Below, one piece after another: positions 1 to 40,934 of a stretch of DNA of 40,934 nt. Position 1 is the first letter of the stretch, and the number at the start of each line of letters is the position of its first letter. The translations under genes were made by a program, and so were the position numbers. The DNA is taken from the NCBI GenBank assembly GCA_030682715.1, contig JAUXNQ010000052.1, forward strand, positions 1 through 40,934, in the 5' to 3' direction. The notes beneath the pieces were generated by a model. The model was given only the letters and a program-made list of their open reading frames with translations, was not told where the DNA came from and searched no databases. This DNA is from Methylotenera sp. Lineage in GTDB: Bacteria; Pseudomonadota; Gammaproteobacteria; Burkholderiales; Methylophilaceae.

Positions 1-388
1 GCTCAAAACCCATGATTGGCCCCGTACTAAAATTGCGCATTCAACTTTACATGCAAAATGACCCTAAAGCCATTATAAATCATTCACTTGCGCTAATGGC
101 TTACATTAGAAATGATGGTCTAATGGAAAATGTAGGTTTAAAGCCGAGTATCTGGCGCGCCCTTAAGTGTTGCCATAAGCGCGTTTCGGCATCAGTCATG
201 TTGTAGCGTAACTTTCGGGATAAGTCTTTGGTGCGGGGCGGAATTCTGCTCATGGGTAAAATGTTTAACCCCCATCCTACCCGCAAGGGGCATGTCCGTT
301 CAAATGGCTACTAAAGTAGCTCCGTTGAACGCCATAACCTTCCGCCTACAAGGGGAAGGAATCGAAAAGGGTTGTTGATTAAAAGTAT
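1..388. other. Window edge without an assignable intact gene
   Basis: No complete gene is recognisable here. On the plus strand one frame reads to a TGA at 59-61 and ends LKTHDWPRTKIAHSTLHAK, which could be the C-terminus of a gene starting left of the window; another frame is open from 12 to 206. Neither is recognisable. The minus strand carries a DUF559 remnant (listed separately). Between 290 and 340 there are short inverted repeats (GTTCAA/TTGAAC around GCTAC/GTAGC), so this looks like an intergenic repeat-rich stretch. Confidence 0.4.
101..253 (-). pseudogene. Truncated DUF559 (endonuclease-like) gene, 5' fragment
   Basis: Starting at the ATG at 253 the minus strand encodes MSRIPPRTKDLSRKLRYN, then MTDAETRLWQHLRARQ and LGFK. 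This is the characteristic start of DUF559 proteins, small restriction-endonuclease-like proteins that normally continue with FRRQHPI and a conserved Glu-rich core over about 110-120 residues. After LGFK the family match stops abruptly and a TAA follows at 101, so only about the first third is present. Function is therefore presumed lost. The family assignment rests on the N-terminal signature only; what replaced the rest is not recognisable. Confidence 0.6.
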
Positions 389-1231
389 TTATTTCCCGCC
401 AACTAAACTTTTAACAGCCCCCACTAAATCACCAGGCATCACAACAATTTTGCTGTTGTCAGACGCTGACATTTTTTGAAGTGCTGTAATGTAGCGGTCA
501 CCTAATAAGAACATCGCTGATGCGTTATTTTCTTGTATGGCTTCTGTAATAAACTTAATTGATTCTGCAGATGCTTTTGCCGCCACCATTTGTGCTTCAG
601 CATCTTTACGAGCAGCTTCTAAACGCGCTTCAGCATTTAAAATGAGCGATTGTTTTGCGCCTTCGGCTTCGGTCACTACCGCAACTCTTTCACGCTCTGC
701 TGCTGCTTGGCGTTCCATTGCTTCCTGCATGTTAGGTGATGGTTTAATGTCTTGAATCTCAACCGACTTAACTGTTAAACCCCAGTCTAGCGCCTCGTCT
801 GCAATGGCGATTTTGAGCTCAGATTTAATGCGGTCACGTGAGGTAAGCGCTTGGTTTAAATCCATGCCGCCAATGATAGAACGTAAACTGGTTTGCACCA
901 TGTTGCGCATAGCCTCACGGAAGTTTTCAATACCGTATACCGCGCGTTCGATTTTTGTTACTTTAATAAATGCAATAGCGTTGGCCAAGATAACAGCGTT
1001 ATCACGTGTAATGACCTCTTGCTCTGGCACATCTAAGATAATGTCTTTGGTGGTCACTTTATAACTCACTCTGGTAAACACTGGGTTGATAACATGGAGT
1101 CCAGGATTAAGTACGCCAGCAAATTTACCTAAACGCTCAACCACCCATTCTTCACCTTGCGGCACAATGCGTACACCTTTAATGATGGCAACAATTACTA
1201 AAAATATGAGTACTAAACTAAGTTCTGTCAT
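389..1231 (-). CDS. qmcA: SPFH/band 7 membrane protein, QmcA-like paraslipin
   Basis: This 280-residue protein has one N-terminal membrane segment (about residues 4-20, LVLIFLVIVAIIKGV) followed by a band 7/SPFH domain (about 22-185) with the typical VPQGEEWVVERLGKF and LNPGLHVINP motifs. A long Glu/Ala/Arg-rich coiled coil (about 175-240) follows, with the family signature EAMERQAAAERERVA. SPFH proteins form large membrane-anchored oligomers that organise lipid microdomains and often modulate membrane proteases. Length is close to E. coli QmcA (about 305). It lies 32 bp downstream of an NfeD-like gene on the same strand, the usual NfeD-stomatin pairing, so the two probably form an operon and act together. 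No terminator is evident in the 388 bp beyond it. Confidence 0.9.
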   Translation of the reverse strand: MTELSLVLIFLVIVAIIKGVRIVPQGEEWVVERLGKFAGVLNPGLHVINPVFTRVSYKVTTKDIILDVPEQEVITRDNAVILANAIAFIKVTKIERAVYGIENFREAMRNMVQTSLRSIIGGMDLNQALTSRDRIKSELKIAIADEALDWGLTVKSVEIQDIKPSPNMQEAMERQAAAERERVAVVTEAEGAKQSLILNAEARLEAARKDAEAQMVAAKASAESIKFITEAIQENNASAMFLLGDRYITALQKMSASDNSKIVVMPGDLVGAVKSLVGGK

Positions 1232-1263
1232 GTGAATATTCCTTAAGTGAAAGTTATAATGTG

Positions 1264-1713
1264 TTAACTGATTTTTGTGATGCGTAATGCATTGCCTTCA
1301 ACAGCGACGACTTTCGCCTGACTGTTGGTTTCAATGACCTCATCGGAAACCGCAGCCCATTCTCGGCTGCCCATTAGGCCTTGAGTGAAGCGGATTAAGC
1401 CATTTTGTGCAGGACTTGTTGTTTCTACTACTGTGCCAATACGTCCGATTTCTTCACCTTGTGATTGCCCAATGGGTGAGTTGGCGTCAGTCCTTTTGTA
1501 ATAACGACGCCATATTGTTAAAGAGCCGAGCGAGAGTATCGCGAAGATAATTAATTGAATTGCGTAAGGAGTGTTGGGGAAGAGCCAAGTTGCAATGGCT
1601 AAACAAATAGCAGCAATACCAAACCATAATACATACAAAGTACCAATGGCCAATATTTCTAGTGCGATTAAAATAGTACCCAGTATCGCCCAAATCCATG
1701 TTGCTTCTATCAT
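1264..1713 (-). CDS. NfeD-like membrane protein
   Basis: The 149-residue product has several N-terminal hydrophobic segments (about residues 5-75) and a C-terminal soluble part (about 85-149) that fits the NfeD OB-fold beta barrel, including a GRIGTVVETT and a V.AVEGNALRI-type strand pattern. Short NfeD proteins of this kind (YbbJ type, no protease domain) partner with band 7 proteins. It is the first gene of a two-gene minus-strand unit with the QmcA-like gene downstream. The partnership suggests a role in membrane quality control or microdomain organisation; the precise function is inferred from the family. Confidence 0.85.
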   Translation of the reverse strand: MIEATWIWAILGTILIALEILAIGTLYVLWFGIAAICLAIATWLFPNTPYAIQLIIFAILSLGSLTIWRRYYKRTDANSPIGQSQGEEIGRIGTVVETTSPAQNGLIRFTQGLMGSREWAAVSDEVIETNSQAKVVAVEGNALRITKIS

Positions 1714-1871
1714 TTGATATCCTGGTAAAAAAGTCTATAGATTTCTAATAGTAAATGCCTGTGATTATTATTGCATGATATTTCAATATTTTTTAATATA
1801 AAATTTCGCACAAAAGGTGTACTCTTTTGGGTGGTATCTACATCCTCCTTAATTTTGTAGGAAATGCATCA

Positions 1872-3095
1872 ATGGGCTCCGCACACAAACTCAATATCCC
1901 TAGCGATCGAGCAGAACGGTTACATTATATTAGGCGTATATTTTCTGCGGCGAAAGGTCCAGATCTGGCCATGGAGTGGGCAGGAGGTAGGTCGAGCGGG
2001 TTAAGGAAGCTGAATGCAATTGATGCTATACAGTATGGCCGTAATCGTAACTTTATCAACGGCGCAGTCACCCACTTATCACCTTATTTACGCCATGGTT
2101 GTCTCACACTTAATGAAGCATTTTCTTTCGTCAAAAAGCAGTCTGGTTTACAAGGCGAAAAGTTATTGATGGAATTAGCTTGGCGCGATTTTTGGCGACA
2201 AGTTTGGGCTTGTGAAGGCAATGCAATCTTTAGCGAAATGGAGTCACCTAAAGTAGATATTCAGTATCAGCCACTTACTGATGCCGTAAAGCAAGCAAAC
2301 ACAGGCTTGCCCTGCATGGATGGCTTTGTGAAAGAGTTGCTTGATACAGGCTATCTACATAACCATGCCCGCATGTGGTTTGCCAGTTATGTTGTACATC
2401 ATCTAAAAATGGATTGGCGAGAAGCAGCAGATTGGTTTGAAGCACATTTGTTGGATGGTGATTTTGCAAGTAACCATTTGTCTTGGCAATGGATTGCTTC
2501 GACATTTAGTTCTAAACCTTATTACTTCAACAAAGAAAACTTCGAGCGCTATACAGGTGGAAAGTACTGTGCGACATGTTCCGCACAATGCCCGTTTGAC
2601 GATAGCTACGAGGCGCTAAATGCACGTCTATTTACGCCATCTATCGCTACAGATCCAAAGCAGTATGCGATTAAATCATTGCCGATGAAAGCTACACATC
2701 GTTTTCAAGCAATTGCTATTTTTGTCCATGATGAAATGTTATCTGCGCATAATGCGTTGATGGATAAACCATATCCCAAGATATTTGTGTTTGACCCTGT
2801 GCTCTATGGGCACTGGTCACTTAATCGTTTGCAGTTTGTGGCAGATTGTCTAAATGAGATGATGAATGTTGAGGTGTGGGTGGGTGACACACATGAGGTG
2901 CTGATGCAAAAAGGCGTAGGGCAAGTGGTCACGCAAGATACGCCGAATTTAAGAATCAAAGAAATCATAGCACCGTTTGCACCAAGGTGGGAGCCAGTAA
3001 GAAAATTGGCTAATGTGGCCGTGAGTGAGCGACGGCTAAAACGTTTTTCTCGATATTGGGAAAAAGTTGGCCCATTATTAATGGCTGATATTTAA
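1872..3095 (+). CDS. Photolyase/cryptochrome-like FAD protein with swapped domain order
   Basis: 407 residues from the ATG at 1872, preferred over the in-frame TTG at 1827 because TAGGAA sits 8 bp upstream. The N-terminal two thirds match the photolyase/cryptochrome FAD-binding domain: THLSPYLRHGCL, ELAWRDFWRQVW, TGLPCMDGFVKEL, LHNHARMWFASYVVHH, DGDFASNHLSWQWIAST. A cysteine cluster follows (YCATCSAQCPF, CxxCx3C). The last about 130 residues resemble the Rossmann-like antenna domain that normally comes first: IAIFVHDEML, KIFVFDPVLYGHWS, RLQFVADCLNEM, VWVGDTHEVL. Standard photolyases have antenna then FAD domain (about 450-500 residues); here the order is reversed. The gene stands alone between divergent nfeD and the permease gene. 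Likely a flavin-dependent light-responsive repair or sensor protein; activity is unproven. Confidence 0.85.
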   Translation: MGSAHKLNIPSDRAERLHYIRRIFSAAKGPDLAMEWAGGRSSGLRKLNAIDAIQYGRNRNFINGAVTHLSPYLRHGCLTLNEAFSFVKKQSGLQGEKLLMELAWRDFWRQVWACEGNAIFSEMESPKVDIQYQPLTDAVKQANTGLPCMDGFVKELLDTGYLHNHARMWFASYVVHHLKMDWREAADWFEAHLLDGDFASNHLSWQWIASTFSSKPYYFNKENFERYTGGKYCATCSAQCPFDDSYEALNARLFTPSIATDPKQYAIKSLPMKATHRFQAIAIFVHDEMLSAHNALMDKPYPKIFVFDPVLYGHWSLNRLQFVADCLNEMMNVEVWVGDTHEVLMQKGVGQVVTQDTPNLRIKEIIAPFAPRWEPVRKLANVAVSERRLKRFSRYWEKVGPLLMADI

Positions 3096-3280
3096 TATCC
3101 AAACAGTCAGTGATACTATCTTTCATCATGTAGGCCATATGAATAACAATAAGTGGATACGATGTTAACGTGGATGATAGTTAGGGTAGTGGTGTTGTAT
3201 TTTGTGATTACGTATAACAGTTTAGTATATTGTTTGAACGTGCATATTGCCAATATGCCTGATATTTTTTGAGTACAAAT

Positions 3281-4336
3281 ATGATTAACACCAACCAAAT
3301 CGCACGTATCACCTTGATATCACTACTGATTGTAGGGTGCGTTTTCGTGCTTTTTCCGTTCATGCCAGCGATGCTGTTTGCTGCTGTGATTTGTGTGTTC
3401 ACTTGGCCGTTATATCAACGTATATGGCGTTTATTAGGTAAGCGAGATATGCTTGCGGCCATCACAATGACGCTTTTGCTACTGTTTGCGCTGATTTTAC
3501 CCATGGCTTACTTGGCAGTAAATTTGGCTAACTCTGCCACTGTACTGCTTGATGAAGCACAGACTACTTTCCAAAGTTTGCAGCCTACTGCACCAACTTG
3601 GCTAATAAGTCTACCCATGATTGGTGAACCGTTAGCTGAATCTTGGCAGCGTGCTCTTGTTAGCCATGAAGAACTCATGCGCTTGCTAAACCAGTACTCT
3701 GAACCAATTCGAGCATTTCTGTTACAGACCGTACAATTAGTGATGGGTGGGTTCTTGCAGTTGGTACTAGTCGTCTTTGTTGCCTTCTTCTTTTATAGAG
3801 ATGGCACGCGCCTAGCAGGTGTTATTACCGCGATAGTCCGTAGATTGGGCGGTGAACTGGGGCAGGAAATGCTAACCTTGGCTTCTAGTACAGTAAAAGG
3901 CGTTATGTTAGGCGTATTTGGTACTGCGTTAGCACAAGCGAGTGTCGCATTGTTCGGGTTCTGGTTAGCGGGTGCACCTATGCCATTGTTGTTGGCGTTA
4001 GCTACTTTTTTCTTATCGATGGTTCCAGTCGGACCGCCGTTAGTATGGGGTGGTGCTTCATTATGGCTGTTTAATCATGGAGAGCAGGGCTGGGCAATCT
4101 TTTTACTTATTTACGGTTTGCTTGTGATCAGTACGGTAGATAATATTATTAAGCCAATCTTAATTAGCCATACATCCCATTTGCCGCTATTGCTTGTTGT
4201 ATTAGGCGTATTGGGCGGTGTGTTGATGTTTGGGTTTATTGGTATTTTTTTAGGGCCAACATTGTTAGCGGTTGGTTTAACACTCGTTTCACATTGGGTG
4301 GTTTTGCAAAACAAGAGAGCAGATGAAGTTGTATGA
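3281..4336 (+). CDS. AI-2E/PerM (UPF0118) family transporter
   Basis: 351 residues from ATG 3281; an upstream in-frame TTG at 3269 would add four residues but is less likely. The protein is almost entirely hydrophobic, with about seven or eight membrane segments: a cluster at residues 8-90, a soluble region about 95-150, then [15 protein letters not shown] and further helices to the end, including the [13 protein letters not shown] and [14 protein letters not shown] motifs typical of the AI-2E family exporter domain. Members move autoinducer-2, Na+/H+ or other small solutes; the substrate cannot be read from sequence. Its stop overlaps the ruvB start (ATGA), so translation of the two is probably coupled. 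Confidence 0.85.
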
Positions 4337-5370
4337 TAGAAACTGATCGTTTAATCGCCCCAGATGTTGTCAATCCGCAGGAGGAGGCGCTAGAGCGTGC
4401 ACTCCGCCCCAAAGTGCTGGATGAATATATCGGGCAAGAAAAAGCGCGTGCGCAACTAGAAATATTTATTAACGCAGCACGTGGACGTAGCGAAGCGCTG
4501 GATCATGTATTGCTGTTTGGCCCACCAGGATTAGGTAAAACAACCCTAGCGCATATTATTGCCAAAGAAATGGGCGTCAATATGCGCCAAACTTCTGGCC
4601 CTGTGCTTGAGCGTGCGGGTGACTTAGCGGCGCTACTTACCAACTTAGAGCCAAACGATGTACTGTTTATTGATGAAATACACAGGCTCTCACCCGTGGT
4701 TGAAGAAATTTTATATCCAGCAATGGAAGACTACCGCCTTGATATCATGATTGGCGAAGGCCCCGCTGCACGTAGTGTTAGGTTAGATCTACCTCCATTT
4801 ACCTTAGTTGGGGCAACCACACGCGCTGGCATGCTCACCAATCCGTTGCGTGACCGTTTTGGCATAGTGTCGAGATTAGAGTTTTATACCTCTGAAGAAC
4901 TAGGCCGCATTGTGCAGCGCTCCGCAGGCTTGCTTGATGTCGAAATGGTAGACACTGGGGCGTTTGAAATTGCTAAACGCTCACGAGGCACACCACGTAT
5001 CGCTAATCGCTTATTGCGCCGTGTGCGCGACTACGCCCAAGTAAAAGCGGATGGTAAAGTCAGCGCCAGTATTGCCGATGCCGCACTTAAAATGCTGGAT
5101 GTCGATAAACTTGGCTTTGATGTCATGGATAGAAAGTTACTGCTGGCAGTGCTGGAGAAATTTGGTGGTGGGCCTGTTGGGCTAGATAACTTAGCAGCAG
5201 CCATAGGTGAAGAGCGCGATACGATTGAAGACGTGCTAGAGCCTTATTTGATTCAGCAAGGCTTCTTAATGCGCACACCGCGTGGTCGGGTGGCAACCAG
5301 TCAGTCGTATCAACACTTTGGATTAGCTGTGCCAGGTGCTTTGGCAGGTGGTGAGCTTTGGCAGGAGTAA
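4333..5370 (+). CDS. ruvB: Holliday junction branch migration helicase RuvB
   Basis: 345 residues, full family length. RuvB is the AAA+ hexameric motor that drives branch migration of Holliday junctions with RuvA. Seen in order: Walker [10 protein letters not shown] at about residues 62-70, Walker [10 protein letters not shown], sensor 1 GATTRAG, an arginine-finger region LRDRFG, and the C-terminal winged helix with [17 protein letters not shown] and FLMRTPRGR. Its ATG overlaps the permease stop by 4 bp. Neither ruvA nor ruvC is next to it, so the ruvABC cluster is split in this genome; the ybgC gene starts 2 bp downstream. Confidence 0.98.
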
Positions 5371-5372
5371 GC

Positions 5373-5789
5373 ATGTCTTTTGCAAAGTTTAGTTGGCCTG
5401 TGCGTGTGTATTATGAAGACACTGATACTGGCGGTGTTGTCTATCATTCCAATTATTTAAACTTCATGGAGCGCGCCCGAACCGAGTGGTTGCGTGCATT
5501 GGGGTTTGAGCAAACTGAATTAAAAGACGGTCACGGCATCATTATTGTGGTGCACAGTCTATCAATCACCTTTAAAAAGCCAGCCTATTTTAATGACATG
5601 CTTGAAATTCACTGCGATATCGTTAAAATCGGCCACGGCAGTATTGAGTTGGCACAAACCATCACGCGTGAAGGCGTATTGTTGATTAACGCACATGTTA
5701 AAGCGGCTTTTGTAAATGCCTCAAGCTTTAAGCCTTTAGGGATTCCAGCAAACATAAAACAAGCGATGCTAGAAAAAGTTAAGATTTGA
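5373..5789 (+). CDS. ybgC: Acyl-CoA thioesterase YbgC (Tol-Pal associated)
   Basis: 138 residues from ATG 5373, chosen because a GCAGGAG ribosome-binding site lies just upstream inside the end of ruvB. It is a single hot-dog fold domain with the 4HBT signature VYYEDTDTGGVVYHSNY, holding the catalytic Asp, and NFMERARTEWL. YbgC hydrolyses short-chain or phospholipid-linked acyl-CoA thioesters and is classically the first gene of tol-pal clusters. Here it is 146 bp upstream of tolQ. It may be transcribed with ruvB, since the gene spacing there is only 2 bp. Confidence 0.93.
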   Translation: MSFAKFSWPVRVYYEDTDTGGVVYHSNYLNFMERARTEWLRALGFEQTELKDGHGIIIVVHSLSITFKKPAYFNDMLEIHCDIVKIGHGSIELAQTITREGVLLINAHVKAAFVNASSFKPLGIPANIKQAMLEKVKI

Positions 5790-5935
5790 AAAAATTGAGG
5801 CTTGAAAAAACTGATGTTTGATAAAGTTTAGCCATATTCAGTTTGAAATTATTTTGACTATATTAAGTCATCAGTAATGTAGTTAATCTTTGCAGTACGT
5901 CATAAAAAAGCAGTAGACAAAAAAGTGGAGAAGTT

Positions 5936-6610
5936 ATGAACGCAAGTAGTGATATGTCCTTTTTTAGCCTGATCGCAGGCGCAAGCTTGCCAGTACAGCT
6001 GGTGATGCTTATTTTAGTCATCACTTCGTTGTTCTCATGGTGGTATATTTTTATTAAAGTCGCCACGATTAAGCGCGCCGAGCGTGATGCGGAAGATTTT
6101 GAAGATACTTTTTGGAGTGGTGGCGACCTTAATAAGCTGTATGACGTGATTACTGCCAATCGTCGTAAGCCACAAGGCATGGCGAGTATTTTTGAAGCAG
6201 GTTTTAAAGAATATGCACGACATAAGCAGCAAACCCGTATGGACGTATCTGATGTGATGGAAGGCTCACGCCGTGCGATGCGTGCGGCTTTTAACCGAGA
6301 GATGGATGAGCTTGATGCACATTTGCCATTTTTAGCATCCGTTGGCTCAGTCAGCCCATATATTGGCTTGTTCGGCACGGTGTGGGGCATTATGAATGCA
6401 TTTAGAGGTTTGTCTAACGTAGCGCAAGCAACACTCACCCAAGTAGCGCCAGGGATTGCCGAAGCTTTGGTAGCAACCGCCATTGGCTTATTTGCAGCGA
6501 TTCCAGCAGTGATTGCTTACAACCGATTTGCAAGTTCAGTAGATAGGCTCTCAGTGCGCTATGAAAGCTTCATGGAAGAGTTTACCAACATCCTGCAACG
6601 TAAGTCTTAA
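5936..6610 (+). CDS. tolQ: Tol-Pal system inner-membrane protein TolQ
   Basis: 224 residues, normal length. TolQ forms the pentameric proton-channel core with TolR that energises TolA for outer-membrane constriction at division. Visible are an N-terminal membrane helix (about 17-40, LPVQLVMLILVITSLFSWWYIF), a cytoplasmic loop (about 45-130), and two further helices that carry LPFLASVGSVSPYIGLFGTVWG and GIAEALVATAIGLFAAIPAV, the MotA/TolQ/ExbB signature. The ATG at 5936 is preceded by GTGGAG. It starts the tolQRAB-pal-cpoB series. Confidence 0.97.
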   Translation: MNASSDMSFFSLIAGASLPVQLVMLILVITSLFSWWYIFIKVATIKRAERDAEDFEDTFWSGGDLNKLYDVITANRRKPQGMASIFEAGFKEYARHKQQTRMDVSDVMEGSRRAMRAAFNREMDELDAHLPFLASVGSVSPYIGLFGTVWGIMNAFRGLSNVAQATLTQVAPGIAEALVATAIGLFAAIPAVIAYNRFASSVDRLSVRYESFMEEFTNILQRKS

Positions 6611-6664
6611 CATGTTGATTCAATTGGTTATTACTTTGAAATCGTTTTCAGTAGAGGTTTCGCG

Positions 6665-7060
6665 ATGAGCAGAACTCGTAAACGGCGCATGATGAATCAA
6701 ATCAACGTGGTGCCTTACATCGACGTCACATTGGTTTTGTTGGTTATTTTTATGGTCACAGCCCCTATGACTAACCCAGGTGTGGTGGAACTGCCAGGTG
6801 CAGGTCAAGCACTCAATCAGCCAAAACTGCCGCCAGTCGTTGTCACGGTTAAGAAAGATGGCAGCATAGAGCTGGATAGCAAAACGATGCAACGTGATGA
6901 GATGTTGGCAGCGGTGCAAGTTACATTAACAAAGTCACCAGAACGTACCGTTGTGATTGCAGCGGATAAAAACGTTAAATACGAAGATGTAATCGGTGTG
7001 ATGGATCTGCTTAAAACCAATAGGATAGACAAAGTTGGCTTGTTGCTTAAGCCCGCCTAA
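6665..7060 (+). CDS. tolR: Tol-Pal system protein TolR
   Basis: 131 residues. TolR couples the proton-motive force through TolQ to TolA. It has a short cytoplasmic N-terminus with an NQINVVPYIDV motif, then the single membrane helix TLVLLVIFMVTAPM, whose entry carries the Asp of YIDV that is the conserved proton-carrying residue in ExbD/TolR. The periplasmic domain follows (about 45-131, ending VGLLLKPA). It begins 54 bp after tolQ with AGAGG upstream of the ATG. Slightly shorter than E. coli TolR (142), which is common in betaproteobacteria. Confidence 0.95.
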   Translation: MSRTRKRRMMNQINVVPYIDVTLVLLVIFMVTAPMTNPGVVELPGAGQALNQPKLPPVVVTVKKDGSIELDSKTMQRDEMLAAVQVTLTKSPERTVVIAADKNVKYEDVIGVMDLLKTNRIDKVGLLLKPA

Positions 7061-7083
7061 AGTGTTTAGTTAATTTAACCTCT

Positions 7084-7902
7084 ATGTTACGTCAGCGCGA
7101 AAATACAGATTCATTTAAAGCCGGTGTTTTATCCATCACTGTGCACGTTATATTGTTGGGAGCTTTGTTGATTTCGTTTAATTGGAAAACAACGCATCCC
7201 GTTAGTATTGCGGAGGTAGAGTTGTGGGACAGCTTGCCTGTCGCCAATGTGCCTAAACAGCCACCGCCAATGGTGATACCAAAACCTGTTGTAAAAGAAA
7301 TTCCAAAGCCAAAACCCAAGCCAGAGCATGTGATTGAGCCTAAGCCTGAACTGAAGCTACCACCAAAATCAGAGCCAGAAATCGCAATTAAACAAGAGGC
7401 GCCAAAAAAGCCGATTAAAAAAGATCCGCCTAAAGAGCTACCTAAAAAAATACAACAAGAAGACCAGTTGGCTAAATTGCAAAAACAACTGATGCAAGAT
7501 GCGTTAGAAAAACCTAACAAGCCGCCTGTAGATGATGTGTTAAAGAAGCTACAACAAGAAAGCCTAAGTGACGAAAAAGCATTGGGCGAGCAAAAGAGTA
7601 ATGCGGCAAAGGCTGGCGTAGTTGACGAATTTAAAGCAAAAATTCAAGCAAAAATTCGTAATAACGTAAATAATTCCTTATGCGGTGATGGCAATCCCGA
7701 ATTAAAGTTTGAAATTGCCTTGTTGCCTACAGGTGAATTAGGCTCCTCACCTAAACTTACTAAATCTAGCGGCAATGTCACATGTGATGAGGCGGTTGAG
7801 CGCGCTATTCGTGCTTCAGAGCCGCTACCTTTGCCTGAAGATAAAACATTATTCTCACAATTCAGGACATTGAAGCTAACCTTCAAACCTAATGACCACT
7901 AG
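7084..7902 (+). CDS. tolA: Tol-Pal system protein TolA
   Basis: 272 residues. TolA spans the periplasm and links the TolQR motor to TolB-Pal. There is one N-terminal membrane helix (about residues 14-35, AGVLSITVHVILLGALL), then a Pro/Lys/Glu-rich middle region (about 55-180) with many KPKP and PKEL-like repeats, and a C-terminal domain (about 185-272) with two cysteines (SLCGDGNPE and VTCDEAVERAI) as in TolA domain III. The middle domain is shorter and more proline-rich than the Ala-rich helix of E. coli TolA (421 residues). It lies 23 bp after tolR. Confidence 0.92.
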   Translation: MLRQRENTDSFKAGVLSITVHVILLGALLISFNWKTTHPVSIAEVELWDSLPVANVPKQPPPMVIPKPVVKEIPKPKPKPEHVIEPKPELKLPPKSEPEIAIKQEAPKKPIKKDPPKELPKKIQQEDQLAKLQKQLMQDALEKPNKPPVDDVLKKLQQESLSDEKALGEQKSNAAKAGVVDEFKAKIQAKIRNNVNNSLCGDGNPELKFEIALLPTGELGSSPKLTKSSGNVTCDEAVERAIRASEPLPLPEDKTLFSQFRTLKLTFKPNDH

Positions 7903-8003
7903 GTTTAAAGGTGGAAATGTAAGTAAGTGTAAATGCACTGGCATCTATTGCAGATTACAGTAAAATTTGATGATCTTTTAAGATATTACTGACCATACGA
8001 TAT

Positions 8004-9308
8004 ATGAAAAAATTGCTTAATTTATTTCAGGTAACACTGTTGTCTGCGATTGCAGTCATGGCATCGACAATCGTGACGCCTATTAGTCACGCCGCATTGG
8101 AAATAGAAATTAGCGGCGGCAATGCACAGCAACTGCCCATCGCAATAGTGCCCTTTAATCAAGACAACGTTAAAAATCAAGAAAATATCGCTAACATTAT
8201 TAGCGCAGATTTACGCCGCAGCGGTATGTTCAGAGTGTTAGAAACAGCGGGTGTAGTGAGTCAGCCTAGCAATATTTCCCAAGTTAAATATAGTGATTGG
8301 GCTGCTTTGCAGGCGCAGGCTATTGCTGTCGGCAAAATAGAAACCTTGCCAGGCAATCGCCTGAAGGTAAGTTTTCAATTGGGTGATGTGCTTAAGCAAA
8401 CTCAGTTAGCTGGCATGGATTACAACATCGCGCCAAATCAACTGCGTATGACAGCACATAAGATAGCGGATGTTATTTACCAGAAGCTCACTGGAGAGTC
8501 TGCAATTTTCGCAAGTCGTATTGCCTATATCAATAAATCCAAAGGTCGCTATGCATTGCAAGTGGCGGATGCGGATGGTGTTAATCCACAAACCGTTGTT
8601 TCTTCCAATGAGCCGATTATTTCGCCAGCATGGTCGCCAGATGGTAGCAAAATCGCCTACGTTTCATTTGAAAAGAAAAAGCCGATTATTTTTGTGCAAT
8701 CACTAATGACAGGTCAACGCATCACATTGGCAAGCTTCAAGGGTAATAATAGTGCACCAGCATGGTCGCCAGATGGCAGTAAGCTCGCGATTGTATTAAC
8801 GCATGCCGCAAACTCGCAGATTTATCTGATTAACGCTGATGGCAGTGGTTTGAAGCAACTGACTAAGAGTAGTGCAATTGACACGGAACCTATCTGGTCA
8901 CCAGATGCCAAGTGGATATACTTTAGTTCAGATCGAGGTGGTAGTCCTCAAATTTATAAAGTCTCATCCATTGGTGGTGATGCACAACGAGTCACGTTTG
9001 ATGGCCCTTACAATTTGAGTCCACGCTTCTCGCCAGATGGCAAGTCGCTAGCAATGATTCGAAATGATGGTGGAAAATTCCGCGTCGCCTTGCAGAATCT
9101 AGCGACAGGACAGGTGCAAATAGTTAGCGAAGGCTCACAAGATGAGTCCCCAAGTTTCGCGCCCAATGGCCGTGTGATACTATATGCTACTAGAACAGCT
9201 GGTCGTGGCTCCCTTGCAGCTGTGTCTGCAGACGGTCGCGTAAGGCAGCGTCTAAGCGAGTCAGGCGGCGATATTCGCGAACCAGCATGGGGTCCGCTAC
9301 TGAATTAA
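8004..9308 (+). CDS. tolB: Tol-Pal system periplasmic beta-propeller protein TolB
   Basis: 434 residues, family length. The N-terminus is a signal peptide (about 1-30, ending PISHA before ALEIEISGG). An N-terminal alpha/beta domain (about 32-160) with LPIAIVPF follows, then a six-bladed propeller of repeated PAWSPDGS-type units at about 210-430. TolB binds Pal and TolA in the periplasm. It is separated from tolA by 101 bp, in which no clear terminator is seen. Confidence 0.97.
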   Translation: MKKLLNLFQVTLLSAIAVMASTIVTPISHAALEIEISGGNAQQLPIAIVPFNQDNVKNQENIANIISADLRRSGMFRVLETAGVVSQPSNISQVKYSDWAALQAQAIAVGKIETLPGNRLKVSFQLGDVLKQTQLAGMDYNIAPNQLRMTAHKIADVIYQKLTGESAIFASRIAYINKSKGRYALQVADADGVNPQTVVSSNEPIISPAWSPDGSKIAYVSFEKKKPIIFVQSLMTGQRITLASFKGNNSAPAWSPDGSKLAIVLTHAANSQIYLINADGSGLKQLTKSSAIDTEPIWSPDAKWIYFSSDRGGSPQIYKVSSIGGDAQRVTFDGPYNLSPRFSPDGKSLAMIRNDGGKFRVALQNLATGQVQIVSEGSQDESPSFAPNGRVILYATRTAGRGSLAAVSADGRVRQRLSESGGDIREPAWGPLLN

Positions 9309-9352
9309 TGTGATGTAATATGGATGGTTTGTTTTTACTAAAGGAGAAAGTA

Positions 9353-9937
9353 ATGAATAAAGGAATGAATAAAGGAATGTTTAATAAAAAAGTATTAGGT
9401 GCTTTAGTGCTAGCAGCAATGTTATCTGCTTGTAAAAGTACACCAATGACAGATAAACCAGCAGGCGTTGAAGATAAAAGCCCATCAGCTTCATCATCAC
9501 AGTCTACTAACGGTTCAGCAGATACTTCAGGTGTTAAAGAAGTTACTATTGATAGCAATGCTAACAACGGTAATAACCCACTGAAAGATCCAAACAACAT
9601 TTTGTCAAAAAGAAACATCTACTTTGACTTTGATAGCGACGCAGTACGTGCAGAGTTCCGTCCGTTAATCGAAGCACATGCTAAATACTTGCTTGATAAC
9701 AGCAATGCTAAATTGGTATTACAAGGTAACGCGGATGAGCGCGGCACACGTGAGTACAACCTTTCATTGGGTCAACGCCGTGCAGTATCAGTTAAAAAAT
9801 CATTTAACTTGTTAGGTGTTCAAGACAAGCAAATCGAAACAGTGAGCTTTGGTGAAGAAAAAGCATCAGAAAATTGCGCTGACGAAGCTTGCCATCAATT
9901 GAACCGCCGTGTTGATGTTGTTTACGAAAACGACTAA
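9353..9937 (+). CDS. pal: Peptidoglycan-associated lipoprotein Pal
   Basis: 194 residues from ATG 9353, which has AAAGGAG upstream. Lipoprotein signal with the lipobox LSAC (Cys about residue 28), a Ser/Thr/Asn-rich linker, then an OmpA-like peptidoglycan-binding domain (about 90-194) with IYFDFDSDAVR, GNADERGTREYN and LNRRVDVVY. Pal anchors the outer membrane to peptidoglycan and is the target of TolB. The start region holds a 12-bp tandem duplication (ATGAATAAAGGA twice, then ATG), so starts at 9353, 9365 and 9377 are all in frame and two carry their own AAAGGA. Codon choice is strongly biased, consistent with high expression. Confidence 0.96.
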   Translation: MNKGMNKGMFNKKVLGALVLAAMLSACKSTPMTDKPAGVEDKSPSASSSQSTNGSADTSGVKEVTIDSNANNGNNPLKDPNNILSKRNIYFDFDSDAVRAEFRPLIEAHAKYLLDNSNAKLVLQGNADERGTREYNLSLGQRRAVSVKKSFNLLGVQDKQIETVSFGEEKASENCADEACHQLNRRVDVVYEND

Positions 9938-9974
9938 TTTTTAAGTACTAATTTTAAAATTACTAAGTTTAAAA

Positions 9975-10772
9975 ATGAAGAAAAACCTGATTCTGTCTAG
10001 CGTATTGTTAGCAACGCAATTATTTTCCATGAGCAGTCACTCTGCATTGTTTGATGATGCAGAGGCGCGAAAGAAAATACTAGAAGTTGAGAAAAATATG
10101 CAAAGCCAGAATCAGGCTACGCAGTCTGCAATTAATGATTTAAAACAATCGCAAGAGCAGAGGGATGCTATTGCAAGAAACGCTTTAGCCGACATGCAGT
10201 CACAGCTAGATGCGTTAAAGCAAGAGAATGCTAGGCTTAAAGGTGAGCTTGAAGTCGCCAATCATAAAGTTGAAACCGCACTTCAACGTCAAAAAGATTT
10301 ATATACAGATATTGATGAGCGTTTGCGTAAGATAGAGTCCGCGCCAATAGCTGAAGTGGCTGCCACGCCCGCAGTTGCTGAAAAAGACACGCAGGAATAC
10401 CAGTTGTTAGAGTTGGCAAACGGCCTATCAAAAGAATCAAAGCATAAGGATGCATTCAATGCATACGATAAGTTCCTGAAAGATTACCCAGCTAGTAGCT
10501 ATGTGCATGAAGCAATGTATGGTCTGGGCTACTCACAATTTGCATTAAAAAATTACAAGTCATCTATCGCCACTCAGCAAAAGTTAATTGATACTTATGC
10601 TGATAGCCCGAAGCTCCCCGATGCAATGTTCAATATGGCGAATAGCCAAATTCAGCTTGGTTTAGTACCAGGCGCTAAAAAAACATTACGTGATTTAATC
10701 GCTAAGTTTCCAAATAGTGAGCTGACGCCAACCGCGCAGAAACGTTTAAAAGCACTAGAGGCTATTCGATAA
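9975..10772 (+). CDS. cpoB: Cell division coordinator CpoB (YbgF)
   Basis: 265 residues. A signal peptide (about 1-24, ending SSHSA) is followed by a coiled-coil trimerisation region (about 30-110, rich in Gln, Lys and Glu) and a C-terminal set of TPR repeats (about 140-265; LLELANGLSKESKHKDAFNA, SYVHEAMYGLGYSQFALKNY, KLPDAMFNMANSQIQLG). CpoB binds TolA and coordinates PBP1B activity with outer-membrane constriction. It is the last gene of the Tol-Pal set and is followed by a strong terminator hairpin. Confidence 0.94.
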   Translation: MKKNLILSSVLLATQLFSMSSHSALFDDAEARKKILEVEKNMQSQNQATQSAINDLKQSQEQRDAIARNALADMQSQLDALKQENARLKGELEVANHKVETALQRQKDLYTDIDERLRKIESAPIAEVAATPAVAEKDTQEYQLLELANGLSKESKHKDAFNAYDKFLKDYPASSYVHEAMYGLGYSQFALKNYKSSIATQQKLIDTYADSPKLPDAMFNMANSQIQLGLVPGAKKTLRDLIAKFPNSELTPTAQKRLKALEAIR

Positions 10773-10855
10773 ATATTTAAAAATAGTGATTAAAATAGGT
10801 AAGCACCTAAAATTTGTTTATTCGCCTACATTTAGGCAAATAAAGCTTTTAAGTT

Positions 10856-10892
10856 AAAATAGCGCCAATCTCTGTATTGGCGCTATTTTTTT
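10856..10892 (+). terminator. Rho-independent terminator after cpoB
   Basis: A perfect stem, ATAGCGCCAAT paired with ATTGGCGCTAT around a CTCTGT loop, is flanked by an A-run on the left and a T-run (TTTTTTT) on the right. It closes the tol-pal-cpoB unit and separates it from queE. A weaker hairpin (GCCTA/TAGGC) lies just upstream at about 10817-10845. Confidence 0.9.
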
Positions 10893-10924
10893 GCGTTATT
10901 AATTGTTAGTGTGCAAAGTATTAG

Positions 10925-11563
10925 ATGAAACTTAAAATCCATGAAATTTTTTATTCGCTACAAGGCGAGTCCTCGCGTGTGGGCTTGCCTACCGTATTTG
11001 TGCGCCTTACAGGTTGCCCAATGCGTTGCGTCTATTGTGATACTGCCTATGCTTTTAGTGGTGGTAGCAATATGGAAATCGATGACATTCTCACTAAAGT
11101 CGCAGAGTTTGGCACGCCATACGTCACAGTGACTGGCGGTGAGCCGCTGGCGCAAAAAGACTGCCACGTATTACTTAAAGCGTTGTGTGGTCAAGGCTAT
11201 AGCGTTTCTTTAGAAACTGGTGGCGCAATTGATATTGGCCCAGTGGATGCTCGTGTGTCAGTCATCTTGGATATTAAAACACCAGATTCAGGTGAGCTCA
11301 AAAACAACTTATGGGCCAATCTCGAGCATCTTAAAAAAACAGATGAGGTAAAGTTCGTGCTATGCAGTCGCGCTGATTATGAATGGGCAAAAGACCTCTT
11401 GGTAAAAGAGCGTTTAACTGATAAATGTCCAGTACTATTTTCACCAGTTTATAGCCAAGTAGTGCCATCAGACTTAGCCGATTGGGTCTTGGAAGATAAG
11501 CTTCCTGTGCGTATGCAATTGCAGTTACACAAGATATTATGGGGCGAGGTGCCTGGAAAATGA
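10925..11563 (+). CDS. queE: 7-carboxy-7-deazaguanine synthase QueE
   Basis: 212 residues. QueE is a radical-SAM enzyme that converts 6-carboxytetrahydropterin to 7-carboxy-7-deazaguanine in queuosine biosynthesis. The iron-sulfur motif CPMRCVYC (Cys 31, 35, 38; the CX3CX2C spacing) is present, with an early IFYSLQGES and the glycine motif TVTGGEP for SAM binding. The stop overlaps the queC ATG (ATGA), so the two consecutive pathway enzymes are translationally coupled. Confidence 0.96.
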
Positions 11564-12240
11564 CAAAAAAAGCCGTTGTACTTCTGTCAGGTGGGTTAGA
11601 CTCAGCCACGGTATTAGCCTATGCGCGTAACCAAGGTTTTGAGTGTTATTGTTTAAGTTTGGACTACCATCAGCGTCATATTGCAGAGTTGTTCGCAGCA
11701 AAAAATGTTGCCAAAGTGATGGGTGCAGCTGCACACAAAACTGCACAGTTGGATTTATCTTTATTTGGTGGGTCGGCGCTGACTGATGATGCTATTGCTG
11801 TGCCTGAAAGCGCAACAGAAGGTATTCCCATTACTTATGTGCCAGCACGTAACACCATTATGCTATCGCTGGCATTGGCTTGGGCAGAAGTGTTGCAAGC
11901 GCAAGATATTTTTATTGGCGTGAATGCTTTAGACTATTCTGGATATCCAGATTGCCGTGGAGAATACGTTAAAGCGTTTCAAAATATGGCTAATTTAGCC
12001 ACTAAAAGTGCAGTGGAGGGTAAAACTATTACCATACATGCACCTTTAATCGATATGACTAAGGCTGAGATAGTCAAACTAGGCACAACATTAGGTGTAG
12101 ATTACGCCATGACGGTTTCGTGCTATCAGGCTGATAGCGAAGGTGAAGCTTGTGGTTTGTGCGACTCATGTCGCTTGCGTCGCGAGGGCTTCTTAGCCGC
12201 AGGGTTAGCGGACCTTACACGTTACAAACTACATTTATAA
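11560..12240 (+). CDS. queC: 7-cyano-7-deazaguanine synthase QueC
   Basis: 226 residues from ATG 11560 (overlapping the queE stop). QueC is an ATP-dependent enzyme converting carboxy-deazaguanine and ammonia to preQ0. The PP-loop SGGLDS is at residues 10-15, and the C-terminal zinc site [17 protein letters not shown] provides four cysteines. [13 protein letters not shown] and [13 protein letters not shown] are also family motifs. It is the last gene before the ribosomal rpsP unit; no clear terminator is seen in the 135-bp gap. Confidence 0.97.
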
Positions 12241-12302
12241 TCCTAACTGGCAAACTATTTTTATATAAATCATTACTTGATTAATAAATGTAGATAAATA
12301 GC

Positions 12303-12332
12303 TTGCCAAAAGGGGTATAAGTAACGTAAAAT
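12303..12332 (+). promoter_or_regulatory. Candidate sigma-70 promoter for rpsP-rimM-trmD-rplS
   Basis: TTGCCA and TAAAAT separated by 18 bp lie 44 bp upstream of the rpsP ATG. This is the best sigma-70-like match in the queC-rpsP gap. It is assigned by eye, without scoring against background. Confidence 0.4.
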
Positions 12333-12375
12333 CCGCGCCTTTCTGCTTTAAATTTTTCAAAAGAGAACAAAGATT

Positions 12376-12822
12376 ATGGTTATTATTCGTTTAGCTCGTG
12401 GTGGCGCGAAAAAAACTCCTTTCTACAACCTGGTTGTAGCTGATTCACGCAATCGTCGTGATGGTCGCTTTATTGAGCGTGTTGGTTTTTACAATCCATC
12501 AGCTAGTGCAAACGCTGAAGGTTTACGTATCGATTTAGCTCGTGTTACGCATTGGCAAAATAACGGCGCACAACTGTCTGATACAGTTGCTCGTTTAGTT
12601 AAATTCCACGCTAAAGGTCCAGAAGCTGCTATTGCTGCTAAAGCAAAAGACGCTGCTAAGGCTGAAGCTGCTAAAGCAAAAGCTGCTGCTGAAGAAGCTG
12701 CAAAATTAAAAGCAGCCGCTGACGCTGCTAAGGCAGAAGCTGACGCTCAAGCCGCAGAGGCTGCAGCCGCAGCTAAAGCTGCCGAGGCTGCCGCTGCTGA
12801 AACACCAGCTGCTGACGCTTAA
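12376..12822 (+). CDS. rpsP: 30S ribosomal protein S16 with Ala/Lys-rich C-terminal extension
   Basis: 148 residues, against about 80-90 for most S16 proteins. The core (about 1-84) is normal: [39 protein letters not shown] and [14 protein letters not shown]. From about residue 86 to the end the sequence is a low-complexity Ala/Lys/Glu run ([20 protein letters not shown] and similar), predicted to be a long charged helix. S16 is a primary binding protein in the 30S subunit. First gene of the rpsP-rimM-trmD-rplS operon. The extension has no stop or frame change and keeps the GCT-rich codon bias of the core, so it looks genuine. Confidence 0.95.
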
Positions 12823-12858
12823 TTTAAAAAGCTTAGGTAATTTACCTGAGCAATTAAA

Positions 12859-13440
12859 ATGGCTGTGAATAACATGGTGGTAATGGGGCGCATTGTTGCG
12901 CCCTACGGCGTTTATGGTTGGCTTAAAGTGTTGCCTGATACAGAAGTCATTGACGGTCTGTTTGATTATGACACTTGGTGGCTAGGCAAAGGCGACGACT
13001 GGCGTGAAATGGTGGTTGAAACTGCTAAACTTCATAACGATGTGATTGTTGTGAAGTTAGAAGGTATCGATGATCGTGATGCTGCGTTGGCGTGCAAAGG
13101 TAGGCAGATTGCCGTGCCACGAGCGCAATTGCCAGAGCCTGACGAGAATGAGTATTACTGGTCAGACTTAATCGGGTTACGTGTTAAAAACAGTCAGGGC
13201 GTTGATTTTGGTTTAATTACTGAAGTGTTTGAAACGGGGGCAAATGATGTGCTCGTCGTAAAATCAGATGTAGTAAAACCAGATGTAGTAAAACCAGATG
13301 CCGTAAAGCCAGAAGTAGTGAGCGCTGATGCTGATAAAGAAAAACCGCAAGAGCGACTATTGCCTTTTGTAGCAACCGTCGTATTAGAGGTTGATTTAAA
13401 AGCCAAGACGATGCTGGTTGATTGGGACGAAGACTTTTAG
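12859..13440 (+). CDS. rimM: 16S rRNA processing protein RimM with repeat insertion
   Basis: 193 residues, longer than the usual about 165-180. RimM binds S19 and helps mature the 30S head. The N-terminal RimM domain (MGRIVAPYGVYGWLKV, LEGIDDRDAALACKG) and the PRC-barrel (YYWSDLIGLRV, ERLLPFVATVV, MLVDWDEDF) are both present. Between DVLVVKS and ERLLPF an insertion of about 25 residues is built from DVVKP repeats. At DNA level it comprises three 15-bp copies (13267-13311), two of them identical. The gene lies 36 bp after rpsP. Confidence 0.94.
   Translation: MAVNNMVVMGRIVAPYGVYGWLKVLPDTEVIDGLFDYDTWWLGKGDDWREMVVETAKLHNDVIVVKLEGIDDRDAALACKGRQIAVPRAQLPEPDENEYYWSDLIGLRVKNSQGVDFGLITEVFETGANDVLVVKSDVVKPDVVKPDAVKPEVVSADADKEKPQERLLPFVATVVLEVDLKAKTMLVDWDEDF
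13267..13311 (+). repeat. 15-bp in-frame tandem repeat inside rimM
   Basis: GATGTAGTAAAACCA occurs twice in perfect tandem (13267-13281 and 13282-13296), followed by a diverged third copy GATGCCGTAAAGCCA and a partial fourth. Each unit encodes five residues (DVVKP), so copy-number change would keep the reading frame. Confidence 0.95.
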
Positions 13441-13470
13441 TCGTTTCGTTAAAGTTAAACCATTTAAATC

Positions 13471-14214
13471 ATGGCGTTTAAATTTGATATTGTGACCTTG
13501 TTTCCTGAAATGTTTGATGCCATCACTAAGCATGGCATTACAAGCAGGGCATTACAACAAGGTATCTATGAGGTTGGCTTTTGGAATCCACGTAATTTTA
13601 CTAGCGACAATCATAAAACCGTAGATGATAGACCCTATGGTGGTGGTCCTGGCATGGTGATGCTTGTAAAGCCGCTTGAAAAAGCGATTGGTGCAGCAAA
13701 AGCGGCCCAGACGACTGATCAGGTTGATGGTCATTGGGTGGTGCATCTATCGCCAGCAGGAAAGCCGCTGACCCATCAGAAAGTGATGGAGTTAAGCAAA
13801 AAGCAAGGCTTAGTATTGCTTGCCAGTCGATATGAAGGTGTCGATCAGCGTTTAATTGATGCTGAGGTGGATGAGGAAGTATCGATTGGGGATTATGTAT
13901 TAAGTGGTGGTGAATTACCCGCTATGGCGTTGATGGATGCAATCATTCGTCAGTTGCCAGGTGCGTTAGGTGATAGTGACTCTGCCATTGAAGATTCATT
14001 TGTAGATGGCTTGTTAGATTGCCCACACTACACTAGGCCAGAAGAATATAACGGCAGACGAGTACCTGATGTTTTAATGTCAGGTAATCATGCCAAGATT
14101 AAACAGTGGCGTTTGAAAATGTCATTGCAAAGAACTCGGGATCAACGTCCCGATTTATTGGCCGCAAGGCCGTTGACGAAAGAAGAAGCACGGCTACTAA
14201 AAGAACTTGAATAG
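13471..14214 (+). CDS. trmD: tRNA (guanine-37-N1)-methyltransferase TrmD
   Basis: 247 residues, full length. TrmD methylates G37 next to the anticodon with SAM and prevents frameshifting. It starts [28 protein letters not shown] and the SPOUT trefoil-knot segment [16 protein letters not shown] are present, as is the C-terminal helical domain ([21 protein letters not shown]). It sits 30 bp after rimM in the conserved S16-RimM-TrmD-L19 order. Confidence 0.98.
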
Positions 14215-14289
14215 AGTTCGGATAAGTAGGAACAAGTTTCTTCACAATTAAAAGGAACTCCGACGGGTAACCAGAAGAGATAAATAAAG

Positions 14290-14685
14290 ATGGCAGATAT
14301 TATTAAAATGTTGGAAGAGGAAGAAATTGCCCGTTTAGGCAAAACGATTCCTGTTTTTGCTCCAGGTGACACTGTAGTGGTTGGCGTGAACGTAGTTGAA
14401 GGTACACGTAAACGTGTGCAGTCATACGAAGGCGTTGTTATCGCTAAACGTAACCGTGGTTTGAACTCATCATTCATTGTACGTAAAATTTCTTCAGGTG
14501 AAGGCGTTGAGCGTACATTCCAAACTTACTCACCATTAATCGCTAGCATCGAAGTTAAGCGTCGCGGTGATGTACGTCGTGCGAAACTGTACTACCTACG
14601 TGAGCGTTCAGGTAAGTCAGCACGTATTAAAGAGAAATTAGTAGTACGTGACAGAGAAGTTTTAGCGCCAGTAGAAAAAGCGTAA
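14290..14685 (+). CDS. rplS: 50S ribosomal protein L19
   Basis: 131 residues. L19 sits at the 30S-50S interface. Typical motifs are [54 protein letters not shown] and [15 protein letters not shown]. The codon usage is strongly biased, as expected of a ribosomal protein. A 75-bp gap separates it from trmD, and a terminator follows the stop. Confidence 0.98.
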
Positions 14686-14711
14686 TACTCAGTCTGTGTG
14701 TAAAACACATT

Positions 14712-14750
14712 AAAACCCCAATTGATGAAAATCATTGGGGTTTTTTGTTG
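14712..14750 (+). terminator. Rho-independent terminator after rplS
   Basis: The stem AAAACCCCAA pairs with TTGGGGTTTT, extended internally by TGAT/ATCA around a GAAA loop and followed by a T-run. It ends the ribosomal operon. Confidence 0.9.
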
Positions 14751-14845
14751 CCTGCAACATGAGAGTAGTCAATTCTTATTATTCATCCTTTTTATATGCA
14801 TTGTGTGTGGTTTGCATATAGCTAACTTTGGTTTAACATAACGTG

Positions 14846-15382
14846 ATGAAAACCAACCAGCTTGATATGAATGATGATGCGCTCATTAATGCGCCGTTTG
14901 GTCAGGTGTATATTGGGTTGCATCACAATCAATTAATGATTGAGCTACGTCCGCTAACGGCCGATTTACAGAACTTACCTGATCATGACAAGGTGACGCT
15001 AAAAAAAGCATCAACACATCCACTTGTCAGCATAGCTTGCCAGCAGGTGATGCAGTATTTGCAACAAGCCAGTGCAACGTTCAACTTACCTGTTAACCAG
15101 CAGGGCACAGCCTTCCAACAGAAGGTCTGGCAGGCGATATCTGCCATCCCATGTGGAAAGACCAGTACTTACACTGAGTTAGCCCAACAACTTGGCTCAG
15201 GCCCACGCGCGGTTGCAAACGCCTGTGGCGCTAATCAGTTGCCTTTGCTAGTGCCATGTCATCGAGTGGTCGCTAAAAGTGGCTTGGGTGGTTTTATGCA
15301 AGGCAAGCATAATGGCTTGCAGATTAAGCAGTGGCTGTTGCGTCATGAGGGCATGCAGTCTTCAGGAGTTATACATGAGTGA
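14846..15382 (+). CDS. ogt: Methylated-DNA-[protein]-cysteine methyltransferase
   Basis: 178 residues from ATG 14846 (a GTG codon directly before it is also in frame). The enzyme removes O6-alkyl groups from guanine by suicide transfer to its active cysteine. That cysteine lies in VPCHRVV (Cys 138), with the helix-turn-helix and Asn hinge regions TSTYTELAQQLGSGPRAVAN upstream and GLGGFMQGKHNGLQIKQWLL downstream. The N-terminal part (about 1-85) is poorly conserved, as usual. Its end overlaps the xerD start by 8 bp, an unusual but tight pairing of two genome-maintenance genes. Confidence 0.93.
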   Translation: MKTNQLDMNDDALINAPFGQVYIGLHHNQLMIELRPLTADLQNLPDHDKVTLKKASTHPLVSIACQQVMQYLQQASATFNLPVNQQGTAFQQKVWQAISAIPCGKTSTYTELAQQLGSGPRAVANACGANQLPLLVPCHRVVAKSGLGGFMQGKHNGLQIKQWLLRHEGMQSSGVIHE

Positions 15383-16283
15383 GCGCAAGCTTTCGCCTGA
15401 TGATACAGCGCATATTGATGTTTTTATTGATCATCTCTGGTTAGAAGATGGCTTATCTAAAAATACATTAGAAAGCTATCGGCTAGACCTAACATCGTTT
15501 GCCGTTTGGGTGTTGACGCAAGATAAGCAACTGTTAACCGTAGATAAGGCAGATGTTCAGCAATATCTAGCCGTTAGATTTCCACTAAGTAAACCACGCA
15601 CTATTGGCCGCTTAATTGCCAGCCTGCGGCGATTTTATCGCTACTGCTTACGCGAAAATATGATAAGCATAGACCCTACAATCCAAATTGAGTCACCTAA
15701 ATTACCGCGCAGCTTACCCAAAAGCCTGAATGAGGAAGAGGTAGAGGCGTTGCTCAATGCGCCAAATTCGAACGAGCCAGCAGGAGTGAGAGATAAAGCC
15801 ATGCTGGAGCTACTTTATGCCTGTGGTTTGCGTGTGTCTGAGCTGGTTTCCATTAAAACAACGGAAGTGAGCCTCAGTGATAGTGTGGTGCGTGTGACAG
15901 GTAAAGGCAGTAAAACACGGTTAGTGCCGATGGGTGAGGATGCGATAGAGTGGATATCACGCTATTTAAAAGAAGCTCGTCAAGATATTATACAAGGGCG
16001 TTTATGTGATGCCTTGTTTATTACAAACCGTGGCGATGCGATGACGCGTCAGGCATTTTGGTACATGATTAAGCGCTATGCTTTGTTGGCTGGGATTACC
16101 AAGCATATGTCACCACATGTGTTACGTCATGCGTTTGCAACGCATTTGCTCAATCATGGCGCTGATTTAAGAGTGGTGCAGATGCTGCTAGGTCATTCAG
16201 ATATTTCTACGACGCAGATCTATACGCATGTGGCGCGGGAGCGGTTGAAGCGGTTGCATAGTGAGCATCATCCGCGGGGCTAA
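15375..16283 (+). CDS. xerD: Site-specific tyrosine recombinase XerD
   Basis: 302 residues from ATG 15375, which has AGGAG nearby; the frame is open further upstream, inside the preceding gene. XerD with XerC resolves chromosome dimers at dif. The N-terminal SAM-like DNA-binding domain covers about 10-95 and the catalytic domain about 115-295, with Arg153 (ACGLRVSEL), Lys176 (TGKGSKTR), His247-xx-Arg250 (SPHVLRHAF), His273 (LGHSDISTTQ) and Tyr282 (IYTHV). All catalytic residues are present. XerD is chosen over XerC by the overall motif wording, so the subgroup is less certain than the family. Confidence 0.92.
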   Translation: MSERKLSPDDTAHIDVFIDHLWLEDGLSKNTLESYRLDLTSFAVWVLTQDKQLLTVDKADVQQYLAVRFPLSKPRTIGRLIASLRRFYRYCLRENMISIDPTIQIESPKLPRSLPKSLNEEEVEALLNAPNSNEPAGVRDKAMLELLYACGLRVSELVSIKTTEVSLSDSVVRVTGKGSKTRLVPMGEDAIEWISRYLKEARQDIIQGRLCDALFITNRGDAMTRQAFWYMIKRYALLAGITKHMSPHVLRHAFATHLLNHGADLRVVQMLLGHSDISTTQIYTHVARERLKRLHSEHHPRG

Positions 16284-16293
16284 TTACTTCTCC

Positions 16294-16373
16294 GTCATTC
16301 CCGCATACGATTTCACAGGTGCTTGAGTGCCTAGTGAATCGGAGTGCCTGTGGTGCGAAAGCGGGAATCCAGT
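16294..16373. repeat. dRS3-like palindromic repeat with internal arm
   Basis: ATTCCCGC (16297-16304) and GCGGGAAT (16361-16368) form the outer arms of an inverted repeat with a CACAGG/CCTGTG inner arm. The same outer arms, in a minimal form, recur at 17789-17808 on the other side of the HEPN and folB genes. ATTCCC...GGGAAT elements of this sort are common dispersed repeats in betaproteobacteria. Confidence 0.75.
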
Positions 16374-16387
16374 GGTTTTAAGTAGTG

Positions 16388-16590
16388 TGTCGGGGGTAGC
16401 CCGACAGCTAGTTACTTTCTTTTAACTGCCTGAAAAGAAAGTAACCAAAGAAAACGGCACCCCACACCACGGGCTACGCCTTCCCTGCGCTACTCAACAT
16501 AAAGGGCAGCAATCGGAAACTCGCTACGCTCAAACAGCCGATTACTGAAAGCTCCCTTTATGTCTGTGTTGCTCGGCGTGGTGTAAAGGG
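16388..16590. repeat. Composite multi-hairpin intergenic repeat
   Basis: Several inverted repeats follow one another: TGTCGGG/CCCGACA (16388-16406), a perfect 13-bp pair GTTACTTTCTTTT/AAAAGAAAGTAAC (16411-16445), and a nested set ACACCAC/GTGGTGT (16464-16584), ACATAAAGGG/CCCTTTATGT (16498-16562) and AATCGG/CCGATT (16511-16543). The nested set would fold into one long branched arm. No coding sequence is evident. The pattern resembles widely dispersed proteobacterial intergenic repeats; copy number in this genome cannot be judged from one window. Confidence 0.7.
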
Positions 16591-16604
16591 GGCATGAGGA
16601 AGTA

Positions 16605-17414
16605 TTAAGCAGAGTAAGGGTTCTTGCTATCTTTTTTCATAGCGTCGACTAAGTAGGGGCTGTAAATTAATGCAAACATCCAAGATAGTGTGTAATCACG
16701 CACAGAGTCGACGCAATTAACAAAAATTTCATCATCAATTCTAATTTTTTGCCCAACCATTGATTTTAGGTTAGGGCAAGTATTGGCAGCTTTATTGTCA
16801 ATAACTCCTTGATTGTGAAGAATGCAATTTCTTATTTGATTAAACTCTTCAATATGAACAACTTTGTTTTTATCAAACTCTAGATTTATTTCAAAGATTT
16901 TCAAGAGAGCGCGGTGTTTTTTAAATTCACTTACATTACCTTCTTCTTTTTCTAATTTGCTACGGGTTTTTCTTCCTAGTTTCCCGTATATCTCACTAGC
17001 CCATAATTCTGTTCCAACTTGTAAATCTGATTTTATTGCTATCCCAGCATTATTAAGCTTTTGATTGAGATTTTCATCATTCATTATTAGTCTTATCATT
17101 AAATCGTCAAATGAACATTCAACAATAGACCAGTAACTTACTAAGAACGGATATAAAACAGACTCTGAATTTCCCTTTAGAATTAAACTACTAGCTTTTC
17201 CCAGAATGAGTGATTCATCAGCTAGTTGCGTGAGCTCTAGTGCTTGAGCTCCATTGTCAATAATTGATGATTCAGATAGCTTATTTAAATAATAAGGAGT
17301 TCTGATTGAGTAATTTAGAAGCTTTATAACTAAATGGGTTGTATTGGCTTGTTTGGCCAGTTCTGCCCATGTAGCCTTAATCGGCTCAATCAATATTTTG
17401 ACAGCTTCCCTCAA
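16605..17414 (-). CDS. HEPN-like protein of unknown function
   Basis: 269 residues if translation starts at the TTG at 17414, which overlaps the folB stop (TTGA); no ATG is available near the front, and a second TTG exists at 17393. The protein is mostly helical. Residues 195-200 read RNCILH within EFNQIRNCILHNQGVI, matching the R-N-x3-H catalytic motif of HEPN ribonucleases and related apea-type domains. No partner nucleotidyltransferase, helicase or CRISPR gene is beside it. It is clearly more AT-rich than its neighbours and sits in a housekeeping region between palindromic repeats, which suggests acquisition by transfer. A stand-alone RNase with defence or toxin-like activity is possible but unproven. 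Confidence 0.6.
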   Translation of the reverse strand: MREAVKILIEPIKATWAELAKQANTTHLVIKLLNYSIRTPYYLNKLSESSIIDNGAQALELTQLADESLILGKASSLILKGNSESVLYPFLVSYWSIVECSFDDLMIRLIMNDENLNQKLNNAGIAIKSDLQVGTELWASEIYGKLGRKTRSKLEKEEGNVSEFKKHRALLKIFEINLEFDKNKVVHIEEFNQIRNCILHNQGVIDNKAANTCPNLKSMVGQKIRIDDEIFVNCVDSVRDYTLSWMFALIYSPYLVDAMKKDSKNPYSA

Positions 17415-17767
17415 GTTTTATTTTCTCTTTCAATCACCACTCCCAACGCCTTCAATCCTGGCAACACAGTAGGCTTAGCCACTTTAATCTTCACACTTAG
17501 CGCGTTAAACTCTTTCAGAATCAATTGGCATAGGTGTTCTGCAAGTTTTTCTACAAGCTGAAAGCTGTTTTCTTGTAGGGTTTCACGTATACGGTTAACC
17601 ACAGCGCCATAGTCGATGGTGTCGTTTACGTCGTCGCTTTGGCAGGCTTTGTTGAGGTCGTAGCCGATTTCTATGTCTAGGATAATGGTTTGCGGGATCA
17701 TGCGCTCCCACTCTGGTACGCCTAGTTTGGTTTGTACTTTAACTTCGCTTAAAAAAATGGTGTCCAT
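17411..17767 (-). CDS. folB: Dihydroneopterin aldolase FolB
   Basis: 118 residues, standard length. FolB converts 7,8-dihydroneopterin to 6-hydroxymethyl-dihydropterin and glycolaldehyde in folate synthesis. Family features are the start MDTIFLSEVKVQTKLGVPEWER, the substrate-binding segment DTIDYGAVVNRI, QLVEKLAEHLC, and KVAKPTVLPG with the conserved Lys near the end. In many betaproteobacteria folB lies beside plsY and tsaD, as here. A HEPN-like gene starts on its stop codon. Confidence 0.93.
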   Translation of the reverse strand: MDTIFLSEVKVQTKLGVPEWERMIPQTIILDIEIGYDLNKACQSDDVNDTIDYGAVVNRIRETLQENSFQLVEKLAEHLCQLILKEFNALSVKIKVAKPTVLPGLKALGVVIERENKT

Positions 17768-17785
17768 AAGCCTTATTTTCTTGTC

Positions 17786-17812
17786 GTCATTCCCGCGAAG
17801 GCGGGAATCCAG
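17786..17812. repeat. Minimal dRS3-like palindrome
   Basis: ATTCCCGC-GAAG-GCGGGAAT forms a perfect 8-bp stem with a 4-nt loop at 17789-17808, followed by CCAGT. It shares arms and flanks (GTCATTCCCGC, GCGGGAATCCAGT) with the larger element at 16294-16373, so the two are copies of one dispersed repeat. It lies in the folB-plsY divergent gap. Confidence 0.85.
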
Positions 17813-17905
17813 TAATATCTTGAATATTAAACCACAATTTATTAGTAATTGTGGGTATCACACATAGATTCGCGCTTAGCGTGGATGATAGTAAAGAGAG
17901 TTTAA

Positions 17906-18547
17906 ATGAATGAATTAGATTTTATTCCTGTCACGTTAGTGCCTGTTGTTTGGATTGTTGCTGCTTATTTGCTTGGCTCAATCGCATTTGGTATTTTAGT
18001 GAGTAAGTTATTTGGTTTGCCAGATCCGCGTACAATAGGTAGCGGCAATATCGGTGCGACAAATGTGGCGCGTAGCGGTAAGAAGTCCGCAGCCATTTTA
18101 ACTTTATTGGGTGATGTGTTTAAGGGCTGGTTTCCTGTGTGGTTGGCTTTACAGTCTGGGATGACAATGTGGGTAGTGGGTGCGGTAGGTTTAGCCGTGT
18201 TTTTTGGCCATCTATACCCAATTTATTATGGCTTTAAAGGTGGTAAGGGTGTTGCGACTGACTTAGGGGTCATGTTGGCTATCTCGCCTATGCTTGCTTT
18301 GGCGGCATTGTTGACTTGGGTGGTTGTGTTTGCAATCTCGCGCTATTCATCACTTGCTGCGTTGGCGGCGGCGGCGTTGGCGCCTGTGTATGCGTGGTTT
18401 TTACTAGCAAACGCAGATAATGCGATTGGTGTTTCCGATTATGTGTTGATGGTGTTAGTGATGTCTATTTTCTTGATATGGCGACACAGAAGTAACATCA
18501 AAAAGTTGTTGGATGGTACTGAATCAGGATTTGGTAAAAAGAAATAA
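17906..18547 (+). CDS. plsY: Glycerol-3-phosphate acyltransferase PlsY
   Basis: 213 residues. PlsY is an inner-membrane enzyme that transfers an acyl group from acyl-phosphate to glycerol-3-phosphate, the first step of phospholipid synthesis. Five to six hydrophobic segments are visible, with the three cytoplasmic family motifs: GSGNIGATNVARS, GHLYPIYYGFKGGKGVAT and, near the end, WRHRSNIKKLLDGTE. The ATG at 17906 follows AAAGAGAG. It converges with tsaD. Confidence 0.96.
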   Translation: MNELDFIPVTLVPVVWIVAAYLLGSIAFGILVSKLFGLPDPRTIGSGNIGATNVARSGKKSAAILTLLGDVFKGWFPVWLALQSGMTMWVVGAVGLAVFFGHLYPIYYGFKGGKGVATDLGVMLAISPMLALAALLTWVVVFAISRYSSLAALAAAALAPVYAWFLLANADNAIGVSDYVLMVLVMSIFLIWRHRSNIKKLLDGTESGFGKKK

Positions 18548-18580
18548 AATAATCACGCAGAAAAGTCATCATCACTTAGC

Positions 18581-18627
18581 CATCACGCCCTTAGTCATCA
18601 TTCTTGCTAATAGCGTGATGACTAAGG
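18581..18627. terminator. Inverted repeat between convergent plsY and tsaD
   Basis: CCTTAGTCATCA (18589-18600) and TGATGACTAAGG (18616-18627) form a perfect 12-bp stem with a 15-nt loop that overlaps the last codons of tsaD. An overlapping CATCACGC/GCGTGATG pair (18581-18588 with 18613-18620) could form an alternative fold. It may act as a shared terminator for the two convergent genes; there is no long T-run. Confidence 0.5.
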
Positions 18628-19674
18628 TGCTTGTAATTCACTCAAATTCCAACGCGGTTTTACGCTAAAGCTATAGTTCTTATCCACATTGTTTTGTATA
18701 GATTTATCTTGTATTGCTCTCACTTGCATTGCTTTTAAGCGCATTGCGCCAGCAAATGCAATCATCGCGCCGTTGTCGGTACAAAACTCTAAACGTGGGT
18801 AGCTTACTTTGCATAATTTTCGTTTAGTGGCTGCGTTTAGTTTTTCTCTTAATTTTGCGTTTGCACCTACGCCACCAGAAACAATTAGATTGTCTAAGCC
18901 TGTTTCCCGTAATGCGCTCATGCATTTAATCGTTAGCACTTCTGTTACAGCTTCTTGAAACTCGTAAGCGATATCCGCCCTAGTTTCAGCATCTAACGGT
19001 TGGTGTTGGTTCACTAATGTTAGTACAGAGGTTTTTAAGCCACTAAAGCTAAAGTTTAAATCGCCGCTATTAAGTAATGGGCGCGGTAATTTAAAGCGAG
19101 CTTTGCCAGTTTTTGCTAGGTTCGATAGTGCTGGGCCGCCAGGGTAGCCAAGCCCTAATAATTTTGCTGTTTTATCAAAGGCCTCACCTGCGGCATCATC
19201 CAGTGTGTCACCAAGCAGTTCATATTGGCCTATTCCATCAACCCGCATCAGTTGGCTATGCCCACCAGAAACCAATAAAGCAACAAATGGAAACGCTGGA
19301 GGGTTGTCTTCCAATAAAGGCGCTAATAAGTGGCCTTCGAGGTGATGCACGTTAATCGTGGGGATTTGTAGGCTGAACGCAAGTGACTCAGCAAAGCTTG
19401 TGCCTACTAATAATGCGCCAGATAGCCCAGGGCCTTGTGTATAAGCAATGGCGTCAATATCTTGCAATGTCTTTTTGGCATCTTTAAGTGCAAGTTCTGT
19501 CAGTGGCAGTACACGGCGAATATGGTCGCGTGACGCAAGTTCAGGGACTACGCCACCATATTCTGCATGCATCTCTACTTGTGAGTGTAGCGCATGCGAT
19601 AATAAGCCATTGTCCGTGTCGTATATGGCGATGCCTGTTTCGTCACACGATGATTCAATGCCTAAAACTAACAT
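18622..19674 (-). CDS. tsaD: tRNA threonylcarbamoyladenosine transferase subunit TsaD
   Basis: 350 residues. TsaD is the catalytic subunit that transfers threonylcarbamoyl to A37 of ANN-decoding tRNAs, with TsaB and TsaE. It begins [19 protein letters not shown]; the metal-binding HLEGH has His111 and His115; [31 protein letters not shown] and [13 protein letters not shown] are the other kinase-like (ASKHA) motifs. Normal length (about 335-345) plus a slightly extended tail. It diverges from rpsU, a common arrangement. Confidence 0.97.
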
Positions 19675-19733
19675 TTATTTTGGTCCATTTTTGTCTAAAA
19701 GTGCATTTTTATAACACAAAGCTATAAAAGTAA

Positions 19734-19762
19734 TTGAATAAAAGTAATTATACGATTAAAAT
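19734..19762 (+). promoter_or_regulatory. Candidate sigma-70 promoter for rpsU-yqeY
   Basis: TTGAAT and TAAAAT are separated by exactly 17 bp, 83 bp upstream of the rpsU ATG, in the 171-bp tsaD-rpsU divergent gap. Identified by eye. Confidence 0.5.
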
Positions 19763-19845
19763 GGTGGACTTTTCTCAAGTTGATAAGCTTTGTTTGGCGC
19801 ACTTGAGCATCACCTAATTAAATTGTTGCAGATAAGAGAGAATGA

Positions 19846-20058
19846 ATGTCTAGTGTACGCGTAAAAGAAAATGAGCCGTTTGACGTTGCTCTACGTCGCT
19901 TTAAGCGCCTAATTGAAAAAACTGGTCTATTGAATGATCTTCGCGCTCGCGAATTTTACGAGAAACCAACTTGGGAACGTAAACGTAAAGCTGCTGCTGC
20001 TGTTAAGCGTCAATATCGTCGCTTGATGAAGCAAACTTTACCAGCAAAATTGTACTAA
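19846..20058 (+). CDS. rpsU: 30S ribosomal protein S21
   Basis: 70 residues. S21 is a small basic protein near the anti-Shine-Dalgarno end of 16S rRNA. The sequence [18 protein letters not shown] and the basic C-terminus ([15 protein letters not shown]) are typical. An ATG four bases upstream is out of frame; the chosen ATG at 19846 follows AAGAGAG. It starts the macromolecular-synthesis cluster with yqeY, dnaG and rpoD. Confidence 0.97.
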
Positions 20059-20082
20059 AAAACTGTAAGTAGAGTTATTAGC

Positions 20083-20526
20083 ATGTCGTTAAAAGCTCAG
20101 ATAACTGAGGACATGAAAACCGCGATGCGCGCTAAAGATGGCGTGCGTTTGGGAGCAATACGTTTATTACAAGCGGCTATTAAACAGCGTGAAGTGGATG
20201 AACGTATTGAATTAGATGACAGCAATGTAATAGCTGTGATTGAGAAAATGCTCAAACAGCGTCGGGATTCTATAGCAGCGTATGAGTCAGCTAATCGTCA
20301 TGATTTGGCTGATGTAGAAAATTTTGAAGTCACCGTGCTGCAAACTTATTTACCACAGCAACTCACTGAAGATGAGATTAAAGCCATCTTGGAAAAAGTT
20401 GTGGTCGAGTCAGGCGCTGCTGGTATTAAAGACATGGGCAAGGTAATGGCAGAAATTAAGCCATTGGTCGCTGGCCGTGCTGATATGGGTAAAATATCTG
20501 GATTGATTAAAACTCGTTTAGGTTAA
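20083..20526 (+). CDS. yqeY: GatB/YqeY domain protein
   Basis: 147 residues. A single YqeY domain, related to the C-terminal tRNA-binding tail of GatB: MSLKAQITEDMKTAMRAKD, RLGAIRLLQAAIKQREVDE, YLPQQLTEDEIKAIL, and DMGKVMAEIKPLVAGRADM. The role is uncertain; a tRNA or amidotransferase link is suggested by the family. It is 24 bp after rpsU, so the two are co-transcribed, and is followed by a terminator that partly insulates dnaG. Confidence 0.93.
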   Translation: MSLKAQITEDMKTAMRAKDGVRLGAIRLLQAAIKQREVDERIELDDSNVIAVIEKMLKQRRDSIAAYESANRHDLADVENFEVTVLQTYLPQQLTEDEIKAILEKVVVESGAAGIKDMGKVMAEIKPLVAGRADMGKISGLIKTRLG

Positions 20527-20556
20527 CCCGTAGCAATAGAAGCAAGTAGACATTAC

Positions 20557-20579
20557 AAGGAGCGATAAGCTCCTTTTTT
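20557..20579 (+). terminator. Rho-independent terminator between yqeY and dnaG
   Basis: The stem AAGGAGC/GCTCCTT with a GATAA loop is followed by TTTTTT. In the classic rpsU-dnaG-rpoD operon an attenuating terminator also lies before dnaG, so this may set the lower expression of the primase. Confidence 0.85.
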
Positions 20580-20650
20580 GTTTTTAAAAGATTGCGCTAG
20601 AATGGCTAGCAAATTCTATTAACGTAGTTATTTTAGCTAAAGCGGACACT

Positions 20651-22390
20651 TTGATACCTGAAAGTTTTATTCAAGAGTTGCTAAATCGCGTTGATATTGT
20701 CGATGTGATTGATAAAAGTGTGCCGCTAAAAAAAGCAGGCGCCAATTATTCTGCCTGCTGTCCGTTTCATAATGAAAAATCCCCCAGCTTTACAGTAAGT
20801 CCTACTAAACAGTTTTATCATTGTTTTGGCTGTGGCGCACACGGCACTTCAATTGGTTTTATGATGGAGTATCAAGGGCTTAGCTTTGTTGATGCGATTC
20901 ATGATTTAGCCAAAATGGTGGGGATGACCGTGCCGCAAGAGGTACGCGATAGCGACAAGCCAGCACCTAAAGTGGTTGTTGGCTTGCAAGATGCGTTACA
21001 AGAAGCGGCTAATTTTTATAAAGCGGAGCTAAAAAAATCACCGCGTGCTATTGAGTATTTAAAAGCGCGTGGACTAAGTGGCCAAGTCGCGGCTAAGTTT
21101 CAGGTGGGGTATGCGCCTGCTGGTTGGCAAAATCTACAAAGTGTTTTTCCGCATTATGAGAATGAGGCATTAACAGTAGCGGGTTTGGTGGTAGAGAACG
21201 AGCAAGGTCGTCGTTATGACCGATTCCGCGATCGCATCATGTTTCCTATTCATGATCAAAAAGGTCAGGTTATTGGCTTTGGTGGCCGTGTCATTAACCC
21301 AGAAGATACGCCTAAATATTACAACTCACCAGAAACACCATTGTTTCAAAAAGGGCATGAGTTGTATGGCTTGTTTTTGGCGCGCAGAGCCATCCGTGAT
21401 GCAGGCCGTGCCTTGGTGGTAGAAGGGTATATGGACGTAGTCGCATTGGCGCAATATGGCATTGAGTATGCGGTGGCTGCGCTAGGTACGGCAACAACGC
21501 CTTACCATATTACAAAGTTGATGCGCCAAGCGGATGAGATTGTATTTTGCTTTGATGGCGATAACGCGGGGCGTACTGCGGCATGGCGTGCGGCAATGAA
21601 TGCTTTACCTGCGCTAACTGATGGTTTGAAGCTATCATTTTTATTTCTTCCTAAAGAGCATGATCCAGACTCTTACGTACGTGAATTTGGTAAAGAAAGG
21701 TTTGAAGCTGAAATTAAATCGGCAATGCCGTTGTCTCAGTATATTCTGCAACATTTAAGTGAAAACAATGCCTTGCAAAGTCAGGAAGATCGCGTGCGAT
21801 TTCTAAATGAGGCTGAGCCTATCATGCAACAGATTGGCGCACCGCGCAGTGCAATGTATTTGCGCAAAAAGGTGGCTGAGTTGGCGCAATTATCACCAGA
21901 TGAAATGCAGGCGTTGTTAAAGTTGCCCAGTTTAAATAAAACGCGAGTACAGGCTAAGCCAAAATTGACACGTACAACAGTGTCCTTGCAAAAGCGCTTT
22001 GGTTTAATGTTGTTGATGCATCCAGCGCTGGCGCAGAAAGATGATTTAAGTTTATTAGATGAGCGGGATGATACGGATATTTTATTGCGGCAGGTGATTG
22101 AAATTTGCCTGATGCATCCCCATTCTAAGCCTGCGGTATTGTTGCGTGAGTTGGAAAAAAACATTGACGCAAGCGTTTTGCAAGAATTGCAGCGAGAGTT
22201 AACGTTGCTGGATGATACGCTTGATCAAGCGAAAGAGGTTGCAGGTGCTCGCCAGCAGTTGCAGGCAGTGCATACGCAACGCCAAGGTGCATCATTATTG
22301 GCACGAATCAGTGAAAAACCTTTGAGCGCTTTAACTGCTGATGAAATTGCGCTATTGAAATCTGTTGGTAGTAAACCCCAGCCAAAATAA
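20651..22390 (+). CDS. dnaG: DNA primase DnaG
   Basis: 579 residues from a TTG start at 20651 (MIPESFIQELLNRVDIVDVI matches the family N-terminus exactly; no better ATG exists). DnaG makes RNA primers at the fork. The CHC2 zinc finger has Cys37, His40, Cys58 and Cys61 (CPFH ... CFGC). The TOPRIM core carries VVEGYMDVVALAQYG and FCFDGDNAGRTAA. The C-terminal DnaB-interacting part (about 430-579) is divergent, as usual. The TTG start and the preceding terminator fit the low expression typical of primase. Confidence 0.97.
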   Translation: MIPESFIQELLNRVDIVDVIDKSVPLKKAGANYSACCPFHNEKSPSFTVSPTKQFYHCFGCGAHGTSIGFMMEYQGLSFVDAIHDLAKMVGMTVPQEVRDSDKPAPKVVVGLQDALQEAANFYKAELKKSPRAIEYLKARGLSGQVAAKFQVGYAPAGWQNLQSVFPHYENEALTVAGLVVENEQGRRYDRFRDRIMFPIHDQKGQVIGFGGRVINPEDTPKYYNSPETPLFQKGHELYGLFLARRAIRDAGRALVVEGYMDVVALAQYGIEYAVAALGTATTPYHITKLMRQADEIVFCFDGDNAGRTAAWRAAMNALPALTDGLKLSFLFLPKEHDPDSYVREFGKERFEAEIKSAMPLSQYILQHLSENNALQSQEDRVRFLNEAEPIMQQIGAPRSAMYLRKKVAELAQLSPDEMQALLKLPSLNKTRVQAKPKLTRTTVSLQKRFGLMLLMHPALAQKDDLSLLDERDDTDILLRQVIEICLMHPHSKPAVLLRELEKNIDASVLQELQRELTLLDDTLDQAKEVAGARQQLQAVHTQRQGASLLARISEKPLSALTADEIALLKSVGSKPQPK

Positions 22391-22400
22391 GGCTATATTC

Positions 22401-22409
22401 TGTTATAAT
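22401..22409 (+). promoter_or_regulatory. Extended -10 promoter candidate for rpoD
   Basis: TGTTATAAT is a consensus TATAAT preceded by a TGn extension, 75 bp upstream of the rpoD ATG in the dnaG-rpoD gap. No good -35 is seen at the expected distance, which is compatible with an extended -10 promoter giving rpoD its own start. Confidence 0.5.
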
Positions 22410-22483
22410 GCTCGGTTACGGTAATCTTATTTATCATGTGTGATGTATGCGTCATGGTAGAGCTAAAATTTTAGAGGTAAGAC

Positions 22484-24421
22484 ATGGCAAGACCAAAGAA
22501 AAGTGATCAACAAGCTGAAAAAAATGCAGAAAACTACGTTCGCCCAGAACTGCAAGAGGTCAGCGCTGAAGAGCGTCGCATTCGTCTTAAAAGCTTAATC
22601 GTATTAGGTAAGGAGCGCGGCTACCTGACTTATGCTGAGATTAACGATCACTTGCCTGATGACGTTCAAGGTTCTGAGCAGATTGATGGCATTATCGGCA
22701 TGATTAACGACATGGGTATTCAGGTGTATGAAGAAACACCAGATGCCGAAGCATTGTTAATGTCTGACGCACCTCCAGCCGTGACTGATGATGACGCTGT
22801 TGAAGAAGCTGAACAAGCACTTGCAACGGTAGACTCAGAGTTTGGCCGTACTACCGACCCAGTGCGTATGTATATGCGCGAAATGGGTACCGTTGATTTG
22901 CTCACACGCGAAAGCGAAATTGAGATTGCACGCCGTATTGAAGATGGTCTAAAGCATATGGTACAAGCGATTGCTGCTTGTCCTACTACGATTGCCGCTT
23001 TGTTGGAAATGGTAGATAAAGTTGAGCGCGATGAGTTAAGCGTAGATGATTTAGTCGATGGTTTAATCGATGCTGATATCGGTTTAGACGATGCGATGAC
23101 GGAAGAAACGCCAGAAGAAGAAGAGCCTGAGGCTGATGAAGAAGAAGATGACGGCGATGAAGATGGTGCAAAAGCCGCTGCTATCTCTGCCGAAGCATTA
23201 GCTAAGCTTAAAGAAGAGCTACTCAAACGTTTTGAAGTAGTGCGTGCAGCACACCAAAAAATGACAGTGATTTTGCCAGTTAAAGGTTCGCAAGACCCTG
23301 AGTATCTAGCATTGTTGTCTGAAATCCTTCTTGAATTAACAGCATTCCGTTTTTCACCGAAGCAAGTTGAAAGCCTATGCGATCAAGTGCGTGGCTTAGT
23401 AGAAACTGTACGTGGACATGAGCGTAAAGTGCTGGACTTCTGTGTTGAAAAAGCAGGTATGCCACGTCCGTACTTTATTAAATCGTTTCCAGGGAATGAA
23501 AGTAATTTAGCTTGGTTAGAAGAAGAGCTTAAAGCTGACAAACCATACAATGAAAAATTGGCGCGCTTTAATCACTCAATTTTAGACCAACAGCAACGTA
23601 TTATTGATTTAGAAACTAAAGTTGGTATTTCAGCGAAAGAGCTAAAAGAAATCAATAAACAAATGACCACCGGCGAGGCACGTGCACGCCGTGCTAAGCG
23701 TGAAATGATTGAAGCAAACTTACGTTTGGTGATTTCTATCGCTAAGAAATATACAAACCGTGGTTTACAGTTCTTGGACTTGATTCAAGAAGGTAATATT
23801 GGCTTGATGAAAGCGGTTGATAAATTTGAATACCGTCGCGGTTTTAAATTCTCAACTTATGCAACGTGGTGGATCCGCCAGGCCATTACTCGTAGTATTG
23901 CCGACCAAGCACGTACTATCCGTATTCCTGTACACATGATTGAAACGATTAATAAAATGAATCGTATCAGTCGCCAAATTCTGCAAGAAACTGGTGTTGA
24001 GCCAGACCCAGCATTGCTAGCTGAGAAAATGGAAATGCCTGAAGACAAGATTCGTAAAATCTTGAAAATCAGTAAAGAACCAATTTCAATGGAAACGCCA
24101 ATTGGCGATGATGAAGATTCTCACTTAGGTGACTTTATTGAAGACAGTACGACATTGGCACCAGTGGATGCCGCTGTTTATGCAAGCTTACGCGATGCAA
24201 CAAGTGAAGTGCTAGAATCATTAACACCGCGTGAAGCAAAAGTATTACGTATGCGCTTTGGTATTGAAATGAACACAGACCATACGCTAGAAGAAGTAGG
24301 TAAGCAATTTGATGTAACGCGTGAGCGTATTAGACAAATTGAAGCGAAGGCGCTACGCAAGTTGCGCCATCCAACTCGTTCAGAAAGATTAAGAAGCTTC
24401 TTAGAAACTGGACAAGATTAG
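22484..24421 (+). CDS. rpoD: RNA polymerase primary sigma factor RpoD (sigma-70)
   Basis: 645 residues. Region 1.1 is at the start, then region 1.2 ([19 protein letters not shown]). The non-conserved region includes a very acidic stretch (about 205-230, [18 protein letters not shown]). Regions 2.1-2.4 follow ([60 protein letters not shown]), then region 3 ([14 protein letters not shown]), and region 4 ending in the HTH of 4.2 ([20 protein letters not shown]). Ribosome-binding site AGAGGTAAG before the ATG. Last gene of the rpsU-dnaG-rpoD cluster. Confidence 0.98.
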
Positions 24422-24438
24422 TTTAAAATAACGACTTC

Positions 24439-24465
24439 AAAAGTTTAGGCCCCTTAGCTCATGCT
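24439..24465 (+). repeat. Partial copy of the tRNA-Ile 5' end
   Basis: AAAAGTTTAGGCCCC and the following TTAGCTCATGCT repeat, with one missing A, the leader and first 17 bases of the split tRNA-Ile at 24615-24640. The copy then diverges (CTTCTGAAG), so it cannot be a functional tRNA. The matching 5' leader shows that the duplication extended upstream of the gene. Confidence 0.85.
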
Positions 24466-24623
24466 CTTCTGAAGTGTCTTCTCGGTTTTCAGATAGGTTT
24501 CATGTGCTTAGGTACATAAAGAAGTAAAAAGTAATTTGAAATACTGAAACATCATTAATTTTTTAGTTTCAGAAAAGAATAATTGTGGGTAAATGTTATA
24601 AAATGCCCACGATAAAAGTTTAA

Positions 24624-24916
24624 GGCCCCTTAGCTCATGCTTGGTTAGAGCAGCGGACTCATATGTAAATGTGCCATATACGTGGAAACTGTATATGGGA
24701 TGGTGTCAAATTCGGTGAAACCTGACGGCAGTGATGCACAAGGCAATGCCGAGCGAAGCTTCAAATAGAAATGTTTGTTGAACGTGTAGAGACTAGACGG
24801 CACCCACCTAAAGCAATCGTAATGGTTGTTATGGTGAAGGCATAGTCCAGGGAGGCGGGAAACCGTCACAAACCAGAATCCGTTGGTACTGTGTTCGACT
24901 CACAGAGGGGCCACCA
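24624..24916 (+). tRNA. ileX: tRNA-Ile(CAU) interrupted by a group I intron
   Basis: Exon 1 is 24624-24662 and exon 2 is 24877-24916. Joined, they give a 79-nt tRNA with CCA encoded: acceptor GGCCCCT/AGGGGCC, D arm GCTC/GAGC, anticodon arm GCGGA/TCCGT with loop CTCATAA (anticodon CAT), and T arm CTGTG/CACAG. Acceptor and arms match the minor isoleucine tRNA whose CAU anticodon is modified to lysidine by TilS, not elongator or initiator tRNA-Met. The 214-nt insertion sits directly after the anticodon, so splicing is needed for function. A hairpin terminator follows. Confidence 0.93.
24663..24876 (+). ncRNA. Group I self-splicing intron (Azoarcus tRNA-Ile type)
   Basis: 214 nt, no ORF. The internal guide GTG (24671-24673) can pair with the exon end CAT, giving the U-G wobble at the 5' splice site, and the intron ends in G at 24876. 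Helices seen: P2 CCATATAC/GTATATGG closed by a GAAA loop; P3 GGTGTC (24702-24707) with GGCACC (24799-24804); P4 TTCGG/CCGAG; P6 TTCAA/TTGAA; P7 GACTA (24791-24795) with TAGTC (24843-24847); P8 CACC/GGTG; P9 GGCGG-GAAA-CCGTC. Segments such as ATGGTGTCAAATTCGG, GTAGAGACTAGACGGCACCC and GTGAAGGCATAGTCCAGGGA agree with the well-known Azoarcus intron (about 205 nt) in the same tRNA at the same place. Confidence 0.95.
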
Positions 24917-24923
24917 ATTAAAG

Positions 24924-24959
24924 ACGACTTAGGGAGAGATCTCTGGGTCGTATTTTGTT
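24924..24959 (+). terminator. Terminator after tRNA-Ile
   Basis: ACGACTTAGGG pairs with CTCTGGGTCGT (with G-T wobbles) around AGAGAT, followed by ATTTTGTTT. It starts 8 bp after the CCA end. Confidence 0.7.
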
Positions 24960-25093
24960 TCTAATGTCGCCATTTGACATCTTTTCTTGTTTATTACTTT
25001 TTAAAATATTAAATTAAAACATTGCTCTTCTGAATCCGCTGATTAGCTTTAGCAGTTGTGGCACATTTCGATACTTAACTGATTGAATCATCA

Positions 25094-25570
25094 CTAGTTT
25101 GATAACGAATTTTTAACTGAAATGCGCTTTATGGTGGGTTTAGACTTCCATTTTACACGCCAGCTAATCATACCTAAGCCTGCCAGCAACAAGGCATATG
25201 CCTCTGGCTCAGGCACAGCAATCATGGTGCCTATTGCCACTGCGCATTGTGGGCAATCATCCTGTGAAAACATGCCCGGGTCCAGCGGGTCATTCAGCCT
25301 TAAATATCCTCTTTCCCTGTACTCTAGACCAGAGTAGGTTCCAGGCGTACTTAAATCAAATGGCGAGATAATGTCGTCAATATTATTCGCGCTAACAGAA
25401 AAGTAAAACTCCCGATCTAGCACATTGCCTATGTAGAACATCTTGCTGAATTCCACGTAAGTTTGAGTGCTAGGCGCGTAATGGTAAAAGGTTGTTGCGG
25501 CATCATAAAGCGTGCATTTGTATAGAGATGAAGATAAATTTTTACAAAGACTTAAACGATTAAGTGCGCA
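25094..25570 (-). pseudogene. 5'-truncated PEP-CTERM protein gene
   Basis: The C-terminus has a clear PEP-CTERM sorting signal: VPEPEAYALLLAGLG, a short hydrophobic stretch ending in a WRVKWKSK basic tail. These signals direct proteins to exosortase and are usually found with exopolysaccharide systems. The open frame extends back from the GTG at 25456 to a stop at 25571-25573 (CALNRLSLCK, then TTFYHYAPSTQTYVEFSKMF), but that stretch contains no ATG, GTG or TTG start and no signal peptide, which a PEP-CTERM protein requires. The gene has therefore lost its 5' end. No exosortase gene is in the window. Confidence 0.65.
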
Positions 25571-25650
25571 TTAACTCTTTAAACTTACCGTTTAAGCCGA
25601 ATGTGTAATAAATACCTGTTATTAATATCTCAAAGCCATGAATACCAATA

Positions 25651-25842
25651 CTAGAGGCGAATAGGAGGTAGGTAGCCACCAGGAATAATGCCAAAAACAG
25701 ATAGCACGATAAGAATCAGTAAGACGATGAATAGTACACGTACGATTTGTGCAACAGGCGCTGGCAAAGGTAGCATGCTAATTAGCCACCATATGAGTCC
25801 AAAAACGACCAAATAGACGATGAGATTGATGATTAAGTTCAT
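25651..25842 (-). CDS. Small hydrophobic membrane protein (Thivi_2564-like)
   Basis: 63 residues from the ATG at 25842, chosen because GGAGG lies 6 bases upstream; the frame is open further up but without such a site. Two membrane helices: about 4-25 (NLIIVYLVV-like, FGLIWWLISML) and about 34-54 (VRVLFIVLLILIVLSVFGI), separated by PLPAPVAQI, and a short PGGYLPPIRL tail. The architecture matches small Thivi_2564-family membrane proteins of unknown function common in proteobacteria. Monocistronic by context. Confidence 0.75.
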   Translation of the reverse strand: MNLIINLIVYLVVFGLIWWLISMLPLPAPVAQIVRVLFIVLLILIVLSVFGIIPGGYLPPIRL

Positions 25843-26078
25843 TATTCCTCCAAATGTTAAAAATAGATGCATGCGACATGCATTAAGCAATTGCGTTTGC
25901 AATCTACACGCAACGCCCAAATCTATTAACGATTATCAAAAATAATATATTGCACTTCTGAGCGATATTTTAATGTGGCTTACATCACATATGCGTTTAT
26001 GAATTAGCTAAAAATCTTGAATTTACCTAAAAATAGCCGTTTACTTCAATAAATATCTCTCCCTCTTGGTTTAGTAAA
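25843..26078. other. Gene-free stretch left of the insertion sequence
   Basis: About 240 bp upstream of the small membrane protein gene and left of the insertion sequence. It must hold that gene's promoter, but no clear -35/-10 pair stands out. The sequence is AT-rich with short AAAAAT-type runs. Nothing else is recognised. Confidence 0.4.
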
Positions 26079-26089
26079 GATTGAATTGC

Positions 26090-27431
26090 ACTAGTGTCCG
26101 GTTAAATTTCGAATAAATTCAATTGGTTATCAGATGGCGACATAATGACTCTATTGGGATTTGGCTGCAAGGCTTATGAAATAAGGGTTTTCTCAAAAAC
26201 AGAGACCGATAAAATCTGTAATTAAAGTGTAGAGCGAGGCATTGAGATGAAGCTCCTTTTTAACAATGGCAATGAGCACATAGGTGGACACTGCGCACCA
26301 GATTTGCGTCTTCACAGCATTTTCGCTGGTGCCTAAAAAACGCTTGATACGCAGGTGTTGCTTGATTCACTTGAAGAACAACTCCACTTGCCAGCGGCTC
26401 TTCTACAGCGCGGCAATAGTCAATGGCGGGAAGCTTGTATTGTTGGTTAGAAACACCAGCGTTTTGCCTGACTCTGGGTCTTTGTAACGGATGCGCCGCA
26501 AATGCTCGGGATAGTCTCGGCTCACGTAATATCCGCTGAGTCGAATCGACTGATCGCAGACCACTCCTGTAGTTCGGTCGGTCTTGACTGAATATACGCG
26601 CCGAGCGTTCATCCCGTGTTTGGCTGGTAACAAAGAAAGCCCCAGCTTGATGTAGCTTGAATAGCCTGCCGAAGTCCAGATAACCCCGATCCATCACGTA
26701 AAAAGCCCCCGCTACGACGGGCAAGATGTCGAGCACTTTGACGTCGGCCATTTCGCCTAGAGGCGCCTACTTTTGGTGCCATCGCTAATGTAAATAAAGG
26801 CTGGAATCGCCCCACGCGAATCCAGTAGCGTGTGCATACCGCCGCTTTGGTTGAACGAAACGGCGCCCAGTCGAACAGGCTCAAGCACAGGTCGATAGTG
26901 GTTGAATCCAGCGCTTAAACCGTTGCATCGAGCTCCAGGCCTGTCGGTTCTTTGGTGTAGAGGTTTCGGGCTCGTACGGTCAGGCGCATGGCCAGTGCGT
27001 GGTAGATGCGCCAATCGCGCTGATTCTGTGTGTCTGAGAGTGTGGCTCTGGCCAGTACACCGCTCAATCCCATATGAAATAGCTTGGTTTGGTTGGCCGC
27101 TAGGCAGGACTCGATGTCGCGTAAAGATTCGCGCCATGTCAATTGCGAGAAAGCCATTACGCGAAACAAATTGGCGCAGTCCAATGCGCGCACCCCTGCA
27201 TCGCCACCGTGACGGTCGATAATACGTCCAAACGTCTTCCACGGTACGTACTCCATGACTTGTGTAAACAGCGTTTTGCCCACGTTCATGTTTCACTCCA
27301 GGTTCATTAAACCTAAAAGTATCGCAAATGTTTGCTCTGGAATTCAAATTGTGGACACCATTTAATCGTTCATAACCCTTATCAATTATTAACTTTGCAG
27401 CTGGCATGACTCAATTTAACTGGACACTAGT
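26090..27431. mobile_element. Degenerate IS4-family insertion sequence, 1342 bp
   Basis: The ends are inverted repeats: ACTAGTGTCCGGTTAAATT at the left and AATTTAACTGGACACTAGT at the right, with one mismatch. They are flanked by an 11-bp target duplication differing at one base: GATTGAATTGC (26079-26089) and GATTTAATTGC (27432-27442). The interior is a decayed transposase on the minus strand. The GC content is higher than that of the surrounding genes. Both ends and the target duplication remain readable, so the insertion was a simple single event. Confidence 0.88.
26102..27289 (-). pseudogene. Frameshifted IS4-type transposase with DUF4372 N-terminus
   Basis: From the ATG at 27289 the product starts MNVGKTLFTQVMEYVPWKTF and continues with LTWRESLRDIESCLAANQTK to ELDATV, the DUF4372-type N-terminus of IS4-family transposases. 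Family-like segments then continue in other frames: GGMHTLLDSRGAIPAFIYIS, VAGAFYVMDRGYLDFGRLF, AGAFFVT, KHGMNARRVYSVKTDRTTG, SRDYPEHLRRIRYKDPESGK, QVELFF and LGTSENAVKTQIW. At least four frame changes and one nonsense codon near the end (IS-stop-ALQP) are present. The ancestral gene would encode about 390 residues. It cannot make an active transposase. Confidence 0.88.
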
Positions 27432-27442
27432 GATTTAATTGC

Positions 27443-27665
27443 TTTAATTAAGTACTAAATCAACTGTAATTGACATTGTCTGGTGAGATTGAATTGCTTG
27501 TTTTCAATCAATAAAAATAAATCATCTTTTCTGTGAGATACCCCACATATATTTTTGATTAACCTCAATACAATCAGCGCATATTTAATCCAAGTTTAAT
27601 GCTTGGTTCAATTTACCAAGTTCAATTCACTAAGTTCAATTAAATAAAACCATTGAGGTAGCTTC
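27443..27665. other. Gene-free stretch right of the insertion sequence
   Basis: About 220 AT-rich bp with direct repeats of the type TTCAATTNAC/CAAGTTCAATT (27605-27645). It presumably contained the promoter of the autotransporter-like pseudogene that follows. No gene or RNA is recognised. Confidence 0.4.
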
Positions 27666-28385
27666 ATGAGAATGAAAATAATAGTAATAGCTGTCGCTGC
27701 TAGTTTAGTCACTTGGGCTCCTCCAACGCTAGCGCGTCAAGATGTTGAACTGCCATATATTTTTGGCGTTGCACCTGATGATAGTGTATGGCAAGCTACT
27801 GGTATTGATACTACGGTTGGTGCATTGCTGACAATTAACTCTGATATCAATATCTTTCCTAGCGTTAACCGTAAACCGAGTGCTGATTACAGTGGTCGCC
27901 AATATACTGGGTTGGTTGCAGTGGATAAGCTTTTTATGTTAACGAAACGGTCATTACACCTCTGGCTTCGTTACAGGCATCACGAATTAGCGTAGATCGT
28001 TACAATGAAAAAGGTGGTGGCGATGCAAATCTGCGTGTAGGTAGCCAAGACTATGACTTTGTGCAATCTAGCTTGGGTGTAAAAGCGGAGCGTATGATAC
28101 GCGACTACTGCTATACTGTCTCCAGAGGTGCATGCAAGATGGTTACATGATTTCAACTCAACAACTATGGATCAGAACGTTGCGTTTGCAGGCGGTGGAT
28201 TTGTCTTTAATGTGCAAGGGGTTAAGCAAGACTGGGATTTATATAATGTAGGTGCAGGATTTACTACGTCATATTGTAATTGTGAAGGTAATGCTTGGTC
28301 AGTTAAAGGCCTATACGATTGCTGATGGAACAATAGTGATTACTCATCAAATCAAGTATATTTGATCGCAAATTTAAAGTTTTAA
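27666..28385 (+). pseudogene. Frameshifted autotransporter beta-domain gene
   Basis: An intact signal peptide (MRMKIIVIAVAASLVTWA, ending TLA) begins the gene. Family matches to the autotransporter beta-barrel then run over three frames: ADYSGRQYTGLVAVDK in frame 1; NETVITPLASLQASRISVD, GSQDYDFVQSSLGVKAER after a shift near 27945; VHARWLHDFNSTTMDQNVAF, YNVGAGFTTSYCNC and the terminal strand NQVYLIANLKF after a shift near 28120. A stop (YDC-stop) also interrupts the last part. The passenger domain is almost absent, so it is both truncated and frameshifted. The original product would have been an outer-membrane autotransporter. Confidence 0.75.
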
Positions 28386-28414
28386 ACACATAGCATCACT
28401 GGTTTAGATATTTG

Positions 28415-28447
28415 ACAAACCCTCCATTTTTTAAATGGGGGGTTTGT
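28415..28447. terminator. Long hairpin after the autotransporter remnant
   Basis: ACAAACCCTCCATTT pairs with AAATGGGGGGTTTGT (15 bp with one G-T wobble and a 3-nt loop). It lies 30 bp past the end of the remnant and 80 bp before the Crp/Fnr gene. There is no T-run, so it is terminator-like rather than a textbook terminator. Confidence 0.6.
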
Positions 28448-28527
28448 GCGTATGTGGCTCCAGTATGTAGTACCGTAAGGCGTTGTCCTAGCCTTATTCA
28501 CATTAGCAATTAATAGAGATTTTCCGT

Positions 28528-29256
28528 ATGACTAAGCAATTACAAGACCCTCGCCAGAATCTAATACTCGCATCTTTACCTGCAGATGATTACGAGCGCA
28601 TACTGCCCGATTTGGAGCGTATTGAGATGCCAGTTGGTGCTGTTATTTCAGAAGCTGGTGACCATGTGAAATATTTATACTTTCCAACTAGTGGCATTGT
28701 TTCCCTGATGTATAGCTTAGAGAACGGCTCCTCTAGCGAGATTGCAATTGTAGGTAATGAGGGCATGATAGGCATTTCTATCTACATGGGCGGTGAAAGT
28801 ATGCCTAGTAGTACCGAAGTACAGTCAGAGGTTAAAGCCTACCGACTTAGCCGTAAAGTGATGAAGCGTGAGTTTGCTTTAGGTGGTAAGTTACAACTAA
28901 TTTCTTTGCTATACACACAAGCGCTCATTGCTCAAACATCTCAAACAGCCGTTTGTAATCAGCACCATGCACTTGATCAACAACTTTGTCGTTGGTTACT
29001 TATGAGCATCGATCGGCTACATGATGAAAAGTTGATCATCACACAAGGAATGATTGCAAAACTATTGGGTGTGACTCGGGAAAGTGTGAATATTTGTGCA
29101 AGTGGTTTGCAAAAAGATGGTTTGATTAGTTATACACGTGGACAGATTGTTGTGCTCAATCGCGCTGGGCTAGAAAAGCGCGTATGCGAATGTTATGTAG
29201 CAGTCGTTAAAGAATATGAACGATTATTGCCTAGCATCAAAAAGTCCAAATCATAA
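28528..29256 (+). CDS. Crp/Fnr family transcriptional regulator
   Basis: 242 residues. The N-terminal cupin-like sensor domain (about 15-125) contains ILPDLERIEMPVGAVISEAG, YLYFPTSGIVSLMYSLENG and VGNEGMIGISIYMGG. A long dimerisation helix follows, and a C-terminal winged helix (about 150-225) with TQGMIAKLLGVTRESVN as the recognition helix. The Arg and Ser that hold cAMP phosphate in CRP are not evident, and Fnr-type clustered cysteines are absent, so the ligand is unknown. It is intact in an otherwise decaying region. Its targets cannot be told from the neighbours. Confidence 0.9.
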   Translation: MTKQLQDPRQNLILASLPADDYERILPDLERIEMPVGAVISEAGDHVKYLYFPTSGIVSLMYSLENGSSSEIAIVGNEGMIGISIYMGGESMPSSTEVQSEVKAYRLSRKVMKREFALGGKLQLISLLYTQALIAQTSQTAVCNQHHALDQQLCRWLLMSIDRLHDEKLIITQGMIAKLLGVTRESVNICASGLQKDGLISYTRGQIVVLNRAGLEKRVCECYVAVVKEYERLLPSIKKSKS

Positions 29257-29460
29257 ATTCATTTAACGTAGCATTCAGTAATCCTGGCTTGCATGCTGTA
29301 AGCAGTTGAATCATCATGGGGTGTTTCTTAAAAATATCTTACCTATACAATTACTAGATAGCTATTATTTTGCAGGTGCCAAGCGCTAATAAGCGCTATA
29401 GATTGAACCTCTGTTTCTGAAAGCTGACATACACCAGTTAATTCTTATACCGAGTGAGCA

Positions 29461-29622
29461 ATGAAGCGGTCTCGGATGCTGATGATAATAAACTCAAGAT
29501 TGGAATACGAAGCGACTAAGCTCACACTCAAACGTGCCATAAACGAGCTACCTTTGCCTAAAGAGGTATCTATGCAAAATGGAATGCTGCATCATCCATT
29601 AGCTGCTCATGATTATCAATAG
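29461..29622 (+). CDS. Possible small ORF, 53 residues
   Basis: ATG to TAG, beginning MKRSRMLMIINSRLEYEATK and ending HHPLAAHDYQ. It is basic, with a helical look in the middle (TLKRAINELPLPKE). No strong ribosome-binding site: GAGTGAGCA precedes the ATG. No family is recognised. It could be a relic rather than a gene. Confidence 0.25.
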   Translation: MKRSRMLMIINSRLEYEATKLTLKRAINELPLPKEVSMQNGMLHHPLAAHDYQ

Positions 29623-29642
29623 GCGGCTTATGCGCTAAGGCG

Positions 29643-29783
29643 ATGCGCCTAACTTTGCATGTAGATGTTTGCAAAATGCGTGTGGGTAATTTTTCACAGC
29701 ATCAGTGGGCAAGTTTCGAGCTTGTGTTATATTGCCTTGATGGTGAGTTGAGTGCCTACAAAATAATAGCAGTCTTAATGTAA
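29643..29783 (+). CDS. Possible small ORF, 46 residues
   Basis: ATG to TAA, beginning MRLTLHVDVCKMRVGNFSQH and ending GELSAYKIIAVLM. The composition is protein-like (FELVLYCLDGE), and a hairpin with a T-run follows about 50 bp later, which would suit a short transcript. The ribosome-binding site is weak (AAGGCG). Family not recognised. Confidence 0.35.
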   Translation: MRLTLHVDVCKMRVGNFSQHQWASFELVLYCLDGELSAYKIIAVLM

Positions 29784-29834
29784 CTTGCTAGGTAAAGTAT
29801 TGTTAATGACGATGTTGACCTGTTTGAGGTCTTG

Positions 29835-29859
29835 GCTACTGCAAAGTAGCTATTTTTTT
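29835..29859 (+). terminator. Small terminator hairpin
   Basis: GCTACT-GCAA-AGTAGC, a 6-bp stem with a 4-nt loop, is followed by TATTTTTTT. It lies just before the ATG of the Cys-rich small protein at 29873, so it ends an upstream transcript or attenuates that gene. Confidence 0.6.
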
Positions 29860-29872
29860 ATGTTTAAAGCCT

Positions 29873-30082
29873 ATGGTTAATCAATCTAATCAGTTCGATA
29901 TCAATCAACTCGACGCTAAGCAGTGCTTAAAATGTGCACATTATTTTATTACCTATGAACCGAGTTTCCCTTATGGTTGCCGAGGGTTGAACTTTAGAAG
30001 TAGGCGACTTCCGTGTAATGACGTTTTTGAGGCGTCTGGCACAAACTGCCTGATGTTTGTAAGAAAACCAGTTGTGCCATAG
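29873..30082 (+). CDS. Small Cys-rich (probable metal-binding) conserved-looking protein
   Basis: 69 residues. Four cysteines, at CLKC (CxxC), YGCR and TNC, are arranged around aromatic and basic motifs (HYFITYEPSFPYGCRG, FRSRRLPCNDVF, SGTNCLMF), with a fifth in LPC. This suggests a small zinc-binding or iron-binding module. I do not recognise a named family with confidence. No function is proposed. It precedes the frameshifted HD-GYP gene by 30 bp, so the two may have been co-transcribed. Confidence 0.6.
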   Translation: MVNQSNQFDINQLDAKQCLKCAHYFITYEPSFPYGCRGLNFRSRRLPCNDVFEASGTNCLMFVRKPVVP

Positions 30083-30111
30083 TTCTGACAGACCAATAAT
30101 ACCAATAAAAT

Positions 30112-31237
30112 ATGAAGAAAAATCAAATACTTGATGTAACAAGGCATGGCGATACTTTGAATGAACGTTTGAGACATTTGCATGAAAGAATGCTGGAGTC
30201 TGTGCCTGTGGTAGATCGTATTGGATGTGCGATTTATGATGCAAAAGAAGATATGTTGAAAACTTTTGTGAATAGTACTAGGCAAGGCGTGCCGATTTCA
30301 GGCTATGAAATTAAGTAGCTGATAGCTTGTCCCTATCCGATATAGCGCTGAGCGGAAAGCCTCGCGTCATTGATTCTATTCGAGAATCAATCAAGCCGAG
30401 TAATCAGCATTCAACTTGGCTACTGGAGCAGGGTTATCAATCTTCGTTTACCATTCCAATGTATGACCAAGGCGTGCTTTTAGGTTTCTTATTTTTTTGA
30501 CTCGATAGCACATGCAGCGTTTACCCCTCAAACGCAGCGCGATTTATTATTGTTTTCTAGTTTGATTGATATGACGTTATCCACTGAAATGACGGCATTA
30601 CGTACAGTAGTTGCCTCTGTTGAAATGGCGAAAGAGCTGACAAATCTGAGAGATTTAGAGACTGGCGCGCATATCGAAAGAATGGCACGTTACTCGAGAG
30701 TCATTGCAAAGGGAATGGCAAGTAAGATTGGCTTGATCGACGAGTTTGTTGAACATGTTTATTTGTTTGCGCCACTGCATGATATTGGCAAGATAGGTAT
30801 TCCTGACAAAATACTATTAAAAGAAGGCAGACTAGACCCTGATGAGAAAAAAATCATGCAAACGCATGTGAAAAAAGGCATTGAGATTATTGAAAAAATC
30901 CTAGGGGACTTTAATTTACAGCAACTGGCTAAATCTAAGGTGATGCGTAATGTTGTGGCGTTTCATCACGAGTTGATGGATGACTCAGGCTACCGTAAAG
31001 GAATCAAAGGTGAAGCTATCCCAATTGAGGGTAGAGTTGTTACGATGGGAGATGTGCTAGACGCATTGGTGAGTAGTTGGCCATATAAAAGTAGGCTGGT
31101 CTTTAGATGATGCATTTGCCGAGTTAACGCGTATGGTAGACATTGGCAAACTAGATGCAGATTGTGTTGATGTCGTATTAGAACAACGTTCAGAAATACA
31201 AGAGATTGTGAATAATTATCAGGATATACATCATTAG
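30112..31237 (+). pseudogene. Frameshifted GAF-like/HD-GYP phosphodiesterase gene
   Basis: Four segments in different frames reconstruct one protein of about 370 residues. It starts MKKNQILDVTRHGDTLNERL and reaches GYEIK at a stop near 30316; continues as LSLSDIALSGKPRVIDSI to VLLGFLF; then, after a 7-T run near 30493, DSIAHAAFTPQTQRD into the HD-GYP domain (ETGAHIERMARYSRVIAKGM, LFAPLHDIGKIGIPDKILLK, NVVAFHHELMDDSGY); and after an extra A near 31090, VGWSLDDAFAELTRM to the end. HD-GYP enzymes hydrolyse cyclic di-GMP. Here GYP reads GYR. The indels lie at or near homopolymer runs, so true decay or assembly error are both possible. Confidence 0.8.
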
Positions 31238-31498
31238 AAGATGTTTGCTGATGACTAGGTATTGGGTATATTTGTGTTGTAATAAGCTATTAGGTGTTTT
31301 TGTTGATGCTTGTGATAAGTGAGTTGATGCACACGTTAGGGTGATTGCAAAACTATCTTGCCATGCGGATACTAGTATGCAGGTGCTGTAAGATTAAACG
31401 TAGTATTGAATGTGCACCTTTTATTTTTCAAAGAGGTGCATACATCGTGTTTTCAACCTGTCACAAACATAGTCTTAATGTTGATTTTTTAGCGGGAT
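31238..31498. other. 260-bp intergenic stretch before the diguanylate cyclase
   Basis: No gene. A short inverted repeat TGCACCT/AGGTGCA lies at about 31413-31435, without a T-run. It may bound the upstream transcript or be a regulator site. No cyclic-di-GMP riboswitch architecture was recognised. Confidence 0.4.
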
Positions 31499-33019
31499 AT
31501 GATGAACGCTAAGCTAAATTCTATTAAACCAATTTCAACCCTGACTATTTTTATAGCACTAGTGGTGTGGATATCACTTTGCTTGATGGTGCTGTGGACG
31601 GTCGTCAATCTCAATCTCCGCGATGCTGAAAGAAACTTCACTGAACATGGTGAGGACTATGTAGATAAGCTCAATAGAAGTATGGTGAGTAGCGAAACTG
31701 TTCTAAAAGGCTTTTCTGCACTGTTTGCTGCGATTGGAAATACTGATCCTGAAAAAGTATCGGTGTATGTCAAAAGTGTAATCGACAGCAATGATCAGAT
31801 TTTTGCGCTAGAAGTCATACAGAAGGTACCCAAACAACAGCTTGAAGATTTTATTACAAGCAAACGGCTTAGTGGAGATCCAAACTTCACGGTTAAATCT
31901 TTCTCTTTTGATCACAGTCGCGGATGGAAGGCCCTGCAAGATAAGCCGATATATTATCCTATCATTTCTATGGAACCCCCCTCTGCAAATTCAGAAGAAA
32001 TTTTAGGATTGGATGTTTCCAGTGTTCCTTTTTTAGAAACAGCAATATTGCAAGCAATAAGTCTTAAAAGTCCAGTGGCGAGCCATCCGTTCCGATTAAT
32101 TGAAGGAAATCTTGCCTATGTAGTGGTATGCCCGATAAAGTCAGAAGAGAATATGATTATTGATGCAGACAAGCTACAGAGGCCTAATGCTAATCTGTTG
32201 CGGGATGGTTTTAGTGCAGTTGTTTATCATAAAGACTTTACGCCCCAAGAACATAAAGGTCAGCTATTCGCAGTGTCTGGACGTGGCAGGAGTGCCATTG
32301 AAGAAGCAATTTTCCCAGTGTTTAGCCTACAAAAAACATTGGCAACCATGGGAGAGGCCTTCTCTCTCTTAATGACTAGACAAGCTGGTTGGACTGACTT
32401 GAGTTTAAAGCTGATAGCATTAATAGCATCATTATCGTTTGTATCTTCGGCGATTTTGTATATTTATTTGCGCTCAGTTCAACGGGGACGACTTGAACAT
32501 ATCAACCATCAAAATCTTTTATGGAAACTTGCTAACCAAGATACGTTAACTGGAATTCCTAATCGAATGCTAATGTTAGATCGGCTCGAGCAAGCGTTAG
32601 CAATCAGTGATCGAAGTGGTCATTATGGAGCCGTGATTTTTTTAGATATTGATAATTTCAAAGCGCTTAATGATACTAAAGGGCATGATGCTGGAGATTT
32701 ACTTTTAATAGATATCGCCAAGAGAATTAACCTCTCTCTTCGTAATGTAGATACGGTGGCGCGCTTAGGTGGCGATGAGTTTATCGTTATTTTAAGTGAA
32801 CTAGGGACGGAGTTCGCCGAATCAAATGCTAGCGCCACTCAGGTTGCTGATAAAATTCGCATGATGGTAGAGCAACCTTATAAGCTTCAATTGTTTGATT
32901 ATCAAATAACGGTGAGCATCGGTATAACGTTGTTTAAAGGTAATGAAAAAACCATTAATCAACTGCTAAAATCGGCCGATGCAGCCATGTACAAGCAAAA
33001 GGCAATGCATCACCATTGA
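31499..33019 (+). CDS. CHASE-GGDEF diguanylate cyclase
   Basis: 506 residues (two adjacent ATGs at 31499 and 31502). An N-terminal membrane helix lies at about 14-36. A periplasmic CHASE sensor domain (about 60-270) includes IQKVPKQQLEDF, PIYYPIISMEPP and YVVVCPIK. A second helix lies at about 300-323. The cytoplasmic GGDEF domain contains LANQDTLTGIPNRMLMLDRL and RLGGDEFIVIL (active motif at about 424-428). The product-inhibition I-site RNVD sits exactly five residues before GGDEF, so the enzyme is predicted to be active and feedback-inhibited. It synthesises cyclic di-GMP in response to an extracytoplasmic signal of unknown nature. It follows an HD-GYP relic, i.e. the opposite activity. Confidence 0.93.
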   Translation: MMNAKLNSIKPISTLTIFIALVVWISLCLMVLWTVVNLNLRDAERNFTEHGEDYVDKLNRSMVSSETVLKGFSALFAAIGNTDPEKVSVYVKSVIDSNDQIFALEVIQKVPKQQLEDFITSKRLSGDPNFTVKSFSFDHSRGWKALQDKPIYYPIISMEPPSANSEEILGLDVSSVPFLETAILQAISLKSPVASHPFRLIEGNLAYVVVCPIKSEENMIIDADKLQRPNANLLRDGFSAVVYHKDFTPQEHKGQLFAVSGRGRSAIEEAIFPVFSLQKTLATMGEAFSLLMTRQAGWTDLSLKLIALIASLSFVSSAILYIYLRSVQRGRLEHINHQNLLWKLANQDTLTGIPNRMLMLDRLEQALAISDRSGHYGAVIFLDIDNFKALNDTKGHDAGDLLLIDIAKRINLSLRNVDTVARLGGDEFIVILSELGTEFAESNASATQVADKIRMMVEQPYKLQLFDYQITVSIGITLFKGNEKTINQLLKSADAAMYKQKAMHHH

Positions 33020-33237
33020 GTTAAGTCCATAGAGTTAAGTAAAGCCTGATTCAAATCAGCAAAAACCGTCCATTTTTTCATTCCGCTTGTATTGATTTCG
33101 ATATGCTGATGAAAGTAACTGTCTCGTGATGAGCTATTCTTTACATGTGTTGATAGCCGACAGACAAATTATGTCACATTGTGGTATTTTAGGCATAATT
33201 ACACTTGTTGAATAATCAAAGATAAATTAAGAATAAT

Positions 33238-34362
33238 ATGAAAGCAATGATACTAGGCGCTGGTAAGGGCACAAGAGTCCAGCCGATTACGCATGAAATT
33301 CCTAAGCCGATGATTCCTTTGGTGAGGAAACCTGTGATGGAATATCTGATTGAGCTGCTCAAAAAGCATGGTGTTGATCAGATTATGGTGAACACTAGCC
33401 ATTTAGCCCCCATTATTGAGAATTACTTCAGAGATGGCGAGCAGTTTGGCGTAAGCATGGCCTACTCTTATGAAGGTTATGTCGAGTCTGGTGTTGCCAT
33501 CAGTTCGCCAGTAGGTTCTGCTGGTGGCATGAAAAAAATTCAGGATTTCTCAGGTTTTTTTGATGAGACATTTATTGTGCTCTGCGGTGACGCTTGGATC
33601 GATTTAGATATTACTAAGGCGTTAGAGATACACCGTAAGAAAAATGCAATCGCTAGTGTGATTATTCGAGAGGTGCCGAATGATGAGGTGTTTAAGTACG
33701 GTATCGTGGCGCTTGATCAAGACGACCGCATTGTACAGTTTCAGGAAAAGCCCGATCCAAAAGATGCAATATCAAATTTAGCCAACACTGGTATTTATAT
33801 CTTTGAGCCGGAGATTTTTGATTACATTCCTTCAGGTGTTGCTTATGATATAGGTGGGGAGTTATTCCCCAAGCTAGCGCAATCGCATTTGCCTTTCATA
33901 GGGATAAACTTACCTTTTCAATGGCTAGATATTGGTAACGTGCAAGATGTTTGGACAGTCACTAGTCAGATATTAAATGGTGAAGTGAAAGGCTTTAAGA
34001 TGCCTGGCCGAGAGGTTAGGCCAGGTGTGCATGTGGGTATTAATTTAAGCGTTGATTTTGATCAGGTTAACATTACACCACCAGTTTATATTGGCGGTAG
34101 TACTAAAATTGAAGCTGGCGCAACGATTGTGGGCCCCGCAGTATTAGGTGCGAGTTGTGTGGTTGAGGCTGGTGCTGTGATTAAGAACTGTATCGTGGAA
34201 GATTACACGCGACTGACAAGTCAGGCCAATTTAGAGGGTAAGATTATCTTTGGTAGTAAGTGTATTGACCCCATCATGGATACACAGGTAGATATTGCTG
34301 AGGCACGCTTAGAGTTTATGATTGAAGACGCCCGCAAGCTTGTTGAGGCTGAAGGATGCTAG
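33238..34362 (+). CDS. Sugar-1-phosphate nucleotidyltransferase (NDP-sugar pyrophosphorylase)
   Basis: 374 residues. The nucleotidyltransferase signature is at the start (MILGAGKGTRVQPITHEIPK, then PMIPLVRKPVMEYL), followed by CGDAWIDLDI and EVFKYGIVALD, QFQEKPDP and NTGIYIFEPEIFDYIP. The C-terminal third (about 275-345) is a left-handed beta-helix of hexapeptide type (PVYIGGSTKIEAGATIVGPA). This architecture is that of mannose-1-phosphate guanylyltransferase or glucose-1-phosphate-type enzymes feeding exopolysaccharide or LPS synthesis; the actual sugar and nucleotide are not determinable here. It stands as a single gene with 218 bp upstream. Confidence 0.88.
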   Translation: MKAMILGAGKGTRVQPITHEIPKPMIPLVRKPVMEYLIELLKKHGVDQIMVNTSHLAPIIENYFRDGEQFGVSMAYSYEGYVESGVAISSPVGSAGGMKKIQDFSGFFDETFIVLCGDAWIDLDITKALEIHRKKNAIASVIIREVPNDEVFKYGIVALDQDDRIVQFQEKPDPKDAISNLANTGIYIFEPEIFDYIPSGVAYDIGGELFPKLAQSHLPFIGINLPFQWLDIGNVQDVWTVTSQILNGEVKGFKMPGREVRPGVHVGINLSVDFDQVNITPPVYIGGSTKIEAGATIVGPAVLGASCVVEAGAVIKNCIVEDYTRLTSQANLEGKIIFGSKCIDPIMDTQVDIAEARLEFMIEDARKLVEAEGC

Positions 34363-34379
34363 CTTAAGCGGTTAGTAAG

Positions 34380-34441
34380 TGCATACTTTCGCCAACTTTT
34401 TCCTGATTAAACTACTGGTGTTCAGTCGGCGAAAGTATGCA
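34380..34441. repeat. 14-bp perfect inverted repeat between convergent genes
   Basis: TGCATACTTTCGCC (34380-34393) and GGCGAAAGTATGCA (34428-34441) are perfect inverted copies with a 34-nt loop between them. The pair lies between the pyrophosphorylase gene and the convergent TPR-oxygenase gene. There is no T-run, but the position suits a bidirectional transcription barrier; it could also be a dispersed repeat. Confidence 0.85.
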
Positions 34442-34458
34442 TGTCTTATTTAAAGGTG

Positions 34459-35988
34459 TTAGTAGTTTGATCGTCTAAAAATCTCACCTTGTGGTTTTAA
34501 ATCAAAGGCAATACAGATACGCTCTTCATTTGAGTTAAATGGGATAGTGCGATGAAATAGTGATGATGGGAACAACACAATATCGCCCACATTAGGTGAT
34601 GCAATCCCTACTGGAAAGTTATCATGTTTTTGTGGGTAATTGTCACCATGCAAGCCATATTCAAAACAGCCTTCTAATGGGTCTTTTTTGTCTTTGGGTA
34701 ATACCAAATAAACAGCGCCGCTAATCCAGCCAACTTCATGAATATGGCGATCTACATAACCAGCACGACGTAATCGCACATACCACGAGCTGGTGAATTC
34801 AAGCTCGTCAGGAAATGACTTAATCAGTTCGCAATCAGCCCCTGCGAAACGATTTTTATAATGAATAAACTGTTGTTTAACTAGCTCACCCAATTTTCTA
34901 AATGAAGCTTCTGGGCGCTTAAATAAATTACCAGCAGACTGTTTGCCGTTAATAATCATGCCCTGTGCGCGTACTTCAATCGCGGTATTGTCTATATCAT
35001 TGAGTAGGTCTTTCAGAAACTGGCTATTGGGTTCGGCAAGTTCTTTGATGCTATTTTGATAAACAAAATCAAAGCCGTTTTTACAGAAATTATAGTGATC
35101 TTCTACGCCAAAATTGCGCGCATAGTGTGAGGATAATGTGGCTAGAAATGGTGCGTCATGTTTTTTGTGGGTGCGTACAATTTCATCTAACTTTGTTTTA
35201 AAAGTATCAAAGTGCTCTGCTTTGTAGGTGCAATATAAAGCGCGTTCCTGCCAATCATCTAAATGCGACCGCTCAAAATAATCAACGGCTTCATCAAAAC
35301 GGTTAGCAAGGTATAGAAACTCGCCCATATTGTAATTAGCGCCAGCATGGTCAGGATTGAGTTTTAGCGCGTCTAGATAACTTTTAATGGCGTATTCCAT
35401 ATTGCCCTGGTCGCGTAAGCACTCGCCTAAATAATTATGTGCGTCAGCATAGTTAGGGAACATGCGAATCGCATGCTTAAAGTGTTGAATTGCGTCATCT
35501 AGTTTGCCTTGATCACGTAATGCCGTCCCCATGTTAAAATGACCGCGAGCATCTTCGTGGATATTAAGTGCAATCTGGTAGTTCTTGATAGCATCCTCTA
35601 ATAACCCTTGCTTTTGTAGCAGCGTTCCTAGGTTGCCGTAAGCCTCAAAGAAATTGGGTTGCAGTGAAATAGCCTGCTGATAGTGGCGGCTGGCTTGTTC
35701 TAGGTTACCAAGGTTAGAAAACGCAATACCTAAGTTGAAATGCAGGTCTGGTGTGTTAGGCTGAATTAATAACGCTTTTTTATAACTTTCAATGGCAGCT
35801 TCACGCTTAGATAAACCATCTTGAGAAATGCCTAAAATTTGATACAAGATAAAGGTGTTAGGGTAGCGTGCCACAAGCTTTTTTGCTGCTTGTTCGGCTT
35901 CTGCTAATTTTCCTGAGTTAAATAATTGCAGGACAGGTTGCATTTCCAATTGGCTGGGTTGTGGAGAGTATGGTGCTTGCTTTGCCAT
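34459..35988 (-). CDS. TPR-repeat protein with C-terminal 2OG-Fe(II) oxygenase domain
   Basis: 509 residues. About residues 15-235 hold six to seven tetratricopeptide repeats (AIESYKKALLIQPNTPDLHF, NLEQASRHYQQAISLQPN, DDAIQHFKHAIRMFPNYADA and so on). The C-terminal about 120 residues match the 2OG-Fe(II) oxygenase family related to prolyl 4-hydroxylase: YVDRHIHEVGWISGAVYLVL gives the first iron-ligand His region, and IVLFPSSLFHRTIPF with ERICIAFDL gives the distal His and the 2-oxoglutarate Arg. Substrate unknown; TPRs suggest a protein substrate. It lies 48 bp downstream of the YihY-CNB gene on the same strand, so the two are probably an operon. Confidence 0.85.
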   Translation of the reverse strand: MAKQAPYSPQPSQLEMQPVLQLFNSGKLAEAEQAAKKLVARYPNTFILYQILGISQDGLSKREAAIESYKKALLIQPNTPDLHFNLGIAFSNLGNLEQASRHYQQAISLQPNFFEAYGNLGTLLQKQGLLEDAIKNYQIALNIHEDARGHFNMGTALRDQGKLDDAIQHFKHAIRMFPNYADAHNYLGECLRDQGNMEYAIKSYLDALKLNPDHAGANYNMGEFLYLANRFDEAVDYFERSHLDDWQERALYCTYKAEHFDTFKTKLDEIVRTHKKHDAPFLATLSSHYARNFGVEDHYNFCKNGFDFVYQNSIKELAEPNSQFLKDLLNDIDNTAIEVRAQGMIINGKQSAGNLFKRPEASFRKLGELVKQQFIHYKNRFAGADCELIKSFPDELEFTSSWYVRLRRAGYVDRHIHEVGWISGAVYLVLPKDKKDPLEGCFEYGLHGDNYPQKHDNFPVGIASPNVGDIVLFPSSLFHRTIPFNSNEERICIAFDLKPQGEIFRRSNY

Positions 35989-36036
35989 GGTTGGTCCTAA
36001 AAGTGTATCAAAACTCGTATGTTGTGAATCTAATAA

Positions 36037-37344
36037 CTATTCATCTTGCTGTTGTAGGCGCGCTGCCATTTTTCTTAAAAACTTCATTGCTACTTTAGGT
36101 TCGTCTAGTAAAAGTGTTTCAATGTTGTCAGTATCCATTGTAATCACTTCTGCGTTGATAGAGCCCACTCTGGCTTCAGCAATCGTTGGCGTATTTGATA
36201 GCATTGCCATTTCGCCAAAGTACTCACCAGCATGAACGGTACGTAATACTTTATTTTGCTTAATTATTTTTACCTCACCTGAGACTAAATAGTACAAGTG
36301 GCTAGTGGCTTCGCCATGTTTAAAGATAATGTCATTTTTCTCATATATCTTTCCATAACGTTGCATTAGCTTCTTCACGTAGTGAGATTCTGTAGCCACA
36401 CTACGCTCTGGTGACTCACTAAAAAGCCCTTTCAGTAATAGGACATCTTTTTTTCTTAATGTTGCAATAAGCTCTGTGCCGAGTAAGAACACTGCAAAGT
36501 TTACATATAGCCAGGTAATAGAAATGAAAAGATTTTTCATACTCCCGAATACTGACCCATATGATTCATTCATGGATAAAAACAAGGTAAAAGCTGGCCG
36601 CATCAGTAGCCAAAGTATTGCCGTAAACAAAGCACCAATTAAAATATGCTTAATATATAGGCGTGCAGGAAAGAATACAAAGTAAAAGATACTGATTAGT
36701 AAGGTGGTGAGGCATAAAGACATTAAAGTCGCTAGTATTTCATATTCTAAATATTGGCTACTTGCACCCAGAAAAATAATCACTTTCTCTAGCATTAGCC
36801 CGGCGAATGTAAATACAAAAAACAGTAGCAGCATGCCAATAATGGCAAAAATATCCTTCACTTTTCTTTTAATAAAAGATGGCGCCTCAACTAAGCTGGC
36901 AATGCTATAGAAGGCTGCGCGCATTGCGCCTGCCAAAGGGGTTACTGTCCAAATTAGCACAAAAAGGCCTAACGCACCCCATGCAGCTTGGTGCCTTGCT
37001 GTACTGTACACTTCAGTCATGATGGAGTTGCTTAATTCAGGAATCAAATTACTGGTAATAATGGCAAGCTTAACAATTGCATAGTCAGAGCTGAAAATAA
37101 GTTGGCTAAACAAAAAAAACATCAGTAATACTAAAGGAATTAATGCAAACATAGCATAAAAGGATAATGATGCAGATAAGCTTAGTGCATTGTGCCGCTG
37201 GAAAGCTTTAAACATTTCACTAAATACAAATAATGGCGTGTTGTACCTTTGGTTGGCGTAAACCTCTTTTGGCATACTAATAGCCCTGCGCATATTATCG
37301 CGCAAGGCTAAGTTAGATTTCAGGCTGAAAGTTATTTTCTTCAT
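36037..37344 (-). CDS. YihY/BrkB membrane protein fused to a cyclic-nucleotide-binding domain
   Basis: 435 residues. The N-terminal about 290 residues are a YihY/virulence factor BrkB domain with six predicted membrane helices (SLSASLSFYAMFALIPLVLL, GLFVLIWTVTPLAGAMRAAF, IIGMLLLFFVFTFAGLML, SITWLYVNFAVFLLGTELIA). From about 320 a cyclic-nucleotide-binding domain follows (IIFKHGEATSHLYYLVSGEV, AGEYFGEMAMLSNTPTIAEA). In the phosphate-binding cassette the usual PRxA is PTIA, so the phosphate-binding Arg is missing and the domain may bind another ligand or none. YihY alone is usually about 290 residues; the CNB fusion is an uncommon arrangement. Function unknown; precedes the TPR-oxygenase gene. 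Confidence 0.87.
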   Translation of the reverse strand: MKKITFSLKSNLALRDNMRRAISMPKEVYANQRYNTPLFVFSEMFKAFQRHNALSLSASLSFYAMFALIPLVLLMFFLFSQLIFSSDYAIVKLAIITSNLIPELSNSIMTEVYSTARHQAAWGALGLFVLIWTVTPLAGAMRAAFYSIASLVEAPSFIKRKVKDIFAIIGMLLLFFVFTFAGLMLEKVIIFLGASSQYLEYEILATLMSLCLTTLLISIFYFVFFPARLYIKHILIGALFTAILWLLMRPAFTLFLSMNESYGSVFGSMKNLFISITWLYVNFAVFLLGTELIATLRKKDVLLLKGLFSESPERSVATESHYVKKLMQRYGKIYEKNDIIFKHGEATSHLYYLVSGEVKIIKQNKVLRTVHAGEYFGEMAMLSNTPTIAEARVGSINAEVITMDTDNIETLLLDEPKVAMKFLRKMAARLQQQDE

Positions 37345-37524
37345 ACAGTGAAACTGGAAGCTACGAAATTTAAAATCAAACCCATATGAATTGACATCAT
37401 GTCCAAATGATTATTTGTTGGCATTGTGTTATGGCAACCTCTCTGAGCGCTACTAACAATAAAGTATAAGTAGAAATGACTATTAAGAATCTTAGTATTA
37501 ACCTTTCTCATGATGATGCAAGCA

Positions 37525-38481
37525 CTAGCCTAAATTTTTGAACTTTTCCGTCGCAGTGACCAATGCTGAGGTGGTACCTGACTCCATTGCTGAATGTCCC
37601 GCATCATCAACTAAGTAGAAATCTGCATGAGGCATTGCACGTTTAAGTTCCCATGCGGTGATTGGGGGGCACACCATATCGTAGCGACCTTGCACAATAA
37701 CTGTTGGGATATGCGATAGTTGAGCATTTGCCTCTGCAAGTAAATCACGGCTACCTACAAAGCATTGGTGCTGGATATAATGAACCTGCACTCTAGCTCG
37801 CGCCAGCTCAACCAAGCCGTTGATTGTTTGTTCACTCGCTGGTCTGGGTAGCAAAGTCATAATGCTACTTTCAAACTGATTCCATTGAATTGCAGCAGGA
37901 ATGCTAATGGCTGAGTCGTCCGAGAAAATGAGTTTTTCGTAAGCCTTGATAGGATTATCTCTTGAGTCAGTAGGTAAGAACTCACACAGCGCCTCCCAAG
38001 GTTCTGGGTAAAAAGCTTTTACATCATTTAAAAACCAACTGAGTTCAGAGTTGCGACTTAAAAAGATACCGCGCAAAATTAATCCTGTTACATGTTGGGT
38101 GTGTTTTAACGCATAAGCAATACCTAATGTACTGCCCCATGACCCACCAAACACTAACCATTGATCAATACCTAGGTTTGTCCGAATTAAATCAATATCA
38201 TGTACTAAATCATCGGTTGTATTATTAACAGTGGATCCTAGCGGTTTGCTACGGCCACAACCTCGCTGGTCGATAAGGATGATTTTATAGTAATTAGGAT
38301 CGAAAAAACGTCTCTGTGTAGGATTGCACCCACTGCCTGGGCCGCCATGTAAAAAAACAACAGGTACACCATCAGGATTTCCACAAACCTCGTAGTAAAC
38401 CTCATGCAAATCATCAACTTTAATCATACTTTCTTTAAATGTATCAATTTCAGGATACAAATTGTAGAGATTGGTTTGCAT
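37525..38481 (-). CDS. pip: Proline iminopeptidase
   Basis: 318 residues from the ATG at 38481; the frame stays open upstream with an ATG-like start at 38556, but family members begin near MQTNLYNLYPEI. The alpha/beta-hydrolase removes N-terminal proline from peptides. HGGPGSGC is the oxyanion-hole motif, DQRGCGRSKP is specific to prolyl iminopeptidases, Ser114 lies in GGSWGS, the catalytic Asp in GRYDMVCP and the His in DAGHSAME. All three catalytic residues are present. Length fits the family (about 315). It stands alone, 297 bp from xoxF on the opposite strand. Confidence 0.93.
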   Translation of the reverse strand: MQTNLYNLYPEIDTFKESMIKVDDLHEVYYEVCGNPDGVPVVFLHGGPGSGCNPTQRRFFDPNYYKIILIDQRGCGRSKPLGSTVNNTTDDLVHDIDLIRTNLGIDQWLVFGGSWGSTLGIAYALKHTQHVTGLILRGIFLSRNSELSWFLNDVKAFYPEPWEALCEFLPTDSRDNPIKAYEKLIFSDDSAISIPAAIQWNQFESSIMTLLPRPASEQTINGLVELARARVQVHYIQHQCFVGSRDLLAEANAQLSHIPTVIVQGRYDMVCPPITAWELKRAMPHADFYLVDDAGHSAMESGTTSALVTATEKFKNLG

Positions 38482-38778
38482 GGGGATAATTTTCTTTCTA
38501 TTTGATTCTAAAGGATATTTAAATTTACTTGTATTGGTTGATGCAGCACTACACAATGGTTTTATGTAATAAGTGTGACTATGTTAAGTTAAATGTAAAT
38601 AAATTGTAAATAATGTATTGCAATTCATGATTTACTGGTTTATAGTTCTGTCCATGCACATAAGTGTGCTGCAAATAGATTCAAAAAACTAGTGAAAATT
38701 TTGAGGAACATCAAAAGTTTATTAGTTATATTATGAGTCTATTTATATAACCTTAGTAGTTTAACTTTGGAGATTAAT
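38482..38778. other. Divergent intergenic region between pip and xoxF
   Basis: About 300 AT-rich bp without a gene. It carries the upstream part of the open pip frame (to 38556) and the xoxF promoter region. A TATATAAC-like AT tract (38743-38752) sits about 27 bp before the xoxF start; no clear sigma-70 promoter or riboswitch fold is recognised. XoxF expression in methylotrophs is often controlled by lanthanides, but no known element can be named from sequence alone. Confidence 0.4.
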
Positions 38779-40650
38779 ATGCAAATCAATAAAATCAAGT
38801 TGGCACTTGGCTTGGTAGCAGGTATGGCGATGCCTTTAGTGGCATCAGCAGCTGCAGATCAAGAAGCAGCAATGAAAGACTCGAACAACTGGGCTCACCC
38901 ACGTGGTCAGCACAACAATCAAGGTTACAGCGCTTTGTCACAAGTGAACAAAGGCAACGTTAAAAACCTTAAAGCAGCTTGGACATTCGCTACTGGTGTA
39001 AACCGTGGTCACGAAGGTTCACCAGTTGTAGTTGGTAACATGATGTATGTACATACAGCATTCCCAAACAACGTATACGCTTTAGATTTAGACAACAACC
39101 AAAAAATCGTTTGGTCATATTTCCCTAAACAAGATCCATCAGTACAAGCTGTATTGTGCTGTGACAACGTTTCACGTGGTCTTGGTATCGGCGATGGTAA
39201 AATCTACCTACAACAAAATGATGGTAACTTAGTAGCTTTAGATGCTAAAACTGGTGCTAAAGTATGGTCAACATTAGTAAATGATCCAAAAGTTGGTGCT
39301 ACAAATACTAATGCTCCGCACGTAATTAAAGATAAAGTATTAACAGGTTGTTCAGGTGCTGAGTTCGGTGTACGTTGTTTCTTAGCAGCTTACAACATCA
39401 AAGACGGCTCGTTGGCATGGAAAGCCTACTCAACAGGCCCAGATGCTGAAATGTTGATTGGTGATGGTTTCAATAAAGATACGCCTGAATACAGTGCGCT
39501 ATCAGTTTACATCGATGTAAACGGTGGTAACAAAGAAGGCGGTTCATTCAAAAAGATTCCTAACGATCAATTGAAAATTGGCGAAAAAGAACTTGGTACA
39601 CGCACATGGTTAAAACCACAAGCAGTTAAAGATGGTTGGCAACATGGTGGCGGCTCTACATGGGGCTGGTGGCCGTATGATGCTCGCACTAACTTGGTTT
39701 ACTACGGAACAGGTAACCCATCAGTTTGGAACCCAGATGTACGTCCAGGTGACAACAAATGGTCTATGACTATTTTTGCTCGTGATTTAGATACTGGTAT
39801 GGCACGCTGGGGCATGCAAATGACTCCACATGATGAGTGGGACTACGACGGTATTAACGAAGTAATCTTGTTCGATAAAGGTGGCAAAACATACGCTTGG
39901 CATCATGACCGTAACGGTTTTGCTTACACATGGCATGCTGGTACTGGTAAATTAGTGGCTGCTGAAAAAGTGCATCCATTCGTGAACTGGGCAACTGATG
40001 TTGATTTGAAAACTGGTGTGCCAAACAAATTGGCATCAGCTTCAACTCACCAAGACTACAATGCTAAAGGCATCTGCCCAGCTGCATTGGGTACAAAAGA
40101 CCAACAACCAGCTGCATACTCACCAAAAACTGGTTTGATGTACTCTCCACTAAACCACGTATGTATGACATACGAGCCAGTTGAGTCTAAATACGTTGCT
40201 GGTCAACCATGGGTTGGTGCAACATTAACAATGTTCCCAGGTCCTGACGGTGTTATGGGTGGTTTCGCTGCTTATGATCCAATGACTAACAAAAAAGTAT
40301 GGTACAACAAAGAGAAATTCTCAGCTTGGGGCGGTGCGCTTACAACTGCTACTGACTTAGTGTTCTACGGTACTTTAGATCGTTGGTTCAAAGCTGTTGA
40401 TGCTAAATCAGGTAAAGAACTTTGGAAATTCCAAGTTGGTTCTGGCGTGATTGGTAATGCATTCACATACGGTCACAAAGGTAAACAACACGTTGGCGTG
40501 CTATCAGGTATCGGTGGCTGGGCTGGTGTAGCGATGAACCTTGGTATGACTAACGACACAGACGCACTTGGTGCTGCTGGTGGTTACAAAGAATTGACTA
40601 AATACAACGCTGCTCCTGGCGGCGGTGGTTTAACAGTATTCAGTCTGTAA
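38779..40650 (+). CDS. xoxF: XoxF-type PQQ-dependent methanol dehydrogenase (lanthanide-dependent)
   Basis: 623 residues from ATG 38779, which has GGAG 6 bp upstream. Signal peptide of about 22-24 residues (ending VASA). The mature enzyme is an eight-bladed PQQ propeller; PQQ-site features include the vicinal disulfide Cys127-Cys128 (VLCCDNV) and tryptophan motifs. The active-site segment DEWDYDGINE has the catalytic Asp355 and Asp357 two residues on. That second Asp coordinates the lanthanide and separates XoxF from calcium-dependent MxaF, which has Ala there. The periplasmic enzyme oxidises methanol, passing electrons to a cytochrome c. Codon choice is strongly biased, suggesting high expression. 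A terminator follows directly; no xoxG or xoxJ partner gene is adjacent in the window. Confidence 0.96.
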   Translation: MQINKIKLALGLVAGMAMPLVASAAADQEAAMKDSNNWAHPRGQHNNQGYSALSQVNKGNVKNLKAAWTFATGVNRGHEGSPVVVGNMMYVHTAFPNNVYALDLDNNQKIVWSYFPKQDPSVQAVLCCDNVSRGLGIGDGKIYLQQNDGNLVALDAKTGAKVWSTLVNDPKVGATNTNAPHVIKDKVLTGCSGAEFGVRCFLAAYNIKDGSLAWKAYSTGPDAEMLIGDGFNKDTPEYSALSVYIDVNGGNKEGGSFKKIPNDQLKIGEKELGTRTWLKPQAVKDGWQHGGGSTWGWWPYDARTNLVYYGTGNPSVWNPDVRPGDNKWSMTIFARDLDTGMARWGMQMTPHDEWDYDGINEVILFDKGGKTYAWHHDRNGFAYTWHAGTGKLVAAEKVHPFVNWATDVDLKTGVPNKLASASTHQDYNAKGICPAALGTKDQQPAAYSPKTGLMYSPLNHVCMTYEPVESKYVAGQPWVGATLTMFPGPDGVMGGFAAYDPMTNKKVWYNKEKFSAWGGALTTATDLVFYGTLDRWFKAVDAKSGKELWKFQVGSGVIGNAFTYGHKGKQHVGVLSGIGGWAGVAMNLGMTNDTDALGAAGGYKELTKYNAAPGGGGLTVFSL

Positions 40651-40660
40651 ATTAAATAAT

Positions 40661-40681
40661 GCTCACTCTTCGTGAGTGAGC
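40661..40681. other. Stem-loop just after xoxF
   Basis: GCTCACTC/GAGTGAGC with a TTCGT loop begins 11 bp after the xoxF stop. It could protect the mRNA 3' end; no T-run follows. Confidence 0.6.
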
Positions 40682-40732
40682 AAAAACGCTTACTGTATCA
40701 ATTCTCTTCCAAAGGGATTGATATCTAAGGTG

Positions 40733-40761
40733 CCCCTCTGCGGAAACTCAGAGGGGTTTTT
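40733..40761 (+). terminator. Rho-independent terminator of xoxF
   Basis: CCCCTCTG pairs with CAGAGGGG around a CGGAAACT loop and is followed by TTTTT. It ends xoxF transcription about 80 bp after its stop. Confidence 0.9.
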
Positions 40762-40847
40762 GCTTTTATAGCGTCCATGACCTTCTCAATGCAACAAGGC
40801 ATTCTTGGTTTCAGATCATTGATGCTTGCCGCAATACTACAGGCAAT

Positions 40848-40869
40848 AAAAAAGGGAGCCTAAGCTCCC
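40848..40869 (-). terminator. Terminator of the right-edge minus-strand gene
   Basis: GGGAGC-CTAA-GCTCCC with an A6 run on the left reads as a stem plus U-run on the minus strand. It lies about 22 bp beyond the stop of the partial gene at the window end. Confidence 0.85.
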
Positions 40870-40891
40870 ATTCATTAATCAAAATTTTTGA

Positions 40892-40934
40892 TTATTTGTT
40901 CATTACGTACATTGTCACTTCAAAGCCAAAACGC
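40892..40934 (-). CDS. 3' end of a minus-strand gene cut by the window
   Basis: The last 13 codons and a TAA are visible: RFGFEVTMYVMNK. The reading is supported by the terminator just beyond the stop. The family cannot be named from so short a stretch. Confidence 0.5.
   Translation of the reverse strand, partial: RFGFEVTMYVMNK

Follow-up and report, generated by a model that had tools for sequence, protein, structure and literature searches.

In the window analysed here, a whole stretch of 40,934 nucleotides from Methylotenera sp., a tRNA-Ile(CAU) gene interrupted by a group I intron is probably the replacement gene of a tRNA-dependent island that broke the native tRNA, and the intron may shield the replacement at the crossover core. 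On sequence grounds, the case is assembled from the intron itself, the broken native gene, a recurrent element, horizontal acquisition and the coincidence of the intron site with the core. As we envisage it, a tyrosine integrase would join the attP site of the island with the CTCATAA loop of the native tRNA-Ile(CAU) gene behind rpoD, and the native gene would be split and not rebuilt. The island would supply its own complete tRNA-Ile(CAU), some 130-220 nt inside its left end, and this copy would serve the cell once the intron had spliced itself out. With the intron inside CTCAT^AA the integrase would no longer cut the replacement gene: because the core is interrupted, the gene would cease to be an attB site whilst its RNA product stays normal.

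That a group I intron interrupts the tRNA-Ile(CAU) gene at 24624-24916 had been predicted from the letters of the window, and the observation is confirmed. The exons 24624-24662 and 24877-24916 join into a tRNA-Ile(CAU) with a CCA end, with the intron directly after the anticodon, and the Rfam model RF00028 matches 24650-24869 with 48.0 bits (E 4.9e-11 in a search of 801 nt, the curated cut-off being 50). A default Rfam scan of the whole window lists nothing because this score falls 2 bits under the cut-off, and ARAGORN finds no tRNA in the window. The intron, at 24663-24876, has the 214 nt originally claimed and is ORF-less as described, in that no ORF of at least 100 aa lies within it; the GTG guide, the exon-terminal U-G pair, the terminal G and the GAAA loops in both L2 and L9 are likewise present by reading, and the host is indeed a methylotroph of the Methylotenera type. 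We take the letters of the intron to agree with those of the Azoarcus intron and the P2/P5/P6/L8-type extensions to differ in sequence, and the Azoarcus intron site is presumably also directly after the anticodon.

The structure was assessed over 60 distinct pre-tRNA rows, with P5 left out. P1 is paired in 99% of cases, P2 in 94%, P6a in 92% and P9 in 100%, and changes on both sides occur in 2/5, 6/8, 6/6 and 4/5 of their pairs, respectively. The predicted core helices P3 and P7 are also there, 100% paired and invariant across the 60 rows, and so themselves yield no covariation. When partners were slid by 1-3 columns as a control, pairing was mostly 5-60%, with maxima of 83% (P3) and 72% (P6a). 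The intron helices are kept by compensatory change and the intron is under pairing constraint; splicing in the cell is putative. Around the intron tRNA, a consensus promoter scan returned no promoter, and TATAAAAT was read by eye at 24597-24604, within the left end and spacer. Coordinates are collected in Table 1.

Table 1. Features of the window at the intron-bearing tRNA gene and its surroundings.
Feature	Position	Strand	Basis
rpoD (sigma-70), native neighbour of tRNA-Ile(CAU)	22484..24421	+	Pfam sigma-70 domains
18-nt stump of native tRNA-Ile(CAU) 5' end	24448..24465	+	100% match to tRNA 5' end
Putative island remnant, about 5.0 kb, right edge approximate	24466..29476	.	no insert in G069 or G117
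Element left end and spacer 5' of replacement tRNA	24466..24623	+	85-88% identical to L041, L043, L045 left ends
5' exon of replacement tRNA-Ile(CAU), last bases the anticodon CAU	24624..24662	+	exon reading
P1: CAUAU/AUGUG, GUAA loop, exon-terminal U paired with G	24660..24673	+	286/289 cells paired
Group I intron, 214 nt, positions 36/37 (CTCAT^AA)	24663..24876	+	RF00028 48.0 bits; covariation, 60 rows
P3, 24702-24707/24799-24804	24702..24804	+	360/360 cells paired
P7, 24791-24795/24843-24847	24791..24847	+	300/300 cells paired
P9, GAAA loop	24854..24867	+	300/300 cells paired; 4/5 pairs changed on both sides
3' exon with CCA	24877..24916	+	exon reading
Terminator-like hairpin and T run 3' of tRNA	24924..24951	+	1 in 581-nt stretch against 0.1 expected (shuffles)
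Passenger ORF with PEP-CTERM motif, inside remnant	25094..25456	-	Pfam E 1.1e-5
Passenger Crp/FNR-type regulator, inside remnant	28528..29256	+	Pfam

The DNA at 22001-24465 is found in the same order in the close relative G069, at 91.6% identity. Both G069 and G117 hold an intact, intronless tRNA-Ile at the site with no insert, and are 91.5-91.6% identical to the window from 22 kb to 24465. Alignment of the backbone breaks off at 24465 and is taken up again at 29477 (G069) or 29474 (G117), so that the insert in the window measures about 5.0 kb. Other Methylophilaceae keep the full native 5' half at this position, up to and including CTCATAA, with foreign sequence behind it. From the attL of the window, 32 nt have gone, the core among them, in a deletion between two ATGCT repeats (24465/24466) that was deduced by eye from the left junctions of two related loci (L041 and L045); no CTCATAA remains on the + strand in 24000-31500, and neither integrase nor attR remains in the window. 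With the attL core and the native 3' half gone, the island would be locked in, and the window may be regarded as the decayed left end of an integrative island. The stump and the insert absent from G069 and G117 depart from the Azoarcus type of arrangement, in which a native gene stands behind rpoD with no second piece of tRNA. Neither the stump nor the element, nor the coincidence of intron site with crossover site, figures in the original prediction.

Related loci fill in what the window lacks. There, CTCATAA in the anticodon loop marks the cut in the native gene, and what follows is the left end of an element that carries a complete intron tRNA and, in several cases, a tyrosine integrase, and that ends with CTCATAA and the native 3' half. 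Left-end sequences past CTCATAA vary by lineage (TCCGATGCTC, TCTATTCAA, GAAAGAAGCCC, TTCTTCTGCATC, ATCTTTACTG, CTCTCTGCC), and the border was therefore set by recombination. A complete element of 32.6 kb lies in G194 on contig C1, with the native half at 1336133, the intron match at 1335692-1335892, the integrase at 1333166-1334503, and the right end with the native 3' half at 1303546. In G151 (Polynucleobacter sp. MWH-HuK1), a tandem array of 60 kb runs from the native half at 769997 to the native 3' half at 830070 and holds two intron tRNAs and one full-length 450-aa integrase gene, and in G154 an island of 21 kb, bounded by both native halves, lacks any member of this integrase family (about 450 aa). 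Judged from protein starts and lengths only, the cargo looks catabolic in G154 and metal-related in G151.

The right-end pattern CTGCTCTCATAA, sought in 15 element-bearing genomes, matched 24 times in eight of these, seven Polynucleobacter and a beta-proteobacterial MAG; the reversed control matched once. Twenty-two of the 24 are element ends and 2 look like chance; seven ends are joined to the tRNA-Ile 3' half (2 degenerate), seven to a left end with intron tRNA, and eight to a left end of a different type, without any intron motif within 1.5 kb. In G150, G158, G162 and G164, too, CTCATAA links a right end with the 3' half, and direct repeats (e.g. GCTTACACACCGCTTACACAC) stand beside the core. 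Standard islands with a rebuilt tRNA do not describe these loci, as the 25 left junctions with a native half leave the tRNA soon after CTCATAA. The features of tRNA-dependent integration are found in the relatives instead: an element-borne tyrosine integrase gene (missing in the window remnant and in the G154 island), a core of 7 nt (CTCATAA) in a tRNA that is not rebuilt, halves at both ends in G151, G154 and G194, and a tRNA of the same isotype coded by the element. The sequences of these loci thus show a recurrent element with attL, attR and, in several cases, an integrase.

The integrase beside the intron tRNA belongs to a family of about 450 aa (L066, L069, L070, L100, which is cut, L112 and the G151 array) that matches the PHROG 1 integrase at E 1e-28 to 1e-33. 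Pfam PF00589 matched only one of four members at E up to 10, and a profile of the family had no match to solved structures at E 0.01. Residues R233, K283, R377 and Y410 (numbering of L070) are invariant in 4/4 aligned members, and by analogy we take these to be the catalytic residues. At E 1e-30 the family occurs in 14 of 150 genomes of the Methylophilaceae sample and was not found in the window's own genome (G000) or in G007, G022, G059, G077, G106 or G140, the last six being the relatives whose left end is most similar to that of the window. Two other genes were considered as the enzyme of the element and rejected. A different integrase stands directly behind the CCA of the intron tRNA at L043:4085-5359 (424 aa, in G007) and at L106:2-463 (cut); since the former lies behind the CCA end and homology to other loci stops there, its probable source is a separate island in the tRNA 3' end. 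The other gene, XerD-like and close to the locus, has its equivalents next to rpoD in related genomes and was regarded as a housekeeping neighbour. Relatives of the integrase adjoin tRNA-Phe and tRNA-Lys genes that are cut or rebuilt at the anticodon loop. Four stand beside broken tRNA halves (L137, L138 and L157 at tRNA-Phe, L141 at tRNA-Lys CTT), with no replacement tRNA in the few hundred bases before the integrase gene.

The 7-nt crossover CTCATAA is interrupted by the intron as CTCAT^AA, so that intron site and core coincide. A search led by the integrase through 399 genomes of the order found 13 with a member at E 1e-60, and showed that replacement tRNAs differ from plain attB in more than one way. 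In G205 and G420, whose elements have an integrase of the same family, the replacement tRNA-Ile is interrupted at CT^CATAA by an unlike group I intron (30.3 bits and E 8.7e-6 against the group I model in a 701-nt search, below the cut-off), which stands between positions 33/34 of tRNA-Ile(CAU) (loci L236, L238 and L239-L255); ARAGORN misreads two copies of this second type as an intron-bearing tRNA-Leu(taa). The element of G194 has the intron type of the window. The replacements in the elements of G344 and G403 have no intron and are altered in the anticodon stem that flanks the CTCATAA loop; ARAGORN labels them, like the intron tRNA of G194, Met(cat), and the isotype of the two intronless replacements is therefore not certain. 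All five complete replacement copies beside this integrase in that search thus differ from plain attB at loop or stem, a count from which G058 (C76, C105) was left out, C105 having only the last 16 nt of the tRNA. G232 shows the usual 3'-half repair of the tRNA instead, and the remaining integrase members lie at other tRNAs or at no readable tRNA. In G205, a second left end interrupts the core of one plain element copy, and the 80 kb read contain a single tRNA-Ile 3' half; a second element is likely nested in that copy. At L217 of G232, the 5' end of the tRNA and a flanking segment are tandemly repeated several times upstream of an intact tRNA-Ile.

Introns are thus present in three of five replacements beside the integrase, whereas of the 394 other genomes among the 399 sampled, 25 have either intron (Fisher p 0.0028, a rough value from small numbers that ignores kinship). 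That two unlike introns and a changed stem fall at the same loop suggests convergence, which would support shielding, and the intron may have been kept because it protects the replacement tRNA from the integrase. It is worth noting, however, that bacterial group I introns in tRNA genes usually adjoin the anticodon, according to the available part of PMC4033280, which makes the coincidence of intron and core weaker than it looks; that the intronless replacements of G344 and G403 mean that an intron is not needed for this way of life; and that the counts are small and the genomes related.

Understanding how far the intron travels with such islands requires contexts beyond the window. Besides the window's own, 11 of 150 family genomes hold a full or near-full match to the intron tRNA with flanks, and further genomes of this sample have fragments only, many at contig ends; a second copy also lies in the assembly of the window, on contig C52 (96% identity). 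Behind it (L041, 9888-13863) are genes for a cytosine-5 DNA methylase, an AAA protein and a McrBC-like protein, possibly defence cargo. The original prediction had asked whether the intron was inherited vertically or transferred. Identity of the intron is 98.1% in G007, 96.2% in G106 and 95.7% in G022, all of other genera, against 78-80% for alignments from rpoD through the tRNA in the same genomes, and drops to about 79% in additional genomes. Taken with the intronless, insert-free site of G069 and G117, this answers the question for the second option: the sequences show horizontal acquisition here, together with an integrative island.

An exact scan with a 23-nt core of the intron found 57 stretches in named genomes, mostly titled beta-proteobacteria (including Methylotenera, Polynucleobacter, Pseudoduganella, Massilia, Duganella, Gulbenkiania, Limnobacter, Azonexus and Propionivibrio, with one alpha- and one gamma-proteobacterial MAG outside them), and 9 in viral contigs. 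Plasmid and phage records gave little: 5 of 72,556 plasmid records matched, by short or weak hits that all fell below 80% query coverage, and 4 of 50,697 phage records, at 8% coverage. Sorted by script, 62 distinct intron pre-tRNAs comprise 26 behind a native 5' half (25 and the deleted form of the window), 9 behind a junction of two elements, 11 in the native place behind rpoD, 7 viral, 7 without assigned context and 2 cut by contig ends; as this set started from intron matches, it is silent on how often elements lack an intron. In the wider sample of 399, the window's intron occurs in 10 other genomes (4 element-borne with the half present, 3 native behind rpoD, 3 without assigned context), and the second intron in 17; in 10 of these it stands behind rpoD and no half is present, in 2 it is element-borne and in 4 no rpoD is seen, with one (L244) not parsed and L247 read by eye. 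A tree of 61 rows (L126 being left out for its 3' end) interleaves native and element copies, so that both capture from hosts and settling into hosts probably occurred. At L052/L085 of G088, an intron tRNA in the native place behind rpoD falls inside a clade of element-borne copies and could be left over from recombination between a native half and an element copy.

These distributions bear on whether the intron does anything for the island. One possibility, which we hold to be somewhat doubtful, is that the element needs any complete tRNA-Ile(CAU) and that the intron, old in the source host, has no role. Native copies behind rpoD without an element are common for both introns (11/62 and 10/17), so the intron could be a neutral passenger from such hosts; the interleaving in the tree is of a kind with this, as is the L075 element copy, whose tRNA body is unlike the half of its host. 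The frequency of introns beside the integrase, small as the sample is and with kinship ignored, points the other way, as do the changed stems in both intronless replacements and the plain element copy that was itself broken at its core. Introns in native tRNA-Ile genes might instead immunise the host against islands, elements having acquired them later. An idea of this kind is published for archaeal tRNA introns (the available text of PMC3293823), and in several families native genes have the same 7 nt interrupted, by one or other of two unlike introns; the islands themselves carry the intron, however, and the direction is not fixed, since deletion between direct repeats could make an element copy look native (L052/L085 is a possible case), all of which leaves a host defence rather unlikely. 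A wider reading of the shielded replacement stands at about even chances: self-splicing introns would serve as armour of the element, with two introns and a stem change arising convergently, so that the replacement tRNA is invisible to its own and sister integrases whilst the RNA stays intact. Elements would thereby spread ORF-less introns without a homing enzyme, and these would settle in native tRNA genes (the Azoarcus type) once the repeated half was lost.

The joined tRNA-Ile was searched in 21 element-bearing genomes, and among the matches listed none spanned the whole gene at tRNA-Ile identity in any of the 21, the best being gene halves. Eighteen longer or odd matches were read: 13 are other tRNAs (Met, Lys, Arg, Asn and, in G155, tRNA-Ile(TAT)), 4 are 3' halves at right ends and 1, at a contig edge in G155, could be an intact tRNA-Ile copy; the tRNA-Ile(TAT) of that genome could read AUA. 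In the assembly of the window, contig C67 does hold an intact tRNA-Ile(CAU), 100% identical to the joined exons. The original prediction would have been undone by such a second gene with the intron copy silent; the gene formally exists, but its rpoD tail is 85.5% identical to that of the window over 76 nt and the first 213 nt of C67 are 100% identical to G107, so C67 is probably a foreign contig. That the tRNA on C67 serves the cell and the intron copy is silent is accordingly improbable, the more so given relatives without an intact copy among the matches listed (except possibly G155) and an intron under pairing constraint; the cell would then depend on the intron copy. Least probable by far is that the 18-nt stump is a chance or slippage duplicate without any mobile element, for although in the window alone the duplication covers just 18 nt of tRNA (with flank, 27 nt that are 89% alike) and both integrase and attR are lacking, the complete half and this left end persist in its relatives, integrase and right end persist in other genera, and G069 and G117 have an empty site, on which a simple tRNA duplication was rejected. 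G107 (L228 and L229) has an additional 3' half, preceded by CTCATAA, on a different contig from its intact tRNA-Ile, as though a tRNA-rebuilding element had used the same site.

Published systems, as far as the available excerpts of the following papers go, share parts of this arrangement. The Azoarcus pre-tRNA-Ile intron (PMC4033280, PMC3984707) is a small group I intron in the same tRNA, described by Tanner and Cech 1996 (cited in PMC4033280) and given as IC3 in a reference title within PMC3984707; in contrast, the intron of the window is carried by an integrative element in a replacement tRNA beside the broken native gene. The nearest known system is the tRNA-dependent lysogeny of actinophages (Guerrero-Bustamante and Hatfull 2024, PMC10865867), which shares a tyrosine integrase, a short core in a host tRNA, a tRNA that is not rebuilt and an element that supplies the isotype, with tRNA-Lys and tRNA-Ile2-CAT as targets. 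It differs in that the present elements are beta-proteobacterial islands whose replacement tRNA is altered at the core, by a predicted self-splicing intron or by a changed stem; the only mention of the word intron in that paper is in the reference list, and its excerpt leaves prevalence beyond actinophages open. For tRNA-Thr of Caldiarchaeum, an intron is proposed to have come in with an integrating element and to prevent further integration (Sugahara 2012, PMC3293823), but this is an archaeal intron at one locus, whereas here two kinds of bacterial group I introns occur in elements with both ends. Islander genomic islands (PMC4383910) share the tRNA site, the tyrosine integrase and a displaced target fragment at the far end; standard islands of this type restore the tRNA, as in G232, whereas the present elements bring a whole one. 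In Methylophilaceae, the same family, flexible islands or tycheposons are reported at tRNA-Lys(ctt) and a tRNA annotated met(cat) (PMC10872708), in a text from which the terms intron, rpoD and Ile are absent.

Among the matches listed in the open-licence literature, judged by title and the start of the abstract, none describes a group I intron in an element-borne replacement tRNA. Integration of the tRNA-dependent kind is known from actinophages; here a ribozyme stands inside the tRNA. A heavily studied ribozyme family thereby gains a possible selected role, tRNA-dependent integration is extended from actinophages to beta-proteobacterial islands, a route is suggested by which introns without a homing endonuclease may move between genera, and the archaeal proposal that tRNA introns block integration obtains a bacterial system for testing at the bench. 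The same type of intron is also seen in viruses: a 2014 review, in its available part, places all phage introns observed until then in protein genes (PMC3984707), and the nine stretches from viral contigs (L118-L126) have it in tRNA genes with a CAT anticodon, on contigs with PHROG matches that include a terminase large subunit (L118) and a UvsX-like recombinase (L126).
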